Assembly: GCF_001898805.1 (NCBI RefSeq)
Contig: NZ_MKVJ01000007.1
Location: 1 to 64,000 of the forward strand
DNA length: 64,000 bases
DNA from: Leifsonia sp. 71-9
GTDB taxonomy: Bacteria; Actinomycetota; Actinomycetes; Actinomycetales; Microbacteriaceae
Direction: 5' to 3'
Of the stretch, positions 1 to 64,000 are shown one piece after another. The stretch's first letter is position 1, and each line of letters opens with the position of its first letter. The translations under genes were made by a program, and so were the position numbers. The notes beneath the pieces are model-generated. The model was not told where the DNA came from. It saw only the letters and a list, made by a program, of their open reading frames with translations, and ran no database searches.

Positions 1-57
1 CACGACCCGGGGCTCCGGCACTCCCGCTCTCTATCGATTTCTCTCGCCGGAAGGCAC
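1..57 (+). repeat. Leader repeat copy R1, cut by the window edge
   Basis: This stretch sits just upstream of the ArdC-like gene. Its 3' half (CTATCGATTTCTCTCGCCGG followed by AAGGCA) recurs almost exactly at 3561-3587, and a looser version is at 5505-5540. The upstream part of this copy lies outside the window. The shared block ends in an A-rich run before a ribosome binding site, so it behaves like a promoter or leader module rather than coding DNA. Its function is unknown. Confidence 0.6.
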
Positions 58-88
58 AAAAAACAGTTGTCCACGCAGGGAGAGAATC

Positions 89-976
89 GTGACCAAGACC
101 CGTCGACCCGGCAAGACCATTGAAGAGAAGAAGGCTCAGGCAGAAGCCCTACACAACTCGATCAGCGACCAGGTGGAGCAGCTGCGCGACTCCGACCAGT
201 GGCGGGCGTTCCTCGACTTCGCGAAAGCGTTCCACGCCTACTCGCTGAACAACCTCCTGCTGATCCTCTCCCAGATGCCCGAGGCATCCCAGGTCGCAGG
301 ATTCCGGAAATGGCAGTCGCTCGGCCGCCAGGTGCGCAAGGGCGAGAAGGCTATCCGGATCTTCGGCTACAGCACGAAGAAGATCACCGCGGAGGACGAG
401 AACGGCGACGAGGTAGAAAAGCGGGTCGCCCGCTTCCCCATCCTCTCCGTGTTCGATATCGGGCAGACCGACCTGGTGGACGGCGCCCAGGACGCGGGAA
501 CCCTCACGGCACAGCTCACCGGAGCGGATGATTTCGGCATCGTCGACGCCCTTTCCGCCTACCTCGTCGATGAAGGTTGGACCGTCGAGCTCCGACCGAT
601 CCAAGGCCCCAAGAACGGCTACACCGACCCCGAGGAAATGGTCGTCGTTGTCGACGCGAACCTCAGCCCCGAGCACATGGCCAAGACCCTGATTCACGAG
701 ACCGCGCACGTCCTCCTGGGGCACACCGAGGACCTGGCCGAGTACGTCGAGCACCGCGGGCTGATGGAGACCGAGGCCGAGAGCGTCGCCTACGTCGTCG
801 CCGGCCTGATCGGCTTCGACACCAGCGGCTACAGCGTCGGTTACATCGCCGGATGGTCGGACGCGGACACCGACCTGATCAAATCCACCGCTGCCCGCGT
901 CCTCCGCGCCGCTCACCAAATCGCCGGAATCCTCGACCCCGCCGATGAGGGCGACGACACCGAAGACGCCGCCTGA
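89..976 (+). CDS. ArdC-like antirestriction protein / zinc metallopeptidase
   Basis: This 295-residue protein combines an N-terminal ArdC-type region (about residues 10-110, with the SLNNLLLILSQ and GFRKWQSLGRQVRKGEKAIRI segments typical of that family) with a C-terminal ImmA/IrrE-like metallopeptidase region. The zinc motif HETAHVLLGH (HExxH) is at about residues 204-213, and a downstream glutamate-rich ETEAESVAY segment could supply the third ligand. ArdC proteins enter the recipient early in conjugation and protect incoming DNA from restriction. The GTG start at 89 has AGGGAGAG upstream. The position next to par genes and a repeated leader fits a plasmid leading-region role, which is an inference. 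Family call is firm; the antirestriction role is by homology. Confidence 0.85.
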   Translation: MTKTRRPGKTIEEKKAQAEALHNSISDQVEQLRDSDQWRAFLDFAKAFHAYSLNNLLLILSQMPEASQVAGFRKWQSLGRQVRKGEKAIRIFGYSTKKITAEDENGDEVEKRVARFPILSVFDIGQTDLVDGAQDAGTLTAQLTGADDFGIVDALSAYLVDEGWTVELRPIQGPKNGYTDPEEMVVVVDANLSPEHMAKTLIHETAHVLLGHTEDLAEYVEHRGLMETEAESVAYVVAGLIGFDTSGYSVGYIAGWSDADTDLIKSTAARVLRAAHQIAGILDPADEGDDTEDAA

Positions 977-1032
977 GACCTGGCAGGGGCGCTCTCGAGC
1001 GGCCCTCCCCCACCAACCCAGAAGGAAACCCC

Positions 1033-1467
1033 ATGATCATCACCTACGAGCGGCCCGCCACTCTCGACCTACAGCAGTTCGACCCCGCCGCGCCCGACGC
1101 GGACCTCAGCCCCACGGGCCAGCAATGCGGAAACACCACCTACGACGTCGGCGGCCTCGAATGGCACTGCACGCGCGCTCCGCACCCGGGAGACGACGAG
1201 CACCGCGCCGCATTCGAGCGCAACGGCGAAGGCCCCGAGGGTGCAGTCGGATTCGCGTGGACCTACCAATACGCCGACGACGAGCCGAGCGACGGATTCG
1301 ACCACGCCGCGCCGACACATTCCCTCACCGTCACACTGCGCTACCCCGAGCGAGCGGGACGGGGCATCGATACCGAAAGTGTCGCGGCCAGCATGATCCG
1401 CGCCGCCCTGGATCACTTCTGGGAAGGCGACCCCGACGACGTGACAGCCACCACAACCTCCAGCTGA
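1033..1467 (+). CDS. Hypothetical acidic protein
   Basis: A 144-residue protein that I do not recognise. It begins MIITYERPATLDLQQFDPAAPD, is rich in Asp/Glu, and carries two cysteines (CGNTTYD and WHCTR) in its N-terminal half. There is no signal peptide or membrane segment. It follows the ArdC-like gene by 56 bp in the same direction with AAGGAAAC before the ATG, so the two are probably co-transcribed. Codon use matches the backbone. It could be an accessory leading-region protein, but nothing in the sequence gives a function. Confidence 0.6.
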   Translation: MIITYERPATLDLQQFDPAAPDADLSPTGQQCGNTTYDVGGLEWHCTRAPHPGDDEHRAAFERNGEGPEGAVGFAWTYQYADDEPSDGFDHAAPTHSLTVTLRYPERAGRGIDTESVAASMIRAALDHFWEGDPDDVTATTTSS

Positions 1468-1514
1468 ATGGTGCGCCACCGGTCGTGAGGGAGCCGGCGC
1501 CCCTCACACTCCCC

Positions 1515-1542
1515 CGCACCCGCACCCGCACCCGCACCCGCA
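1515..1542 (+). repeat. Short tandem CGCACC hexamer repeat
   Basis: About 4.7 head-to-tail copies of CGCACC lie in the gap after the hypothetical gene. They are followed by CAGTCGGCACGGAGGC, whose GCACGGAGGC core recurs at 3378, 4951 and 5311. The tract is noncoding in the likely gene frames and may simply be slippage-prone DNA between two convergent genes. Confidence 0.6.
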
Positions 1543-1629
1543 GTCGGCACGGAGGCTAACCCGACAGGATTCTCTTCGCCGGTCTTATCGAGCGAGCCGC
1601 GGGCTGAACTTCGTCGCTGCCTGAAGGTG

Positions 1630-2112
1630 CTACGCCAACGGTCGGCCGGCAGGCAGGTTCTTGCCTGAATCCTCGAAACGCTCACCCGCGTTGTACTCCG
1701 ACTCACGGCGATTCACTTCAGACTCCAGCGCTCGCACGAGGAATGCTGACCATGTGCGATCGCCTGCCTGGAATGCGGTCGCGCGGAAGGCGGCTTTAGC
1801 TCGTCGACTCAACTCATCAGGAACATAGAACGAGATCCGGGCCGTATCGTTCGAGCTCGCCTGAGCAGCCGCCTCTGAGGATGTTGACGTGCGGCCTTCA
1901 GCGTTATGACGGGTGGCACGAGGACGGGATTTCGAGCTGCCCACTCCCGAATCCGAGCTCCCCTCCTGCCCTTTGGTCGTTTGCTTCGGCACCTCGACCG
2001 CGGGCTCGTCCACCGCAGGCTGTTCGCGATTTTTCCGCTGGAGCAGGCTGAGATCCAACTGACGTCGAGGAGTAAGGCCCTCAATTCGGCGCGGGCTGTC
2101 AACGTCGCTCAT
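1630..2112 (-). CDS. parB: Plasmid partition ParB-like centromere-binding protein
   Basis: A 160-residue protein whose first gene-order neighbour is parA, which it overlaps by four bases. The N-terminal 95 residues are low-complexity and charged (Ser, Gln, Lys, Arg). The C-terminal part from about residue 96 (ARISFYVPDELSRRAKAAF ... WSAFLVRALESEV) looks like a ribbon-helix-helix DNA-binding fold, as in small ParB/ParG-type centromere binders. It probably binds the palindrome array at 3085-3235 and loads ParA. The assignment rests on position plus the RHH-like segment; it is not a canonical HTH-type ParB. A stand-alone transcription factor is the alternative. Confidence 0.65.
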   Translation of the reverse strand: MSDVDSPRRIEGLTPRRQLDLSLLQRKNREQPAVDEPAVEVPKQTTKGQEGSSDSGVGSSKSRPRATRHNAEGRTSTSSEAAAQASSNDTARISFYVPDELSRRAKAAFRATAFQAGDRTWSAFLVRALESEVNRRESEYNAGERFEDSGKNLPAGRPLA

Positions 2113-3047
2113 GCGGACTGCGCCTCCTCCTGTTCGGCCGCGGTGATCCGCGAAACGATCTCTTGGCTCAAGTTGAAGTAGTCGTCAGCGACTGAGCCTG
2201 CTGTGCGCGGTGCGAGCTGCGACGCTGTCGCTTCGCCGCGAAGCACCTGGTACCACTTCGGTGCCCGCTTGACACTCTCATCGAGTTCATAGACCAGAAG
2301 CCCGCGCTCGCGCGTTGCCTGGGCGACGGCCTCAGAATGACGAATCGTGCTGCTGAAAAGAACGTCAGGATCGCTGTTGAAGAGGTTGCTCACATGGGTG
2401 CGGGCCTCAGCCTGAATCGCTGTGGCGCCCTTACCCGTGGCAACAAGCACAACCCCAAGGAGATCAATGCTGGGGTTCAACGTCAGAACGCCCTCAAGGC
2501 GAGCGGCGACACCAGCCATACCCTTCCGGCTAGACGCATCCGACTTGATCGGCACCAATGCGTACCGCGCGGCCGCAACGGCAGCGGACTGGAGCGTCTC
2601 ATCCCCTGGCGGACAGTCCAACAAGATGATGTCGTAGTTCGGCGCGATAGGCGCCAAAAGGCGAGCCAGTGAGAGCTTTGCACCATCGGGGTCTTTGCTC
2701 GCTTTTACCCCGAGAACCGCGACTGCCTCGTCGAGGCGAGGTCCCCCAACAAGCACATCAAGGTTCTGCCTGACGGCGGTCACGGGACCAACCTGCTCGC
2801 CAAGCATGAGCGCTCGCGCGAACGACTCCCCCTCATCGTCGGTTTCCTGGCCCGTGTATCCCAGGTCTTCGGCCAAGTTCCCCTGAGGGTCAAGATCGAC
2901 AAGAAGAACACGGAAGCCGCTGGAAGCCAGATAGCCGGCGACGTTCGCAGAGATCGACGTTTTCAATACGCCACCTTTGCTGTTGATTACTGCGATGGTG
3001 CGGCTAAGCGCAGCGCGCTCGTTGGCGCTTAGAGGTCCTGCAGGCAT
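2109..3047 (-). CDS. parA: ParA-family partition ATPase
   Basis: A ParA/Soj-type ATPase that segregates the plasmid. The deviant Walker A motif KGGVLKTS is near the N terminus, followed by VLLVDLDPQGNLAEDLG (Walker A') and DIILLDCPPGDE (Walker B). The open frame extends to 3467, but that extension covers the palindromic centromere array and is Asn/Ser-rich nonsense. The ATG at 3047 is preferred because GGGAG lies seven bases upstream, giving 312 residues; an ATG at 3065 is the alternative. The downstream ParB-like gene overlaps it by four bases, so they form one operon that is probably autoregulated through the array just upstream. Confidence 0.88.
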   Translation of the reverse strand: MPAGPLSANERAALSRTIAVINSKGGVLKTSISANVAGYLASSGFRVLLVDLDPQGNLAEDLGYTGQETDDEGESFARALMLGEQVGPVTAVRQNLDVLVGGPRLDEAVAVLGVKASKDPDGAKLSLARLLAPIAPNYDIILLDCPPGDETLQSAAVAAARYALVPIKSDASSRKGMAGVAARLEGVLTLNPSIDLLGVVLVATGKGATAIQAEARTHVSNLFNSDPDVLFSSTIRHSEAVAQATRERGLLVYELDESVKRAPKWYQVLRGEATASQLAPRTAGSVADDYFNLSQEIVSRITAAEQEEAQSA

Positions 3048-3084
3048 CTTCACTCTCCCGTTCATATGACAAGTTTCGGGCAAA

Positions 3085-3235
3085 ATAGCTCCATTAGCGG
3101 CAATGACACGCCTAGAGCCAATAGAAGGATTGGCTCTAATGGCACTAATAGAGCGAATCGCTCTATTAGTGCAATTGCCACTATTAGAAGCAGTGGCGCT
3201 AATAGCGGCAATAGTGCTATTTATGCACTGTATGC
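3085..3235 (+). repeat. Centromere-like (parC/parS) palindrome array upstream of parA
   Basis: A cluster of related TAATAG/CTATTAG motifs. The centre is a perfect inverted repeat with 14-bp arms (GCACTAATAGAGCG) and a 3-bp spacer at 3142-3172. A second has 10-bp arms TAGAGCCAAT/ATTGGCTCTA at 3113-3138. Further half-sites include CCATTAGCGGC near 3091, GCCACTATTAG near 3177 and GCTAATAGCGGC near 3200. The position directly upstream of parAB is where actinobacterial plasmid centromeres and par operators normally lie. The repeats are seen directly; the function is inferred. Confidence 0.65.
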
Positions 3236-3439
3236 GATCCGTGCCTTGGCGGGGCGGCCCCATGCCGAAGACGTCACCCTGGCCCTGCGGTGTAGGCCGC
3301 GTCGCGGATCCGTTTTGCATATAGTGACCGTTCGGGGGACTGTATGCACGGGGGAGCGGTCGACAGCGGGGCGAGACGGCACGGAGGCCGCCCGCCAACG
3401 GAGCCGCTGCGCGGCGCTGAGAATGCTCTATATTCTTTG

Positions 3440-3590
3440 ACCTTTCCGGCCGATCACCGTAGCTCACTCCACGCCTGCTGTTCCGGGCTTTCGCGGCATA
3501 TCCTCACTCGCTGCGCTCCCTCCGGTATTCCACGACCCGGCACTCTCGGCGCTCCCGCTCACTATCGATTTCTCTCGCCGGAAGGCAAAG
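3440..3590 (+). repeat. Leader repeat copy R2
   Basis: This noncoding stretch contains a 47-bp block at 3487-3533 that occurs again, perfectly and in inverted orientation, at 35085-35131. It continues into CTATCGATTTCTCTCGCCGG plus AAGGCA, shared with R1. Its start (TTCCGGCCGATCA near 3446) is also echoed in R3 (GGCCGGCCGATCA near 5390). The core CACTCGCTGCGCTCCCTCC (3505-3523) can fold. No gene follows it now: the IS110-family element lies right after, so the gene it once preceded may have been displaced. Confidence 0.75.
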
Positions 3591-3604
3591 AAGAACTCTA
3601 ATGA

Positions 3605-3865
3605 TCAGTGGTTGGTCTGAGGCTGGCTGACAGACTGACCTTCGGCCCTGGTGCTGCGTGACTCCAAGAAAAACTGGCCCGCCGAGGTGGTGCCTTGCGA
3701 TCGACCCGTCCGCGCGCTGGGGGCTGAATGTCGGTTTGTCTGTTCCGATGGCTTGATAGAAGGTCGTCCGCTCCCGGCGTTCTGGGTTGCGTGACTCGTT
3801 AGAGATGCGCCTCGTAACACTCTTGACCGACGTGATGAATTATCCGTTGAGCAGGGGAGAGGAGC
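3605..3865 (+). ncRNA. Candidate bridge RNA region of the IS110-family element
   Basis: IS110-group elements encode a structured bridge RNA in the noncoding end next to the transposase start, with loops that pair with target and donor DNA. Here that end has potential stems such as GTCTG...CAGAC near 3625-3645. I cannot fold the region or define the loops, so the RNA is proposed from family knowledge and position only. Confidence 0.35.
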
Positions 3866-3871
3866 GAATCG

Positions 3872-4918
3872 GTGACGACCGTGACCGATGAATACGACTA
3901 CGTGGTCGGAGTGGATACTCATGCCAAGACCCACACTTACGCGGTGTTGGCCGCGGACACGGGCCGAGTGATCGATTCGGCGATGTTCCCGACTTCGTCC
4001 ACCGGGATCAGCCGCGCGTTGGCTTGGATGCATCGGCGCGCTGATGGCCGGCTGCTGGTCGCGATCGAGGGTGCCGGCTCCTATGGGGCTGTCATTGCTC
4101 GGGTCTTCCAGGGCGCGGGCCTAACAGTTTGCGATGTCCGGCCGCCGAAGCGGGCATCGCGCGCTGGTCACGGAAAGTCCGACGAGATTGACGCGGTTGC
4201 CGCCGCGCGCACCGCCCTCGCCACGGACGTTGAACGGCTCGCCGAGCCCCGCTCGGACGGGATCCGCGCTGCCCTGCGGGTCCTGCTCACGGCGCGGCAG
4301 GCGATGGATGGGCGACGCACTGCGGACCGCAACGCTCTTACCGCTTTGCTGCGCTCCTTCCAGCTGGGGATGGACGTCCGCAAGCCGCTCACGGATGGGC
4401 AGGTCCGCGAGATCGCAGGCTGGCGGCGACGACCTGCCGAAGATGCCCCGATGACCACCATCCGCCAGGAAGCCCGACGGCTTGCGGTCTCGGTGATCCA
4501 ACTGACGGAGCAGCTCGAGGCCAACCGGGACGCGCTGGCCGACTATGTTGAGCAGCTCGCTCCTGGGTTACAGAGCATCCGCGGGGTCGGCCCGGTCACC
4601 GGCGCTCAGGTCATCGCGGCCTACTCACACAAGGGCCGGATTCGCAGCGAAGCCGCGTTCGCAAACCTCGCTGGCGCCGCGCCGTTGCAAGCTTCCAGTG
4701 GCAACACCACCCGGCACCGGCTGAACCGGCAAGGCGACCGGCAACTGAACCGAGCCCTGGACACCATCGTCCGCGTCCGGCTCACCTGCGACCGGAGCAC
4801 CCAGGACTACATGGAGCGACGAACCTCGGAAGGCAAGAGCCGCCGAGAGGTCCGCCGGAGCCTGAAACGCTACCTGGCCCGGCAACTCTTCCGGCAACTG
4901 AACACCGCCATGGCCTAA
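3872..4918 (+). CDS. IS110-family transposase
   Basis: A 348-residue transposase. The N-terminal DEDD_Tnp_IS110 domain starts with VVGVDTHAKTHTYAVL (first catalytic Asp), followed by AIEGAGSYG (Glu) and KSDEIDAVAAART (Asp pair). The C-terminal transposase_20 domain includes LQSIRGVGPVTGAQVIAAYS and LAGAAPLQASSGNTTRHRLNRQGDRQLNRAL, with the conserved Ser of this family. Length and domain order are normal and there is no frameshift, so the element may be active. It is not linked to the neighbouring genes. GTG at 3872 follows GGGGAGAGGAGCG, a good ribosome site. Confidence 0.93.
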   Translation: MTTVTDEYDYVVGVDTHAKTHTYAVLAADTGRVIDSAMFPTSSTGISRALAWMHRRADGRLLVAIEGAGSYGAVIARVFQGAGLTVCDVRPPKRASRAGHGKSDEIDAVAAARTALATDVERLAEPRSDGIRAALRVLLTARQAMDGRRTADRNALTALLRSFQLGMDVRKPLTDGQVREIAGWRRRPAEDAPMTTIRQEARRLAVSVIQLTEQLEANRDALADYVEQLAPGLQSIRGVGPVTGAQVIAAYSHKGRIRSEAAFANLAGAAPLQASSGNTTRHRLNRQGDRQLNRALDTIVRVRLTCDRSTQDYMERRTSEGKSRREVRRSLKRYLARQLFRQLNTAMA

Positions 4919-4950
4919 CAACTGTCGGGTTCGTGATGGCAACGAACGGC

Positions 4951-4988
4951 AGCACGGAGGCGCCCCTGATCTGGGTGTTCCGGAACGA
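4951..4988 (+). repeat. Degenerate direct repeat, partner at 5311-5347
   Basis: GCACGGAGGCG followed by a loosely conserved CTGAT...GTTC...GGAACG block occurs here and again at 5311-5347. The match is about three quarters by eye. The GCACGGAGGC core also appears at 1552 and 3378. The two copies flank the small minus-strand membrane protein gene, so they may mark a duplicated cassette border. Confidence 0.4.
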
Positions 4989-4999
4989 CGGCCGCGCGA

Positions 5000-5383
5000 C
5001 TATCTCGACGAACGGCTCTTCCGAGAGTGGTAGATCACGCTCGCGATGGCCAGGCCGACACCGATCACACCGACCGCCAGGCCTGCCAACCCGATAAAGA
5101 GATCCCGGCCGATGGCTGACGCGAAGAAACAAAGTTCCAGGAAAAACAGCACGGCCATGACAATGGCCACTCTGCGCGAATTGCCTATCACCCAAAACGG
5201 TAATCCCCGTCGATCCGTCACGTCTCGAACACTACGCTTAGCGACCACTCCACGGGAGCGGAGCGGTGACCACTTGCCGAACCCGGATCTGGCCGGGCCC
5301 GAGTTGAGCCGCACGGAGGCGGCGCTGATTTCATTGTTCGGAACGCCGCTGGCGTGCTGATCTTTCCACGGAGTTTTCGCCAT
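5000..5383 (-). CDS. Small hypothetical membrane protein
   Basis: I do not recognise this gene. From the ATG at 5383 it would give 127 residues. The last 55 residues contain two convincing membrane segments (VAIVMAVLFFLELCFFASA and GLAGLAVGVIGVGLAIASVIY) and a basic tail SRKSRSSR. The N-terminal half is not typical protein and overlaps the repeat at 5311-5347, so the true start may be further in, for example a GTG near 5243. The gene lies between the IS110-family element and leader repeat R3 and points away from R3. It is either a genuine two-TM peptide or a remnant. Confidence 0.35.
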   Translation of the reverse strand: MAKTPWKDQHASGVPNNEISAASVRLNSGPARSGFGKWSPLRSRGVVAKRSVRDVTDRRGLPFWVIGNSRRVAIVMAVLFFLELCFFASAIGRDLFIGLAGLAVGVIGVGLAIASVIYHSRKSRSSR

Positions 5384-5384
5384 T

Positions 5385-5545
5385 CCGGCCGGCCGATCAT
5401 AGCTTCCTCCGGCAGCTCCGTTCCCTCCGGTCGCTATTTGCAGACTCCACTCGCTGCGCTCCCTCCACTTAGCAACCGCTCCCTTCCGGGCACTGCGCTG
5501 CCTCCACGCGCTCTCGATCTCTCTGCCGGAACGGCAAAAAAACTG
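5385..5545 (+). repeat. Leader repeat copy R3
   Basis: Noncoding DNA that repeats the architecture of R2: GGCCGGCCGATCA...TAGCT, then CACTCGCTGCGCTCCCTCC at 5448-5466, then CTCGATCTCTCTGCCGGAA and an A run. It leads into the gene at 5629. The 19-base core is identical to 3505-3523 and to the inverse of 35094-35112. Confidence 0.65.
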
Positions 5546-5628
5546 ATCGGCGGGAGAACCAAAGCAACACCCGCTGATTTGACACAGACCTATAGAAGGG
5601 TCGGTTGGTTGAGAGAGAGAAGGGAACG

Positions 5629-5910
5629 ATGAGCACACTCATTACGGACACCGATGACGTCACCCGGTTCTGTGGGGTCTTTTCCGACGTGACCCTCGCA
5701 CACGACGTCGCCGCGATGCTGGGATGCCGAGAGGCCGAAGCGCTGGCCGGGATCCTCCGGGCGCTGGGAGAGCCTGCAGCAGCCGATATGTGGCTGGACG
5801 CACACGCACACGGTGACGAGCCGGGGGACCAGCACTACCAGACTGCACCCGAGCCCTACATCGTCCCGATCGACCCGATGGAGGACCTTCAATGCGACTC
5901 CTGCCAGTGA
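5629..5910 (+). CDS. Small protein with C-terminal CxSCQ tail
   Basis: A 93-residue acidic protein of unknown function. Its C terminus reads VPIDPMEDLQCDSCQ, which matches the end of the otherwise unrelated protein at 34705-35001 (VPVDPTDELYCESCQ). The body (LAHDVAAMLGCREAEALAGILRALGEPAAADMWLDAHAHGDE) looks helical and carries extra Cys and His residues, so metal or thiol chemistry is possible. The ATG at 5629 has AGAAGGGA upstream; an upstream GTG at 5605 has no ribosome site. Leader repeat R3 precedes it. A hairpin (CTGCC/GGCAG, 5901-5916) spans the stop codon. Confidence 0.6.
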   Translation: MSTLITDTDDVTRFCGVFSDVTLAHDVAAMLGCREAEALAGILRALGEPAAADMWLDAHAHGDEPGDQHYQTAPEPYIVPIDPMEDLQCDSCQ

Positions 5911-5978
5911 CGGCAGACAAGACGCAGGGACGCACGCGTTGCGTGCGCCCCTTCGATGCGCCTGAGCGGGGCATCCCC

Positions 5979-6506
5979 ATGACCACGTTCACGCCGGCAG
6001 AAATCATGGCCGGAGGCATCCAGGACACACGCGAGAGCTTCGCGAACCTGTACGTCGAGCTGCACGAGCTTCGCCAAGAAGCGGCGTACTACTATCACCG
6101 CGCCTTCGTCGACGACGGGCCCGAACCCCAGCAGGAGGGTGTGGTGGACTTCCATCCCGCACCACCGGAGTTCGGTGGCAAGGATCTCGAACGGCCGGCA
6201 CGGCGCGTCCGAATGGACCGCCTCACCCAGAAGGGCCTTGCGCTGTACGTGCACGGCGTTCGCGCAGCGCTGCGGGAACGAGACGAGCTCCTGCACCAGA
6301 TTGAAGACGCCGAGCACGACATAGAGCGCATGCTCATCGCGATGGACGGAACAATCACCCACATTCTCGACCGCCACCTGCACTACATGACCGTCCTCGA
6401 GCACCGCACGAAGAACGAATACCAGCCGGCGCCGCTCGCCCCCTGGGACGTACCGATCCGACAACCAGGCACCGGCGAATACCTACGGCCGCTACAGGGC
6501 GAATAG
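5979..6506 (+). CDS. Hypothetical plasmid protein, helical
   Basis: A 175-residue protein without a recognised domain. It is rich in charged helices, including a region about residues 85-125 that could be a coiled coil (HGVRAALRERDELLHQIEDAEHDIERML). There is no signal peptide. The frame is open back to 5892, but the ATG at 5979 is preferred because GCGGGG precedes it and the upstream codons overlap two hairpins (5901-5916 and GCACGC/GCGTGC at 5932-5946). It follows the CxSCQ protein in the same direction and is probably translated from the same mRNA. Confidence 0.6.
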   Translation: MTTFTPAEIMAGGIQDTRESFANLYVELHELRQEAAYYYHRAFVDDGPEPQQEGVVDFHPAPPEFGGKDLERPARRVRMDRLTQKGLALYVHGVRAALRERDELLHQIEDAEHDIERMLIAMDGTITHILDRHLHYMTVLEHRTKNEYQPAPLAPWDVPIRQPGTGEYLRPLQGE

Positions 6507-6547
6507 GGGAGTCAACGTCGACGCTCCGAACCACATCTCACAAGAAC

Positions 6548-6585
6548 AAAGCCCGGCCGCTCTCTCTCCCGGCCGGGGCCTTCTT
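6548..6585 (+). terminator. Rho-independent-type terminator
   Basis: GCCCGGCC at 6551-6558 pairs with GGCCGGGGC at 6571-6579, followed by CTTCTT. It lies between the plus-strand operon ending at 6506 and the minus-strand gene ending at 6603, so it may serve both strands. Confidence 0.7.
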
Positions 6586-6602
6586 GCGTCTACATGGGGC
6601 GT

Positions 6603-6848
6603 TTAGGCGAATCGAGCACAGCGTTTCCCAGGGAGCTCGAGCAGACCTAACCACCGCTGCTGCGCAGCGGCGGGGGAGTCCAACTGGCCGAGGTGGATGA
6701 CGAACTCCGATAGCCCCTGCAGCTTGCAGCGCACGCTGACCATAATCGGTGCCGGTGGCGTCGTGATCGTTGGAACAAGCGATGTGATGTGCTCAGGGTT
6801 GACCCACATCGTCGGGTTCTCCCGATCAGGGAAGGGCACCAGCTGCAT
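6603..6848 (-). CDS. Hypothetical small protein
   Basis: From the ATG at 6848 this gives 81 residues starting MQLVPFPDRENPTMWVNPEHI. The pattern of short beta strands (TMWVNPEHITSLVPTI, PIMVSVRCKLQGLSEFVIHLG) suggests a small beta-rich fold, reminiscent of proteins in which a VNP-x-HI strand starts a barrel, but I do not assign a family. It lies 22 bp downstream of the gene at 6871-7197 in the same direction, so the two may form the left arm of an operon starting at the LexA-type box. Confidence 0.5.
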   Translation of the reverse strand: MQLVPFPDRENPTMWVNPEHITSLVPTITTPPAPIMVSVRCKLQGLSEFVIHLGQLDSPAAAQQRWLGLLELPGKRCARFA

Positions 6849-6870
6849 GGGCGCATCCGATTGGCTGCCA

Positions 6871-7197
6871 CTACCGGCGCGGTGGGATGGGCGGACGGCC
6901 CCAACCATCCTCGATCGCGCCCCGCCACACCCATGCGGTGCGCACGATGCCGTTGACCGACGTCCAACGCACCTTCACAGCCCGATCAGTCCAGGCAATA
7001 GCTTCACACTCCGGCCGGATCACGGTCTCCGGAAAACGCACCCACGCCCGCACCGGCCGCGGCTCCGCTGGCCGATAGACGGGGTGGTGCTCCACGTCGA
7101 GCTCGTCATCGGTAAGGCTGACCGGTTGGGCGCGGATCAGGATTTCGTCAATGCCGCGGCCGAGCCCCATCTCGGGGTATCGCCGGTTCGTTCCCAT
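6871..7197 (-). CDS. Hypothetical protein, likely SOS-regulated
   Basis: A 108-residue protein starting MGTNRRYPEMGLGRGIDEIL. It contains Trp-rich strands (VRAWVRFPETVI, AVKVRWTSVNGIVRTAWVWRGAIEDGW), which resemble small DUF proteins found next to damage-inducible polymerase genes in actinobacteria; that resemblance is from memory and weak. The ATG lies 20 bp from the LexA-type box at 7218-7233, and a second gene diverges on the other side. No polymerase gene is present here. Confidence 0.55.
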   Translation of the reverse strand: MGTNRRYPEMGLGRGIDEILIRAQPVSLTDDELDVEHHPVYRPAEPRPVRAWVRFPETVIRPECEAIAWTDRAVKVRWTSVNGIVRTAWVWRGAIEDGWGRPPIPPRR

Positions 7198-7217
7198 GAG
7201 CCCATTAGAACAGCAAT

Positions 7218-7233
7218 TCGAAAGTATGTTCGA
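7218..7233. promoter_or_regulatory. LexA-type SOS box between divergent genes
   Basis: TCGAAAGTATGTTCGA differs by one base from the actinobacterial SOS consensus TCGAAC-N4-GTTCGA. It lies centrally in the 45-bp gap between the genes starting at 7197 (minus) and 7243 (plus), so LexA could repress both. Confidence 0.7.
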
Positions 7234-7242
7234 ATAGAGTTC

Positions 7243-7575
7243 GTGAAGACGATTCGGGTGGGGGAGAGCGACTGGCTCGTTCTCGACGACGCGATTCAAC
7301 CGCGCTTCCTGATCCATCACGGGCCGACGGTGAACAAGATCACCCGCGAGACGTTGATGATGTACCGCGTCGACCACTGGGTTCTCAAACGCAGTGACCG
7401 GTGGCCGCTGGGCTACTACGAAACCCTCGCAGACGCCCAGCTGGCCGCAGAGAGCACCCTTGGCGCCCCGAAGTTCCTCGCCCCCGTCACCGACCCCCAC
7501 GGACAGATCGTTACCCCTGAGGAGCAGCGAGAACGGTGGCAGGCGGGACTCGACCCGCGCACCGGCCCCACCTGA
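7243..7575 (+). CDS. Hypothetical protein, likely SOS-regulated
   Basis: The frame is open from 6697, but the real gene most likely starts at the GTG at 7243, ten bases after the SOS box, giving 110 residues beginning (M)KTIRVGESDWLVLDDAIQPRFLI. There is no strong ribosome site, which fits a leaderless transcript. The sequence (TVNKITRETLMMYRVDHWVLKRSDRWPLGYYETLADAQLAAES) suggests a small alpha/beta protein; no family is assigned. It pairs divergently with the gene at 6871-7197. Confidence 0.5.
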   Translation: MKTIRVGESDWLVLDDAIQPRFLIHHGPTVNKITRETLMMYRVDHWVLKRSDRWPLGYYETLADAQLAAESTLGAPKFLAPVTDPHGQIVTPEEQRERWQAGLDPRTGPT

Positions 7576-7583
7576 TCGAACCG

Positions 7584-7724
7584 CTACGTCTCCGCTTCCG
7601 CGACACCCGCACGGACCGCCTCGTCGACGAGCGCCTGGTCGTCGACCACAGGGCGGTAGATCGTGGAGTGTGCGACGCCAAACAGCTCGGTGATCTCAGT
7701 GGCGCTGGTGGAGTCACTTCCCAT
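7584..7724 (-). pseudogene. Remnant of a serine resolvase (C-terminal HTH only)
   Basis: Reading the minus strand from the ATG at 7724 gives 46 residues that include TSATEITELFGVAHSTIYRP, the helix-turn-helix that ends Tn3-family resolvases. The catalytic domain is missing. It lies directly upstream of the Cd/Pb cassette, which suggests that cassette arrived with a transposon whose recombinase has since decayed. Confidence 0.6.
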
Positions 7725-7759
7725 CCACGATAGTTCAGTGTCTGCTGTATGATCATCAC

Positions 7760-8119
7760 ATGCTGACTATTGCTTCGCGTCTCGATGTAATGAACCGGCT
7801 CGGTCGGGCCATGGCGGATCCCACGCGTTCTCGCATTCTGATGACTCTGCTTGGTGGGCCGAGCTACCCGGCCGTGCTCTCGCGTGAACTGGTGCTCACG
7901 CGTTCGAACGTGTCGAATCATCTGACGTGTCTGCGCGACTGTGGGATTGTCGTCGCTGAGCCGGAGGGGAGACAGACCCGTTATGAGATCGCGGACCCGC
8001 ACCTGGCCGCCGCGTTGATCGCTCTCGTGGACGTGACGCTGGCCGTCGACGAGAACGCGCCGTGCGTCGATGCGTCCTGCACCGTGCCGGGCTGCTGCGG
8101 GACGGAGGCCGGCGCGTGA
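7760..8119 (+). CDS. cmtR: CmtR-type Cd(II)/Pb(II)-sensing repressor (ArsR/SmtB family)
   Basis: A 119-residue winged-helix repressor closely modelled on mycobacterial CmtR. The three metal ligands fall at the same positions as in that protein: Cys57 and Cys61 in TCLRDC on the recognition helix, and Cys102 in the C-terminal PCVDASC tail. More cysteines follow (VPGCCG). Metal binding releases it from DNA. It overlaps the P1B ATPase gene by four bases and should control the ATPase-lspA unit. The start is the ATG at 7760, only about 20 bp from a palindrome-rich stretch (GTATGATCATCAC) that is a candidate operator. Confidence 0.9.
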   Translation: MLTIASRLDVMNRLGRAMADPTRSRILMTLLGGPSYPAVLSRELVLTRSNVSNHLTCLRDCGIVVAEPEGRQTRYEIADPHLAAALIALVDVTLAVDENAPCVDASCTVPGCCGTEAGA

Positions 8120-10026
8120 GGGCGGTGACGAAGTCTCAGGTGGAGGGGTCTGCGGTCGGCGACGATGATGATGACGACCATGATGGGCCGTGGTGGCAGG
8201 ATCGCGGGATTATGGTCCCGGCGTTCTCAGGTGTCGCGTTCCTTGCGGGTCTGATCTGCGGGTGGTCGGGTGCGGAGATCCTGGCGTTGGTGCTGTTCTG
8301 GATCGGATTGCTGCTCGGCGCGTCGACGTTCACACCTGGGGCGATCCGGAAGCTGTTCAAGGGCAAGCTCAGCATCAGCTTGCTGATGACGATCAGCGCG
8401 GTCGGCGCGGTCATCCTCGGCTACGTCGAAGAAGCGGCCGCACTGGCGTTCCTGTACTCGATCGCGGAAGCACTCGAAGACAAGGCGATGGACCGCGCCC
8501 GCGGCGGCCTGCGCGCACTGTTGAAGCTCGTCCCGGAGACGGCGACGGTCCGACGCGACGGGGCCTCGGTCGAGATCGCGGCGAAGGACCTCACCGTCGG
8601 CCAGATTATGCTTGTCCGCCCCGGGGAGCGGATCGCGACCGACGGGATCGTCCGCTCGGGCCGTTCCAGCCTGGACACCTCTGCGATCACCGGCGAGTCG
8701 ATCCCGGTCGAGGTCGAACCCGGAGACGCGGTCTCCGCCGGTGCGATCAACACCGCCGGGGCACTCGAAGTTCAGGTCTCTGCGGCGGGGACAGACAACT
8801 CGCTGACCACGATTGTCGAGCTTGTCGAGCAGGCCCAGGCGGAGAAGGGCGACCGCGCGCGTCTCGCGGACCGGATCGCCCGCCCCCTGGTCCCCGGCGT
8901 GCTGATCCTCGCGGCCCTTGTCGCGCTGATCGGGTCCCTGTTCGGTGACCCGGAGTTGTGGATCACCCGGGCTCTGGTCGTGCTCGTCGCCGCGTCGCCG
9001 TGTGCCCTGGCGATCTCGGTGCCGCTCACGGTCGTAGCCGCGATCGGCGCGGCCAGCAAGTTCGGTGTGATCATCAAGTCCGGCGCAGCCTTCGAACGTT
9101 TCGGCGCGATCCGGTACGTCGCCGTCGACAAGACCGGCACCCTCACCCGCAACCAGCCGGCCGTTACGGCGGTCCTCACGGCCGACGGCGTCACCGAACG
9201 CCAGGCGTTGGAGTGGGCGGCTGCGCTGGAGCAGCACAGCACCCACCCGCTCGCCGCTGCGATCACCGCAGCCGCCCCCGGTGTCCCTGCGGCCCTCGAT
9301 GTGACCGAGCAGGCCGGGCACGGCATCGAAGGCACCGTCGACGGCGCACGGATCACCGTTGGCAGCCCTCGCTGGCTCGACGCCGAGAGCCTTGGGAGCC
9401 AGGTCACGAGCCTGGAGGAGCAGGGTATGACCGTCGTGATCGTGCACCGCGGCGGGGCATCGGTCGCCGCGATCGGCGTCCGAGACGAGCTGCGCCCCGA
9501 GGTACCGGAGGTCGTGCGCACCCTCGCGGCCCAGGGTGCCGGCGTGACCATGCTGACCGGCGACAACGCCCGCACCGCGCGCGCTCTGGCCGCGCAAGCC
9601 GGTATCGGCGACGTGCGCGCCGAGCTCCGCCCCGAGGACAAGGCCGCGGCGATCGGCGAGCTGTCCCAGGCAGGATCGGTCGCGATGATCGGCGACGGCA
9701 TCAACGACGCCCCCGCTCTCGCCGCCGCCGATATCGGCATCGCGATGGGAGCGACCGGCTCCGACGCCGCGATCGAATCAGCCGATGTCGCCTTCACCGG
9801 GCATGATCTGCGGCTCATCCCGCGCGCGTTCGACCACGCCCGCCGCGGACGCCGCATTATTAACCAGAACATCATCCTGTCGCTGCTGATCATCACCGCC
9901 CTGCTCCCGCTGGCACTGTTCGGCGTCCTCGGGCTCGCAGCCGTCGTCCTGGTCCACGAGATCGCGGAGGTCATCGTGATCCTCAACGGACTCCGTGCGG
10001 CGCGCACCCGAAACGGCGTCTCATGA
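8116..10026 (+). CDS. P1B-type metal-efflux ATPase with SPC motif (CadA/CtpD-like)
   Basis: A heavy-metal pump of 636 residues. The N-terminal tail is an Asp/His run (DDDDDDHD) rather than a CxxC metal-binding domain. The membrane metal motif is SPC (VAASPCALAIS), the phosphorylation site is DKTGTLTRNQ, and GDGINDAPAL is the hinge. The last helix carries HEIAEVIVILNGLRA, similar to P1B-4 pumps. SPC-type pumps export Co, Zn, Cd or Pb; the CmtR neighbour favours Cd/Pb. The GTG at 8116 overlaps the cmtR stop and has GGAGG seven bases upstream. It is followed by lspA with a four-base overlap. Confidence 0.9.
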   Translation: MRAVTKSQVEGSAVGDDDDDDHDGPWWQDRGIMVPAFSGVAFLAGLICGWSGAEILALVLFWIGLLLGASTFTPGAIRKLFKGKLSISLLMTISAVGAVILGYVEEAAALAFLYSIAEALEDKAMDRARGGLRALLKLVPETATVRRDGASVEIAAKDLTVGQIMLVRPGERIATDGIVRSGRSSLDTSAITGESIPVEVEPGDAVSAGAINTAGALEVQVSAAGTDNSLTTIVELVEQAQAEKGDRARLADRIARPLVPGVLILAALVALIGSLFGDPELWITRALVVLVAASPCALAISVPLTVVAAIGAASKFGVIIKSGAAFERFGAIRYVAVDKTGTLTRNQPAVTAVLTADGVTERQALEWAAALEQHSTHPLAAAITAAAPGVPAALDVTEQAGHGIEGTVDGARITVGSPRWLDAESLGSQVTSLEEQGMTVVIVHRGGASVAAIGVRDELRPEVPEVVRTLAAQGAGVTMLTGDNARTARALAAQAGIGDVRAELRPEDKAAAIGELSQAGSVAMIGDGINDAPALAAADIGIAMGATGSDAAIESADVAFTGHDLRLIPRAFDHARRGRRIINQNIILSLLIITALLPLALFGVLGLAAVVLVHEIAEVIVILNGLRAARTRNGVS

Positions 10027-10646
10027 CGACCCGGAACGCTCGCCCACCTTCCGAGGCGGTTGCCGGAGGCGTCGCGGAGGCCTCGTCTAGGCGCGCGATC
10101 GGGAGGAGGCCTCCTCGTGCGCTCGGCATCGCCGTGGCCGTCGCTGCACTCGGGCTGATCCTCGACCAGGCCACGAAGATGCTCGCGGTCGCACAGCTGT
10201 CACCGGGCAGTCGTGTCCCGATCATCGGAGACTTGCTGTCATTATCGCTCGTTCACAATCCCGGAGCCGCGTTCTCCATCGGCTCCGGAGCCGCGTGGGT
10301 TTTCACGGTCATCGGGGTCCTAGCCGCGGCCGTGACGATCGGCATCGCCGTGCGGCTGCGGGGCATCGGCTGGGGCATCGCACTCGGCCTGATCCTTGGT
10401 GGCGCGATCGGCAACCTCGTCGACCGGCTCATGAAACCTCCCTCGTTCGGGCAGGGGCACGTCACCGACTTCATCGCCTATGGCGACCTCTTCATCGGGA
10501 ACATGGCCGATGTCCTCGTCGTCAGCGGCGTCGCCCTGCTTTGCCTGATCCTCATCGTCTCGAGCTGGCGGCCAAAGCCGCACGCGCCCCAGAACGCGGA
10601 TTCAGAGCACGGTTCGCTGCACGTCCGCACCGACACGAACCCGTGA
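10023..10646 (+). CDS. lspA: Lipoprotein signal peptidase (signal peptidase II)
   Basis: A 207-residue membrane aspartyl peptidase that cleaves prolipoprotein signal peptides. It has four hydrophobic segments and the two family Asp boxes: GGAIGNLVDRL and FIGNMADVLVV. The first 30 residues are a basic tail. It overlaps the ATPase gene by four bases. Metal-linked copies of lspA next to Cd/Pb ATPases are well known in lead and cadmium operons (pbrC-like), where they are thought to help process or sequester metal at the membrane. The chromosome should hold the housekeeping copy. Confidence 0.92.
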   Translation: MTTRNARPPSEAVAGGVAEASSRRAIGRRPPRALGIAVAVAALGLILDQATKMLAVAQLSPGSRVPIIGDLLSLSLVHNPGAAFSIGSGAAWVFTVIGVLAAAVTIGIAVRLRGIGWGIALGLILGGAIGNLVDRLMKPPSFGQGHVTDFIAYGDLFIGNMADVLVVSGVALLCLILIVSSWRPKPHAPQNADSEHGSLHVRTDTNP

Positions 10647-10677
10647 TCACCCCCGCATAAGCCAAAGGACTGATCCG

Positions 10678-10764
10678 ATGCAATTAGAACAGTTCGAGGT
10701 TGCGGACTGCCGCCTCGCACGTGCGCTCACTGCTCTGCCGGGCAACCACGGCTGTGAATCATGA
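10678..10764 (+). CDS. Possible 28-residue Cys-containing peptide
   Basis: A short frame beginning MQLEQFEVADCRLARALTAL and ending HGCES lies between lspA and cadD, in the same direction. It has two cysteines and a His. GGACTGATCCG is the only weak ribosome site. It could be a regulatory leader for cadD, a metal-binding peptide, or chance. Confidence 0.25.
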   Translation: MQLEQFEVADCRLARALTALPGNHGCES

Positions 10765-10825
10765 AGCGGAGTGGATCGACCCCCTTCTGCGCGGCCCCGG
10801 AGCGCTGCACGGCAGGGGTGATCTC

Positions 10826-11428
10826 ATGATTGTTCTCTCCATCGCACAAGCGATCGGGCTATTCCTTGCCACCAACATCGACGACATCATCGTGCTCTCG
10901 CTCTTCTTCGCCCGCGGTGCAGGGCAGCGAGGCACGACCGTTCGGATCCTGATCGGACAGTACCTAGGATTCGCAGGCATCCTCGGTGCCGCCGTACTGG
11001 TATCCATCGGTGCCGGAGCCTTCCTGCCCCCCGAGGTCATCCCGTACTTCGGCCTGATTCCCCTGGGATTAGGGGTTTGGGCGGCCTGGCAAACGTGGCG
11101 CCGCCGGCACGATGATGACGATGATGAAGGCAAGCTCGAGGGCAAGAAGATCGCGGTCTGGGCGGTGGCGGGGGTCACCTTTGCGAACGGCGGGGACAAC
11201 ATCGGCGTCTATGTCCCGGTCTTCCTCAGTGTAGGGCCCGGTGCTGTCGTCGCTTACTGTGTTGTGTTCCTCGCGCTTGTTGCAGTCCTGGTGATGATTG
11301 CCAAGTTCATCGCCACGCGACGTCCGATCGCCGAAATTCTGGAGCGCTGGGAGCACGTCCTATTCCCGGTCGTTCTAATCAGTTTGGGCATCTTCATCCT
11401 GATCAGTGGTGGGGCGTTTGGGCTCTGA
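10826..11428 (+). CDS. cadD: CadD-family cadmium resistance transporter
   Basis: A 200-residue membrane protein with five or six hydrophobic segments. It has the CadD-family signatures ATNIDDIIVLSLFFARG near the N terminus and TFANGGDNIGVYVPVF in the middle. The loop between them carries an Asp run (RRHDDDDDEG). CadD proteins give cadmium tolerance by efflux or binding. The frame is open further upstream, but the ATG at 10826 starts the conserved domain and has AGGGG eight bases before it. It ends the CmtR-controlled metal cassette. Confidence 0.88.
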   Translation: MIVLSIAQAIGLFLATNIDDIIVLSLFFARGAGQRGTTVRILIGQYLGFAGILGAAVLVSIGAGAFLPPEVIPYFGLIPLGLGVWAAWQTWRRRHDDDDDEGKLEGKKIAVWAVAGVTFANGGDNIGVYVPVFLSVGPGAVVAYCVVFLALVAVLVMIAKFIATRRPIAEILERWEHVLFPVVLISLGIFILISGGAFGL

Positions 11429-11630
11429 CGCCACCAATGCAGGCACCAGTGAAAGATCGCCGTAAACGATCGTTTGCGAGCAGCCTCGAGAACGATGGCT
11501 GACACTGTCGTTTCTCGCGGTCGCCTGCGCGATTGATCGCGCTGTTGTTGCGTTCGTGCAGGTGAGTGTGAAGATCTAGCTGCGCGAGGTTGTCTGCACT
11601 ACCGTTGCGATCACGACGATGAGGTCGGTG

Positions 11631-13286
11631 ATGGATGACATTCGAGAGCCTGTGCGCGACCGCGGTGTTCTGACCGCGTGCGATGATGCGTGGGAGCGCG
11701 CTGCGAAGACGGCTGCGGTCATTGGTCCGCTCTCGGATCTCTCACGCGTTGGGCATTCCCGTGTGGACGTTGCGGCGGCGGAGCTGGGTATCTCGCGTCG
11801 GCAGTTGTACGTTCTGATGCGGCGGTGGCGCGACGGGCAGGGGCTCGTTTCGGACCTAATCCCTGGGCAATCGAACGGCGGTCGCGGCCGAACGCACCTG
11901 CCGGAGCTGGTCGAAGCAATCGTCTCGGAGGTGATCAAGAAGGGGTATCTGAACCGCCAGCGTCGGACGGTTGCTGTGGTGCATCGGGATATCGTCCGTG
12001 TTTGCCGCCAACAGGGTCTTCCTGCTCCCTCGCGGGCGACGATCGAGCGCCGGATCGCAGGGCTTGATCCGGCGGAGACCGCTACACGTCGCGAAGGTTC
12101 GGATGCGGGTCGGGCGTTGCAATCCGCGGCTGGTCTCGTGCCGCCGGTGCGGCGGCCGTTGGAGCAGGTGCAGATCGATCACACCGTGGTGGATGTGATC
12201 GTGGTCGACGAGCGTCACCGGCTACCGATCGGTAGGCCATACGTGACGGTCGCGATCGACGTGTTCAGTCGCTGCATCGTGGGGCTCGTTGTCACTCTCG
12301 AGGCCCCGTCTGCACTGTCTGTCGGCCTTTGTTTGGCGCACATGGTCACCGACAAGCAGCCCTGGTTGGACGGTGTTGACGTGTCGGTGTCGTGGCCGAT
12401 GAGTGGGAAGCCTGCCGAGTTGTATCTCGACAATGCCGCGGAGTTCAAGAGCGAGGCGTTGCGCCGCGGATGCGAGCAGCACGGTGTGAAGCTGCGCTAC
12501 CGTCCACCGGGTCAGCCGCACTACGGCGGCATCGTGGAGCGAGTGATCGGCACGATGATGCGGTCAGTTCATGATCTTCCGGGTACGACGTTCTCGAATC
12601 CGGGCGAGCGTGGCCGCTACGACTCCGAGAAGTCGGCAACCCTCACCGTCAAGGAGCTGGAGCATTGGCTAGCCCTGGCTGTGGCGGCCTATCACGGGCA
12701 GGTGCATCGCGGGATTGGGCAGACTCCGGCCGGGCGATGGGCGGCCGGGGTGGAGGCGAACGGAACGCCTGCGACGGTGACCAACGCGGCTGCGTTCCTG
12801 ATCGACTTTCTCCCGGTGATCCGGCGGACCCTGAGGAGAACCGGTTTCACCATCGATCACGTGCAGTACTTCTCCGACGCGTTGAAGCCGTGGATTGCGC
12901 GCCGCGAGAAACTCGGCCGTTTCGTGATCCGGCGAGACCCTCGCGACATCAGTCGCATTTGGGTGCTCGACCCGGAAGGTGCGAACTACATTGATGTCCC
13001 GTACCGACGAATGTCACACCCGCCGGTATCCGTGTGGGAGCAGCGCGCGGCCACTATCGCGCTCCGTGCAGCCGGCCGCGAAGAAATCGATGAGGATGCG
13101 TTGTTTCGCACAATCGAGAAGATGCGGCAGGTGGTCACCAATGCCGCGGCATCGACGAAACGGGCGCGTCGCGCCGCCGACCGGCGCACCGACCGACCAA
13201 GCCCAGCGCGACGAGATCCCGTTCCGCCGAGCGGTCCGAGTGGCGATGGTCCGGCGGTTCCGTATCCGGTCATTGAGGAGTGGTGA
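11631..13286 (+). CDS. tniA: TniA-like DDE transposase (Mu/Tn7 TnsB type)
   Basis: The catalytic subunit that cuts and joins transposon ends. An N-terminal HTH (VAAAELGISRRQLYVLMRRWR) is followed by the rve core with DDE residues at about Asp183 (QIDHTVVD), Asp267 (YLDNAAEF) and Glu303 (GIVERVIG), and a Mu transposase C-terminal domain ending in a basic, Pro-rich tail that contacts the ATPase. From the ATG at 11631, preceded by GAGG, it has 551 residues; an ATG at 11619 is also possible. TniB follows after one base. Confidence 0.9.
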   Translation: MDDIREPVRDRGVLTACDDAWERAAKTAAVIGPLSDLSRVGHSRVDVAAAELGISRRQLYVLMRRWRDGQGLVSDLIPGQSNGGRGRTHLPELVEAIVSEVIKKGYLNRQRRTVAVVHRDIVRVCRQQGLPAPSRATIERRIAGLDPAETATRREGSDAGRALQSAAGLVPPVRRPLEQVQIDHTVVDVIVVDERHRLPIGRPYVTVAIDVFSRCIVGLVVTLEAPSALSVGLCLAHMVTDKQPWLDGVDVSVSWPMSGKPAELYLDNAAEFKSEALRRGCEQHGVKLRYRPPGQPHYGGIVERVIGTMMRSVHDLPGTTFSNPGERGRYDSEKSATLTVKELEHWLALAVAAYHGQVHRGIGQTPAGRWAAGVEANGTPATVTNAAAFLIDFLPVIRRTLRRTGFTIDHVQYFSDALKPWIARREKLGRFVIRRDPRDISRIWVLDPEGANYIDVPYRRMSHPPVSVWEQRAATIALRAAGREEIDEDALFRTIEKMRQVVTNAAASTKRARRAADRRTDRPSPARRDPVPPSGPSGDGPAVPYPVIEEW

Positions 13287-13287
13287 C

Positions 13288-14193
13288 GTGGACGATGACC
13301 TGGTCGACCTGACCCATCTCACCCCGGCCGCGCAACGGATCGCTGTGCTGCCGGCAGCGGAACGGATCGCCCATGTGCGTGCGGATCGGTGGATCGGGTA
13401 CAGCCGCGCCACTGATGCGCTCGCCCGGTTGGAGGCGTTGTTCGAGTGGCCATCGAAGCAGCGGATGCCGAACTTGCTCCTGATCGGTCCCACGAACAAC
13501 GGCAAGTCGATGATCATCGAGAAGTTCCGCCGCACGCACCCGGCGGTGTCGCTTCCTGATCGAGAGCACATCCCGGTACTGGTGATGCAGATGCCCTCCG
13601 ACCCGACCGTGATCCGTTTCTACGTGGGGCTGCTCGCCTCGATGGGGGCCCCACTCAGGCCCCGGCAACGCCTCGCCGAACTGGAACAGATCGCGCTCGA
13701 ACTTTTAAGTCGAGTCGGAGTGCAGCTGCTCGTGATCGACGAGCTGCACAACGTGCTCTCCGGGACGACCCCTGTAAGGCGCGAGTTCCTGAACCTGCTG
13801 CGTTTCCTGGGCAACGAGTTGCGGATTCCGCTGGTCGGAGTCGGCACGCGGGATGCGTATCTTGCGATCCGTTCCGACGATCAGCTCGAGAATCGGTTCG
13901 AGCCGTTCACGCTGCCCCGCTGGGAAGTCGACACCGGCACCCGTTCGTTGCTCGCCAGCTTCGCCGCATCCTTCCCGCTGCGGCGGCGTTCGGACATCAC
14001 TGGTCTCGAGATGGCCAGCTACCTCCTCACTCGCAGTGAAGGGACCATCGGTGAGTTGAACCAGCTGTTGATGGATACGGCGGTTGCGGCGCTAGATTCC
14101 GGCGAGGAGTGCATCAACCGGACTACTTTGCTGCTGTCGAGTTATGCGGGCCCGACAGAGCGTCGCCGTCTCTTTGAGCGCGAGCTCGCGTGA
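13288..14193 (+). CDS. tniB: TniB-like AAA ATPase, transposition target adaptor
   Basis: A 301-residue ATPase that connects target DNA with the transposase. Walker A is GPTNNGKS and Walker B is LLVIDELHN, followed by the family LSGTTPVRREFLNLLRFLGNE segment and GVGTRDA sensor. The start is the GTG at 13288, with GAGGAG seven bases upstream. The longer open frame back to 12979 overlaps tniA and is rejected. The gene overlaps tniQ by four bases. Confidence 0.9.
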   Translation: MDDDLVDLTHLTPAAQRIAVLPAAERIAHVRADRWIGYSRATDALARLEALFEWPSKQRMPNLLLIGPTNNGKSMIIEKFRRTHPAVSLPDREHIPVLVMQMPSDPTVIRFYVGLLASMGAPLRPRQRLAELEQIALELLSRVGVQLLVIDELHNVLSGTTPVRREFLNLLRFLGNELRIPLVGVGTRDAYLAIRSDDQLENRFEPFTLPRWEVDTGTRSLLASFAASFPLRRRSDITGLEMASYLLTRSEGTIGELNQLLMDTAVAALDSGEECINRTTLLLSSYAGPTERRRLFERELA

Positions 14194-15392
14194 CCTCACC
14201 CGCCAGATGGCCACTGCACCCACCACCATCCGCGGGAGAGGCGCTGTCATCGTGGCTGACCCGCATTGCCGCCGCTCACCGGCTCCGCCTCGATGAGCTC
14301 CTCGCTGACAATCTCGGCACCTACACCTTCGACGTCTTTGACCGCACTACCGGCGGTCTCGACATCACCCCACCCCGCGAGCTGCTCGTCGCGTTGGAGC
14401 AGCGCACGGGCCGAGACCGACACGAACTGTGGGGGATGAGCATCGCCGGGAACGTGCCGTGGCTCCTGGATGACCTCGAACCGTCCGACGACGAAGAAGC
14501 GTTCCACACCTACGTCCGCCAGCACCATGTTCTCCTCACCGCGCGGGAGCGCCCAGCACGGTTGGCGTCTCCCTGGCGCGCGTGGCTTCCCCGTGAGCCG
14601 CTACGACGCGCCTGCCCTACATGCATCGCCGGCCCAGAACGCGTTCCCGGCCTCACCCTCGTGTCGCAGCTGCCTTTGACGCTCAGCTGCCCCCGGCACG
14701 GCTGCTACCTCGAATCCGCCTACGGCTCCCTCGACACCAACATCATCTGGGTCGACGGCCACGCCGAGCCACGACCGGCACCGCCCGCCGTTCGTGCGAT
14801 GGACCAGCGCTCAGCTGACGCGTTGCGCGTCGGCATCGTCCGACTGCCTCGGCGCGACGTGCACGCCGGCATCTGGTTCCGGATGCTCCGCACGATCATC
14901 GACGAACTCAGTACCTCCGCAACCCACGCGCGAACCCACGCGCACACCCTGCGAGAAGTGTGGGCCAGCATCGAGCAACCCATCCGGGGCGGACTGAGCG
15001 TCTGGAGATCGTTCGAGCTCCTCGACTGGTCGATACAGCAACGTCTCCTCGAAGCGGCGGCCGCCGCAATCGCCATGATCGAAGACGGGACCATCCGAGC
15101 GCCTGGCACCGATGGTGCACTCTTTCTCCCAGCGCCGCACCGCCCAGCGGACGACGGCCGAACACCACGACCAATCGCGGATAGCACGAGAACGCAGGCT
15201 GAGCCGATCGACTACTGGAAGGCGGTCGTCGACAGCTTCAACGAAGTGGTTTCGCTCGCTCTCGCCGACCCAGCCCAAGCCGAGCTGCTCTACCGTTTCG
15301 TGTCATCCGGACCAGGAGGACCAAACAACGCCCGCCGGATACTCGCCGACATCGGCATCACCGAATATGCCTCGTCACAGAACATCCCTTAG
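14190..15392 (+). CDS. tniQ: TniQ/TnsD-like target-selection protein
   Basis: A 400-residue protein of the TniQ family, required for Tn402/Tn7-like transposition. The N terminus (WPLHPPPSAGEALSSWLTRIA) is the TniQ signature, and a zinc-finger-like cysteine set follows (CPTCIAG ... LSCPRHGCYLES). The start GTG overlaps the tniB stop. The C-terminal half is less conserved and could carry target specificity. Which target site it recognises cannot be read from this window. Confidence 0.87.
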   Translation: MTSPARWPLHPPPSAGEALSSWLTRIAAAHRLRLDELLADNLGTYTFDVFDRTTGGLDITPPRELLVALEQRTGRDRHELWGMSIAGNVPWLLDDLEPSDDEEAFHTYVRQHHVLLTARERPARLASPWRAWLPREPLRRACPTCIAGPERVPGLTLVSQLPLTLSCPRHGCYLESAYGSLDTNIIWVDGHAEPRPAPPAVRAMDQRSADALRVGIVRLPRRDVHAGIWFRMLRTIIDELSTSATHARTHAHTLREVWASIEQPIRGGLSVWRSFELLDWSIQQRLLEAAAAAIAMIEDGTIRAPGTDGALFLPAPHRPADDGRTPRPIADSTRTQAEPIDYWKAVVDSFNEVVSLALADPAQAELLYRFVSSGPGGPNNARRILADIGITEYASSQNIP

Positions 15393-15500
15393 AGCCGATC
15401 ACGAGTCATAGAATAAGTGAACAGTTACGTGACATTAGGTGGCGGCGAGTGTGGAGTTGCTCGCTTGATGGCGGTGTCTGCGATTGCTCGATGGCGCCGG

Positions 15501-16310
15501 TCAGCTCCCGATGACGAGGACGCTGGCGGCGGCTTCGATGACGTCGTCGGTGATCGTCTCCAGGTCGTTGATCTTGAGCACGCGGCTGATCTGAGGGAAC
15601 AGGCGCTCGAGGAGGCGGAAGTTCCCGCGGGTGATCCGTTCGATGGCTGCGACGGCTTGGGCGTCGGTGAAGTCGTCGGGGTTGAGGGTGCGTCCGAGGC
15701 GCTTCCAGTGTCGGTCGAGGACGAAGAGGAGTTCGTCTCGGCCGAGGGCGCGGTAGCGGTGGGAGAAGCCGAGGCGGCTGTAGAGCTGGGGGTAGTGGCG
15801 GAAGCGCTGGTCGATGCCGGGCATGCCGATCAGGATTATCGCGAGGTGGGTGCGGTCGTGTTCGTCGCGGAGCAGCTCGAGCGCGGTGGGCGTGAGCCGC
15901 TCGGCTTCGTCGACGATGAGCATCTCGACCCGCCGAGTGGTGTTGCCGTTGTGCATGCCGCTGACTTTCCCGATCGTGCGGAGGTGCTCGTCGATGCAAA
16001 TGCCGAGGTGGGCCTGCCACTTGCCGATCTCTCGCATGAGGTCTTTGGGTCGCGGCAGTACCTCGGGTGTGTAGAAGACGGTGCGGGAGCGATGCGCGAG
16101 CGCGTTGTGTTTCGCGTCGTCTTCGCCGCGTGGGCCCCACGCGGTGATGTAGGGCTCGAGGGTGTCCCAGTTGGCGTATCGGCGGGCGGAGTTGGTCTTG
16201 CCGACTCCGGCGTCGCCGTGGCAGATGCCGATGGTGCGTTCCTTCTTCACCGCGTTCGCGAACTCGGTGAAGCGGCGGTGTTCCTTGGTGGCGATGAAGG
16301 TCTGGGTCAT
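15501..16310 (-). CDS. AAA ATPase of TniB/MuB type
   Basis: A 269-residue ATPase for the second transposon. Walker A is GDAGVGKTNS, Walker B MLIVDEAERL, and the sensor region reads LIGMPGIDQRF. It resembles the TnsC/TniB ATPases that choose target DNA. The ATG at 16310 shares a base with the stop of the transposase gene (TGATG), so they are translationally coupled. The sequence is unrelated in detail to TniB at 13288. Confidence 0.85.
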   Translation of the reverse strand: MTQTFIATKEHRRFTEFANAVKKERTIGICHGDAGVGKTNSARRYANWDTLEPYITAWGPRGEDDAKHNALAHRSRTVFYTPEVLPRPKDLMREIGKWQAHLGICIDEHLRTIGKVSGMHNGNTTRRVEMLIVDEAERLTPTALELLRDEHDRTHLAIILIGMPGIDQRFRHYPQLYSRLGFSHRYRALGRDELLFVLDRHWKRLGRTLNPDDFTDAQAVAAIERITRGNFRLLERLFPQISRVLKINDLETITDDVIEAAASVLVIGS

Positions 16311-17692
16311 CACTCCTCCTCGTAGGTGCGGAGTCGTTTCTTGCGCGGGGTGGGGTCCGCGAGGTGGGGTTCCTCGCGGTGGGCGACGGTGGGGATGTGG
16401 TCGTTGATGGTGCGGCGGAGTTCGTGGCGGCGGGCGCGGCGGGCGGTTTCGATGTCGCGGAGGCTGAGGCGGATGTTGGGGTGGGCTTCGTCGACGGCGA
16501 CGCAGATGAAGGTGTCGTGGTCGTAGACGCGGATCTCGGAGACGTCGCGGGGGTCGTAGCGGATGGTGATGGTGTGTCCGACGAAGGGGGCGAGGGTGGG
16601 CGCGAGGTAGCGCTGGCCCTGGAAGTGGATGCCGTCTCGTTGCACGGTGCGATGGGTCGGGACGGTGAGTAGCAGGCCGTCGAGTTGCTCGAGAGTGTCG
16701 GGCATGCAAGGCATCCAGCCGTCCGCGACCCATGCGTCTCGCGGGGAGATACCGAGCTCTTGGTGGGTGCGCTGGTTGTAGGTGGCGATGAAGGAGCCGA
16801 TCGCCCGATCCACGCCCGGGAGATCGAGCACGGGCTGCGGGCTGCGGTTCCCGGGGCCGAGATGGCCGGGGAGGGTCGGGAGGACTTCGGTGTTGATGGT
16901 GCCGAAAAAGCGCTCGATCTTGCCGCGCCCCTGGGGTCGACCGACGGTCGAGAAGATGAGCCGGAGGTGCAGTTCGACGGCGGTGCGCTCGAGGTGGTGG
17001 CTGGTGAAGTCGGAGCCGTGATCGACGTGCAGCACGTCGGGGATCCCGCACATCGCCCACGCGGGGTCGGTCTTCCGCCAGATCGCCTGCCGCAAGGCGA
17101 GAGCGGTGTTCAGCGAGGAGGGCGCTCCGGTGAAGACCATGTAGCCGCAGATCGCGCGGGAGTGATCATCCATCACGGTTGTCAGCCACGGGCGATCAGG
17201 CTTCCCGTTCGCGCCGACGATGAGGATGTCGAGTTCGGTGTGGTCGGCCTGCCAGATCTGGTTCGGTCGTTCCGCCCGGCGGCGGAACACCAGCTCGTGG
17301 CGGTCGCGATAGGAAGCGGGACCCTCCAACGCGAGGGTGACGAGTGCGGGGTCGAGGGCCTGCACGATCTCGCGGACGGTGGCGTAGCTCGGCGTCGGCC
17401 GGCCGTCGCGCAGGCACTCCTCGACGGTGAGGCGATGCAACGTCGCGATCGACGGACGAGGCCGGGTCAGGGCGAGTCGCTCGATGGCGGCGACGGTCGC
17501 CGGAACCGTGCGCCGACCGCCCTTGTCCGTCCTCGCAGTGTCGTCGAGCCCGGCGAGCCCGTCCCTCTTATAGAGCTGATGCCAGCGCTGCAGCGTCCGC
17601 GTGCCGATGCCGCTCTCGCGGGCGAGGGCCGCGAGGGGGACCTGATCTTCGACGTGAAGTCGAAGGATCCGCCACCGCTCGAGGCCGTCCAT
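16310..17692 (-). CDS. DDE transposase with Mu-type C-terminal domain
   Basis: A 460-residue transposase. An N-terminal HTH (LARESGIGTRTLQRWHQLY) precedes the integrase core with Asp150 (WQADHTELD), Asp224 (HVDHGSDF) and Glu260 (GKIERFF). The C-terminal Mu-like beta barrel (RYLAPTLAPFVGHTITIRYDPRD) and basic tail RKKRLRTYEEE follow. It is shorter than TniA at 11631 and belongs to a different branch. The ATG at 17692 comes six bases after the resolvase stop. Confidence 0.88.
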   Translation of the reverse strand: MDGLERWRILRLHVEDQVPLAALARESGIGTRTLQRWHQLYKRDGLAGLDDTARTDKGGRRTVPATVAAIERLALTRPRPSIATLHRLTVEECLRDGRPTPSYATVREIVQALDPALVTLALEGPASYRDRHELVFRRRAERPNQIWQADHTELDILIVGANGKPDRPWLTTVMDDHSRAICGYMVFTGAPSSLNTALALRQAIWRKTDPAWAMCGIPDVLHVDHGSDFTSHHLERTAVELHLRLIFSTVGRPQGRGKIERFFGTINTEVLPTLPGHLGPGNRSPQPVLDLPGVDRAIGSFIATYNQRTHQELGISPRDAWVADGWMPCMPDTLEQLDGLLLTVPTHRTVQRDGIHFQGQRYLAPTLAPFVGHTITIRYDPRDVSEIRVYDHDTFICVAVDEAHPNIRLSLRDIETARRARRHELRRTINDHIPTVAHREEPHLADPTPRKKRLRTYEEE

Positions 17693-17698
17693 CAGTCG

Positions 17699-18322
17699 CT
17701 ACATCGCTGCACTCTCGCGGGCTGCGTGAGCCTGCTGGTGGCGATAGAGCGTCGCGCGACTCCACCCGACGAGACGAGCAGCGTCCTCAGCGGTGCGACC
17801 GCGCGCTCGCGCATCTGCGGCGATCGCGAGCTTGTCCGCGATCACGACCGGATCTGACAGAGGCCGACCGAATCGTGTCCCGTTCGCGCGGGCGGCCGCG
17901 ATGCCAGCGTTGACCCGTTCCACGATGAGCTCGCGCTCGTACTCCGCGAGCGTGGCAAGCATGTTCAGCATCAGCCGGCCCGTCGACGTCGACGGATCGA
18001 TACCGTCCGAGATCGACCGGACCTGCACACCACGCTCGCGCAGCAGGTTCACCGTGTTCAGCACGTCGATCAGGGAGCGGCCGAGGCGGTCGACTCGCCA
18101 GACGACGACGGTGTCGCCATCCTCGGCGTACTCGAGGAGCTTCTTCATCCCGGTCCGCTCGATCGCTGTCTTACTCCCCGAGGTGACATCCGCGAAGACG
18201 TCGCGCTTCTGCACGCCGGCGGCGACGAGCGCTTCGAGCTGCAGCTGCGCGTCCTGACTCGACGTACTCACACGCGTATAACCCAGAAGTCTCACGACCT
18301 CATTCTGACTCGGAAACACCAT
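17699..18322 (-). CDS. Serine resolvase/invertase (Tn3 resolvase family)
   Basis: A 207-residue site-specific recombinase. The catalytic Ser lies in YTRVSTSSQDAQLQLEAL, the YAEDGDTVVVWRVDRLGRSL block and the LATLAEYERELIVERV helix follow, and a C-terminal HTH (EDAARLVGWSRATLYRHQQ) binds res. It should resolve cointegrates formed by the adjacent transposase. The ATG at 18322 has AGGAGGGG at ideal spacing, so the longer N terminus (MVFPSQNEVVRLLGYTRVS) is used. Confidence 0.9.
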   Translation of the reverse strand: MVFPSQNEVVRLLGYTRVSTSSQDAQLQLEALVAAGVQKRDVFADVTSGSKTAIERTGMKKLLEYAEDGDTVVVWRVDRLGRSLIDVLNTVNLLRERGVQVRSISDGIDPSTSTGRLMLNMLATLAEYERELIVERVNAGIAAARANGTRFGRPLSDPVVIADKLAIAADARARGRTAEDAARLVGWSRATLYRHQQAHAARESAAM

Positions 18323-18339
18323 CCGTGTCCCCTCCTGAG

Positions 18340-18466
18340 ACGAAACGCGGCAAGACGTCTTTCCGAGACAGCCGACGTCCCGATAATCCGGATCCGTTGG
18401 GCGCGATGCGACCGCCGGGAGGCACGTCTCAGAAAGCTATTGACTTTCGAGACGAAGGTCTCAGAG
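18340..18466 (+). promoter_or_regulatory. Candidate res site of the adjacent resolvase
   Basis: GAGAC/GTCTC half-sites recur here. The clearest inverted repeat is at 18426-18453, with arms GTCTC-A-GAAAG and CTTTC-GAGAC around a short spacer, about the size of one resolvase subsite. Further half-sites are near 18343, 18357 and 18457. The location directly upstream of the resolvase gene is standard for res. Confidence 0.5.
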
Positions 18467-18670
18467 TACGGGTGCGCCTCCGCCCCCACGAAAATTTGAC
18501 TGGCGATAGTTGGACGCACTCACAAAGGATCCTGTTTTCGGGACCTTGGACCCTGTTCTGTGCACCAACGGCCGAGCAAAGTGGCGACATGGACGTAGTC
18601 GAACAAGTCATCCTTCGCGTCGCCGCCTCGACCGCTCTAAGGCAGGAGCAGCTCGAAGCGTCTGCAAAAC
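18467..18670 (+). other. Intergenic stretch before the ATPase pseudogene
   Basis: No established gene. A short frame from ATG 18590 to the stop at 18678 reads MDVVEQVILRVAASTALRQE and continues nine residues; it abuts the GTG of the following ATPase and could be the tail of a regulator cut off by the transposon. Evidence is weak. Confidence 0.3.
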
Positions 18671-20565
18671 GTGGGTGACACAGGTGCACGGCCGCAGCAC
18701 CTGCTTCTGAGGTATCCGATCGTGACGCTCACCCTCGTTGTCGGGGCAGTGGGTGCGGTGATCTGGTTCGCGGGATTCGACGTCGTCGCGCACTGGGGTT
18801 TCGGCGTGTTCGCCATCCTGATCGCTAGCGTCCAAGCGATCCGGGTGGTGGGCGAGCTGCGCCGGAGTCGGTTCGGAATCGACATCCTCGCGATCGTCGC
18901 GACAGTCGCGGTGGGTGAAGTCATCGCCATCATGATCATCGTGCTGATGGTCTCTGGTGGCAAAGCCCTCGAAGATTTCGCTCAGGGCCGTGCCCAACGG
19001 GAGCTGACTGCGCTCCTCGCACGCGAGCCGCGGACAGCGCATCGCCTGGACGCGGGCTCGCTCGATACCGTCGATGTCCCAGCCGACGATGTGGTCATCG
19101 GAGACCTGATCCGTGTTCTGTCCGGCGAGGCTGTGCCCGTGGACGGCATCCTCGAGTCCTCGACGGCGGCCTTCGATCAGTCATCACTGACCGGCGAGAG
19201 CCTGCCGCGCAATCGTTCGCGGGGAGAGCGTGTCCTGAGCGGGTCGGTCAACGGCAACACGTCGGCGACCATCCAGGCGACCGCGAGAGCACAGGACAGC
19301 GAATATCAGGCGATCGTCGCCCTAGTGAAGCAGGCCTCGTCGAATCGTGCCCCCGTCGTTCGACTCGCCGACCGTTACGCGGTGCCCTTCACCGTCGTGT
19401 CGCTTCTGATCGCCGGCGTGGCGTGGTGGCTGTCGGGCGATCCGGTGAGATTCGCCGAGGTGCTCGTGCTGGCGACGCCGTGCCCCCTGGTGCTGGCGGC
19501 CCCGGTAGCGTTCATGGGGGGCATGAGCCGCGCCGCCCGCAGCGGGATCATCGTGAAGGGCGGAGGGGTTCTCGAGCTGCTCGCGCGGGTACGCACGGCC
19601 GTCTTCGACAAGACAGGCACCTGACGCACGGCAGACCAGAGATCGTGCGCATCGACGCCCTCCCGCCGTGGGACGAGGACACTCTGTTGACCTTCGTCGC
19701 CTCCGCCGAGGAGCACTCCTCCCATGTGCTCGCCGCCTCCATCGTCGAATCCGCCCGAGAACGCGGGCTCACCCCGCTTCGCGTGCAGCGCTCCACAGAG
19801 ACCGCCGCTGAAGGCGTCACGGCCGTCCTCGAGAATCACACCGTGTCCGTCGGGACGCTCCGGTTCGCGCGAACCAGTGCGCCCGATGTCGTCGAGGCGT
19901 CGCTCAGGGGAGGTGAGATGGCCATCTACGTGGTCATCGATGAACGCGCCGCCGGCATCGTCATCGCCAGCGACGGCGTGAGGAAGAACGCGGCGCAGAC
20001 CATCTCGGGACTCCGAGATGAGGGAGTGAACCGCATCGTGATGCTGACGGGCGATGCGCAGACGACGGCCGATCACATCGCGCGTGCCGTCGGGATCACC
20101 GAGGTGCGGGCCGACTGCCTGCCGCGGGACAAGGTGGACATACTCCGCGGCATCGTCGACCGCCCTGTGCTGATGGTCGGCGACGGCGTCAACGACTCCC
20201 CGGTTCTCGCCTCCGCCGACGTCGGAATCGCCATGGGCGCCCGGGGAGCGACGGCGGCGAGTGAGGCCGCTGCAGCGGTGATCCTTCTCGACGACATCTC
20301 CGTCGTGGTCCGAGCCGTCCGGATCGGCCAGGACACTGTGCGGATCGCCTTGCAGAGCATCTGGATCGGGATGGCCCTCAGCATCGGACTCATGATCGTC
20401 GCCGCATTCGGTCTGATACCGGCGACCCTCGGTGCCGCGACGCAGGAGGTCGTCGACCTCGCGACGATCCTCAACGCCCTCCGGGCACTGCGCGACAGGC
20501 AGCCCGCCGCGAAACCGGCGTCGCCCGTCCCAGTGGAAGTGGCGGTCGTGCGTATCGGCACCTGA
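18671..20565 (+). pseudogene. P1B-5-like metal ATPase (TPCP type), frameshifted at the catalytic motif
   Basis: The first frame (18671-19624, 317 residues) has the transduction domain, TGES loop and membrane motif TPCPLVLAAP, then reaches ...FDKTGT followed by TGA. The next frame resumes at once with LTHGRPEIVRIDALP and runs to 20565, including GDGVNDSPVLAS and the final-helix motif QEVVD. Restoring one C near 19621 rejoins DKTGTLT. TPCPx5P plus QExxD are the signatures of P1B-5 (Nia-type) pumps linked to Ni/Fe. The break splits the phosphorylation loop, so the protein as written is inactive. A sequencing error or recent mutation fits best, as both halves are otherwise intact. Confidence 0.85.
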
Positions 20566-20842
20566 AATCACCTCACCCGCCACCCGAGGGCACGACTTCC
20601 CCTGCCGATCCGAAGTGAACCCACAGCTGATGTGAATCCCTGACCGGTCGCCGAGCAGTAGACCGATACCCGTGCCGCTTTCGCGATGCGGTATCCGGCA
20701 GCCCCGCCAAGGGATGCCTATCCTGCGTGGCGCGGCAGACGCCACGCGCCTAGTGTTAGAGAATCCGCGCACTTCCGCACTCTGGATCCACTCACAGTCT
20801 CGTCGACTGACTTCTTTTCATCACTAATCCTTTGGGAGCCTC

Positions 20843-21385
20843 GTGTTCGATACATTCTTCGGTCTTCCCCTCCATCCGCTGGTCGTGCACGCCACTGAGG
20901 TCGTCGTTCCGCTGGCTGCCATTCTGGTCATTCTCACCGCAGCATGGCCGCGCTTCCGTCGCTGGTCCGGATACCTGACCCTTACCGTGACACTCGTCGC
21001 GCTAGCGCTCGTTCCTATCACTACCCAGTCCGGAGAGAAGTTGGAAAGTCGGGTAGGTGAGAATGACCTGATCGAAACCCACTCCGAGCTGGCCGATGGA
21101 CTCCTGCCCTGGGTTGCGGGGCTCGTCATCGTTGCTGCGGCGCTCTTGTGGTGGAACATCCGAGAACGTCGTACGGCACGTGCTTCCACGGCAGAGAGCG
21201 ACAGGGCGCCCGGAACGGAACCAGCGAAGAAGAAGCTGCGCTGGGTGCCGGTGAGCCTTCTCGTGCTGGCCCTCCTCGTCTCGACGGGAACGACCGTGCA
21301 AGCCGTGCTGGTCGGTCACAGTGGTGCGACCGCCGTGTGGACCGAGGACATGGGAACGTCTACACCGTCTGGCGACTCGGAATGA
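20843..21385 (+). CDS. DUF2231 membrane protein
   Basis: A 180-residue protein of the DUF2231 family. The N terminus FDTFFGLPLHPLVVHATEVVVPLAAILVIL is diagnostic: a conserved HPLVVH motif leading into the first of four membrane segments. Histidines in the helices suggest heme or metal binding, and the family is often annotated as a predicted membrane redox protein, but its biochemistry is not established. It starts with GTG after GGGAG and overlaps the VIT1/CCC1 gene by four bases, so the two are co-expressed. Confidence 0.82.
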   Translation: MFDTFFGLPLHPLVVHATEVVVPLAAILVILTAAWPRFRRWSGYLTLTVTLVALALVPITTQSGEKLESRVGENDLIETHSELADGLLPWVAGLVIVAAALLWWNIRERRTARASTAESDRAPGTEPAKKKLRWVPVSLLVLALLVSTGTTVQAVLVGHSGATAVWTEDMGTSTPSGDSE

Positions 21386-22134
21386 GCCGGCATGTCGGAA
21401 CCAGCTCGTCCGACGCGACCCCAGTCGCGTCACAACCGGTCGAACCGCATACGGGGAGCCTCTCCGGCCGCCTGAACTGGTTGCGCGCAGGTGTACTCGG
21501 CGCGAACGACGGGATCGTGTCCGTTGCGGCGATCGTCGTCGGTGTCGCCGGGGCGAGTTCGTCGACGCCGGCGATTCTTGCGGCGGGATCGGCCGCGCTC
21601 GTCGGTGGGGCCATCTCCATGGCCCTCGGCGAGTACGTGTCGGTCAGCAGCCAGAGCGACAGCCAGCGCGCGCTCATCGAGAAGGAGAAACAGGAGCTCA
21701 GGAACGATCCGGACGGAGAACTCGCTGAACTCGCGGGGCTCTACCAGGCACGCGGCCTCTCACAAAAAACAGCCCACCAAGTCGCCGTCGAACTCAGCGC
21801 GAAGGACGCGTTGAAGGCTCATCTTGCGATGGAACTCAACATCGATGAAGCCGATGTCGTGAGTCCCTGGCATGCTGCTGGAGCGTCAGCACTCGCCTTT
21901 CTCATCGGCGGTATCTTGCCGTTGTTGGCCATCCTGCTGATTCCCGATTCCCTTCGCGTCCAGATCACTTTCGTGGTCGTGCTCGTCGCACTCGCCGCGA
22001 CGGGAGCACTCGGCGCCCGGTTAGGCGGCAGTCCCGCTATCGCCGCCACTCTGAGAGTCGTCATCGGCGGAGCGCTCGCGCTCATCGCCACTTTCGCCAT
22101 CGGCACACTCCTCGGCACAACGGGCCTCGTTTAG
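21382..22134 (+). CDS. VIT1/CCC1-family Fe/Mn transporter
   Basis: A 250-residue membrane transporter of the vacuolar iron transporter family. The signature LRAGVLGANDGIVSVAAIVVGVAGA opens TM1, and EYVSVSSQSDSQ follows TM2. A cytosolic helical region (about residues 95-155, EKEKQELRNDPDGELAELAGLYQARGLS) corresponds to the metal-binding domain of VIT1. Five membrane helices in total. These proteins move Fe(II) or Mn(II) out of the cytosol. It may reduce Fenton-active iron alongside KatG downstream. It has an ATGA overlap with the DUF2231 gene. Confidence 0.88.
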   Translation: MSRHVGTSSSDATPVASQPVEPHTGSLSGRLNWLRAGVLGANDGIVSVAAIVVGVAGASSSTPAILAAGSAALVGGAISMALGEYVSVSSQSDSQRALIEKEKQELRNDPDGELAELAGLYQARGLSQKTAHQVAVELSAKDALKAHLAMELNIDEADVVSPWHAAGASALAFLIGGILPLLAILLIPDSLRVQITFVVVLVALAATGALGARLGGSPAIAATLRVVIGGALALIATFAIGTLLGTTGLV

Positions 22135-22157
22135 GCCGCGTTGCCGCACCTCGCCGT

Positions 22158-22180
22158 ATCGCCACAACCGCTGTGGCGAT
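22158..22180 (+). terminator. Hairpin between the transporter operon and katG
   Basis: ATCGCCACA and TGTGGCGAT form a 9-bp stem with a 5-base loop, 24 bp after the transporter stop. There is no U tract, so it may be a weak terminator or a regulator site in the katG leader. Confidence 0.45.
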
Positions 22181-22343
22181 CCGCCTTCAGTCACCTCGAT
22201 AACCAATATCAGGAAGATCCTCGGACGCCAATCGAGGTCACCTTGAGGAATCAAGGTCGCCGCTGTGATTCTGACCGGTAGTGAAGTCTTCGACCGCGAT
22301 GATGTCGCCCCCTCCCCCATTCTGAGCAAGCAAGGAGCTTCCC

Positions 22344-24656
22344 GTGGCTACGCACGACCAGACCAACACATGCACTTTCCCCATGGCAGGGGCGCTGCCG
22401 GCCGGTGGCGATCACCTCGGCGGCACCTTCGGTCAGTCGCCGAGCCTTGACAGCTGGTACCCGCAGAGGCTGCGGGTCGAGCTCCTCCATCGGAACGGCA
22501 TCGCCGCCGATCCGCTCGGCGCGGACTTCGACTATGCGGCGGCCTTCGCCACGATCGACCTCGAAGCTCTTAAGGCGGACATCAAGCGTCTGCTCACCAC
22601 CTCGGTCGACTGGTGGCCGGCGGACTACGGCAACTACGGCCCGCAGATGATCCGGATGGCCTGGCATGCCGCCGGCACGTACCGCATCGCGGACGGCCGT
22701 GGCGGGGCGGGCACCGCGATGCAGCGGTTCGCACCGATCGGGAGCTGGTGGGACAACGGCAACACCGACAAGTCACGACGCCTCCTGCAGCCGATCAAGC
22801 ACCAGTACGGGAACGCGCTGTCCTGGGCCGACCTGATGGTGCTGACCGGCAACTGCTCCCTCGAGCTGATGGGGCTGCCGACGTACGGCTTCGGTGGTGG
22901 ACGACTCGATGCGTGGGAGCCTGACGATGGCACATGGTGGGGCCCGGAGGTCTGGAACCCGCACGCGGTCGCGAGCCCTGACGAGATGGTCAGCCGCGAC
23001 GAACGCTGGCACGGTAAGAACGGCGACGAGGACTACGACCTGCAGAGCCCGCTGGCCGCTTCGCACCAGGCGCTCATCTACGTCAACCCCGAGGGGCCCT
23101 ACGCAAGCGGCGACCCGATGGGCTCAGCGCGCGACATCCGCATCACGTTCACTCGGATGGCGATGAATGACGAGGAGACGGTCGCTTTGATCGCCGGTGG
23201 CCACGCTTTCGGCAAGAGTCACGGCCAGGTGCCCGCATCCGACATCGGGCCATCACCTGAGACAGCTCCGATCGAGTCGATGGGGCTCGGCTGGCACAAC
23301 CCGGTCGGCACCGGCAATGCCGAACACACCTCCACGAACGGCATCGAAGGCAGCTGGACTCCGAACCCGACGCAGTGGGACAACGCCTACCTCGAGAACC
23401 TGTTCGCGTACGACTACGAGCAGACGAGGAGCCCGGCCGGTGCTCTGCAGTGGACACCGACCGACCCGGAGGCGCCGAGAACCCCGGACGCACACGTACC
23501 CGGCCGGATGAACCCGCTCATGATGATGACCTCGGACATCGCCCTCAAGGTCGACCCGGAGTACCGGGCAGTGTGCGAGCGCTTCCTGGCCGACTTCGAC
23601 CTCTTCACACTCGCGTTCTCGAAGGCCTGGTACAAGCTCACGCACCGCGACATGGGGCCGAAGCACCGGTACCTCGGTTCCGAGGTCACCATCGCCGACG
23701 ACCTGCTCTGGCAGGACCCGCTCCCGGACGCAGCAGGAGACGCACTCGACGAAGGTGACCTGGCAACGCTCAAGGAAGCGGTCCTCGAGACCGGGCTGTC
23801 CGTGTCGGACCTCGTGTACACGGCGTTCTCCGCAGCCTCGACCTACCGCGACAGCGACAAGCGCGGGGGCGCGAACGGCGCCCGGCTCGCCCTGTCACCG
23901 CAGAAGGACTGGGCGGTCAACCGACGCACCGTCCCGGTCATCGACGCGCTGCGAAACGTGCAGGCGGCATTCGCGGTGACGTCCGGCGGGCGGCAGGTCT
24001 CCCTCGCCGACCTGATCGTCCTCGCCGGCAGCGCCGCGGTGGAGCGCGCCGCGCAGGCGGCAGGAGCTGACGTCACCGTGCCGTTCACGCCAGGACGTGT
24101 CGACACCACCCAGGAGCTCACCGACATCGAGATGTTCGAGTGGCTGCGACCCGTCGCGGACGGCTTCCGGAACTTCGTGTCCGAGCGCTTCGATCAATTC
24201 GCTCCGGGCGTCGCGCCCGAGGCGGCGTTCCTCGACAAGGCGAACCTGTTCACGCTCACCGCACCCGAGTGGACCGTCCTCACCGCTGGGCTGCGGGTGC
24301 TCGGCGCCAACTGGGACGGGTCAGACCTAGGGGTGCTCACGGAGCGCGTCGGAATCCTGACAACGGACTTCTTCGTGCATCTGACCGACACCGACCTGGT
24401 GTGGACGACGGACGACGAGACCGCTACGACCTTCACCGGCCGAGACCAGGCGACCGGCGACACTCGCTGGCGGGCCTCTCGGAACGACCTGGTGTTCGGC
24501 TCGAACGCACAACTGCGGTCGATCGTCGACGCCTACGCGGGCAGCGACGGGCAAGACCGGTTCGTGCGCGACTTCATCCGCACCTGGTCGAAGGTCATGA
24601 TGCTCGACCGCTACGACATCAAGGGCCACAAGCGGTACGGCGCGATGGCCGCCTGA
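22344..24656 (+). CDS. katG: Catalase-peroxidase KatG
   Basis: A full-length 770-residue heme enzyme that removes hydrogen peroxide. All active-site residues are present: distal Arg104, Trp107 and His108 in RMAWHAAG; Tyr246 (LIYVNPEG) and Met272 (FTRMAMND), which with Trp107 form the Met-Tyr-Trp adduct needed for catalase activity; proximal His287 in [10 protein letters not shown]. The duplicated C-terminal domain is intact to RYGAMAA. The GTG at 22344 has AAGGAG eight bases upstream. It lies downstream of Fe/Mn transport genes, which suggests an oxidative-stress unit. No FurA-like regulator gene is adjacent. Confidence 0.95.
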
Positions 24657-25010
24657 CCCGGAGCTCTCGTCCCAACGCGCGATGGTCTGGAGGACGGCGC
24701 GGTCCCGCAAGCGCATCCGCGCCCCCGCCATAACCGAGTGAGGCTTTCGAAGCCGCGCATCCGACGTTCCAGGCCTTCCACGGCACGTCTCCTGATGGGT
24801 TGGGGGCGAGGGCTACCAGGCGCAGGCGACGGTGCGGGCGATGACCCACCGGTCACCATCTACCGCCACCTCACCGAAAACCGCTGACGCCGACTCGCGA
24901 CACGGGGCGGCGTCAGAACGCCGCAATGAAGCGCCAACATCCACAGGCGGCGAGTCGTAAGCTCGCGGGCCTGTCACGTATTCGGCCGTATAAATGACCG
25001 GGAGTTCGCG
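24657..25010 (+). other. Intergenic region with a resolvase-tail remnant and a strong hairpin
   Basis: No intact gene. The end of one frame (24852-24887) reads VTIYRHLTENR then stop, matching the last helix of a serine resolvase and implying another decayed recombinase. Right behind it is a hairpin CTGACGCCG (24884-24892)/CGGCGTCAG (24908-24916). The last 50 bp contain GTATTCGGCCGTATA, a palindrome-centred site likely to belong to the res site or promoter of the resolvase at 25011. Confidence 0.45.
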
Positions 25011-25643
25011 ATGTTCGTCGGCTATATGCGCGTGTCGAAGTCCGATGGATCACAGACGACGGATCCGCAGCGTGATTCGCTGCTTCAGGCCGGTATCGAT
25101 GAGGCGCAGCTATACGAAGATCGGGCGTCGGGGAAGAAGGACGATCGGCCCGGTCTCGCCGCCTGCCTCAAAGCGTTACGCGACGGCGATACATTGATCG
25201 TTTGGAAACTCGACCGACTCGGCCGCAACCTGCACCACCTGGTGAACACGGTACACGACCTCACCGCGCGCGGTGTCGGGCTGAAGGTCCTGACCGGGCA
25301 AGGCGCCGCGATCGATACTACGACCGCCGCCGGGAAGCTCGTATTCGGGATCTTTGCCGCTCTCGCGGAGTTCGAGCGTGAGTTGATCTCTGAGCGAACC
25401 GTCGCCGGTCTCGTGTCCGCCCGAGCGCGCGGGCGTACCGGAGGCCGACCATTCACGATGACACCGGCGAAGGTGCGCACCGCGATGGCCGCGATGGGGC
25501 AGCCGGAGACGAACATCGGTGAGCTGTGCAAGGAGCTGGGAATCTCGCGACAGACGCTGTACCGCCACGTGTCACCAAGCGGGGAAGTGCGAGCGGATGG
25601 CCTGCGTGTCATCGGCCGGAAGAACTCGGGGCCGCGGAGTTAG
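25011..25643 (+). CDS. Serine resolvase/invertase
   Basis: A 210-residue recombinase of the Tn3 resolvase family. Catalytic Ser is in YMRVSKSDGSQ, followed by DGDTLIVWKLDRLGRNLHHLV and FAALAEFERELISERT, and an HTH near the end (IGELCKELGISRQTLYRHV). It is intact. No matching transposase gene is next to it, so it is probably what remains of a transposon that delivered the neighbouring cargo. GGGAGTTCGCG precedes the ATG. Confidence 0.9.
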   Translation: MFVGYMRVSKSDGSQTTDPQRDSLLQAGIDEAQLYEDRASGKKDDRPGLAACLKALRDGDTLIVWKLDRLGRNLHHLVNTVHDLTARGVGLKVLTGQGAAIDTTTAAGKLVFGIFAALAEFERELISERTVAGLVSARARGRTGGRPFTMTPAKVRTAMAAMGQPETNIGELCKELGISRQTLYRHVSPSGEVRADGLRVIGRKNSGPRS

Positions 25644-25820
25644 GAGCCCGCAAGAGCCAGTCCATCAGGTGCCCATGTCGGACCCGACCACGCCGGGAAC
25701 GTCGGGGACGCTGGAGCAAGAAATTCACGCGGAGGAATTGGTCGCTGAAACTGACGCGAACCAGCACGCTCGCCCCGCTCATTTGTTAGGCGGAGCCGAA
25801 TGCTTGATCAAGTCTCTCGC
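25644..25820 (+). other. Intergenic stretch between convergent genes
   Basis: A frame starting at the ATG at 25676 (MSDPTTPGTSGTLEQEIHAE...) is open but soon runs into the antisense of the MgtE-like gene, and nothing in it resembles a known family. I treat it as noncoding. Confidence 0.3.
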
Positions 25821-27077
25821 TCATACGGTCGTGATTGGGGCGGTCTCCGTGGAGTGTGTCTGGGGTTCGCGTCGTCGCCAGTCGTCGGGGATCGCAGCCT
25901 CCAGCGCGTCATCGACGGTGACCACACCGAGGAGGTGCCCTTGGTGGTCGATGACGGGGAGCACCATGAGATTGAAGTCGGCCATGCGGGTGGTGACATC
26001 GACGACGTCGTCTTCTGGTGATGCATGCACGGGGTCGCGGTCTGCGATCTCTGCGAGCGTAGCCTCCGGGTCGGCTTGGAGGACGTGGATGAGGTTTACG
26101 GCTCCCGAGAGAGCGCCGTCCGTGTCGGTGCAGTAGATGGTGAGGAGAGCCTCCGCCTGCTGGTCGCGCGCGGAACGGATCCGTTCGATCGCGTTGCGTA
26201 CCAGCTCGGTGCCGGGCATGGCGAGGAAGTCCAGGCCCATGAGGCCGCCGGCTGTGGCTCCGTGATAGCCGAGCAGTCGCAGGACCGATGACCGCTGCGG
26301 CTCGGGCAGCAGATCGAGGACCCCCTGGCGCCGCTGCTGCGGGAGGTCGAGGATGGCGTCGGCGGCGTCGTCGGCGCGCATCCGGCTGAGAACGGAGGCG
26401 ACGTCGTCGAGGCTGCGGCTTTTGAGCAGTTGGGATTGGCTGTCGTCGTCGAGTTCTTCGAACACGTCGGCTTCGAGTTCGGGATCGCTGTGCACCTGGG
26501 TGAGCAGGTCGTCCTGCTCCCTGCTCGAGGCCGATTCGATCAGGTCGGCGATCTGCGCGGGCTTCAATCGCCGCAGCTGCCCGAACGGGGAACGCACCAC
26601 GGCGGATGGTTGGTGACCGATCAACGCTTCGAAGGAACGCCAGTCGCGGACCTGGTGCTGGCCGCGCGGTTTCGGGCCGAGCCAGCGGTGCTTGTGGACG
26701 TCGAGGCCGGTGACCACCCACCCTTCGGTGGTCTGGGTGAGGGTGATGTCATGTGCGCGAACCAGGGCGGCGCGGTCGATATCGATCAGCCGGTGCCCCA
26801 GCACGTCCGCGTTCAGCAGGACCTCGCCGTTGCGGCGTTCAAACGGCCGCAGGTCCAGTCGCGCCGTGGAGAGGGTGATGCGGTCGCGGGTGATTTCGGT
26901 CACTGCGGAGACGGGGACGAAGATGGATGCGGATCCGACTCGCACGACGAGCCCGGCCAGTGCCGGATAGTTGTCGGCATGCAGACGGACGATCAGGTCG
27001 GACAGTTTGCCGAGCGGTTCGTGTTTCGCGTCGATCACGGCGTGTTTGAGCAGTTCGGCCAGTGTGACGGTGTTCAT
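25821..27077 (-). CDS. Soluble MgtE-like regulatory protein (PRC barrel, MgtE-N, CBS pair)
   Basis: A 418-residue protein with no membrane segment. Residues about 1-80 look like a PRC barrel (LSDLIVRLHADNYPALAGLVV, IFVPVSAVTEIT), and a second barrel-like segment follows (DVLGHRLIDIDRAALVRAHDI). Residues about 190-290 match the MgtE N domain superhelix (LLTQVHSDPELEADVFEELDDD, VLSRMRADDAADAILDLP). Two CBS domains end it (LLTIYCTDTDGALSGAV, LPVIDHQGHLLGVVTVDDAL). In true MgtE these parts sense Mg and gate a linked channel, which is absent here. It follows the NRAMP-like gene by 43 bp and may gate that transporter. GGGAG precedes the ATG. Confidence 0.85.
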   Translation of the reverse strand: MNTVTLAELLKHAVIDAKHEPLGKLSDLIVRLHADNYPALAGLVVRVGSASIFVPVSAVTEITRDRITLSTARLDLRPFERRNGEVLLNADVLGHRLIDIDRAALVRAHDITLTQTTEGWVVTGLDVHKHRWLGPKPRGQHQVRDWRSFEALIGHQPSAVVRSPFGQLRRLKPAQIADLIESASSREQDDLLTQVHSDPELEADVFEELDDDSQSQLLKSRSLDDVASVLSRMRADDAADAILDLPQQRRQGVLDLLPEPQRSSVLRLLGYHGATAGGLMGLDFLAMPGTELVRNAIERIRSARDQQAEALLTIYCTDTDGALSGAVNLIHVLQADPEATLAEIADRDPVHASPEDDVVDVTTRMADFNLMVLPVIDHQGHLLGVVTVDDALEAAIPDDWRRREPQTHSTETAPITTV

Positions 27078-27120
27078 GACAGAACTCCCTTGTACAGGTT
27101 CGAGTGTAGGGGTGGCGACT

Positions 27121-28761
27121 CTAGTGGCCTAGGGCGAGTTGGACGACCCGGACGACGACCAGGATCATCGCGACGAGCAGGTAAGTGCGCAGCACGGTCA
27201 GTCCGATGCGGCGACCGGCCGAGACCTCGGGACGGGCGAGCAGGGTGAGCGGAGGCATCCGCCAGTTCATGCGCTGGCTGCGGTCGACGGGTTCCTGCAC
27301 CACCGCGGACCGTCCTCGCCGCGAGACGGCGAGAACGATGCCGGCGACGATGGTGATCGCGCTGCCGCCGCCGAGGATCCAGAGGATGGTCGATGAAGTG
27401 ATGTCGGGAAAGAGCACGCTTGCGGTGAGCACGATCGACAACATGACCAGAATGGCGATGACGATCGAGGTGAACAGGTTGAGCCACCGGCCGTTGACCC
27501 AGGGTCCGAGAACCTGCTTGTCATTGCAGAGCAGCAGCAGGAACACGGTCGCCGACGGCAGGAGCACACCCGCGAGCGTTTGCACGCCGACGGTCAGGAG
27601 TCCGAGGGGGCTGCCAGGGATGAGGACGACCACCGCCGACACCAGCAGCAGTCCCGCGAACACCGCGTAGAACCCCTTCGCCTCGCTCGGCTTGCGGTGC
27701 AGGGAGTGTTTGAGCCCGAGGAAATCGCCGAGCGCATACGACGTGGAAAGCCCCACCGCCGCAGCGCCGATGATCGAGGCGTCGATCAGTGCGATCGCGA
27801 AGAGCACACCGGCGATCTGCCCGACGTACGTGCCGAGGCCTTTCGCAACGCCCAGCGCATCGGTGAAGTTGCCGAACTCCGGGCGACCGGCAAACGTCGC
27901 GGCGGTGAAGGAGATGATGAGGCCCGCGCCGACGATCACGACCACGATGCCGATCCACAGGTCGGCCTTCTCGTAGTTCATGAAGCGCGGGGTGATGCGC
28001 TTGTCGATCACATACGACTGCTGGAAGAACAGCTGCCAAGGCGCAACAGTGGTGCCGACGATGCCGATGATCAGCAGCATCACCGTCGACAGTTGGGCAC
28101 CGGCGGGCATTCCGGGGATCACGAAGTCGCGGGCGATCTGCCCAAGCGGTGGGTGCACCATGAGGAAGATCGGGATGAGCACCACCGAACCAGCGATGAG
28201 CACCATGCAGGTGCGCTCGAACCGTTTGAACGATCCGGTGCTCGCGGCCGCGAGCACAACCAGGGCAGAGACGATCACGCCGGGGATCTGCGGGATGCCC
28301 AGGTAGCTCAGTCCCAGGCTGATCCCGATGAATTCCGTCACGATCGTCAATGCGTTCAGCAGGAACAGGTCGATGACGCTGAACGCGCCCCAGAACTTGC
28401 CGAACCGCTCCAGGATGAGCCGGGCGTGCCCGACACCGGTGACCGCGCCGAGACGCAGCACCATCTCCTGGTTGACGTAGAGCACGGGCACCAGAAGAAG
28501 CAGTGTCCACAGGAGGGTGGTGCCGTAGTTCTGGCCGGCTTGGGTGTAGGTGCCGAAGGCACCGGCATCGTTGTCGCCCGCCATCACGATCAGGCCGGGA
28601 CCGACGATGGCCAGCAGTGTGCGGAGTTTCGCCGAGAGCTTCTGGCGGGGCGCGTCGTCGCCGAGACGGATAGTGCCCATCGCGCCTTCGATGTCGCCGA
28701 TGTGCGCGCTATCGAGCACAGCCGAGGTCGCGCCCGTGTCGGCGTGGTTCACGTCGGTCAT
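27121..28761 (-). CDS. NRAMP-related divalent metal transporter, probably Mg(II)-type (NRMT-like)
   Basis: A 546-residue transporter with about 11-12 membrane helices and a long N-terminal tail. The TM1 metal motif of Mn/Fe NRAMPs, DPGN, is replaced by DNDAG (IVMAGDNDAGAFGTYTQAG), and the TM6 MPH motif by APWQ (VGTTVAPWQLFFQQ). Loss of the metal-coordinating Met is the hallmark of the NRAMP-related Mg transporters. It lies behind an M-box riboswitch and ahead of an MgtE-like soluble protein, both of which favour Mg(II) import; Mn cannot be excluded. The ATG at 28761 has GGGAGGAGG upstream. Confidence 0.88.
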   Translation of the reverse strand: MTDVNHADTGATSAVLDSAHIGDIEGAMGTIRLGDDAPRQKLSAKLRTLLAIVGPGLIVMAGDNDAGAFGTYTQAGQNYGTTLLWTLLLLVPVLYVNQEMVLRLGAVTGVGHARLILERFGKFWGAFSVIDLFLLNALTIVTEFIGISLGLSYLGIPQIPGVIVSALVVLAAASTGSFKRFERTCMVLIAGSVVLIPIFLMVHPPLGQIARDFVIPGMPAGAQLSTVMLLIIGIVGTTVAPWQLFFQQSYVIDKRITPRFMNYEKADLWIGIVVVIVGAGLIISFTAATFAGRPEFGNFTDALGVAKGLGTYVGQIAGVLFAIALIDASIIGAAAVGLSTSYALGDFLGLKHSLHRKPSEAKGFYAVFAGLLLVSAVVVLIPGSPLGLLTVGVQTLAGVLLPSATVFLLLLCNDKQVLGPWVNGRWLNLFTSIVIAILVMLSIVLTASVLFPDITSSTILWILGGGSAITIVAGIVLAVSRRGRSAVVQEPVDRSQRMNWRMPPLTLLARPEVSAGRRIGLTVLRTYLLVAMILVVVRVVQLALGH

Positions 28762-28964
28762 AGTGATGCCTCCTCCCGCGAGGGGATGGAAAAAGAGGGT
28801 GAGAACGCGGCGGCACGTCGAACAGCGGTCTACGCCGCCGCGGGTGCGAGAATTTTGGCGCTCTAAGCCGTCATCGTCGACAGCCGGAAGCGCGGACTAT
28901 GGCTTTCGCTCACGGGTCTGCTCCTCTCGGTTCGCGACGCACACGGAGAAGCCACGGCCGGTCG

Positions 28965-29133
28965 GCGGTGGGTACCTCTCCTCGTAAGACCTTTGGCACT
29001 CCGCGGCGTGAACCCGTGAAACGGGAGCCAATCGGGACCATCCCTTACGCCGGGAGGGCCTGTCCTGACCCGGGGCGTCTCTCGACGTTCGGGGTCGCTG
29101 GCTTGTATCCGCGAAGGAGCCTCAGCTAACGAT
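28965..29133 (-). promoter_or_regulatory. M-box (ykoK-type) Mg(II) riboswitch
   Basis: On the minus strand the region begins GTTAGCTGAGGCTCC, continues with GGATACAAGCCAGCGACCCC and ACGTCGAGAGACGCC, has GGACAGGCCC...GGGATGGTCCCG, and ends near GTCTTACGAGGAGAGGTACC. These are the conserved blocks of the M-box aptamer, in order. M-box RNAs fold when Mg(II) is plentiful and shut off downstream Mg uptake genes. A GC-rich stem just after it (28956-28974 region) could be the expression platform. The controlled gene is the NRAMP-like transporter starting at 28761. Confidence 0.88.
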
Positions 29134-29151
29134 CAGCACCTTGCGATGATC

Positions 29152-29180
29152 ACTATACGCTGCACAATAATCCCGTGCAA
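29152..29180 (-). promoter_or_regulatory. Promoter of the M-box transcript
   Basis: On the minus strand, TTGCAC (29180-29175) and TATAGT (29157-29152) are separated by 17 bases. Transcription would start near 29145, about 12 bases before the M-box. Confidence 0.6.
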
Positions 29181-29200
29181 TAATCTGCGTATGAATGCAG
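29181..29200 (+). promoter_or_regulatory. Metal-operator-like element, copy 1
   Basis: TAATCTGCGTATG followed by AATGCAG is nearly identical (one base different in 20) to 32973-32992 in front of the ArsR-family gene at 32983. It overlaps the start codon of a short frame and abuts the -35 of the M-box promoter, so an ArsR-type repressor bound here could affect both directions. Confidence 0.45.
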
Positions 29201-29277
29201 GTTTACCGGCTTGTGAATTCCTGGGCGTACACGCCGCGTCTTACGCGGACGTGCTCATCCGACGACACGAATCGTGA
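29191..29277 (+). CDS. Short leader frame, possibly a truncated ArsR start
   Basis: A 28-residue frame MNAGLPACEFLGVHAASYAD ending RRHES. Its start and the operator in front of it mirror those of the ArsR gene at 32983, but the HTH is missing. Its stop overlaps the GTG of the gene at 29274 (GTGA), so it may couple translation to that gene. It is probably a remnant. Confidence 0.3.
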   Translation: MNAGLPACEFLGVHAASYADVLIRRHES

Positions 29278-29696
29278 GCGCGTTCGGATACCTCCTGCTG
29301 CTTCCGTCCGACCTGGCCAGCTCCGAGATCGCTGCTGCGGCAGCGGCGCTGGCCGCTGACATCTCGGAGAGCCGGATACAACTCGACGTCGTCGCCCACG
29401 GTGACGATCCCAGGGACAGCACCCTGGCGAACCGGACCCTCGAGGAGCTCGGCAGACTTCCCCGCAAGATCATCGCCGACGCTCGACTGGACAACCCTGC
29501 CACCGTCCAGGAGTTCTACAACGATCACATCGCGCCGGCGCTGATACAGGGCCAGTCGGTGGTGCTGCTGGTGCGCGCTTCGGTCACCGGCGCGTTACGA
29601 AACCTCATCGACCCGAACCCCGCGGACACAACACTTGGCCGACCCGAACTGTTTCGCTTTGATCGAGAGCTGCAGCCAATCCGCTTTCGCCCCTGA
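29274..29696 (+). CDS. Hypothetical protein with faint nucleoside-diphosphate-kinase resemblance
   Basis: A 140-residue protein beginning (M)SAFGYLLLLPSDLASSEIAA. The C-terminal third, EFYNDHIAPALIQGQSVVLL then LRNLIDPNPADTTLGRPELF, parallels the end of nucleoside diphosphate kinases (a GPVV strand followed by a TNPxxAxPGTIR loop), but the catalytic His motif NxxHGS is not evident. It is therefore not an NDK in activity, and the resemblance could be chance. The start is GTG, coupled to a short frame. No partner gene is obvious. Confidence 0.5.
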   Translation: MSAFGYLLLLPSDLASSEIAAAAAALAADISESRIQLDVVAHGDDPRDSTLANRTLEELGRLPRKIIADARLDNPATVQEFYNDHIAPALIQGQSVVLLVRASVTGALRNLIDPNPADTTLGRPELFRFDRELQPIRFRP

Positions 29697-29900
29697 GCCA
29701 GCCCCATCCTCCAACCGCCAACTGGGTGCATGCGAGAAGAGCCGGCAAACGACGCTCGGCACCGACCCAGGCAAGTCACGCAGCCCGGGGAGAAGGAGAA
29801 CGCCCAGTCGTGACCCGGTGCCTACAGCCGTGCAATCGACCTTGAGCATTAGTGCAGGCGAGTGCGAGAACTGACAGACACGCCCGAAACTTCGGGGATT
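29697..29900 (+). other. Intergenic, nothing recognised
   Basis: About 200 bp without a convincing gene. A weak inverted match CCCGAAACTTCGGG at 29883-29896 (CCGAA/TTCGG) sits at its end, just before the repeats of the next element. Confidence 0.4.
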
Positions 29901-29904
29901 CCGG

Positions 29905-29985
29905 GTTGCTCAAAACCCTTGCCGAAACCCGGACTTGTTCAAAACGCTATGCGAGGGTTTTTGAGCAGCTTCGATAGAATGGAGA
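29905..29985 (+). promoter_or_regulatory. Candidate res/operator site before the antitoxin-resolvase pair
   Basis: GCTCAAAACCCT (29908-29919) is inverted as AGGGTTTTTGAGC (29954-29966), and a third related half-site TTGTTCAAAACGCT lies between them (29935-29948). TAGAAT at 29975-29980 is a likely -10. The cluster would suit resolvase binding with self-repression. Confidence 0.5.
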
Positions 29986-30001
29986 GGTCGAAGGGGCAGT
30001 G

Positions 30002-30205
30002 ATGAGCGCTAAAAGCACCGGCACTATTTCCGACGCGGAGCGCGAGCTCCGTGCGCGTGTAGTGGCTGACGCCGCGCACAGTTCCGAGATGGAGGGTCTG
30101 GCATCTTCGGCCGAGTACCGCGCGGACGCTGCAGCGTTCGTAGCGGGGGAGTTCGACGCCGGCGAGCTGGGGCGCCGCACCCGCGCCCGCTATGGCCTTG
30201 TCTAA
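30002..30205 (+). CDS. VbhA-like Fic antitoxin, without a Fic toxin
   Basis: A 67-residue protein of the VbhA antitoxin type. The inhibitory motif (S/T)xxxE(G/N) is present as Ser27-SEM-Glu31-Gly32 in AAHSSEMEGLASSAEYR, followed by the usual short helix FVAGEFDAGELGRRTRARYGL. Such proteins block the ATP site of Fic AMP-transferases. No Fic gene follows: the next gene is a resolvase 27 bp away. It is either an anti-toxin decoy or the leftover of a lost pair. ATG at 30002 has AAGGGG upstream. Confidence 0.75.
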   Translation: MSAKSTGTISDAERELRARVVADAAHSSEMEGLASSAEYRADAAAFVAGEFDAGELGRRTRARYGLV

Positions 30206-30232
30206 CGTCGTCGACGAAAGGGGGAGGCGACG

Positions 30233-30823
30233 ATGACGGTTGTCGGATACGCGCGAGTCTCGAAGCGAGAACAGAACTCGCAGGCGCAGGAGGCCGAGCT
30301 GAAAGCCGCCGGCGCCGAACGAGTCTTCATCGACCACGGCGACTCGAGCCGGGTCAAAGACCGCCCGCAATGGGTCGCCTGCATGGACTACCTCCGCTTC
30401 GGTGACGTGCTGCTGGTGCGCCGGCTGGATCGCCTCGGCGGCACCGAGCGGATTCTGATTGAGACGCTGCACGAGCTCGAGGACAAGGGCGTCGATATCA
30501 AGAGCCTCACCGAACCGGTGATCGACACCACAAGCCCGATGGGCCGAGCACTGTTCGGCATCGTCGCCGTGTTCGCGCAGCTGCGCGTCGACACCATCCG
30601 CGAGAACACGCGGCTCGGGTTGGAGTACGCACGCGCCCAGGGTCGTGTCGGCGGCCGCCCCACGGTGATGACGCCGGAGCGCGTAGAGGTGGCACGTCAG
30701 ATGCGTGAGCAGACTCCGCCGGCGACGTGGGACACGATTGCCAAGACCCTCCGAGTCGGCTCGGCCACCGTCAGACGCGCCCTCGCCTCAAGCCCAGACA
30801 GAGGTCCAGGCTCTCTCAGGTAG
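30233..30823 (+). CDS. Serine resolvase/invertase
   Basis: A 196-residue recombinase. Catalytic Ser is in YARVSKREQNSQAQEAEL, with GDVLLVRRLDRLGGTERILI and IVAVFAQLRVDTIRENT following; note that the usual EFERELI helix is altered to QLRVDTI. The HTH is TWDTIAKTLRVGSATVRRAL. It is preceded by a VbhA-like antitoxin gene with which it is probably co-transcribed. GGGGGAGG lies before the ATG. Confidence 0.88.
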   Translation: MTVVGYARVSKREQNSQAQEAELKAAGAERVFIDHGDSSRVKDRPQWVACMDYLRFGDVLLVRRLDRLGGTERILIETLHELEDKGVDIKSLTEPVIDTTSPMGRALFGIVAVFAQLRVDTIRENTRLGLEYARAQGRVGGRPTVMTPERVEVARQMREQTPPATWDTIAKTLRVGSATVRRALASSPDRGPGSLR

Positions 30824-30844
30824 CCGACCGGTGGACGCTGAGGA

Positions 30845-31426
30845 TTACGAGTAGCCGCGACGCAGCAGCATTCCTGCGGCTTTGTCGAACTCCTCATCGG
30901 TCGGGATCTCGAAATCGAGCGCGTTTGCGTATCGGGTGATGATGTTGAAGACGGCCGCCACAGCCGCCGCGTCATCGAGCTCTTCGACGCTCAGACCTGC
31001 CGCGAATGCGGCTCGTGCGTCGTCGGCGGTGAGATTGTTCGGGGTGAGCGTCATCTTTTCGATGAACGTCAGCGCTGCCCGGAGCCTGGCCGAGATGGGA
31101 GCGGAACGGTAGTCCTCCAGCACGGCATCAGTGACGGCTCGATCCATACCGCGGACGGCGATGGCGGAGTGCGCGCCGACACAGAACGGGCACGAGTTCC
31201 AGCGGGCGACTGTCGCGGCCATCAGCTCCCGCTCGGACACACTCCAGGGGCTCGGTCCGCGCATCGTCTTCTGCGTCCACGCGCCCAGGGTGGGGCCTGC
31301 GAAGTCTTGGTGATAGAACGCGACACGAGCGGCATCGGGCAGCCGCATGCCGGAGACACGCGAGATCATCCCGATGAGCATCCGGTGCTGCAGGCTGTCC
31401 CCACGGTCGATCTCAGCGAGCCGCAT
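30845..31426 (-). CDS. AhpD-like alkylhydroperoxidase (carboxymuconolactone decarboxylase family)
   Basis: A 193-residue all-helical protein. The redox pair is in WNSCPFCVGAHSAIA, the AhpD/CMD active site CxxC with a nearby His that relays protons. AhpD-like proteins reduce peroxides with the two cysteines. The helix ISARLRAALTFIEKMTLTPN is typical. It overlaps the gene at 31413 by a few codons, so both are in one operon. Confidence 0.85.
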   Translation of the reverse strand: MRLAEIDRGDSLQHRMLIGMISRVSGMRLPDAARVAFYHQDFAGPTLGAWTQKTMRGPSPWSVSERELMAATVARWNSCPFCVGAHSAIAVRGMDRAVTDAVLEDYRSAPISARLRAALTFIEKMTLTPNNLTADDARAAFAAGLSVEELDDAAAVAAVFNIITRYANALDFEIPTDEEFDKAAGMLLRRGYS

Positions 31427-31748
31427 CAGTTGCCTCGGTGATCGCCTGGTGCGCCGCGTCCCACCGATCCAAGCCAGCTCCGATCGCGGCCGTGAAGATC
31501 AGCTCGAATGCGGCCTTGTCAGAGCCGGCAGCCTCGCGGACGGCTCCCACCTGCGCGTCGGTGACACGGGAGGAGTCCTCGTTGATCTGGCGAACCAGAG
31601 CACCGTACGGTTCCCGAATCTCTGCGCCGCCTGCAGCAGAGGAAAGCACAGCCAGGCGCAGCTCTTGGGCTGTCAGCCCAGATGCCGCAACACGGGTGCG
31701 AAGCTGTTCAGCGTGCAATTCGTGGGATCCGAGATCTTCTCCGGACAT
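31413..31748 (-). CDS. AhpD-like partner protein without the CxxC motif
   Basis: A 111-residue helical protein that directly precedes and overlaps the AhpD-like gene. Its C-terminal half (VTDAQVGAVREAAGSDKAAFELIFTAAIGAGLDRWDAAHQAI) resembles CMD-fold helices found in peroxidase partners, but it has no cysteine pair. It could be the structural subunit of a heteromer or a diverged duplicate. Function unproven. Confidence 0.5.
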   Translation of the reverse strand: MSGEDLGSHELHAEQLRTRVAASGLTAQELRLAVLSSAAGGAEIREPYGALVRQINEDSSRVTDAQVGAVREAAGSDKAAFELIFTAAIGAGLDRWDAAHQAITEATDAAR

Positions 31749-31869
31749 GCACAGACTCTACGCGCGAACGTATCGAGCGGGACAGCTGCTGGCAGTCCGC
31801 CGCTGTAGTTGCACGCGAAGCCGGAGGAGGCGATAGCGGCGCTCACTCCGGGTATGGCGCGAAGGTCGA

Positions 31870-32547
31870 CTACGTGTAGGAGTGGTCCTCATCGTGCTCG
31901 TGGTCATCGTCTAGAAGCATTCCCACCGAGGTCGCACACGCGTCGCCCTTCCATGCCTCGACGCCCTCGCGGATGGCGAACACGACGATCACGAGGCCAG
32001 CGATTGCGTCGGCCCACCACCAGCCGAACAGCGTGTTCAGCAGCAATCCGATGAGGACCGCGGCTGAGAGGTAGGTGCAGATCAGGGTCTGTTTGGAGTC
32101 TGCGACAGCGGTCGCCGAGCCGAGTTCCCGGCCTGCTCGCCGTTCGGCGAAGGACAGGAACGGCATCACGACCACGCTGACGGCTGTGAGGACGATCCCG
32201 ACGGGTGAATGGTGAACCTCGACGCGCGCGAGCAGAGTCAGCAACGAGCTGACGGTGACGTAAGCGGCGAGGGCGAAGAACGCGATCGCGATGACCCGAA
32301 GGGTTGCCTTCTCCCAGCGCTCGGGGTCGCGCCTGGTGAACTGCCAAGCGACTGCCGCGGCGGAGAGGACCTCGATTGTTGAGTCCAGGCCGAAGCCGAC
32401 GAGTGCCGCAGAAGATGCTGCGCTGCCGGCGACGATCGCGATGACTGCCTCGATCAGGTTGTAGCCGATCGTCGCAGCGACGATCCACCGTATCCGGCGC
32501 TCGAGCAGCCCCCTGCGCGGGTTCGGCTGCGTATGCGTGTCGGTCAC
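31870..32547 (-). CDS. Cation diffusion facilitator-family transporter
   Basis: A 225-residue membrane protein with six hydrophobic segments of the CDF superfamily, with family-like SAALVGFGLDSTIEVLSA (TM2, metal Asp) and VADSKQTLICTYLSAAVLIG (TM5) segments. The usual cytosolic C-terminal domain is almost absent, replaced by a His/Asp tail DDDHEHDEDHSYT. It is coupled by a GTGA overlap to the ArsR gene upstream, so it probably exports the metal that repressor senses (Cd, Zn or Pb). Confidence 0.85.
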   Translation of the reverse strand: MTDTHTQPNPRRGLLERRIRWIVAATIGYNLIEAVIAIVAGSAASSAALVGFGLDSTIEVLSAAAVAWQFTRRDPERWEKATLRVIAIAFFALAAYVTVSSLLTLLARVEVHHSPVGIVLTAVSVVVMPFLSFAERRAGRELGSATAVADSKQTLICTYLSAAVLIGLLLNTLFGWWWADAIAGLVIVVFAIREGVEAWKGDACATSVGMLLDDDHEHDEDHSYT

Positions 32548-32876
32548 GAGCAGGTGCAAACCTCTCCAGCGCAGCAACCGGGCTCAACGTAGAGCACCAC
32601 CCGCAGCAGCTCTTCCATCGCCGGCGCCAGATGCGGATCGGCCAACCGATACCAAGTCCGCCGCCCGTCAGGGACCGCATCCACCAAGCCACACCCGCGC
32701 AAACAGGCCAGCTGGTTCGACATCACCTGACGAGACACCCCGAGCGCGTCAGCCAGATCCGACGGATACGCCGGCGCCTCCCGCAACGCCAACAGGATGC
32801 CGACCCGGGTCGGGTCCGAAAGGGCGTGCCCGAACCGGGCCAACGCCCCGGTGTGGGTTGCGGTCGCAGTTGCCAT
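32544..32876 (-). CDS. CmtR-like ArsR-family metal repressor
   Basis: A 110-residue winged-helix repressor. It has Cys58 and Cys62 in ACLRGCGLV at the DNA-reading helix, as in CmtR, and a Cys-rich tail CCAGEVCTCS, which together suggest a Cd/Pb site. It differs from the cmtR at 7760 in sequence, so it is a paralogue rather than a copy. It overlaps the CDF gene by four bases. A small palindrome GTTGCCATGCAAC spans its own start codon. Confidence 0.87.
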   Translation of the reverse strand: MATATATHTGALARFGHALSDPTRVGILLALREAPAYPSDLADALGVSRQVMSNQLACLRGCGLVDAVPDGRRTWYRLADPHLAPAMEELLRVVLYVEPGCCAGEVCTCS

Positions 32877-32947
32877 GCAACAACAGTACAGAGAACGCTG
32901 AATTAACGAAACCGTGTATCAATGCCCCACCGCAACCTGGACGCGGT

Positions 32948-32992
32948 TTGCGGATCGGAAGCGAATGATCTTTAATCTGCGTATGGATGCAG
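32948..32992 (+). promoter_or_regulatory. Leaderless promoter with metal operator, copy 2
   Basis: TTGCGG (32948-32953), a 17-base spacer and TTTAAT (32971-32976) place the start site at or next to the ATG at 32983, so the mRNA would be leaderless. The palindrome ATCTGC...GCAGAT spans the start codon and is the likely operator of the ArsR protein it precedes. A near copy is at 29181-29200. Confidence 0.55.
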
Positions 32993-33363
32993 ATAAGGCG
33001 ATATGTGGACGCCTCCCCGACAGTCAGTACGTCGAACTCGCGGTCGAGGTGTTCGCCATGCTGGCCGACGCGACCCGTGTACGGATCGTGCTCGCGCTCA
33101 AGGATGCGGGGGAGCTGTCGGTGAACCACCTGGCGGACATCCTGGACAAGCAGCCGGCTGCGGTCTCCCAGCACCTCGCGAAGCTTCGGCTCGCTCGGAT
33201 CGTCTCGACGCGCCAGGACGGCCAGCGGGTGTTCTACCGGCTCGAGAATGAGCACGCGAGCCGTCTCGTGACAGATGCAGTCTTTCAGGCGGAGCACTCG
33301 CTCGGTGGGACACCGCGGCACCATCACACCGAGGCCAATCTCGGCGCGGAGGCGAGCGCGTGA
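32983..33363 (+). CDS. SmtB/NmtR-type ArsR-family metal repressor
   Basis: A 126-residue repressor with the HTH LADILDKQPAAVSQHLAKLR. It lacks the CmtR cysteines and instead has an alpha5-type ligand set (ENEHASR ... FQAEHSLGG) with a His-rich tail TPRHHHTE, as in Zn or Ni/Co sensors. The ATG at 32983 is chosen because the promoter predicts a leaderless transcript there; ATG 32965 is possible. It overlaps the CDF gene at 33360 by four bases and should control it. Confidence 0.87.
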   Translation: MDADKAICGRLPDSQYVELAVEVFAMLADATRVRIVLALKDAGELSVNHLADILDKQPAAVSQHLAKLRLARIVSTRQDGQRVFYRLENEHASRLVTDAVFQAEHSLGGTPRHHHTEANLGAEASA

Positions 33364-34448
33364 GCGGAACGCACACCCACGAGCACGACGACCACGGGCA
33401 CACGCACGACCACGGGCACACGCACGACCACGGGCACGATCACGGGGACGGGCACGGGGACGGGCACGGTCATAGCCATGAGCACGGTCATCAGCATCCG
33501 ACCGGCTTCAAGGGATTCTTGTACGGGCTGTTCGTCCCGCACTCGCACGACGCCGCCGACTCCATCGACGACGCTCTTGAGGCGAGTACCGAGGGTGTTC
33601 GTGCGCTGAAGATCAGCCTGTTCATATTGCTGGGCACGACGCTCTTGCAGGCGATCATCGTCGGGTTCAGCGGGTCGGTCGCCTTGTTGGCGGACACCAT
33701 TCACAACTTCTCGGACGCGCTGACCGCGGTGCCGCTGTGGGTGGCGTTCGTGCTGGGCCGCCGAGTTGCGTCTCGCCGCTACACCTACGGTTACGGGCGA
33801 GCGGAGGATCTCGCTGGCCTGTTCATCATCGCCGTCGTCGCGCTCTCGGCGATAGTTGCCGCGTGGCAGTCGATTGACCGGCTCTTCCATCCGCATCCGC
33901 TTGAGAATCTCGGCTGGGTGATCGTTGCCGGCGTCATTGGCTTCGTCGGGAACGAGGCGGTTGCGATCTACCGCATTCGGGTCGGTCAGCGCATCGGCTC
34001 GGCCGCCCTTGTCGCCGACGGAGTCCATGCGCGCATCGACGGGTTCACGTCCCTCGCCGTGGTGATCGGTGCGCTGGGGGTGATGCTCGGTTTTCCGCTG
34101 GCGGACCCGATCGTGGGTCTGCTGATCTCTGCTGCGATCATCGTTCTGCTCTGGGGCACCGTCCGCAGCATCGGCCGACGCCTGCTCGACGGGATCGAAC
34201 CCGAGCTCGTCGACCAGCTCGAGCACGCGCTCGAGGAGACTCCCGGTGTCACCGCTGTTCCGCACGTGCAGTTGCGCTGGGTCGGCCACCGTCTGCACGG
34301 CGGCGCGCAACTGGTTGTCGACACGGAGAGTCTGCACGACGCGCAGCTGATTCTGGAGGCGGCGCGTTCCCACGCGCGCAGCCACCTCCGCAATCTCGAT
34401 GAGCTCCAGCTCGAGCTCGTACCGGAGGCAGCGCCTGCGTCGTCGTGA
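33360..34448 (+). CDS. CDF-family Zn/Co/Ni efflux transporter with His-rich N terminus
   Basis: A 362-residue exporter. The first 45 residues are a metal-buffering run dominated by HD/HG pairs. Six membrane helices follow, with NFSDALTAVPLWVAF in TM2 and VADGVHARIDGFTSLAVV in TM5 carrying the paired HxxxD metal ligands. A cytosolic ferredoxin-like C-terminal domain is present (LEETPGVTAVPHVQLRWVGHRLHGGAQLVV). It is translated from a GTG that overlaps the ArsR stop. The SmtB/NmtR-type partner suggests Zn, Co or Ni. Confidence 0.92.
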   Translation: MSGTHTHEHDDHGHTHDHGHTHDHGHDHGDGHGDGHGHSHEHGHQHPTGFKGFLYGLFVPHSHDAADSIDDALEASTEGVRALKISLFILLGTTLLQAIIVGFSGSVALLADTIHNFSDALTAVPLWVAFVLGRRVASRRYTYGYGRAEDLAGLFIIAVVALSAIVAAWQSIDRLFHPHPLENLGWVIVAGVIGFVGNEAVAIYRIRVGQRIGSAALVADGVHARIDGFTSLAVVIGALGVMLGFPLADPIVGLLISAAIIVLLWGTVRSIGRRLLDGIEPELVDQLEHALEETPGVTAVPHVQLRWVGHRLHGGAQLVVDTESLHDAQLILEAARSHARSHLRNLDELQLELVPEAAPASS

Positions 34449-34486
34449 CGACACTTCGGCTTCTCCACGATTCCGACGCTTTGGTC

Positions 34487-34705
34487 CTACCTCACAAACC
34501 GCTCCCGCCACTTCTCCACGTCGGGTCCGAGGTACCGGATTGTTCGTTTGCTGACTGCAACGAACGCTGGACCCTGCCCGCTCTCACGCATTCGGCGCAG
34601 CTCCTCGAGCGTCAAACCGGTCTGGGCTGCGGCCTCGTCGGGGGTGTAGGAGCGCAGTTGTGCGGGCACGGTGACGCGGTGCCGGCGGAGGTATGCGGCG
34701 CTCAT
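34487..34705 (-). CDS. Small HTH protein, excisionase-like
   Basis: A 72-residue protein with a MerR/excisionase-type helix-turn-helix: YTPDEAAAQTGLTLEELRRMRESGQGPAFVAVSKRTIRYLGPDVEKW. Such proteins usually bind recombination or plasmid control sites. Its ATG overlaps the stop of the glutaredoxin-like gene at 34705, so the two are one operon. Its target is unknown. Confidence 0.7.
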   Translation of the reverse strand: MSAAYLRRHRVTVPAQLRSYTPDEAAAQTGLTLEELRRMRESGQGPAFVAVSKRTIRYLGPDVEKWRERFVR

Positions 34706-35001
34706 CACTGGCAGCTTTCGCAGTAGAGCTCGTCCGTCGGATCGACGGGCACCTCGTACACCTCGAGCGCCTGCTGGGATGCGAGCCGCGCGATCAGATC
34801 GGGCCGGTACCCGTCCCAGCTGCTCCCGTCGACGACCGTGACCGGTGCTGTCGCGTATGAGGTTTCCACTGCCCGCAGGGGGTAGTCGTCCGCGCTGACT
34901 GACACCAGCTCGTATGCGATGCCGGCGCTGTCCATTGCTGCTTTGGTGCGTTCGCTTGTTGCGGATCCGGACTCCACGTACAAGGTGACGTTCGTGCTCA
35001 T
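34705..35001 (-). CDS. Glutaredoxin-like protein lacking the active CxxC, with a CxSCQ tail
   Basis: A 98-residue protein with the thioredoxin-fold layout of NrdH/glutaredoxin: strand VTLYVES, then a helix where CxxC would be but reading GSATSERTKAAM, the strand AYELVSVSADDY, and cis-Pro-like TAPVTVVDG followed by WDGYRPDLI. The active cysteines are replaced by Ser/Ala. The only cysteines are in the tail YCESCQ, which matches the tail of the protein at 5629. It is preceded by an inverted copy of the leader repeat at 35085-35131. Confidence 0.65.
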   Translation of the reverse strand: MSTNVTLYVESGSATSERTKAAMDSAGIAYELVSVSADDYPLRAVETSYATAPVTVVDGSSWDGYRPDLIARLASQQALEVYEVPVDPTDELYCESCQ

Positions 35002-35084
35002 GACGCGCTCCCTCTCTCATCTCAACCCATTTGCCTTTCGGCGCTCTTGCCGAAACAGCGCCGGGGGTGAATGAGCAAGAGACC

Positions 35085-35131
35085 GTGGAATACCGGAGGG
35101 AGCGCAGCGAGTGAGGATATGCCGCGAAAGC
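35085..35131 (-). repeat. Leader repeat copy R4, inverted relative to R2
   Basis: These 47 bp are the exact reverse complement of 3487-3533. On the minus strand they lead, after CGCCGAAAGGCAAA and GAGAGGGAG, into the glutaredoxin-like gene at 35001. They are 31.6 kb away from R2 in opposite orientation, so recombination between them would invert the whole segment. Confidence 0.85.
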
Positions 35132-35193
35132 TCTTGCTCAGAGAGGAACGGTGCGTACCATCACCTAGCCGAAAGGCAACGGAGTTGCCCAGC

Positions 35194-35232
35194 GAACAGG
35201 CCCCACCGAGCGACGCTCGGCGGGGCCTGTTC
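35194..35232 (-). terminator. Strong hairpin terminator
   Basis: GAACAGGCCCCACCGAG (35194-35210) pairs with CTCGGCGGGGCCTGTTC (35216-35232) except at one position. It lies 23 bp after the stop of the minus-strand gene at 35255 and would end that transcript. A smaller hairpin, GGCAAC/GTTGCC at 35174-35188, is next to it. Confidence 0.8.
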
Positions 35233-35254
35233 TACAAGTTGAGGAGCCGTAGGC

Positions 35255-35563
35255 TCACCCTTTAATGGTCTGGGTGGGCGGTGCAGCTGCAGCACGGCGC
35301 TTGCGAGCGCGGGGTGCGGACTGGCCGGGCGCACGGGCGCCAATCTCGCGCAGGTTCTTCTCTGTCCAACCGGCGGCAAGTGCAGCACTCCAGGCTTTGT
35401 CGTGCGCGGCGGCGGCATCCTTGACGGCCTGCTCCGCGGCGTCGAAGGCGTTGGTGGCAGACACCAGTTCTTCCACGGAGCGCACGCGTGCGTTCTGCTC
35501 GGCCTCGATGATGGCCCGCGCCTTCCGGGCGGCTTCCTGTGGGTCCAGTTGTACGTCGCTCAT
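35255..35563 (-). CDS. Small helical plasmid protein next to the mob genes
   Basis: A 102-residue protein of unknown function. Residues about 5-70 are a continuous charged helix, probably coiled coil (EAARKARAIIEAEQNARVRSVEELVSATNAFDAAEQAV). The C terminus is basic and Ala-rich (APRARKRRAAAAPP), suggesting DNA contact. It diverges from mobC across the candidate oriT, so it could be a relaxosome accessory factor; this is position-based inference. Confidence 0.55.
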   Translation of the reverse strand: MSDVQLDPQEAARKARAIIEAEQNARVRSVEELVSATNAFDAAEQAVKDAAAAHDKAWSAALAAGWTEKNLREIGARAPGQSAPRARKRRAAAAPPTQTIKG

Positions 35564-35680
35564 GGCACCAGATTAACAGGACCGCAAGCGCTCCACTAGG
35601 CGTAACGTTGCACCCGCCAGGTGCTGCCTCACCGATGCTCACGCGCCATTCGGGCGGAGCCCCAGACGGAGCAAGCTATA

Positions 35681-35731
35681 CAGTTACCCGGGGTAACTGG
35701 CTTGCGGTGCTGGACTGTCGCGTCCGGCACC
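35681..35731 (+). other. Candidate oriT
   Basis: A perfect inverted repeat CAGTTACCC-G-GGGTAACTG (35681-35699) is followed by a second imperfect one, GGTGCTGGA...TCCGGCACC (35707-35731). The block lies about 75 bp upstream of mobC, where MOB relaxases normally nick. The nick site cannot be read directly. Confidence 0.5.
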
Positions 35732-35803
35732 GGCATACTGGTCGTATGGTCCCCGCCAGGAGGCGGGTTCGCTGCGCTGGGCCAGAAGGACGGGGGAGGG
35801 GCG

Positions 35804-36202
35804 ATGTCGGAGCAGAACGAGAACCGGCTCTTCGGCCGTTCTCGACGCGCCAACGCCCGCGGTGAAGCGAAGCGCACCAAGCGTTACGAGGTGTCGGTTA
35901 CTCCCGAGGAGGACACACAGTTGCGCGCCCGTGCCGCGGTTCGTGGTGTGACCGTTCCGCGTCTGTTGTTCGAGTCCGCGATGAGTAGTCATGTGCAGAC
36001 CGACACGGATCGTAAGGCGGCGATCGTGGAGATTTTCGCGGTGCGCCGGTTGCTTGCGAGCCTGGCGAACAATGCCAATCAGCTGGCGAAGTACGCGAAC
36101 AGTGAGGGCACGTTCCCGGACGAGGCCGAGGCGATTGTGACCGAGTATCGGGCGATCGTCCCGCGCCTGTCCGCCGCGATTGAAACGCTGGCCGACTCAT
36201 GA
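35804..36202 (+). CDS. mobC: MobC-family relaxosome accessory protein
   Basis: A 132-residue protein. A basic N terminus and a ribbon-helix-helix-like segment (RYEVSVTPEEDTQLRARAAVRGVTVPRLLFESAM) precede the MobC domain (IFAVRRLLASLANNANQLAKYANSEGTFPDEAEAIV), the family signature. MobC melts oriT and helps the relaxase bind. ATG 35804 has GGGGGAGGGG directly upstream. It overlaps the relaxase gene by four bases. Confidence 0.88.
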   Translation: MSEQNENRLFGRSRRANARGEAKRTKRYEVSVTPEEDTQLRARAAVRGVTVPRLLFESAMSSHVQTDTDRKAAIVEIFAVRRLLASLANNANQLAKYANSEGTFPDEAEAIVTEYRAIVPRLSAAIETLADS

Positions 36203-37842
36203 TGCCGAACATCACCCGGGGGAGCCGGATGGGTGGGCTCATGGTCTACCTCGCCGGTCCGGGCCGGTCGAACGAACACGAGGAGCAGCACCTGGTCGCG
36301 GGCAACTCCGCCATCGTGACGATGCACGGTTACGGAGTGCTCGATCGTGAGACGGCGTTGGCGATCGCGAAGGACCTCGACGAGCCGCGCGTCGCGCTCG
36401 GCGTCGAGGTGACCCGCGCCCAGAGCATCACCGACCCGGAAACGGGTCAGGTTCACTCGACCGCGACCCCGGCGGATGTGTGGCACTGTTCACTGTCTTT
36501 GCGCGCGGACGAGGGTCAGCTGTCTGATGAGAAGTGGGGCGCGATCGCGCAAGACTTCGTGGACCGGATGGGATTCACTGAGGCCAGCGGCAAGGCCGAG
36601 TGCCGGTGGGTCGCTGTCCGTCACGGACTTTCCACGAATGGCAACGACCACATCCACATCGCGGTCTCACTGGTGCGCGAGGACGGCACGAAGGCGAGCA
36701 CGCACAACGACTTCAAGAAGGCGCAGGACACGTGCCGCGACCTCGAGCGCGAGTACGGGCTGCAGCAGCTCAGCAGCCGCGAGCACGGTCTGGGGGAGCG
36801 GGGCATAAAGCCCGCCGAACAGGAACGCGCCCGCCGCACCGGCGCGGTCGAAGTCGACGCGCACCGGCTCGAGCGGGCCGTCCGTGCGGCGGCGGCCGCG
36901 TCGGTCGACGAGGGCGAATTTGTGCGTCGCGTGCGCCGGGCCGGCGTCCTCATCCGTCCCCGATTCGCGGCCGGTCGTGACGACGTGGTGGCCGGCTACT
37001 CGGTTGCGCTGCGCACCGAGCACGGCACACCCCCGATCTGGTACGGCGGCGGTCGGCTCGCCCGCGACCTGACTCTCCCGCGGCTGCGCGAGGGATGGCC
37101 CGACAACCCCCAGGCGGCGCAGGGTGCGGTCGACGAGTGGAAGGCCACGAGCCGCAACCCGTGGCAGTACCGGCCGGTCACACCGGGCCGTGAAGAGCAC
37201 GAACCGGCACCGGAGCTGTGGCAGAAATACTCCGACGACATGCGGCGGATGCGCGATGAGCTGCGCAGCGTGCCACCGGGCGATCGGGCGGCGTGGGCAC
37301 ACGTCGCGCGCGACACCGCCGGAGCGTTCGCCGCATGGTCGCAGCGCGTCGAGACGACGCCAGGGCCGCTTGCTGCAACCTCGCGTGAGCTTGCCCGATC
37401 CGCGCAGATCAAAGCGCACACGTCGAAGCCGAAGAAGGTCAACATGGGCAGCGCCGGCGGCGCCGCCATGCTCCTAATGCAGGCCGCGAGCCAGGGCCAA
37501 GGGACGATGGCCGAGGCGATCCTGATGCGCCAGCTCGCACGGCTCACCGTGGCGATCATCGACATGCACAAGGCCATCGGGGACGAGGTTCGCGCGGCGG
37601 AGATCTCCCGCACTCTGAACTCGCAGATGGCCACGGTGGCCTCGCGGCTCCCGGAGGTCCCACGGAAGGGTCAGAGCACCCCGGCCGCCGACGTCGACGA
37701 GCGCACCGCCGAAGCTGTGCGGATCGCGCAGACCGGACTTAGCGCTCCGCGGCCCGGGTCGCCAGTGCCGACGAAGATCGAACCCGCCAAACCCTACAAG
37801 CCCGCGACCGGACCCGAGCAAGACCGCGGCATCGGACGATAA
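36199..37842 (+). CDS. Conjugative relaxase (MobA/VirD2, MOBP-like)
   Basis: A 547-residue DNA strand transferase. The N-terminal relaxase domain contains WHCSLSLRADEG (HxS/L motif), DDHIHIAVSLVREDG-type His motif as NGNDHIHIAVSLVREDG near residue 150, and a candidate catalytic Tyr in the first 20 residues (MVYLAGPGR). The C-terminal half has helical regions and a short apolar patch (GSAGGAAMLLMQAAS) and lacks a helicase or primase domain. It should nick the nearby oriT and pilot DNA to the VirD4-type coupling protein at 56339. It is coupled to mobC. Confidence 0.88.
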   Translation: MMPNITRGSRMGGLMVYLAGPGRSNEHEEQHLVAGNSAIVTMHGYGVLDRETALAIAKDLDEPRVALGVEVTRAQSITDPETGQVHSTATPADVWHCSLSLRADEGQLSDEKWGAIAQDFVDRMGFTEASGKAECRWVAVRHGLSTNGNDHIHIAVSLVREDGTKASTHNDFKKAQDTCRDLEREYGLQQLSSREHGLGERGIKPAEQERARRTGAVEVDAHRLERAVRAAAAASVDEGEFVRRVRRAGVLIRPRFAAGRDDVVAGYSVALRTEHGTPPIWYGGGRLARDLTLPRLREGWPDNPQAAQGAVDEWKATSRNPWQYRPVTPGREEHEPAPELWQKYSDDMRRMRDELRSVPPGDRAAWAHVARDTAGAFAAWSQRVETTPGPLAATSRELARSAQIKAHTSKPKKVNMGSAGGAAMLLMQAASQGQGTMAEAILMRQLARLTVAIIDMHKAIGDEVRAAEISRTLNSQMATVASRLPEVPRKGQSTPAADVDERTAEAVRIAQTGLSAPRPGSPVPTKIEPAKPYKPATGPEQDRGIGR

Positions 37843-37857
37843 CGGAAGGTGGCAATC

Positions 37858-38700
37858 ATGGCAGAAGAGAACGACGGCATCGCGGACGCACTGGACGGTC
37901 AGCTGCGCATCGCACTCACTGTGGCGGCACAGCTGGGCGCACGGTTCGCGCGTATCCGCGAAGAGCTCGCCCGCACCCGCCAAGCGCAGACCGAACAGCA
38001 GAACCGCGAGCTGCAAGCACGATTCGACGCCGAACGAGCGGCAGCACGCGCCGAACTCGCACCGGTCTATGAGCGCAACTGGTGGGACTCCGCCAACCTC
38101 GAGCAGATCGCCAACGTGCACGAGACCGCCACCGCCTGGCACGGCATCGACCCCGAGGCCGACCGAGCCGGCGAACGCATCGCACAGGAGGTCCGAGACC
38201 GCTACGGCCTGGACGTCCAGGACCTCGACGCCGACCCGTCCGCGGTGCGTGAGGCGCTGGCCCGGGCAGAGCGCGCACGCTCAGAAGCAGCCGCCTCGCG
38301 CGGTGAAAGTGCCGTCGACATAGCGGAAACCGGCGCGTTCCTCACCGCGGCCGAGACGCTCGATCGAATGGCCGAGGAACGCCAGCAACAGGCGGACGAA
38401 CGCGACGAGCGAGTTGCGGCGGAGAACGACAGGGACGTGACCGACGAACTGCGCGGCGATGCGAACGCGAACCGCGTGGACGCAGCTGAGGCTTTCGATA
38501 GCGCTGAGCGGCGAGACCGGTTCGCATCGTCGCTTGAAGGCAAGGCCGACCGCGAGGTCATCGACGCGCGCATGACTGCTGCCGCGGGCCAGGCACGCCA
38601 TCCCAGGGAGGCAGTGACCACCGCGATGACACGAGCGCCCAAGGCGCGCAAGGCGTCGACCGGACAGGCGCCACAGCGTGAACGGAACCTCAGTAGGTAA
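37858..38700 (+). CDS. Hypothetical coiled-coil protein behind the relaxase
   Basis: A 280-residue, highly charged protein that is nearly all alpha-helical, with long coiled-coil stretches (IREELARTRQAQTEQQNREL; AAETLDRMAEERQQQADERD). A basic C-terminal tail follows (APKARKASTGQAPQRERNLSR). It starts 15 bp after the relaxase gene, so it belongs to the mobilisation operon. It may be an adaptor or DNA-bridging protein. I do not recognise a family. The ATG at 37858 has GGAAGG in front. Confidence 0.6.
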   Translation: MAEENDGIADALDGQLRIALTVAAQLGARFARIREELARTRQAQTEQQNRELQARFDAERAAARAELAPVYERNWWDSANLEQIANVHETATAWHGIDPEADRAGERIAQEVRDRYGLDVQDLDADPSAVREALARAERARSEAAASRGESAVDIAETGAFLTAAETLDRMAEERQQQADERDERVAAENDRDVTDELRGDANANRVDAAEAFDSAERRDRFASSLEGKADREVIDARMTAAAGQARHPREAVTTAMTRAPKARKASTGQAPQRERNLSR

Positions 38701-39001
38701 TGGCGCAAGAGTCGCACATGGTGCTCGCCCGCCGTGATTCCGCAGGGAAGACCGACATTCGGCAAGTGGTTGTGAAATTCACCGAAATCACAACTCAGAT
38801 GTCGCGGTGTCGGGGATCGGTCTAGACCCGTCTCGGCGATCGTTGGCCTCGAGTCCGTGGAGCCACTGCGGGCCTAACTATGAGAGTCCTATGTGGGCTC
38901 TCTAATGGGTATTGCTACGTATCCTATAGACGGTTCCAGACACTCCATCGGCGGAGCGGATGTGGTTGGCGAATGGTCCTGGGGGAGAGCATCATTGCCA
39001 C
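38701..39001 (+). other. Intergenic region with palindromes, possible replication region
   Basis: No gene. It includes an inverted repeat GTTGTGA...TCACAAC (38769-38794) and GAGAGTCC...GGGCTCTC (38882-38903), followed by the AT-richer TAATGGGTATTGCTACGTATCCTATAG stretch. Palindromes plus AT-rich DNA just before a Rep-like gene make this a candidate origin or rep promoter, but iterons are not evident. Confidence 0.35.
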
Positions 39002-39874
39002 ATGACGACGACAGCCCCCAGCCAGCAAGTGGCAGAGAAGCGCAGGCCAACGGTGCCTCCGGTTGCCTCCCGCGACCTTCTGCTGCCGGACATGCTGGCG
39101 AGGACGGGCCGGCACGGAGTGCCCATCCGCCGTCGGTTCCTTCAGACCGACGGAGCCGGCGCAGATGGTTCGCGCGCAGCGACTCTTGCCAAGATGCTTC
39201 GCGGTAGGGACGGCTCGACGTTAGACGCCTACCTCCTGATCCACGCGATGGCATCAGCCAGTGAGCCTTATCGAGCGGCCTACTTCTCGAGCTCCTGGGT
39301 GCGGCTGATGCGCTTCGACCAAGACGCTGCGCCAGCCGCAGCGAGCTCACGATGGTCCAAGACTGCAACGCGACTCGAGAAACTCAAACTCATCGAACGC
39401 AAACGAGTAGGCAACGTGCAGGAGTACCACCTACTCGACGAAGCAGGCAACGGCGACCCCTACAAGAGACCGACAAAGCTCGCCGACGGCAGGTGGTTCT
39501 CCCTTCCCTACGAATACTGGCTGGACGGGTGGGACGCGAAGCTGTCAACGGCAGAAAAGGTGATGCTGCTTATTGCGCTCGATCAACCGGACGGGTTCCA
39601 GATCCCTTACGACAGATTCTCGAAGTGGTATGGAGTGTCTGAATCGACCGCAAAGCGAGGGCTGACTGGATTGGCCCGGCGCGGGATCATCGACGTGCAC
39701 ACTGACTGGCACATCAACGGACGGAGTGAGTTCGGCTGGGTCGAAGTACGCAGCTACACCACGGTCGGTATCTGGTCAAAGTCGGAGCGCGACGCCCTGA
39801 TGAAAACAAAGCCTAAGAGGCACACGCCGATCGTCTTCGTTCCGGTGAACGCCGAGGAAGGAGGTATCCCCTAG
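39002..39874 (+). CDS. Winged-helix protein, replication-initiator-like
   Basis: A 290-residue protein, probably two winged-helix domains: one about residues 75-140 (LDAYLLIHAMAS ... RWSKTATRLEKLKLIERKRVG) and one about 165-235 (LSTAEKVMLLIALDQPDGFQIPYDRFSKWYGVSESTAKRGLTGLARRG). This arrangement occurs in plasmid Rep proteins. It is the best Rep candidate in the window, next to palindromic DNA and the mob operon. It could also be a transcription regulator. The start at 39002 is by conserved-domain extent; the ribosome site is weak. Confidence 0.5.
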   Translation: MTTTAPSQQVAEKRRPTVPPVASRDLLLPDMLARTGRHGVPIRRRFLQTDGAGADGSRAATLAKMLRGRDGSTLDAYLLIHAMASASEPYRAAYFSSSWVRLMRFDQDAAPAAASSRWSKTATRLEKLKLIERKRVGNVQEYHLLDEAGNGDPYKRPTKLADGRWFSLPYEYWLDGWDAKLSTAEKVMLLIALDQPDGFQIPYDRFSKWYGVSESTAKRGLTGLARRGIIDVHTDWHINGRSEFGWVEVRSYTTVGIWSKSERDALMKTKPKRHTPIVFVPVNAEEGGIP

Positions 39875-39951
39875 CGACGACACGCCAGCTCCTGCTCGGG
39901 ACTCTCAGTGTCGGCGGTGCCAAGTAAAATAGTGAGGATTAGACAGAAATA

Positions 39952-39975
39952 CCCTGCCAGCGTTAGCTGGCAGGG
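39952..39975 (+). terminator. Hairpin after the Rep-like gene
   Basis: CCCTGCCAGC and GCTGGCAGGG form a perfect 10-bp stem with the loop GTTA. No U tract follows. It separates the Rep-like gene from the defence operon at 40125. Confidence 0.65.
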
Positions 39976-40124
39976 CCACCCGGCTCCGTAGAGTCAGAAT
40001 TCTTTGGCGAGAATCAACTGACTTTATCGCTCTCCGACTGGGAATTTCAACTGCGGAATTCCTCGGAGACGAACGCGGAGCCTCCCATCAGCACGTCAAA
40101 AGACGGCAGAAAGGGGAGACACTC

Positions 40125-41195
40125 GTGACTCTCTTGGAAACACCCACCCAAAAAGACGACCTCGAATCCGTACTCGATCAGGCGCGACGCCGTATCGAGG
40201 TCAGAGACGAAGAACTGCTCGAAGCGCGCAAGCGTAGAGACGCTGTAGCGGCATCCCTCCGAGCCGAATTCGCCGGCTCTCGCACCTACGTCAACGGAAG
40301 TATCGCGCACGGTGATGCCCTCACACCGCTGACCGACGTAGACCTGGGCGTGGTCGTCCCTGACCCCGATCACATTTACGGTCCCTACAAGACCGGCCCT
40401 TCCGTCCTCCAGGAACGCGCCGCCGCGGCGACTCGTCGCGACCTCAAGGAGGCCTATGGAGACATCGCCGTCGAACTGAAGGGCCGCAAGCGCTCGATCC
40501 TGGTGAGGTTCAGGGATCCCGTCACCCCAGGCCAGCCCGACTTCACCGCGGACGTCATCGTAGCCATCGACAACCCCGCAGGGGCGGGCCTCTTCATCCC
40601 CCGCTTCAACGGCTGGGATCGCTCGGACCCAGAAACGCACACTCGGCTTGTACGGGCAGCAGTGAAAGGAACCAACACCAGCTACGCGCGAGTCGTTCGC
40701 CTCGTGAAGCACTGGAACCGCACCCACGATAAGCCGCTCTGCTCCTGGAACATCAAGGCGCTCGCCCTGGGCTGCATCACTAGCCCAGTTGAACTCATCG
40801 AGGGCTTGCGAATTTGGTTCGAGTACGCGGCCGACGAGCTCAACCTGGGCGAAACCGAAGACCCGGCAGGCGTAGCGCCCCATCCGATCAAGATCAGCGA
40901 GAAGTGGAACCGTACCGAGGTGGTCCGGGAGCTTCGTCGCGCGCTTCAGATCCTCAAGTTCGCGATCCAACTGGAGAGTGACGGATACGAATTGCTCGCA
41001 CAAGACGAGCTCGCCAAACTCTTCAAAGACGAATCGATGCTCCCGCACCCGCCGCAGGCAGCCGTTCGCCTCGAGCAGGCACGTCGGACAATGGCGGAGC
41101 GTCATGGCCAGTCGAAGCAGTTCGGCGCGCCGGCTCTCATTACCAGCACCGCCTCGCCGCGTGACCGGGTGAACGCACAGTCGTGGTCGGCATGA
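40125..41195 (+). CDS. CD-NTase (CBASS-type cyclic nucleotide synthase)
   Basis: A 356-residue nucleotidyltransferase. The catalytic core reads YVNGSIAHGDALTPLTDVDLGVVV: Gly58-Ser59 and Asp71/Asp73, with the third acid at about Asp143 (FTADVIVAID). A helical domain follows (YARVVRLVKHWNRTHDKPLCSWNIKALAL). In CBASS, this enzyme makes a cyclic oligonucleotide when phage infection is sensed. The C terminus is a flexible tail ending NAQSWSA. The GTG at 40125 has AAGGGGAG upstream. It overlaps the E2-like gene by four bases. The product nucleotide cannot be told from sequence. Confidence 0.87.
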   Translation: MTLLETPTQKDDLESVLDQARRRIEVRDEELLEARKRRDAVAASLRAEFAGSRTYVNGSIAHGDALTPLTDVDLGVVVPDPDHIYGPYKTGPSVLQERAAAATRRDLKEAYGDIAVELKGRKRSILVRFRDPVTPGQPDFTADVIVAIDNPAGAGLFIPRFNGWDRSDPETHTRLVRAAVKGTNTSYARVVRLVKHWNRTHDKPLCSWNIKALALGCITSPVELIEGLRIWFEYAADELNLGETEDPAGVAPHPIKISEKWNRTEVVRELRRALQILKFAIQLESDGYELLAQDELAKLFKDESMLPHPPQAAVRLEQARRTMAERHGQSKQFGAPALITSTASPRDRVNAQSWSA

Positions 41196-41644
41196 ATAAG
41201 GGTCGCTGGTATGGCAACGATCCGGCCTGGCGCTATCCGATGGAACGAGACGCAAAGCGTCACTACGGCAGGCTTATCAGAGCAGTCGATGGTCCTGGCT
41301 GGCTCGCCTACAAGCATCAAGGGGTCGAGGTGCGGGGCCGTATAGAAGCAGTTCCTGTGGAGATCCGGTTCTATGCGTCGCCGCCCTATGCCACTTACGG
41401 ACTCACGCCGGACGAGTATCCACGAGTGTTCGCAGACCGCGGTGCTGCGTCCAAGCATCGGATGCCAGGCGACGGGGCGCTCTGCCTCTACTACGCCGCT
41501 GACCCCGAGGAGCGGCGTTGGACGCCGTCCCGGGGACTCCTCGCGTTATTCGATCTCATCTCGGACCACCTCTTTTTCGAGGATTACTGGCGCGAGACGA
41601 CCGAATGGCTGGGTCCAGAGGCTCCTCACGGGTTTGCAGCATGA
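41192..41644 (+). CDS. Prokaryotic E2-like (UBC-fold) protein, CBASS-associated
   Basis: A 150-residue stand-alone E2-like protein. The region KHRMPGDGALCLYYAADPEERRWTPSRGLLALF matches bacterial E2 proteins of CBASS, with the catalytic cysteine at Cys98 and His89 upstream, and a C-terminal HLFFEDYWRETTEWLGPEAPHG helix typical of the group. In CBASS, E2 enzymes act on the CD-NTase C terminus to prime it. There is no E1 domain and no JAB protease gene nearby. It overlaps genes on both sides with ATGA junctions. Confidence 0.82.
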   Translation: MNKGRWYGNDPAWRYPMERDAKRHYGRLIRAVDGPGWLAYKHQGVEVRGRIEAVPVEIRFYASPPYATYGLTPDEYPRVFADRGAASKHRMPGDGALCLYYAADPEERRWTPSRGLLALFDLISDHLFFEDYWRETTEWLGPEAPHGFAA

Positions 41645-42153
41645 TGACACCGACGCCGATCCCAGCGCCCACCGGAGCAGCGTTCGTCGCAATAACCGGC
41701 GATGGGATCGCCACCATCATCGCGGCGATTCTTGCCGCGATGATGGTGGTGATCGGCTATCGCGTTCAACAATCACAAACTCGGAAGGCAAGCCAAGCCG
41801 CCGTCTACGCCGAAGCCATCCGAGCCATTCACGACTACCTCGAGGCGCCCTATCGTGTGCGGAGGCGGGACGGGCGCGCCGCCAGTCGACTCGACGTTAC
41901 CAATCACGTCAGCGATGTCCAGTCCCGCATTGCCTACTACAGGACCCTCCTTCAACTACATGCGCCCGAAGCTGTTTCTGTTCAGTACGACCAGTTGATT
42001 GCAGCTGCTCGCTCCGAAGCCGGCCCTCAAATGAGCGGCGCATGGGCAGGCAGGCCCACACGGGCCGATAAGTCCGTCCCGCTCGGGACCCCGCTACCGC
42101 ATCCAAAAAGTGACGAGATGATCGAACAGCTGATCCTCGCGATGAAAGGGTAA
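41641..42153 (+). CDS. Single-TM effector candidate of the CBASS-like operon
   Basis: A 170-residue protein with one strong N-terminal membrane helix (about residues 20-41, DGIATIIAAILAAMMVVIGYRV) and a soluble helical domain (KASQAAVYAEAIRAIHDYLE, SDVQSRIAYYRTLLQLHAPEAV). It has no patatin, nuclease, TIR or SAVED-like motif that I can see. Its place as third gene, coupled to the E2, suggests it is the membrane-acting effector. The family is not recognised. ATG at 41641 overlaps the E2 stop. Confidence 0.6.
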   Translation: MMTPTPIPAPTGAAFVAITGDGIATIIAAILAAMMVVIGYRVQQSQTRKASQAAVYAEAIRAIHDYLEAPYRVRRRDGRAASRLDVTNHVSDVQSRIAYYRTLLQLHAPEAVSVQYDQLIAAARSEAGPQMSGAWAGRPTRADKSVPLGTPLPHPKSDEMIEQLILAMKG

Positions 42154-42233
42154 AGCGCAAATAGCAGACCACACTGGTCTCGCGCGATGGGCAGCATCGG
42201 CCGATCGGTGACCAGGGTCCTCCCCGGCCGCAG

Positions 42234-43010
42234 CTACCCGGTCAGACCCAACCGGTGCGCTACGACGCGCATCGCAGGATCGTTCGACGGAATGTCGTCG
42301 GCAGCCGTGATCTCAATGCCGGAGGGACTGGCCTCGTTGTAGGGAAGCCAGACAGCGCGGCACCAGGCTCGACCATGCTTGCTGCCGAAGTGCACGCCGC
42401 GCGGGTTCGATCCGTCATCCAGCTCGGCGTCGCGCATCATCTCCGCGAGCATGGTCGTCACCAAGCGGTTATCGCTCATCAAGACCGAGCGATTGAGCGA
42501 CGGGATACCCTGATTCGCGAGAAACCTGGCCACCCCGCCATCCGCCGGCCCCTGCAGCGCAGCGATCGAATCAGGATGCTGCACGTCGACCAACCAGCCG
42601 CCGCTAATAAGACGCCCCTGGTACATCCGGCGCCGCTCGTACCAGGTGGAGGGCAGTGCACCAACGCCCCGAAAGTCGGCCTCGTCCCACTCCTCAGCGA
42701 TCGCCTTCACCGTCTCATCGAGCGTCATCTCAAGAGCTGCCGCAATGGGAGCTAGTGGGTCTTTGCTCCCGTTAGCCCGTCTGAGATATGCGAGCACCTC
42801 CGCGTATGCACACTCGGCCGTCTCCGCCAGGTAGTACGTGTAGCCAAGCGTGTCGAAGCGGCCCCACTCCTGGCGATGGACGTCCGGAGAGCGCCAAGGC
42901 GCCGACGGCTGAGCGTAGGCCCGCTTCGCGACATGGAACCCCACGGCGTCGTCCACCGGTATCAACCGCAATCCCGTCTTTGTGCAGGTGCGCGCTCCAG
43001 CCGGGCTCAC
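42234..43010 (-). CDS. RES-domain toxin
   Basis: A 258-residue protein of the RES family. The conserved Arg, Glu and Ser lie in the order expected: RAYAQPSAPWRSP..., YLAETAECAYAEVLAYL, and PSLNRSVLMSDN/GVHFGSKHG. RES toxins degrade NAD+ and stop growth. The start GTG overlaps the stop of the antitoxin gene (GTGA), so the longer upstream frame is rejected. The order antitoxin then toxin is normal for RES-Xre pairs. It converges with the CBASS-like operon across 80 bp that holds a small hairpin (AGACCA/TGGTCT). Confidence 0.82.
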   Translation of the reverse strand: MSPAGARTCTKTGLRLIPVDDAVGFHVAKRAYAQPSAPWRSPDVHRQEWGRFDTLGYTYYLAETAECAYAEVLAYLRRANGSKDPLAPIAAALEMTLDETVKAIAEEWDEADFRGVGALPSTWYERRRMYQGRLISGGWLVDVQHPDSIAALQGPADGGVARFLANQGIPSLNRSVLMSDNRLVTTMLAEMMRDAELDDGSNPRGVHFGSKHGRAWCRAVWLPYNEASPSGIEITAADDIPSNDPAMRVVAHRLGLTG

Positions 43011-43387
43011 TCGTCGACGTCGCCGTCGATGAACGCCTGCGCCGCTCGACGCACCTCGGCGTGCCGGTCCTCCCGGATTGCCATCACCGGGGTTCCCTCG
43101 CCGAGCAGCGGATTGCCGCCGATGAACCAGCGGCGTGCCACATCGCGGCCCTCCTCGGCCTCCAAGGCCGTCCAGATCTGATGGGCAAACTGCACACGGT
43201 TCCATGCAGCGTCCCGCGGTTCGGGGCCGTCTGGTCGCGCCCAGTCGTGCGGCTGCTTGCGGTTCTTCACACCGGCCAACGCTGCGACTAACGTCGAGCC
43301 GAGCACCTCGTTGAGCTGACGAACGATCTCGTGCGGGTTGCTCTTGTTAGTGCTCCGGTGCAGGGTTACCGGTGTGTGGGTGGTCAT
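43007..43387 (-). CDS. Antitoxin of the Xre/MbcA (ParS toxin-binding) type
   Basis: A 126-residue protein. Residues about 15-40 contain an HTH-like segment (IVRQLNEVLGSTLVAALAGV), and the C-terminal domain (QIWTALEAEEGRDVARRWFIGGNPLLGEGTPVMAIREDRHAEVRRAA) is the DUF2384/MbcA toxin-binding domain, with the typical WFxGxNP...P core. It should neutralise the RES toxin and repress the pair. The start is ATG 43387. Confidence 0.82.
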   Translation of the reverse strand: MTTHTPVTLHRSTNKSNPHEIVRQLNEVLGSTLVAALAGVKNRKQPHDWARPDGPEPRDAAWNRVQFAHQIWTALEAEEGRDVARRWFIGGNPLLGEGTPVMAIREDRHAEVRRAAQAFIDGDVDE

Positions 43388-43459
43388 GGCACGAGTTTAC
43401 GCGCCTTCGACGGCAGAACGTCAAAAAAGTAACTGAAAAGTAACCTAAACAAATCGCTG

Positions 43460-43473
43460 ATAACCGTCGTTAT
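43460..43473 (-). promoter_or_regulatory. Small palindrome upstream of the RES/Xre pair
   Basis: ATAAC-CGTC-GTTAT lies about 75 bp upstream of the antitoxin start in AT-richer DNA. It is a plausible operator for autoregulation by the Xre/MbcA-type protein, from position only. Confidence 0.35.
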
Positions 43474-43613
43474 GACAGTTTGTAATTGGCATATTCGCAA
43501 ATCCTGCGGATACACCCCTCCCCTGATATCCATACCGACCAGCTTTGTACCCTCCTACTACCGGTCCTGGCGTGGCCCGCGGAAGCATGAGGCTTCTTTA
43601 CCTCAAGGGGTGA

Positions 43614-44951
43614 CTACATCGGATCGTTGATGTGGAGGTGGTTGCAGGTGTCGTAGAAGTCTTGGAAGTTCTGCAGGGCGGGCTCGTTGCCTGCGTTATG
43701 TCGGCAGTTGCTCTGACCTAGGCCCGAACCGTACGGCATCCTCGGGTCGAGGACTCTGATCAGAGCCAATGAGTTGCCGTCGGCGCCGGTCGAAGAACGG
43801 CCGCCCAGGCTGTAGAAGTCCACCGCATGGCCGCCACCTCCCGCGTAGTGCTGCGAATAGATCCCGGCGCCTTCAATCTGGCCGGTACAGCGACGGTTGA
43901 TGTCGCTGACGCCGACGCTCGAGAAGGTATGCAGAGCGATCACCATCACTTGGAGAACCTGGGTGTCGATCCCACAGTTCGGTACAGAGCGGCCCTCCGC
44001 GATCCACTGGATTTCCATGATGTGGTCCGGATACGAACCGGATAGCTGGCCGGCAGAAACGTATCCCATCAGCTCTTGGGCAAGCGCGCGCGCATCGGTG
44101 GATACTGGCGCGCTCGGGCCCGCAGCGCGAGCCGCTGCTGCAGCAGCCGCAGCCGCCGCTGCTGCAGCTGCGGCTCGTGCGGCAACTCCGGCTTGATACT
44201 GCTGTTCTGTCATCGCTGTCGCGCTCGTGAGCGACACCAGTTGAGCCTGGAGCTCATTTTCGTGAGCAGTCTGCGCCGACAGGGCGGCGATCATCTCTCT
44301 TTGCGCCTGCACGGCCTTTGCGAGCGCTGCCTTCGACGCGGCAGCAAGGGCAGCAAGAGCATTCTTTGCCGAGACAGCCTGGTCACTGGCCGCCTTGGCG
44401 TTGTTGCTGTCCTGCGCCGCTCGCGAGTACAGACCATTGATCGTTGAAGTGAGCTTTCCCAGGCTGGCCAGTCGATACAACAGTCCGCTTGCGTCGGCCG
44501 ACTTGCTGATCAGCAAGGTCCCGGTCAGGTTCTGGTCTCCCGTGCGGACCAACTTGGTCATCACCGCTGCGGCCTGCTGATGAGACGACTCAGATTTCTT
44601 CTTTAGTCGTGTTGCCTCAGCGGCTAGTGAGTCCGACTTGATCTGGCCGGCGGTCAGAGCGAACTGGGCCGCCTCGTTTTCCTTCTCCCGGGCGGCGGCG
44701 GCATCCTCGGCCGCTTTCGTCTGTATCTTGAGCCCTGCAATCAGCGCGGTAATCGCGTTGACCTGGGCCTGCTTGGCGGCCTCGCTCGATCGAGCGGCCT
44801 GCACATCGCCCCACGAAGGATAGCTATCCGCGAACGCCTTCGGGACTGCGACCACATTCCAGGCGGCGAGAACTGCCACGACGATGAGGATCGTCCCCAG
44901 ACGCGACCGGGCGACCCGGCGGCGAGGCGCTAAGCGGAGAGGTCGTCGCAT
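43614..44951 (-). CDS. Secreted coiled-coil protein with an M15-like peptidase domain
   Basis: A 445-residue exported protein. A basic N terminus and signal peptide (LGTILIVVAVLAAWNVVAVPKAFA) are followed by coiled coil over about residues 45-290, ending in an unbroken Ala run. The C-terminal domain has SQHYAGGGGHAVDFYSLGG and, 40 residues later, CNHLHINDPM, the spacing of Zn ligands (H...D...H) seen in M15 peptidases. It probably acts on peptidoglycan outside the cell, with the coiled coil as a regulator in the manner of RipA/PcsB proteins. ATG 44951 is chosen as the start of the signal peptide. It is not obviously linked to neighbours. Confidence 0.75.
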   Translation of the reverse strand: MRRPLRLAPRRRVARSRLGTILIVVAVLAAWNVVAVPKAFADSYPSWGDVQAARSSEAAKQAQVNAITALIAGLKIQTKAAEDAAAAREKENEAAQFALTAGQIKSDSLAAEATRLKKKSESSHQQAAAVMTKLVRTGDQNLTGTLLISKSADASGLLYRLASLGKLTSTINGLYSRAAQDSNNAKAASDQAVSAKNALAALAAASKAALAKAVQAQREMIAALSAQTAHENELQAQLVSLTSATAMTEQQYQAGVAARAAAAAAAAAAAAAAARAAGPSAPVSTDARALAQELMGYVSAGQLSGSYPDHIMEIQWIAEGRSVPNCGIDTQVLQVMVIALHTFSSVGVSDINRRCTGQIEGAGIYSQHYAGGGGHAVDFYSLGGRSSTGADGNSLALIRVLDPRMPYGSGLGQSNCRHNAGNEPALQNFQDFYDTCNHLHINDPM

Positions 44952-45245
44952 TTGGCTTTCGAACAGTAGGGAATCTGATTGTGGCCAGCGAATATGCCCG
45001 GTCACCGAGCTTCCGACGCTATCCCGCGGCGACTGGTCGCCTTCCCGCAACACGCCGTCGGTGGGTCCACCGTTGAGGATTGGCCCGATGCCCGGGATCG
45101 TCCGTCTCCGTGTGAGGTGTGGCCAGGCCGAGCCAGCTCGAGTGGGCTTCTCGTTGACGGGGTGAGCTCAAGGCTTACATCTCTGAGCGTGCTCGCCGCG
45201 CCGCCGAGTGAGACCATGAATCGATATCTATCTGGAGGAGATCCA

Positions 45246-45440
45246 ATGGCACTCAGATTGACCTGCAAAGCGTGTGGTGAGGTCATCTCCGGCGGGTCCG
45301 ATGACGAGTTCGTTGAGAACGCTCGTGAGCATGCCCGCAGTCACGGGCACGTCGGGCCGGCGCTCACTCGTGAGCATATTCTGGCCCGGTTCGAGCACAG
45401 CCATTCATCCGACGGGCACCAAGACCACACAGCCTCATAG
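45246..45440 (+). CDS. DUF1059-family small protein
   Basis: A 64-residue protein of the DUF1059 type. It begins MALRLTCKACGEVISGGSDD, with a CxxC that probably binds metal, and ends in a His-rich tail (EHSHSSDGHQDHTAS). GGAGGAG precedes the ATG. It sits at the left edge of the copper island, converging on the Csp-like gene. Role unknown; small metal or redox functions are plausible. Confidence 0.75.
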   Translation: MALRLTCKACGEVISGGSDDEFVENAREHARSHGHVGPALTREHILARFEHSHSSDGHQDHTAS

Positions 45441-45447
45441 CGGGTCT

Positions 45448-45852
45448 TCAGAGGCTGCCGATGAGGTCGGAGCATGCCTGCTCGCAGCGCCGACAGACTT
45501 CTGCGCAAATGCGGCAGTGCTCGTGCATGTCGGCGTGCTTCTCGCACTCGGCCGCGCACGCGCCACATACGGTACGGCAGGCTTCCAGCGCCGCTCGGGT
45601 GACGTTGGCGTCATAGCCGGTGTGACGTGAAAGCACTGACTCGGTGGAGGCACAGATGTCGGCGCAGTCGAGGTCCGTGCGGATGCATTTGATGAGCTCG
45701 GCGACCATTGCTTCGCTGAGGCAAGCGTCGGCGCAGCTGGTGCATGCTTGCCTGCATTCGCCGCACGCTTGGATGCAGGCTACGAGTTTCTGCTGGTCGA
45801 TAGCGCCGAGGTCGGCTGGGTAGCTCTCGAGCATTTGCTGGACGGTGGACAT
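45448..45852 (-). CDS. Csp-like cytosolic copper-storage protein (four-helix, Cys-rich)
   Basis: A 134-residue protein made of four helices lined with cysteines (LVACIQACGECRQACTSCAD, LIKCIRTDLDCADICAST, LEACRTVCGACAAECEKH, HCRICAEVCRRCEQACSD). This pattern is that of Csp3-type copper-storage proteins, which hold many Cu(I) ions inside the helix bundle. There is no signal peptide, so it acts in the cytosol. ATG 45852 is used; the upstream ATG at 45888 lacks support. It follows copA on the same strand but a strong terminator lies between them. Confidence 0.88.
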   Translation of the reverse strand: MSTVQQMLESYPADLGAIDQQKLVACIQACGECRQACTSCADACLSEAMVAELIKCIRTDLDCADICASTESVLSRHTGYDANVTRAALEACRTVCGACAAECEKHADMHEHCRICAEVCRRCEQACSDLIGSL

Positions 45853-45925
45853 TGGGCTCTCCTCACGGATCGGCAGTCCCCTTGCCAAAGCGACGGTACG
45901 CCGATCGCAACCGGAGCCAAAGAAA

Positions 45926-45969
45926 AAATGCGAGAAGACCCGAGCTGGGGGCTCGGGTCTTCCGCATTT
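45926..45969 (-). terminator. Strong bidirectional-type hairpin
   Basis: GAAGACCCGAGC and GCTCGGGTCTTC (45934-45945/45951-45962) form a perfect 12-bp stem, extended outward by AAATGCG/CGCATTT. It lies 25 bp after the copA stop and upstream of the Csp-like gene, so it should end the copA operon and limit read-through. Confidence 0.85.
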
Positions 45970-45993
45970 CCAGGGGCTCTTTGCCCGCCGGAA

Positions 45994-48275
<2,282 letters not shown>

Positions 48276-48279
<4 letters not shown>

Positions 48280-48608
48280 GCCGTGACCAGCGAGTATCCC
48301 GCCTCGTCGATCGCGGCGCGGACAGCGTCAGCGTCAAGAGGCGTCGCCGAGGAAACTGTGACCTTCGAGGTTCCGCCCGCGTTCAGCTCCACGCTGACCG
48401 CTTCGACACCGTCAAGGGCTTCCAGCTCTTCGGTGACGCTGGCCACGCAATGCGAGCAGGTCATCCCGGCCACCAGGTAGTCGACCGTTGGCGCGGTCGA
48501 GGCCACGGAGGCGGTGTCGGTGTGACCGTGAGCGTCCGTGCTGCAGGTGCACGCGCTGTTCTTGTCAGTGAGCCCGAGGTCGCTGTTACCGGTGGTTGTA
48601 CTGCACAT
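48276..48608 (-). CDS. copZ: CopZ-like copper chaperone with Cys-rich N terminus
   Basis: A 110-residue protein with one HMA domain (VAGMTCSHCVASVTEELEAL) at about residues 45-110. In front is an unusual 40-residue stretch with MCSTTTG and SACTCSTDAHGHTD, adding three cysteines and two histidines that could bind copper. It should pass Cu(I) to CopA, whose gene it overlaps. The longer N terminus is unlike the usual 68-residue CopZ. Confidence 0.9.
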
Positions 48609-48632
48609 GAGATTTCTCCTTGGATCGTGTGG

Positions 48633-48914
48633 TTAGGAACGGACGAGTCGGGCGATCGCGGCGGATGCTTCGCGGATCTTGTCTTCGGCGACGGTGCCGC
48701 CTTCGGCGGTGGCTTCGGCGACGCAATGGCTGAGGTGGTCATCCAGCAGGGCAAGCGCCACCGTCTCCAGCGCTTTCGTCGCGGCAGACACTTGGGTGAG
48801 CACGTCGATGCAGTAGGTGTCTTCTTCGACCATCCGCTGAATGCCACGCACTTGGCCCTCGGCACGGCGCAGCCGTTTGAGGATGTCTTCTTTGTTGTCG
48901 ATGTAGCCGATCAT
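48633..48914 (-). CDS. csoR: CsoR copper-sensing repressor
   Basis: A 93-residue helical repressor. The Cu(I) ligands Cys35 (EDTYCIDVL), His60 and Cys64 (LDDHLSHCVAEA) are all present in the known order. Binding copper releases it from GC-flanked TACCCC-type operators, of which four copies occur here (48931-48947, 49003-49019, 49025-49041, 50564-50580). The ATG at 48914 is chosen because the domain starts there; the open frame goes to 48980, past the operator. Confidence 0.93.
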   Translation of the reverse strand: MIGYIDNKEDILKRLRRAEGQVRGIQRMVEEDTYCIDVLTQVSAATKALETVALALLDDHLSHCVAEATAEGGTVAEDKIREASAAIARLVRS

Positions 48915-48930
48915 GATGCTCCCTACGCTG

Positions 48931-48947
48931 ATACCCCACCAGGGTAT
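48931..48947 (-). promoter_or_regulatory. CsoR operator of the csoR-copZ-copA operon
   Basis: ATACCCCACCAGGGTAT, a near-palindrome of the CsoR-binding type, lies 17 bp before the csoR start. TTGACA (minus strand 48980-48975) and TACAAT (48955-48950) form the promoter just upstream. Confidence 0.75.
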
Positions 48948-48993
48948 GCATTGTAACTCGTCGGAATGCCGATTTGTCAATCAGCCGCAGAGC

Positions 48994-49041
48994 TTGACAC
49001 GCATACCCCCCGTAGGTATAGCTTATACCCCCGCCGGGTAC
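48994..49041 (+). promoter_or_regulatory. Promoter with two CsoR operators before the MFS gene
   Basis: TTGACA (48994-48999) and TATAGC (49017-49022) are separated by 17 bases. ATACCCCCCGTAGGTAT (49003-49019) fills the spacer, and ATACCCCCGCCGGGTAC (49025-49041) follows the -10. Both match the operator at 48931, so the MFS gene should be induced by copper. Confidence 0.75.
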
Positions 49042-49070
49042 ACGGCAATTGTTGAGCGCAAAGGAACCCC

Positions 49071-50510
49071 ATGTTTAGTCCCCCGCCAGCCCCCCACCCG
49101 AGGCGGTGGCTCGGTCTCGTGTTGATCGCCGCCGCCCAGTTCGTGGTCATCATGGACACCTCGATCATTGGCGTCGCTTTGCCGGACCTGCAACGCGCGT
49201 TGGGCTTCACGCCGGAGTCGTTGTCGTGGGTATTCAACGCGTATGTGATCGCGTTCGGCGGCCTGCTCCTTCTCGGTGGCCGCCTCGCCGACCTGTTCGG
49301 AGCACGGAAGATCTTCGTCACCGGCTGGCTGGTGCTGATCGCCGGCTCGATCCTCGCCGGCGCCGCCGGGAACGTCGGTGTTGAAATCGCCGGTCGAGCA
49401 ATCCAGGGCGCCGGAGCTGCGCTGATCGCACCGGCCGCACTGACCCTGCTGATGATGCTTTTCGGCGGCACCGCCGAACTGCCGAAGGCGTTCGCCGTCT
49501 ACGGAGCTGCCGCGCCGATCGGCGGCACCGCGGGAGTCTTCCTCGGCGGTGTGCTGACGGAGTACGCCAGCTGGCCGTGGGTGTTCTACATCACCGTACC
49601 GATCGCCCTCCTCGTCCTCGCATTTACCGCCAGGTCACTGCCTCAGACGGCGCGAGGTGCGGCCGGTTCAATCGACGCAGCCGGCGCTATCACCGCCACC
49701 GGCGGCCTCGCCGCAGTGGTCTATGCGATCGTCAGGGCACCCGAACTCGGCTGGCTGACTACTCCCACCCTGGTGGTACTCGGTATCGGCATCGCGCTGC
49801 TCGCCGCGTTCTTCCTCATCCAGGCTCACTCGCGGCACCCGCTGCTACGCCTGGGCCTGCTGCGCGCGCCACAGCTCGGCTCCGCCAACATCGCACAGCT
49901 GCTACTCGGTGCCGCCTGGGTATCGATGTGGTTCTTCCTGAACCTTTACCTGCAGCAGGTGCTCGGCGCTGGAGCCTTCGCCGCTGGAGCGGCGCTGCTG
50001 CCCATGACGGGCCTGATCGTGCTGGGGATGGTTGCTCTCGCACCGCGGTTGCAGGCACGGTTCAGCGCGAAGACCATGATCGTCACCGGGCTTCTGCTGC
50101 TGGCCGTCGGGCTTGGCTGGCTGGCACTGGTCCGACCTGACGGCAGCTATCTGCTAGATGTGTTGCCGGCTTCGCTCGTCGCAGCGCTCGGCATGTCGCT
50201 CGCCTTCGTCCCGTCCCTGGGAACAGCAATCGGGGCCGCTCCGTCCGCCGAAACCGGGATCGCTTCAGGGCTCGTGAGCACCAGCTACCAGATCGGCTCA
50301 GCCCTCGGCCTGGCCGTCCTGACCGCCGTCGCGGCCAGCATCACCGGCACCGGCACCAGCCAGATCGCCCTGACCAACGGCTACGCGGCGGCCTTCCTCG
50401 GCGCAGCCCTCGTCGCGGCCGCCGGCGCCATCATCGTTATGGCGACGATGCGACGGCCGCGCGCCCTTGCCCCCGAACCCCAGACGGCAACCGTCGGACA
50501 GTCCCACTAA
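49071..50510 (+). CDS. MFS efflux transporter, DHA2 (14-TM) family
   Basis: A 479-residue transporter with about 14 membrane helices. The N-terminal motif QFVVIMDTSIIGVALPDLQ is the DHA2 signature of drug-proton antiporters, followed by GGRLADLFGARKIF (motif A). A His/Met-rich segment is not present. Two CsoR operators in its promoter place it in the copper regulon, so it may export a copper complex or a compound that accumulates under copper stress. AAAGGAA precedes the ATG. Confidence 0.88.
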   Translation: MFSPPPAPHPRRWLGLVLIAAAQFVVIMDTSIIGVALPDLQRALGFTPESLSWVFNAYVIAFGGLLLLGGRLADLFGARKIFVTGWLVLIAGSILAGAAGNVGVEIAGRAIQGAGAALIAPAALTLLMMLFGGTAELPKAFAVYGAAAPIGGTAGVFLGGVLTEYASWPWVFYITVPIALLVLAFTARSLPQTARGAAGSIDAAGAITATGGLAAVVYAIVRAPELGWLTTPTLVVLGIGIALLAAFFLIQAHSRHPLLRLGLLRAPQLGSANIAQLLLGAAWVSMWFFLNLYLQQVLGAGAFAAGAALLPMTGLIVLGMVALAPRLQARFSAKTMIVTGLLLLAVGLGWLALVRPDGSYLLDVLPASLVAALGMSLAFVPSLGTAIGAAPSAETGIASGLVSTSYQIGSALGLAVLTAVAASITGTGTSQIALTNGYAAAFLGAALVAAAGAIIVMATMRRPRALAPEPQTATVGQSH

Positions 50511-50516
50511 TTAAGG

Positions 50517-50538
50517 AGGGGCGCCCTCGGGCGCCCCT
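50517..50538 (+). terminator. Hairpin terminator after the MFS gene
   Basis: AGGGGCGCCC and GGGCGCCCCT form a perfect 10-bp stem with a 2-base loop, right after the stop codon. The run behind it is not U-rich. Confidence 0.75.
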
Positions 50539-50556
50539 CACACGGGCGACCACCTC

Positions 50557-50583
50557 TTGACACATACCCCCTAGGGGTATAAC
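50557..50583 (+). promoter_or_regulatory. CsoR-controlled leaderless promoter of the CopB-type ATPase
   Basis: TTGACA at 50557-50562 and TATAAC at 50578-50583 enclose ATACCCCCTAGGGGTAT (50564-50580), a CsoR-type palindrome with perfectly matched arms. Only eight bases separate the -10 from the ATG at 50592, so the transcript should be leaderless. Confidence 0.75.
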
Positions 50584-50591
50584 TTCCTGGT

Positions 50592-52787
50592 ATGGGCACG
50601 CCAGAACAGGACCACAGCATGCACACCCCCACCTCGCGGCCGCCTGCCGGTCAGCACGACGGCATGGACCACGGCGCGATGGGACACGACCACCACGGCC
50701 ATGAACAGATGGATCACGCTGCGATGGAGCACGGCAGCATGGACCACAGCGGGCACGGCGGGCATGGTGACCACGTCGGCCAGTTCCGCCGGCTGTTCTG
50801 GATCATGCTCGTGGTGGCGATCCCGGTCGTCGTGTTCTCCCCGATGTTCGCAATGATCCTCGGCTACCCGCTTCCCGACGCGGCCTGGGTTGCGTGGATC
50901 TCACCCGTACTCGGCACTGTGATGTACGTGTGGGGCGGCAAGCCGTTCCTCACTGGCGCGGTCAGTGAACTGCGTGCGTTGAAGCCGGGAATGATGCTCC
51001 TGATCGCCCTGGCGATCACCGTCGCCTTCCTTGCCTCTTGGGGTGCCAGCCTCGGGCTGCTGGATCATCAGCTGGATTTCTGGTGGGAGCTGGCACTGCT
51101 GATCGTGATCATGCTGCTCGGACACTGGATCGAGATGCGGTCCCTCGCGCAGACCACCTCCGCGCTGGACTCGCTGGCGGCCCTGTTGCCGGATGAGGCC
51201 GAACGGGTCGAGGGTGAGACCACCGTGTCCGTCCCACCGGCCGAGCTGCAGCGCGGTGACCTGGTCGTGGTCCGGCCGGGCGGACGGGTACCGGCGGACG
51301 GCAGGATCGTCTCTGGTACGGCGAGCATGGACGAGTCGATGATCACCGGAGAATCCCGCACCGTCCGCCGTGACGTCGGAGACCCAGTCGTTGCCGGCAC
51401 CGTCGCAACCGACTCCGGACTGCGGATCGAAATCACCGCCGTCGGTGACGACACCGCCTTAGCTGGAATCCAACGCCTCGTCAGCGACGCCCAGAACTCC
51501 TCATCACGGGCGCAACGGATCGCTGACACCGCCGCCGGCTGGCTGTTCTGGTTCGCTCTCGGCTCCGCGGTGATCACGGCGCTCGTCTGGACGATGATCG
51601 GACAGCCGGATGACGCGGTCGTGCGAACGATCACTGTGCTGGTGATCGCCTGCCCTCATGCCCTCGGCCTGGCAATCCCCCTCGTCGTCTCGATCGCGAC
51701 CGAACGGGCCGCCCGCGGCGGCGTCCTGATCAAGGACCGGCTGGCGTTGGAGAGCATGCGCACGGTTGACACAGTCCTGTTCGACAAGACCGGCACCCTC
51801 ACAAAGGGCGAACCGACCGTCACCGCTATTCAGACCGCTGGCAGCATCCAGCAGGACGAACTCCTCGCTCTCGCAGCCGCAGCCGAGACCGACTCGGAGC
51901 ACCCGCTGGCGCGGGCGATCGTGAGCGCAGCAGGCACCCGCACACTTACCGTGCCGGCAGCGTCCGATTTCGAATCCTCCCCCGCCGTCGGAGTCTCCGC
52001 GACGGTCGACGGACACCGGGTGCAGGTCGGCGGCCCGAACCTGCTCGAGCAGGAGAACGCGGACGAGCTGGACGGTGTCGAAGAATGGCGTGCCGACGGT
52101 GCGATCATCTTGCACGTCCTCGTCGACGGACAGGTGGCCGGGGCCTTGAAACTGGCTGACGAGGTCCGGGAAGAGTCCCGGCAGGCCGTCCAGGCGCTTC
52201 AGGCGCAGAAGGTTCAGGTGGTGATGATCACCGGGGACGCCGAAGCGGTGGCGAAATCCGTTGCCACAGAGCTCGGAATCGACCGCTACTTCGCCGGTGT
52301 CCGCCCGGAGGACAAGTCCGCCAAGGTCAAGGAGCTGCAGGCCGAAGGCCGCAAGGTGGCGATGGTCGGCGACGGCGTCAATGATGCCCCCGCCCTCGCC
52401 CAGGCTGACGTCGGCATCGCGATCGGTGCCGGTACGGATGTGGCGATCGCCTCCGCTGGTGTGATCCTCGCCAGCGACGACCCCCGCTCGGTGCTCTCGG
52501 TGATCGAGCTATCCCGGGCCAGTTACCGCAAAATGAAGCAGAACCTCTGGTGGGCCGCCGGATACAACCTCATCTCCGTTCCCCTCGCCGCCGGCGTGCT
52601 CGCCCCGATCGGGTTCGTGCTGCCCATGTCGGTCGGCGCCCTGCTCATGTCCCTGTCGACCATCGTCGTCGCACTGAACGCGCAACTCCTGCGCCGGCTC
52701 GACCTGCGCCCCGAGACAAGTGTGCGCGCCGCAACCAACCAACCCGCACTCGCGGAACCGTCCCGGGAAACAGCATCAAGACGGTGA
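50592..52787 (+). CDS. copB: CopB-type P1B-3 ATPase (CPH motif)
   Basis: A 731-residue metal pump. The N terminus (residues about 8-65) is a His/Met-rich region (HDGMDHGAMGHDHHGHEQMDH) instead of HMA domains. The membrane motif is CPH (VIACPHALGLAIPLV), as in CopB-type pumps. DKTGTLTKGE and GDGVNDAPALAQ are intact. P1B-3 pumps export Cu(II) or Cu(I) and in some species silver. It complements the CPC-type CopA at 45994. There is no strong ribosome site; a leaderless mRNA is predicted. Confidence 0.93.
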   Translation: MGTPEQDHSMHTPTSRPPAGQHDGMDHGAMGHDHHGHEQMDHAAMEHGSMDHSGHGGHGDHVGQFRRLFWIMLVVAIPVVVFSPMFAMILGYPLPDAAWVAWISPVLGTVMYVWGGKPFLTGAVSELRALKPGMMLLIALAITVAFLASWGASLGLLDHQLDFWWELALLIVIMLLGHWIEMRSLAQTTSALDSLAALLPDEAERVEGETTVSVPPAELQRGDLVVVRPGGRVPADGRIVSGTASMDESMITGESRTVRRDVGDPVVAGTVATDSGLRIEITAVGDDTALAGIQRLVSDAQNSSSRAQRIADTAAGWLFWFALGSAVITALVWTMIGQPDDAVVRTITVLVIACPHALGLAIPLVVSIATERAARGGVLIKDRLALESMRTVDTVLFDKTGTLTKGEPTVTAIQTAGSIQQDELLALAAAAETDSEHPLARAIVSAAGTRTLTVPAASDFESSPAVGVSATVDGHRVQVGGPNLLEQENADELDGVEEWRADGAIILHVLVDGQVAGALKLADEVREESRQAVQALQAQKVQVVMITGDAEAVAKSVATELGIDRYFAGVRPEDKSAKVKELQAEGRKVAMVGDGVNDAPALAQADVGIAIGAGTDVAIASAGVILASDDPRSVLSVIELSRASYRKMKQNLWWAAGYNLISVPLAAGVLAPIGFVLPMSVGALLMSLSTIVVALNAQLLRRLDLRPETSVRAATNQPALAEPSRETASRR

Positions 52788-52886
52788 CCACAGCGCCCAG
52801 CGGTGCGGGCATCGGCCACACCCCCTGGGCGTATCCAGAATCACGCGTTACCCTAGGCGCGTCCGTTCGAATCGGTTGGAGGTGTC

Positions 52887-53387
52887 GTGGTCAGCAACAG
52901 TCTTCGCTTGCCACGACGAAACAGCTGGCACCGGATCGCGTTCCTGGCCCTCGGTGTCGCGGCGATCGTTGTCGGGTTGCTGGCGATGCACGTCATCACC
53001 GCCACGAGTACCGACCACACCGGCCACCACACCGCCGCGACGACCCACGAACACACCGACACGATGCTGATGACGGACACCTCTCCGGCCGGCGCCGCCG
53101 CGACGACCCACGAACACACCGACACGATGCTGATGACGGACACCTCTCCGGCCGGCGCCGCCACGACGGACTGTAACGGCGCCTGCGAGTCCGGACACAA
53201 CATGGCCAGCATGGCCTGTCTGCTGGCGCTGCTGATCACCACCCTCATCCTCACCGTCCGAGTCATCATCAGCCGGTGGGGCAGCGACCTCTATCGGCTC
53301 GTTGCAGCGCTTTCTGCAGCGCTACCGGCCGCGCTGGCTCCCCCATCGCCACCGTCGCTTCTCGCTCTCTCCATCAGCCGAACCTGA
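52887..53387 (+). CDS. DUF6153-like membrane protein of the copper cluster
   Basis: A 166-residue protein with two membrane segments (FLALGVAAIVVGLLAMHVI and MASMACLLALLITTLILTV). The exported loop between them has His/Asp/Met-rich text and two perfect 21-residue repeats (TTHEHTDTMLMTDTSPAGA core), then DCNGACESGHNM, the Cys/His motif of DUF6153. Proteins of this type often sit in actinobacterial copper clusters and may bind copper outside. The GTG start has GGAGGT upstream. Confidence 0.75.
   Translation: MVSNSLRLPRRNSWHRIAFLALGVAAIVVGLLAMHVITATSTDHTGHHTAATTHEHTDTMLMTDTSPAGAAATTHEHTDTMLMTDTSPAGAATTDCNGACESGHNMASMACLLALLITTLILTVRVIISRWGSDLYRLVAALSAALPAALAPPSPPSLLALSISRT
53037..53162 (+). repeat. 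Perfect in-frame tandem duplication of 63 bp
   Basis: The 63-bp unit 53037-53099 is repeated at 53100-53162 without visible differences. It adds 21 residues, including HEHTD and two Met, to the exported loop of the DUF6153-like protein. The identity indicates a recent event. Confidence 0.9.
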
Positions 53388-53482
53388 TTGCTCCTGCGCC
53401 CGGTCATACCCGGGCACGGTCGACCCGTCCTTATGTCGGGCCGGAAACAATCCTTTTTCGAGCAAGAGAGAAGCAATTCGCT

Positions 53483-54067
53483 ATGAAGTTGAAGATGATG
53501 GTGCTCGCCTCGGGCGCTCTCGCGACCGCACTGATCCTCGCCGGCTGCTCCACCACCACTGGCAGCGGTCACTCCGGCATGGACATGGGCGGCTCGTCCA
53601 GTTCCGCTACGGCAACCGGCGCGCACAACAAGGCCGACATTTCGTTTGCCCAGAACATGGTGATGCACCACCAGCAGGCCATCGAGATGGCCGATATGGT
53701 GCTGTCAAAGACCGGCGTGAACGCGAAAGTCACTGAGCTTGCGCAGAAGATCAAAGCAGCGCAGCAGCCCGAAATCGACACCATGAACGGCTGGCTGAAC
53801 ACCTGGAGCGCCTCCGCCGGGATGTCTCACGACATGGGCGGGATGATGTCGGACTCCGACATGAAGGCGCTCAAAGACGCCTCCGGCGCCGACGCAGGGA
53901 AACTGTTCCTCACCCAGATGATTCAGCACCACCAAGGTGCCATCGACATGGCCAGCGAGGAAGTAAAGACGGGAAAGAACACGGACGCCGTGGCCCTGGC
54001 GAAGAAGATCGTCACCGATCAGACCGCCGAGATCGCCACCATGCAGAGCCTGCTCGCCAGCCTCTAA
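53483..54067 (+). CDS. DUF305 lipoprotein, metal/copper-linked
   Basis: A 194-residue lipoprotein: signal peptide with the lipobox LILAGCSTT, a Met/Gly/Ser linker (HSGMDMGGSSSS), then two ferritin-like repeats with MHHQQAIEMADMVL and IQHHQGAIDMASEEV, the DUF305 hallmark. DUF305 proteins occur in copper resistance loci as outer-face metal binders. A Met-rich link between the repeats (GMSHDMGGMMSDSDM) fits copper. ATG 53483 starts the signal peptide; the long upstream frame is rejected. Confidence 0.87.
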   Translation: MKLKMMVLASGALATALILAGCSTTTGSGHSGMDMGGSSSSATATGAHNKADISFAQNMVMHHQQAIEMADMVLSKTGVNAKVTELAQKIKAAQQPEIDTMNGWLNTWSASAGMSHDMGGMMSDSDMKALKDASGADAGKLFLTQMIQHHQGAIDMASEEVKTGKNTDAVALAKKIVTDQTAEIATMQSLLASL

Positions 54068-54168
54068 TCCGTCCCACCCCCGCGGGTGTCGTCGCGACCC
54101 CACAGTCCCCCCTGCAGCGGCGGCACCCGCCCTATCCTCTGCGCCCCAACGGCGCACGGAAATGAGCC

Positions 54169-55002
54169 ATGACCGACACCCCCGGCACACCCCGAGACCC
54201 GCGCCGACGCGACCTCCGCACGAACCGGCTACGCCAGACAACGACCGCCTCGACACGTCGTAAGCAGCAACAACCGCACGGGTCTCCCGTCCGCGTCAGG
54301 CGACTGCGCTGGCGATCGTTGCTCGCCGGCAGCGCCGCCGCCCTACTGGTGGCACCGTTTGCCCTGCCTGCATTCGCCAACTCCGCCGAACCAGACGCGA
54401 TCCCCGTCATCCGAACGCTGGAAGGCGCCCAGACGGTCGAGGTCGCAGCCGAGGCCAGCATCGCAGCGATCGCCCGGGAACAATTTTCCGTCACGAATCC
54501 GCCGCCACCCAAACCCGTCGTGCCTGCCGCATCCCGGGGATATTCATCGATCGCGGACACCTTTACCAACAACCCGGCCTCGCCCGTGCAGTGGCCCTTC
54601 ACCCGCGGCGTGCCGATCAGTGATGGATTCGGATACCGCAACGCCCCCTGCTCCGGATGCTCCTCCATGCACCAAGGCATCGACATGAACCCCGGCGCTG
54701 GAACACCGATCCAGATCATCGCCGACGGCGTCGTCTATGAAATTGGCAACCCCAGCGGTGAACTCGGCGTATACGCGATCATCGACCACGTCATCGACGG
54801 CCAAAAGGTCAGCAGCCTCTACGCCCACATGCTCCAAGGCTCCCTCCGCGTCCAAGTCGGCGACCAGGTGAAAGTGACCGACATCGTCGGTCAGGTCGGA
54901 AGCACCGGAATGAGCACCGGCGCCCACCTTCACTTCGGGATCTCCCTGAACGGCACCCCCATCGACCCGTTCCCCTACATGAAACAGAAAGTCGGCTCGT
55001 GA
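54169..55002 (+). CDS. M23 family metallopeptidase, exported
   Basis: A 277-residue protein. A basic N terminus (RRLRWRSLLAGSAAALLVAPFALPAFA) is an export signal or membrane anchor. The M23 domain starts about residue 140 (WPFTRGVPISDGFGYRNAPC) and has the Zn ligands in MHQGIDMNPG (HxxxD) and GAHLHFGIS (HxH). It probably cuts peptidoglycan cross-bridges. It is coupled to the next gene by a GTGA overlap. Its presence in actinobacterial copper islands is recurrent, but why is unclear. Confidence 0.88.
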   Translation: MTDTPGTPRDPRRRDLRTNRLRQTTTASTRRKQQQPHGSPVRVRRLRWRSLLAGSAAALLVAPFALPAFANSAEPDAIPVIRTLEGAQTVEVAAEASIAAIAREQFSVTNPPPPKPVVPAASRGYSSIADTFTNNPASPVQWPFTRGVPISDGFGYRNAPCSGCSSMHQGIDMNPGAGTPIQIIADGVVYEIGNPSGELGVYAIIDHVIDGQKVSSLYAHMLQGSLRVQVGDQVKVTDIVGQVGSTGMSTGAHLHFGISLNGTPIDPFPYMKQKVGS

Positions 55003-55868
55003 AAACCCGCCACCGCTACCTGCCCGCGCTCCTCGCCCTCGGCGGACTCCTCCTCGCCGGCTGCACCGCAGCACCGCAACAACCACAACCCACCGTCAAC
55101 GCCGCCGCAGCACTCGCCCACATTCACGACCTCGCCATCGACCAGCAAAACCACATCCTCATCGCCACCCACGACGGCATCTACCGACTCCCCCCGCTGG
55201 CCGGCGGCGGCACACCCACCGGACCCCTCGGCGACGCACACTTCGACGCCATGTCCTTCACCAGCAGCGGCGACACCATGTTCGCCTCCGGCCACCCGAG
55301 CCCCGCCTCCCCCGAAGCCTTCCAAGCTCCCAACATCGGTGTAATGCGAAGCACCGGAGGAAACGACGACTGGACCAACACCTCCCTCGGCGGCAAGGTC
55401 GACTTCCATGCACTCACCACCGCCCGCGTCGATGCAGCCACCACGATCTACGGGCTCGACGCCGCCACCGGACAAGTACTTCGAAGCGAAGACAGCGGCA
55501 ACACCTGGACCAGCGGCGCGACAATCGACGCCATGGACCTCGCCGCACAACCCGGAAAAGCGGACGCCCTCTATGCGACCGCCCGCGCCGGCATCGCCAT
55601 CAGCACCGACAGCGGCAAAAGTTTCACCATCGACACCACCGCCCCGATCCTCAACCAAATCGGCTTTTCCACTGACGGAACCATCTACGGCACCGGCCCG
55701 GACGGGTACCTCTGGCAAAAGACCGACCGGTGGCAGCGCGGTGAAGTTTTCCCAGGTACCCCGCAAGCATTCACCGTCTCAGCCAACGAAGTCATCGTCG
55801 CCACAGACCGCGGCATCTTCAGCACCGCAGACCTCGGCAACCAATGGAAAGCACTCTGGCGGCCATAG
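54999..55868 (+). CDS. BNR/sialidase-like beta-propeller lipoprotein (F510_1955-like)
   Basis: A 289-residue lipoprotein with the lipobox LLLAGCTAA. The body holds repeated strands with Asp-box-like motifs (VLRSEDSGNTWTSG, ISTDSGKSFTI, FSTADLGNQWKAL), predicting a beta propeller. Similar proteins in copper clusters are annotated as F510_1955 glycosylhydrolases, but catalytic residues of sialidases are not visible. It may scaffold or sense metal at the cell surface. It overlaps the M23 gene. Confidence 0.75.
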   Translation: MKTRHRYLPALLALGGLLLAGCTAAPQQPQPTVNAAAALAHIHDLAIDQQNHILIATHDGIYRLPPLAGGGTPTGPLGDAHFDAMSFTSSGDTMFASGHPSPASPEAFQAPNIGVMRSTGGNDDWTNTSLGGKVDFHALTTARVDAATTIYGLDAATGQVLRSEDSGNTWTSGATIDAMDLAAQPGKADALYATARAGIAISTDSGKSFTIDTTAPILNQIGFSTDGTIYGTGPDGYLWQKTDRWQRGEVFPGTPQAFTVSANEVIVATDRGIFSTADLGNQWKALWRP

Positions 55869-55910
55869 CGAGCTGCGGCATGTAGCGATCCCATCGCCCC
55901 TGACGAACCG

Positions 55911-56342
55911 TTAGTCGGGGCGTCGCATGTCCGGGAACAGGCCAGCCGGTGGAGCCTCGTAGGGCAGCGGCTCGCCGCGCTTGTTCTGATCGTCCGACGC
56001 AGCGAATGGGCCGTTCGGACTGAGCAGTGCCGGCATGTGGTGGTCGGCGTGATCGCGCCACCAGACGCTCATCCCGGTAGCCGGGTCGAGGCGTAGATGC
56101 TCCCACGCACGCCACAGCGCGTCGAGTCGACTGAGCGCTTCGGGGTACTCCCACCAGCGCGCGGCCCACTTCATCCCGCCCTGAGCGCCCACAGGACGTC
56201 GGTAGACCTTGATCAGGTACTCGCGCACGAACTCGTCGACCGAGCCGTAGAACAGGTCCGGCTCGGGCGTCTCGCCGGCGTCGTCGACGGTCGTGCCCTG
56301 CTCGTCGAAATCGTCGTCGCGCATGTCGTCCTCGTAGCTCAC
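55911..56342 (-). CDS. DUF4913 protein of the conjugation operon
   Basis: A 143-residue protein with the DUF4913 pattern: FYGSVDEFVREYLIKVYRRP, WAARWWEYPEALSRLDALWRAWEHLRLDPATGMSVWWRDHADHHMPALL. It is found behind the coupling protein in many actinobacterial conjugative elements and is probably a coupling or DNA-loading helper. Its ATG overlaps the stop of the VirD4-like gene. It is the last gene of the operon. Confidence 0.82.
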   Translation of the reverse strand: MSYEDDMRDDDFDEQGTTVDDAGETPEPDLFYGSVDEFVREYLIKVYRRPVGAQGGMKWAARWWEYPEALSRLDALWRAWEHLRLDPATGMSVWWRDHADHHMPALLSPNGPFAASDDQNKRGEPLPYEAPPAGLFPDMRRPD

Positions 56343-58159
56343 AGCCGGTCCTCTCGTGACGCGGCCGCGTCGAGCCAGGCGCGCGCCCCAGCTGAGCCGT
56401 CAGACGGATTCAACCTGGCGCCAGGAGCAACTGAAGTCCCGTTGGCGGGGTCGTGGGCGGCGATCGACGCGCGAACCGCGTCGGCCTGGTCGCCGCGCAT
56501 CCACGGGACCGTCTCAACCAGCGTCGCCGGAGCACCCGAAGCGAAGACCACGGCGCGGCCGCGCGGAAGCGCGGCCAGGTCCGCAACATCCATCGTCCGC
56601 TCACGACGAATCGAGTTCGACGTCGAGCGTCCGCCGCGGCCGACGCTCACGGAGGCGGTGCGCTTGTCGTGGTCACCGATCAGCTGCGACATTTCGGACA
56701 GGAACTCGGTCTCGGCCACGCCACCGCCGTAGACCTTGACGTTCGAGGCGGACCAGAGCTTGCGTATTCCGTTGCGGCCCCAGACCTCGACGCCCTGAGA
56801 CCAGGACTGCAGGATGGTCATCAGGACGATGCCGCGGGAGCCGTAGTGCGAGTACAGGTCGGGCAGGGCTTCCCATCGGCAGACGTTCGCCGCTTCATCG
56901 AGCACTCCGAGCATCGGTGTGGCGAGGCGCCCGCCGGCTTGCGTGGTGGCCAGCTGCTCAGCCGCCTCGATCGTCGCGGCGGTGAGCGCTGTGACGAGTG
57001 GGCCGGCGGTGCCTTTGCCCTCCTTGGAGAGGCTGTAGAGCGTGTCCGAGCTGCGCACGAACACGTGCGGGTCGAAGTGCGGCCGCGCATCGCCGGCGAA
57101 GTTGCCGTCAGTGGGGGTGACCCATGCGGCGATCTTCCGACTCTTCAGGCAGGAGGCCATCTGCTGCGCGGTGCCGAACACGCCGGACCGCTGATCGGGC
57201 GCGGCGAACACGTACCCGGCGACCGCGTCGGCCACCTGGTCGTAGCCGTGGTCGCGCAGGATGTCGATCGCCTTCTCGTCGCTGGGTCGGGTGGTCCAGG
57301 TGAACACCTGAGTGATCGGCAGATTGTCCAGGGCGGCCGCCAACAGCAGCCCGGCGAGGAGATCCTGCCCGGCCGGGTCGAAGTAGGCATCCGCGCGGGC
57401 ATCGCCCGCGCGGGAGCCGGACGCGAAGTGATTGGCGAGCTTCGCCGCCTGCTCCTCGTCGGTGACGTAGGAGAGCGGATTCCACCACCATGACGGTGCT
57501 TCCAGGGCGATCCCCTGAGGATCGAACGCCCAGACCGTGCCCTTCTGCGCCCGGACGTCGCGGGTCGCGTCGAGCACGTCCCGTTTGTTCGAGGTGACGA
57601 TGACAGCGCCCGGGGCGCTGAGAATCGCCGGGATCGCCCGGGAGGTCGTCTTACCGGTTCGCGGACCCCACACGTCGACGTGCATGTCCTCCGGGGAGCC
57701 GTAGAGCCAACGGCGGCCGGCGACGGTGATGCCGATCGGCACACCGAGCCATCCAGCGACCCCGAGCCGCTGCGCGGTGCTCTTCGCGCCCTTGGTCGAG
57801 AGCGCGGCCAAGTCGCGGCCGCGGCCCATGTGTCCGGCCGCGTGGTCCACGCGCGAACGGCGCCGGCGGCGCTTGGCGATCGCGACCATGATCAGGATCG
57901 CCAGGGCAACGACGATAGCCGCGGCGACGATGATGATCCACGTGGCCGATGGCGGCCACACGTAGGCGCCTTTCAACGTGCCGAAGAACACCGTGAACGG
58001 GTTCAGCGGCAGGCCGGGGTTCACCCCGTCGAGCTTGGAGCCGAGGGTAACGGCGACCCAGAGGCCGCCGACGAGGACGACGACGATTCCGATGAACACC
58101 CAGACCAGGGCACCGTCACCTGCGGCGGAGGGCTCCTTGATGCGGTTCGTGGGGCTCAT
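56339..58159 (-). CDS. VirD4/TraG-like coupling protein
   Basis: A 606-residue ATPase that links the relaxosome with the secretion channel. Two N-terminal membrane helices (LVWVFIGIVVVLVGGLWVAVTL and TWIIIVAAAIVVALAILIMVA) are followed by Walker A GPRTGKTT and Walker B LGVLDEAANVC, then the FQS-like region ILQSWSQGVEVWG. The ATG at 58159 overlaps the stop of the VirB4-like gene. The upstream frame to 58210 is rejected because it lies within that gene. Confidence 0.9.
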   Translation of the reverse strand: MSPTNRIKEPSAAGDGALVWVFIGIVVVLVGGLWVAVTLGSKLDGVNPGLPLNPFTVFFGTLKGAYVWPPSATWIIIVAAAIVVALAILIMVAIAKRRRRRSRVDHAAGHMGRGRDLAALSTKGAKSTAQRLGVAGWLGVPIGITVAGRRWLYGSPEDMHVDVWGPRTGKTTSRAIPAILSAPGAVIVTSNKRDVLDATRDVRAQKGTVWAFDPQGIALEAPSWWWNPLSYVTDEEQAAKLANHFASGSRAGDARADAYFDPAGQDLLAGLLLAAALDNLPITQVFTWTTRPSDEKAIDILRDHGYDQVADAVAGYVFAAPDQRSGVFGTAQQMASCLKSRKIAAWVTPTDGNFAGDARPHFDPHVFVRSSDTLYSLSKEGKGTAGPLVTALTAATIEAAEQLATTQAGGRLATPMLGVLDEAANVCRWEALPDLYSHYGSRGIVLMTILQSWSQGVEVWGRNGIRKLWSASNVKVYGGGVAETEFLSEMSQLIGDHDKRTASVSVGRGGRSTSNSIRRERTMDVADLAALPRGRAVVFASGAPATLVETVPWMRGDQADAVRASIAAHDPANGTSVAPGARLNPSDGSAGARAWLDAAASREDRL

Positions 58160-59880
58160 GCCGAAACCTCGGCGCGGCCGACCGTTCCTGTGCGGGAGAC
58201 GGCGTGCCACAGCTTGTTCGTGTCATTGATGTGCAGCTCGGCGTCCGTGAGTTCCACGGTGAACGGGATCCCGGGGCGACCGCCGACCTTGATCAGGAAC
58301 TTGCCGCGGCCCGGAGGATCGGCCTCCTGGCCGGTGATCGGGTCCCACGCGGGCGGGTCCTGCCACCCCTGCAGCATCTCTTGCTCGGCGCGGGACATGC
58401 TGATGGCGCTGTTCAGCAACGGCATCTCCTTGGAGGGAAGACCGCCGCAGATGACCATTCCGGAGCGCTCGACGAAGCCGGCCGCTTTCATCCGGTCCTC
58501 TTCGGTTGGGAGCGACATGAGGTCGCTCATCGTATGGGAGATCATCGCCATGCCAACGCCGCGCTGTCGGTTCAGGCGAGTGAGCGCGTCTACCCGGTCG
58601 ACCATTCCGCGGCCCGCGCGGAGCGCCCGCCACAGTTCGTCGAGGATCACGAAGTAGTGGCGGCGAGGGTCCAATCCAGCATCCGCCAGTGCGGTCGACA
58701 CGTTGACCGTGCCGAACCCAGCCGACCAGCACGCGAGCAGCACGGCGGCCTGTAGGTCCGTCTCGGAGTCGTCGATGGTGGAGACGTCATAGACGACGGG
58801 TCGGTCGCGCCGCATCGGCGTGGAGGTCTGCTTGGAGAACAGCTCGCCCAACCGGCCTCCGGTGGTGAGGCCGATGAGGGATGCTTCCAGGTTCTCGGTG
58901 ATCGCGTCGTACCGGGCGCGGTCGCCGCGATCCAGCGCGACGGCGCGCAGCTCCGGTGGCGCCTGACGGATCAGATCGAGGAGATCCTTCAGTACCGGCA
59001 CACCCTCATGCTGCTCGTCGAGCAGCTTCAACGCCCGATCGACGATCGTCTCTTCCCGATCGGTCGGAGGCGATTTCCGCATGATCGTCAGCAGCGCTGA
59101 CACCATCGTGAGGCGGCGGCCGTGCGCATCCTGCAGCACTTCCGCGGCCAGTTCGTCGTCGCGCTTAGCCCGCTCGGCGCGGGTCGTGACGGAGCCGACA
59201 AGGGCGGCGATCCGCTCGCGGATCAGCTGCGCCCGGTCGGGATCCTCCGGCACCTCGAGCGAGCGCAGCTGCGCGAGCTCGGCTTCTTCCGCCGCGGCTG
59301 CCTCCCGTTCGGCCTGGGCGGCGTCGCGGAGCAGCTGTGCCGCCTCCTTCGCCTCGCCCGGGTCGAGGATGTTCAAGAAGCCTCGGCCGCGGCCGAGGCG
59401 GATTACCTGGCCGCCGAGGGCTTCGATCAGATCTACGTAGTCCGGCTTCAAGTCGCCCAGTACAAGCGGCTGGACGCCGTATCCGGCGAGGCCGGTCGCC
59501 ATCCGGCGAACGATGGTCGACTTCCCCAAGCCCGGCTTGCCGAGCACGAACGCTGACGGGTTCGAAATCAGGTTTGCGCGCTGAAACCACGAAATCGGGT
59601 CGCAGCAGACCGTGCCGCGATTGACCAGGTGCCGGCCGAGCGGCACACCGATCATCGGCGCACCGGTACCGACACCGAACGGCCAGAGCCCGCACACCTG
59701 AACGGTGGTGCCGCGCCACTCGGGGGCGGCGGAGAGCACCATCGTCTCGCCGCGGCCGCGTCCTGGGTAGCCGCGTGCCGGCACGCGCCGCGGCGTCGCC
59801 GGCGAGGGTGCTGCAGCTTGCGCAGCGGCCTGCTCGATGCGGTTGCTCGAGCGGGAGAGCTTCTTGTACCAGCTGGCCAT
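58156..59880 (-). CDS. VirB4-like T4SS ATPase
   Basis: A 574-residue ATPase powering the type IV channel. Walker A is GKPGLGKST, Walker B YFVILDELWRAL, with the later RQRGVGMAMISHTMSDL and GGLPSKEM motifs of VirB4/TraE. A helical insert (residues about 190-290) is rich in Ala, Glu and Arg. It lacks the membrane part and is shorter than VirB4 of Gram-negatives, as is usual in actinobacterial systems where SCO6880 provides the membrane part. TGATG coupling to the upstream gene. Confidence 0.88.
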   Translation of the reverse strand: MASWYKKLSRSSNRIEQAAAQAAAPSPATPRRVPARGYPGRGRGETMVLSAAPEWRGTTVQVCGLWPFGVGTGAPMIGVPLGRHLVNRGTVCCDPISWFQRANLISNPSAFVLGKPGLGKSTIVRRMATGLAGYGVQPLVLGDLKPDYVDLIEALGGQVIRLGRGRGFLNILDPGEAKEAAQLLRDAAQAEREAAAAEEAELAQLRSLEVPEDPDRAQLIRERIAALVGSVTTRAERAKRDDELAAEVLQDAHGRRLTMVSALLTIMRKSPPTDREETIVDRALKLLDEQHEGVPVLKDLLDLIRQAPPELRAVALDRGDRARYDAITENLEASLIGLTTGGRLGELFSKQTSTPMRRDRPVVYDVSTIDDSETDLQAAVLLACWSAGFGTVNVSTALADAGLDPRRHYFVILDELWRALRAGRGMVDRVDALTRLNRQRGVGMAMISHTMSDLMSLPTEEDRMKAAGFVERSGMVICGGLPSKEMPLLNSAISMSRAEQEMLQGWQDPPAWDPITGQEADPPGRGKFLIKVGGRPGIPFTVELTDAELHINDTNKLWHAVSRTGTVGRAEVSA

Positions 59881-61382
59881 CAGAGTGCCCCTCTCAGCTC
59901 GGCCGGCAGCTTCAAGTGCTTGGGAACAACGATCCCCAGCGGGAGGGCCGCAGCAAACGCGGAGTCCTGAGCGCCGGTCACAACTCGCAGACGAAGGCGG
60001 GCCGTTGCTGACAGGTTCTCAATCGCCGCTTTCGCGTCAGCAGCTCGGGTCGGGTCGGTCACCGTGGCGGTGACGACCATGCCGAAGTTCACCAGGCCAG
60101 CGCCGTTCGCTTCCTCTTCCGCGGTGGCCATCGCGGCGCGGGTTCCCACCACGTCGCGGGCGGTGGGCCGGTCGCTGGAGGTCATGTTGAAGCTGGCCGC
60201 TCGAAGGTCTGACTGGACGATCGCCGCAGCTCTGGCGACGTCGATCGGGCGGTACAGCCAGGTCACCCGCTTGCGCGCGATATCCCGGTGCGGGGCCAGG
60301 AATCGGGTGAGGATGTTGGCCTGCACGATGCCGCGCGGAGCCTCCGTCATCTGCCACGTCACCGACAGGGCAGAGTCGTGCCGGTAGCTGTCCCAGTTCG
60401 CCTGAGCTCCAGAAGGGCCGACGTCGGACCAGCGCAGTTCGAACGGTTCGCCCGACTGATGCGCATCATCGATCAGCTCGGCAATCTCGGGGTCGTAGGC
60501 GATCCGGATGACCTCGCACAACTGCTGCGCGCCCAGAGGGCGGGCCGCGCCAGCACCGGTCGCTGAGAGCGCCTGAGTCAGACCGGGCAGGCGTGCCGCG
60601 AGTTCACGGCCCATCTCGTCAGCGTCGCGACGTCGACCATTCGTGCGGGTCGCCGCAGCGAACGTGATCGACACGTACGCCCGGACCGTGGCAGATCCGG
60701 ACGGGTAGCTGGCGACGACCTCGCGGAGCATCGCCTGAGCGAACGCGGGTGCCTCCGGGTCGATGTTCAGATTGACCTCACCACGCAGACGCCGCCCGGT
60801 GTCGGGGGCGGTCTCGATGGTGACAGCTGCGGCGACGATGCCGGCCTCGTCGCCCAGGTTCGCCAGCCAGTGACCCCAGTCGGCAACCCAGCTGTCGATC
60901 TGTTCCTGATCGACCAGTGCGGCACCATCGGGTTCCGTGCCGATCACGACGGTGTAGTCACCGGCAGAGGGCACGTAGATCATCGCGAACGGTCGCCCGT
61001 AGGAGTCGGTGTACTCGCTGAGCCGGGACTGCGCCGCAAGGCCCGGCAGCTGAGCGGTGCCCCAGTCGGTCCGCCCGAGAGGGCCCGAACGGTACAGGTT
61101 GGAGCCGGACGAGCGGGCGCGCGTCCAGTTCAGGCGGTTCGTAGTGCGCGTGAGCGCGCTCTGACCGTGCTTGTCCTTCACCGCGACGGTGAGCAGGAAA
61201 CCGGCCATGATTGCGAACACGATCACACCGTTGATGAGGCCGCCGAACATGACGGTGATGACCGTCGCGACCAGGCCCGCCAGGAGCACGATCGTTCCCA
61301 CCATCCCCAGCCCCAGGAGGCCGGGTGTCGTCGGTCGACGCCAGTTCCCGTACGTTCGGACCTGAGCTTGCGTGTTCGCCAT
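59880..61382 (-). CDS. SCO6880-family T4SS membrane protein
   Basis: A 500-residue protein that begins MANTQAQVRTYGNWRRPTTP, with two close membrane helices at residues about 20-70 (PrgI-like) and a long soluble domain. This SCO6880 family is encoded before VirB4 in actinobacterial integrative elements and plasmids, probably replacing the N-terminal VirB3/VirB4 part. No ATPase motif. AGGAG precedes the ATG. Confidence 0.85.
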   Translation of the reverse strand: MANTQAQVRTYGNWRRPTTPGLLGLGMVGTIVLLAGLVATVITVMFGGLINGVIVFAIMAGFLLTVAVKDKHGQSALTRTTNRLNWTRARSSGSNLYRSGPLGRTDWGTAQLPGLAAQSRLSEYTDSYGRPFAMIYVPSAGDYTVVIGTEPDGAALVDQEQIDSWVADWGHWLANLGDEAGIVAAAVTIETAPDTGRRLRGEVNLNIDPEAPAFAQAMLREVVASYPSGSATVRAYVSITFAAATRTNGRRRDADEMGRELAARLPGLTQALSATGAGAARPLGAQQLCEVIRIAYDPEIAELIDDAHQSGEPFELRWSDVGPSGAQANWDSYRHDSALSVTWQMTEAPRGIVQANILTRFLAPHRDIARKRVTWLYRPIDVARAAAIVQSDLRAASFNMTSSDRPTARDVVGTRAAMATAEEEANGAGLVNFGMVVTATVTDPTRAADAKAAIENLSATARLRLRVVTGAQDSAFAAALPLGIVVPKHLKLPAELRGAL

Positions 61383-61390
61383 GCTGACTC

Positions 61391-62908
61391 CTAGTTACTT
61401 CCCGATGCGCCGTCACCGGCTGCATCTGCCGCAGCGGCGCGCACTGCGTCGGCTGCCTTCGCTCCTGCTTCAAGGCCCTTCTGGGCTGCCATCACGCCGA
61501 CACTGGCGGGGCCAGCTGCCGCGGCTCCCCCCGCTGCGGCTCCGCCGCCAGCGCCCGCCGCTTTCCCGGCAGTCGCCGCCGTCCCGGTGTTTCCGCCCGT
61601 CGGCGCGGGTGCAGGCTTGGTAGCCGGACTGTGGGTCGCGCCGGTCGCTTTTGGATCGCCGGTGGCTTTCGGATTGCTGGGAGAACCGCCGCCTGAACCG
61701 CCGCCCGTGTTGGCTTTGCGAATCGCGCCGGTCGCCAGTTCCGCGGCGCCAGCGCCAGCGCCGGCGGCAAGGGCCAAGCCCGCTCCGCCGCCGCCACCAA
61801 CCTGGGACACCATTGGCGCTACGAAACGCATTAGTGCTGGCAGTGCCACGAGCGCCATCGCCATGAGTGCGAGGCCGGTGAGGATTTTGATCAGACCGCT
61901 CCCGTCATCCTTGAACAGGTCGGCGCCGGTCAGCTTGAATGCGGCCGCGTAGACGATCGCAGCGGCCGGCTTGTAGAGAATGAACGCGATCAGCCAGCCG
62001 GTGCACTTCTTGAACCAGGCTCGCCCGGTCTCCGTGTTCGTAAACGCTGCGGAGATGGGGAAGATACCGGCGAGCAGCACGAGCATGCCACCGCGAATCA
62101 CCATCAGAATCACCTGAATGTAGGTGAAGAACGTCGCAATGATGCCGACGATGAGCAAGGCGATAAGGCCGATGGCGCTGGTTGAGCTGATGCCGATCAT
62201 TGCGGTGATGTTCTGGCCGAAGTCCTTGCCAGTCGCGCCGTCAAGAATCCATTTCGAGAAGCCGTCGGCCGCCGCGACGGCGAGGCCGATACCGGTCAGA
62301 CCGGCAGCTGACACAACGACCAGAGTGAAGAGCGACTGCAGCAGGTCCTTGCCTGCCTGTGCTCGCTGCGTCCAGGCCATTCGAGCACCGGCGATGATCA
62401 CCGACAGCACGGCCAGGCCGCCGGTGTACCACCAGAGCGAGTCTTGGATGTAGCCGACTGCATCCGATGCGTTCGAAGATCCCATGCCCGGCAGGAGCGC
62501 CGCGACGATGGCCGAGGCTCCGGAGATGAGGATCACCGCGGCGATGACCACGCCGAGGCGACCGAGATGCCGCTCACCGTCGCCACGGCGACGGTTGACC
62601 GCCAGGAGCGCCCCGCCAGCGATCAGCGAGAGTACGCAGATAGCGAGGGAGATCCACACGGACCACTGAAGGATCGTAAGAAAGCCCGATGCGCCCTGAG
62701 CGCCCTCGGCTGAGTAGTTAGTGGCGGTCGAGCCGCCACCGGTGAGGTTCGGCGTAGGAACCAGGACCCACACCGAACCGAGGGCAGAAAATGCCTTGCC
62801 AACGCCCTCCACGACGTTGTTCACCAGTTGCTGCAGGCTGTCGTTGGTCGCCTTAGAGACGATCGCCCCTCCCGCGCAGACGATGTCAAGCGGTGCGCAT
62901 CCGGCCAT
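61391..62908 (-). CDS. VirB6/TrbL-like polytopic channel protein
   Basis: A 505-residue protein with seven or eight hydrophobic segments between about residues 80 and 360 (for example FLTILQWSVWISLAICVLSLIAGG and ALIVGIIATFFTYIQVILMVIRGG-like text), and a Gly/Ala/Pro-rich cytosolic C terminus of 120 residues (NTGGGSGGGSP...). The N-terminal half contains a Cys (IVCAGGAIVS) near an amphipathic helix. The fold, place and tail agree with VirB6/TrbL proteins that form the inner-membrane channel. Confidence 0.82.
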   Translation of the reverse strand: MAGCAPLDIVCAGGAIVSKATNDSLQQLVNNVVEGVGKAFSALGSVWVLVPTPNLTGGGSTATNYSAEGAQGASGFLTILQWSVWISLAICVLSLIAGGALLAVNRRRGDGERHLGRLGVVIAAVILISGASAIVAALLPGMGSSNASDAVGYIQDSLWWYTGGLAVLSVIIAGARMAWTQRAQAGKDLLQSLFTLVVVSAAGLTGIGLAVAAADGFSKWILDGATGKDFGQNITAMIGISSTSAIGLIALLIVGIIATFFTYIQVILMVIRGGMLVLLAGIFPISAAFTNTETGRAWFKKCTGWLIAFILYKPAAAIVYAAAFKLTGADLFKDDGSGLIKILTGLALMAMALVALPALMRFVAPMVSQVGGGGGAGLALAAGAGAGAAELATGAIRKANTGGGSGGGSPSNPKATGDPKATGATHSPATKPAPAPTGGNTGTAATAGKAAGAGGGAAAGGAAAAGPASVGVMAAQKGLEAGAKAADAVRAAAADAAGDGASGSN

Positions 62909-62910
62909 GA

Positions 62911-63642
62911 CTACGCTCCAGACCAGGGCGTATATCCGCCGAGGCTCTGCAAGGCCGCGGGCGGGATCGGCAGGTTACCGCTGTCGTCAGCGATGAATTT
63001 CCAATCACCTTCGACCCAGGTCAGCTTCAGCACGAGGCTCACTAGCTGGCCCGTCGAGTAATTGAGCGCCAGATCGATTGTTGCGTTCTTTCCGTCGTAC
63101 GAGTCGACCTTGAATCCCGCAATCTGGGCCCGATACCCCGTCGAATCGGAACTCTCGCTGCTCCGCGCCTTCGCCGCGTCACGACCAGGGCCCGGCGCAA
63201 TGAGACTCGGCAGTTTGGCGCGAGTAGTCGCGTCACTTCCGAGAGCGATGAAGTTAGCCGAGGCATAGAGCGCTCCGGTTGCCGTATGTGCATAGCAGCT
63301 GCGGAAGCCGTCTGTGTCGATCTTGCCCGGGCCGGCGCCCTTACGGTCGGTCGGAGCCGCGATTGTCCCGACAAGCTGCCAATCCGACTTGGGGGCGTCG
63401 TCGAGCGACGACGTGGCCTCATAGCCCTTCAACCCGCAAACGCTCGGGTCGGCATCGGTGGCGGTGGAATGAGTGGCCGTGCTCGAGGGCGTTGGTCCGG
63501 TGGTCGGCTTCGCCTGCCCGCCGATCACCGTTCCCACGACTAGGACGACCGCGCACAACAGCACGACCCCGACGATGACCGCGGCGACGATGAATCGCCG
63601 AGTGGTGAAGGGGTTCGACTCGGATGGCTGGTTGTCGGACAT
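62911..63642 (-). CDS. VirB8/TcpC-like membrane-anchored T4SS protein
   Basis: A 243-residue protein: short cytosolic tail (MSDNQPSESNPFTTRR), one TM helix (FIVAAVIVGVVLLCAVVLVVG), a Pro/Thr/Ser linker and an exported domain with two cysteines (SVCGLKGYEA, FRSCYAHTATG). The C-terminal strands (VDSYDGKNATIDLALNYSTGQLVSLVLKLTWVEGDWKFIAD) resemble the NTF2-like fold of VirB8/TcpC. It probably scaffolds the channel. ATG 63642 starts the cytosolic tail. Confidence 0.7.
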   Translation of the reverse strand: MSDNQPSESNPFTTRRFIVAAVIVGVVLLCAVVLVVGTVIGGQAKPTTGPTPSSTATHSTATDADPSVCGLKGYEATSSLDDAPKSDWQLVGTIAAPTDRKGAGPGKIDTDGFRSCYAHTATGALYASANFIALGSDATTRAKLPSLIAPGPGRDAAKARSSESSDSTGYRAQIAGFKVDSYDGKNATIDLALNYSTGQLVSLVLKLTWVEGDWKFIADDSGNLPIPPAALQSLGGYTPWSGA

Positions 63643-63659
63643 GCGTCTGTTCCCTTCGG

Positions 63660-63956
63660 TCAGCTGACGAGGAAGCCGACGAGGCTGGCAGCGCCGGCGA
63701 TGACGATCACGCCGGCCATTGCCATGCCGAGCGCGCCGAGGTGTGCTCCACCCTCTCCGCGGCGGCTCTCGATCGCGAGCTTCGCGCCGATGATCATCAG
63801 GCCGATGATTACGACGCCGAGGGCGAGCCACTTCACCCAGCCCATGACGGCGATGAACTTCTCGGATCCGGGAGGGGCTGAGCCGTTCCCGGGGTCGGGG
63901 ACGTCCAGGGGAACGAAGGAGTTCACGGTGTCGAGAACGGTGTGGAGCGTGTGCAT
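63660..63956 (-). CDS. VirB2/TrbC-like small two-TM protein
   Basis: A 98-residue protein with two membrane helices (VKWLALGVVIIGLMIIGAKLAI and LGMAMAGVIVIAGAASLVGFLVS) and an N-terminal exported or cytosolic loop (FVPLDVPDPGNGSAPPGSE). The size and layout fit a VirB2/TrbC pilin-like subunit. It is the first complete gene of the T4SS operon here. AAAGGAAG precedes the ATG. A gene upstream ends at a TAA at 63983-63981 and continues past the window edge. Confidence 0.65.
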   Translation of the reverse strand: MHTLHTVLDTVNSFVPLDVPDPGNGSAPPGSEKFIAVMGWVKWLALGVVIIGLMIIGAKLAIESRRGEGGAHLGALGMAMAGVIVIAGAASLVGFLVS

Positions 63957-64000
63957 TGTGCTTCCTTTCGGTCAGGCCGGTTAGGCGCTGGTCGTGTTGG

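Follow-up and report, generated by a model that had tools for sequence, protein, structure and literature searches.

The minus strand of the window, a stretch of 64,000 nucleotides from Leifsonia sp. 71-9 (contig NZ_MKVJ01000007.1, positions 1 to 64,000), carries an M-box riboswitch aptamer followed by a short leader open reading frame (ORF) of a kind in which AGU serine codons are kept in frame, and then by genes for an NRAMP-related transporter (nrmT) and a detached, soluble MgtE-like protein. In our judgement these elements probably constitute a Mg-uptake operon on a mobile element, in which a translational riboswitch acting together with Rho controls expression, NrmT imports Mg and the MgtE-like protein is likely to provide feedback. 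Computation supplied the aptamer, the gene content, the side of the tree on which the transporter falls, the sensing residues of the MgtE-like protein, the leader ORF with its frame signal and a set of possible alternative pairings. The leader comprises the following features:

29152..29180, minus strand: candidate promoter TTGCAC-17-TATAGT (read by eye)
28971..29140, minus strand: M-box (magnesium) riboswitch aptamer (RF00380, whole model 1-169, 123.7 bits, E 3e-27)
28975..28983, minus strand: SD1-like strand GAGGAGAGG at the 3' end of the aptamer (from the sequence; pairs with the anti-SD in the fold)
28945..28951, minus strand: anti-Shine-Dalgarno CTTCTCC (from the fold of the window platform)
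28921..28928, minus strand: SD2 (GAGAGGAG) of the leader ORF (from the sequence)
28863..28913, minus strand: leader ORF (uORF), GTG start, 16 codons, MSESHSPRFRLSTMTA (from the sequence and the rule for SD-led ORFs)
28772..28862, minus strand: C-rich stretch from the leader ORF to nrmT, candidate Rho-loading region (from composition)

The first-pass annotation had placed an M-box on the minus strand at 28965-29133. Covariance-model search bears out the element, which scores above the curated cut-off across the full RF00380 model (123.7 bits vs an Rfam gathering score of 44) and is the sole match above a gathering score in an Rfam scan of the window; its ends had been set 6-7 bases off, the match spanning 28971-29140. 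A promoter had likewise been claimed 12 bases upstream. The candidate read by eye ends 11 bases upstream of the aptamer and TATAGT is seen at the same place in some nrmT relatives, but a consensus scan of the window leader returned no promoter at threshold because the -35 fits at just 3/6 positions; to judge from the sequence, a promoter ahead of the M-box is plausible. In several loci (L027, L028, L023, L185) a palindrome, TTGCG-N6-CGCAA or TTGCGCAA, lies near the -35, just 5' of the nrmT promoter, and the same type is found near the -35 in Streptomyces-type loci (e.g. L047, L050, L055); the palindromes near the -35 of the window are weaker than in either of these. In L185 a gene annotated as an ArsR/SmtB-type regulator adjoins the palindrome, which may represent a second, transcriptional metal control sitting on or replacing the M-box. 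A genome search also revealed a second M-box in the source genome, located on contig C21 ahead of a P-type ATPase gene that is called MgtA-kind from its N-terminal and E1-E2 domains.

The earlier reading of the leader recognised the M-box and overlooked what lies between aptamer and nrmT, namely the expression platform and a conserved leader ORF. Behind the window aptamer all parts of a mycobacterial-type translational M-box platform are present, i.e. SD1, anti-SD, SD2 and leader ORF. CTTCTCC forms the far side of a hairpin between the aptamer and GAGAGGAG, and in the minimum-energy fold of the window platform the SD1 strand GAGGAGAGG is paired with it. The mean unpaired value of the window SD2 is 0.49 with SD1 free, 0.06 without SD1 and 0.23 with a permuted SD1. 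Among the leaders compared, SD2 is more open in the ON than in the OFF model in 38 of 47 nrmT, 33 of 42 class and two of five order leaders (not more open in 9/47, 9/42 and 3/5, respectively), and the real SD1 beats a permuted one in 31/47, 26/42 and 0/5; in the second leader of the source genome SD2 accessibility changes in the wrong direction (0.29 vs 0.53). RNAalifold on a MAFFT alignment of 30 platforms gave zero consensus pairs and, since this alignment splits the anti-SD, it was replaced by an alignment-free duplex swap test. Cognate SD1:anti-SD duplexes outdid swapped ones in 30 Micrococcales-type leaders (one of 2000 permutations as low), and there was no signal in 17 Streptomyces-type (1337/2000 as low) or 41 class leaders (478/2000), all three comparisons being uncorrected for relatedness. 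Taken together, the accessibility and swap results across leaders give support for the SD1:anti-SD pairing that is good among the kin of the window and patchy in other leaders.

No terminator-like site was found in the window leader; the one site in the scan lies inside nrmT, and this is below the chance number. The C-rich stretch of the window has a composition of C 0.40 and G 0.26, and in 43 of the 46 leaders measured the stretch from leader ORF to nrmT has more C than G. Since a strong SD of its own precedes nrmT, some 100 nt behind the leader ORF, the latter must work via transcription or not at all. A translational switch combined with Rho has been proposed from measurements on a mycobacterial M-box (PMC12810186). 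Given these measurements, the lack of a terminator-like site and the prevalence of C over G, such a switch is, by analogy, the simplest and most likely reading of the window leader.

The Mg response, the direction of the switch, the part of Rho, Mg transport and action in trans we infer as follows. At high Mg, the aptamer would shut its end helix and sequester the SD1 strand, and the freed anti-SD would cover SD2; the leader ORF would then go untranslated, and Rho would end transcription ahead of nrmT, within the C-rich stretch. At low Mg, SD1 would pair with the anti-SD, the leader ORF would be translated and Rho would be kept off, which would allow nrmT and the MgtE-like gene to be made; NrmT would import Mg, and the MgtE-like protein, as a detached Mg-sensing cytosolic module, would probably exert post-translational feedback. 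Some M-box leaders from outside the class (L132-L134, L137, L138, L142, L143) have, by eye, the look of an intrinsic terminator, and the genes after these M-boxes encode MgtE-like PRC/CBS proteins with 27-30% identity; the type of platform thus differs between classes.

Leader ORFs were called without regard to the peptide, by requiring an SD ahead of an ORF of 7-69 codons that lies no more than 170 nt from the aptamer. By this rule an ORF is present in all 47 nrmT M-box leaders (the window and 46 of its 47 M-box relatives, L003 being left out as a near copy), in 42 of 47 other leaders of the class, in 5/16 order leaders and in 10/23 leaders of other classes (23 of 28 M-box places were used; five had no locus), the corresponding fractions in shuffles being 0.13, 0.21, 0.13 and 0.21. 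The class leaders without an ORF are L096 (which contains N), L109 (where a start codon is lacking), L114, L122 and L128; one family, f117, accounts for eight of the 11 order misses (L157-L164, M-boxes without an SD-led leader ORF), and several other-class ORFs, e.g. L142 and L143, fall within the downstream gene. Searching without the aptamer, a strict ORF-start pattern matched 12 times in 296 genomes, in all 12 cases at 72-94 nt behind an M-box; a reversed-pattern control gave zero matches, and neither leader of the source genome matched the strict pattern.

The ORF is also found in four nrmT relatives (L023, L027, L028, L041) that have no M-box match even at E 1, and in the Cellulomonas plasmid L185, which has no M-box at the cut-off. 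Among ten loci tested, leader ORFs of the usual look precede PPE, Nramp and P-type ATPase genes, and more divergent ones precede full MgtE, MgtC and ABC permease genes. In L103 and L155 an M-box with an SD-led leader ORF lies ahead of an ABC permease gene (BPD_transp_1), which is by sequence a candidate ABC-type magnesium importer.

Peptides of the class set typically start M-S-x-G/S-D-S-P, and those of the nrmT set have S, D or N at position 2 and H, D or S at position 5. Proline occurs at position 7 in the window, in 18/47 nrmT and in 29/42 class leader ORFs, with a further 14 Pro8 and two Pro6 in the nrmT set; the [SRK]P motif that was counted in leader ORFs was picked post hoc, after the data had been seen. 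Past about codon 9 both sequence and length vary widely. Starts rich in acidic residues and proline can be recognised clearly only in leaders from outside the nrmT set, and not in all of these; the window peptide has one acidic residue. Such starts (MESDPG, MDDDP, MDDGPSPAP, DSEP, DAEP) were seen in L129, L131, L136, L146, L153, L105-L107 and L151; we take these other-group ORFs to be similar to MgtL-type sequences in this respect, and the ORF of L151, for which a CTG start is needed, presumably resembles MgtL. Over codons 2-8, differences at codon positions 1, 2 and 3 number 209, 211 and 360 in 123 Micrococcales pairs, 190, 157 and 209 in 38 Streptomyces-type pairs and 170, 206 and 156 in 28 mycobacteria-type pairs. 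The synonymous-site excess stands out in the Micrococcales pairs alone, so that a clean signature of purifying selection does not extend over the leader peptide as a whole.

A sharper signal is found in the serine codons. AGU makes up 61% of serine codons at codons 2-12 of nrmT-linked ORFs, and 77 of 123 serine codons at codons 2-9, as compared with 29/1212 (2%) in nrmT. A general effect of start regions was considered and is not seen at the 5' ends of either gene, where AGU accounts for two of 28 serine codons in 28 nrmT genes (7%) and none of 11 in six genes for MgtE-like proteins. Among 88 non-redundant ORFs (nucleotides 4-36), AGT lies in frame in 164 of 166 cases and once in each other frame. 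The in-frame triplets are spread over eleven codon positions, and an RNA motif, as opposed to a codon, was therefore rejected. Because ORF starts had been picked by hand for this count, the picks differing from the 5'-most candidate in eight leaders, it was repeated with 75 non-redundant leaders that have a single candidate ORF (146/147 in frame) and with 95 leaders using always the 5'-most candidate (174/177); in leaders of other classes AGT is in frame in 3/4 cases from nine leaders, too few to judge. The frame counts of 164/166 and 146/147 argue, at the level of sequence, that ribosomes read the leader ORF.

A translational switch with Rho leaves the retention of AGU unexplained. It is possible, if somewhat unlikely, that the leader ORF is itself a ribosome-read sensor, with AGU-rich codons or a short Ser/Asp/His-Pro peptide that slow or abort ribosomes according to Mg or charged tRNA, by analogy with mgtL, mgtQ and similar Mg leader ORFs of enterobacteria. 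Such a sensor would fit the contrast in AGU share (61% at codons 2-12 vs 7% at nrmT 5' ends and 2% over nrmT), the five nrmT loci that retain the ORF and in which no M-box was found, the spread of the ORFs over PPE, Nramp and P-type ATPase genes and, more divergently, MgtE, MgtC and ABC permease genes, the acid-plus-proline starts of some other-group leaders (MESDPG, MDDGPSPAP, MDDDP), and the report that the Asp2 and Glu5 codons of Salmonella mgtQ matter (PMC8092293). On the other hand, the window peptide has a single acidic residue, there is no known reason for AGU over AGC or UCU, and the ORFs diverge widely in sequence and length beyond about codon 9. Two serial sensors, the M-box RNA and a separate ribosome-read ORF in which AGU (and CAU, GAU, GGU) would be kept for the manner of their decoding, are a rather doubtful proposition. 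G34-U wobble decoding of rare codons, or a shortage of charged serine tRNA, would then determine ribosome speed, which would report Mg or growth state and set the access of Rho; the leader ORF could act without an M-box behind another promoter control, and this kind of ORF could precede as many as six gene families. Classical M-boxes finish with an intrinsic terminator, and several actinobacterial leaders outside the class show, by eye, a stem and then a U run; a plain transcriptional or translational M-box of this kind on nrmT alone, with the leader ORF as a by-product, is nevertheless very improbable for the window, where the leader has no terminator-like site and the ORF is conserved and carries the in-frame AGU signal.

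Under the favoured switch with Rho, the genes controlled by the leader would be the following:

27121..28761, minus strand: nrmT, NRAMP-related (NRMT-side) transporter, 546 aa (Pfam Nramp 271 bits; structure match; tree)
25821..27077, minus strand: soluble double PRC-barrel-like / MgtE_N / CBS-pair protein, 418 aa (Pfam MgtE_N 71.8 bits and CBS; models, fold searches)

The Nramp-family gene predicted behind the M-box is confirmed by its Pfam score, and its assignment to a Mg-type lineage finds support in both tree and motifs. The best solved match of NrmT is EleNRMT (PDB 7qia, E 9e-54; next chain 4e-22), and in the tree it falls on the side of EleNRMT with support 100/100, three canonical Nramp rows lying on the other side, although, with very long reference branches, the position of EleNRMT is less certain than this value suggests. 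The tree has 45 rows: the window, 36 hand-chosen relatives out of 80, four other M-box loci and four references. All 21 M-box rows are actinobacterial, and proteobacterial rows without an M-box lie among them in two groups; over the 80 relatives, an M-box is present in 47. One M-box locus titled as a proteobacterial MAG (L012) is assumed to be mis-binned, given its 81% identity to the window and a sample code shared with L009. The equivalents of DPGN and MPH had been given as DNDAG and APWQ, which is right in substance and shifted by two residues in register: the DPGN equivalent is D65-A66-G67-A68 (inside DNDAGA) and that of A/CxxM is T237-T-V-A240. D65-A-G-A68, T237..A240 and E143 are invariant in the 25 aligned rows; the protein alignments omit L010 and L036 (stop codon near the range end) and L063 (stop in range). 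Thr237 and Ala240 thus supply the TxxA/T motif of NRMT helix 6, without the binding-site Met, in all 25 rows, and the TM6b His is absent from NrmT. The Mg clade motif is given as DxxG-TxxA/T (PMC8806188), so that helix 1 of NrmT, with D65-A-G-A68 in 25/25 rows, departs from the consensus by one residue.

The claim of a soluble protein with MgtE-N and CBS parts but no channel likewise holds: the pore domain of the MgtE channel (PF01769) was not found in the 418-aa protein by Pfam, nor does its model contain a helix of membrane-spanning length. In a fold search with this model (mean pLDDT 82.6, pTM 0.54), covering mainly residues 258-403, the top eight chains are all MgtE (Z 18.2-20.0, 220-251 residues aligned) with an rmsd of 14-16, i.e. 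the domains match MgtE but their modelled arrangement does not. The protein nonetheless holds the MgtE cytosolic Mg-sensor module, an N-domain and CBS pair with acidic residues at six of seven regulatory positions: E59>D in 29/30 rows, D91, D95, D214 and D247 in 30/30 each and D250>E/D in 29/30, the exception being D226>N in 30/30. Numbering follows Thermus MgtE, mapped with a three-residue tag offset inferred from the alignment and residue names, and we take D214 to be the seventh gating residue. The other six have been named for Thermus MgtE (PMC5882242). Residues 1-160 (26598-27077) make up a front that is foreign to MgtE and, modelled alone, resembles archaeal double PRC-barrel CdpB proteins, as in Archaeoglobus (E 6.5e-05); judging by the model, it is a possible docking part for the transporter.

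In 37 of the 80 loci a MgtE-like gene follows nrmT at a distance of no more than 400 nt; 26 of these have an M-box (out of 47 such loci) and 11 do not, the latter including some proteobacterial loci (e.g. L036, L049, L066). It does not adjoin nrmT in the remaining 43 (21 with an M-box alone, 22 with neither), among which the contig ends too soon in three; L044, one of the 21, is cut in this way. The partner is therefore frequent and not obligatory, and with 43 relatives lacking it beside nrmT, its regulation of the transporter in trans is something we continue to infer.

That manganese or other metals are the main substrates of the transporter, the MgtE-like protein being a general actinobacterial one unlinked to it, is unlikely. 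An Acidobacterium relative with a MgtE-like neighbour and no M-box fitted Mn transport (PMC4072509), helix 1 of NrmT lacks the DxxG of Mg-type NRMTs, the Cellulomonas plasmid copy has an adjoining gene annotated as an ArsR/SmtB-type regulator and no M-box match, and 278 of the 296 class genomes contain MgtE_N/CBS homologues, perhaps with channels among them. Against this stand the M-box in 47/80 relatives, the grouping of NrmT with EleNRMT, the absence of the TM6b His and the closer relationship among MgtE-like proteins of nrmT loci, which share 50-64% identity with that of the window (one 37%), whereas most of the class-genome homologues listed share 28-35% (seven rows 48-51%).

The proposed Mg-uptake operon is bordered by two serine resolvase genes:

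25011..25643, plus strand: serine resolvase bordering the operon (Pfam Resolvase)
30233..30823, plus strand: second serine resolvase, on the other side of the operon (Pfam Resolvase)

Also present in the window are genes for a relaxase, a transposase and a T4SS coupling protein, together with three P-type ATPases, of which one has an HMA domain; a location on a plasmid or conjugative element is thus likely. The claim of a plasmid-borne operon is in keeping with these genes and with three plasmid records (Leifsonia, Arthrobacter, Pseudarthrobacter) that combine M-box, leader ORF, nrmT and CBS gene; the fourth of the four plasmids opened (Cellulomonas) is without an M-box. On the Leifsonia plasmid (L182) a gene annotated as MgtC/SapB-family follows the CBS gene at 5441-6223. 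The three P-type ATPase and two CDF-type genes of the window (8062-10026, 45994-48279, 50592-52787, 31870-34448), with two ArsR-like ORFs seen by eye between the CDF-type genes, mark a metal-handling mobile region.

The first-pass annotation had proposed a plasmid-borne Mg-uptake operon with a MgtE-like sensor. The Mg operon, the plasmid-type element, the NRMT-side transporter and the sensing residues are supported; the arrangement is not new, the trio of M-box, nrmT and detached MgtE module being a known kind since 2014. Shin et al. (2014, PMC4072509) found the three together, for the most part in Clostridia and Deltaproteobacteria, and raised, as speculation, a feedback role for the MgtE-like fragment; in one case tested, a relative without an M-box that better fitted a manganese transporter, co-expression of the fragment gave no further rescue. 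Like the operons of that paper, the window has an M-box before an NRAMP-related gene and a gene for the detached cytosolic domain of MgtE, but the transporter gene comes first, unlike in the Acidobacterium example (PMC4072509), where the MgtE-like gene leads. Relative to the cases described there, the window adds an actinobacterial mobile-element context, the double PRC-barrel-like front and the leader ORF, and has no terminator-like site. NrmT shares with EleNRMT of Eggerthella lenta (PMC8806188, 7qia) the side of the tree, TxxA, the glutamate equivalent to E133 and the lack of TM6b histidines, but has DxxA for DxxG and a C-terminal extension in its 546 aa. Similarly, the MgtE-like protein resembles the cytosolic N and CBS domains of the MgtE channel (PDB 2yvy, 2zy9) in domain folds and 6/7 Mg-site residues, but it is poreless, has Asn at the D226 equivalent and carries two PRC-barrel-like domains in front.

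For the leader, the closest system is the mycobacterial pe20 M-box with uORF2/Rv1805A, where D'Halluin et al. (2026, PMC12810186) detected the leader ORF, measured how it is translated and described the peptide as peculiar to mycobacteria. Both have an SD at the aptamer end, an anti-SD, SD2 and a short conserved ORF, the proline near position 7 being found in the window and in part of the other leader ORFs, but leaders of the window type have other downstream genes, hosts beyond mycobacteria and the AGU bias, of which the passages of PMC12810186 drawn on here make no mention for uORF2. Enterobacterial leaders of the mgtL and mgtQ (PMC8092293) type likewise have a short ORF that controls Mg-transport genes, but they are not M-box leaders, and we claim no sequence homology. 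A search of the open-licence literature returned no report of the leader ORF outside mycobacteria.

The trio thus extends a published kind of operon by a member from an actinobacterial mobile element, in which the role of the detached MgtE module, left open in 2014, is directly testable. The main gain is the leader ORF. With it, a control element that a 2026 paper ascribed to mycobacteria alone is found in Micrococcales, in Streptomyces-type and further actinobacteria and ahead of several gene families, and the bias towards AGU offers a sharp and cheap route to ask whether the ribosome itself is a Mg sensor in actinobacteria.
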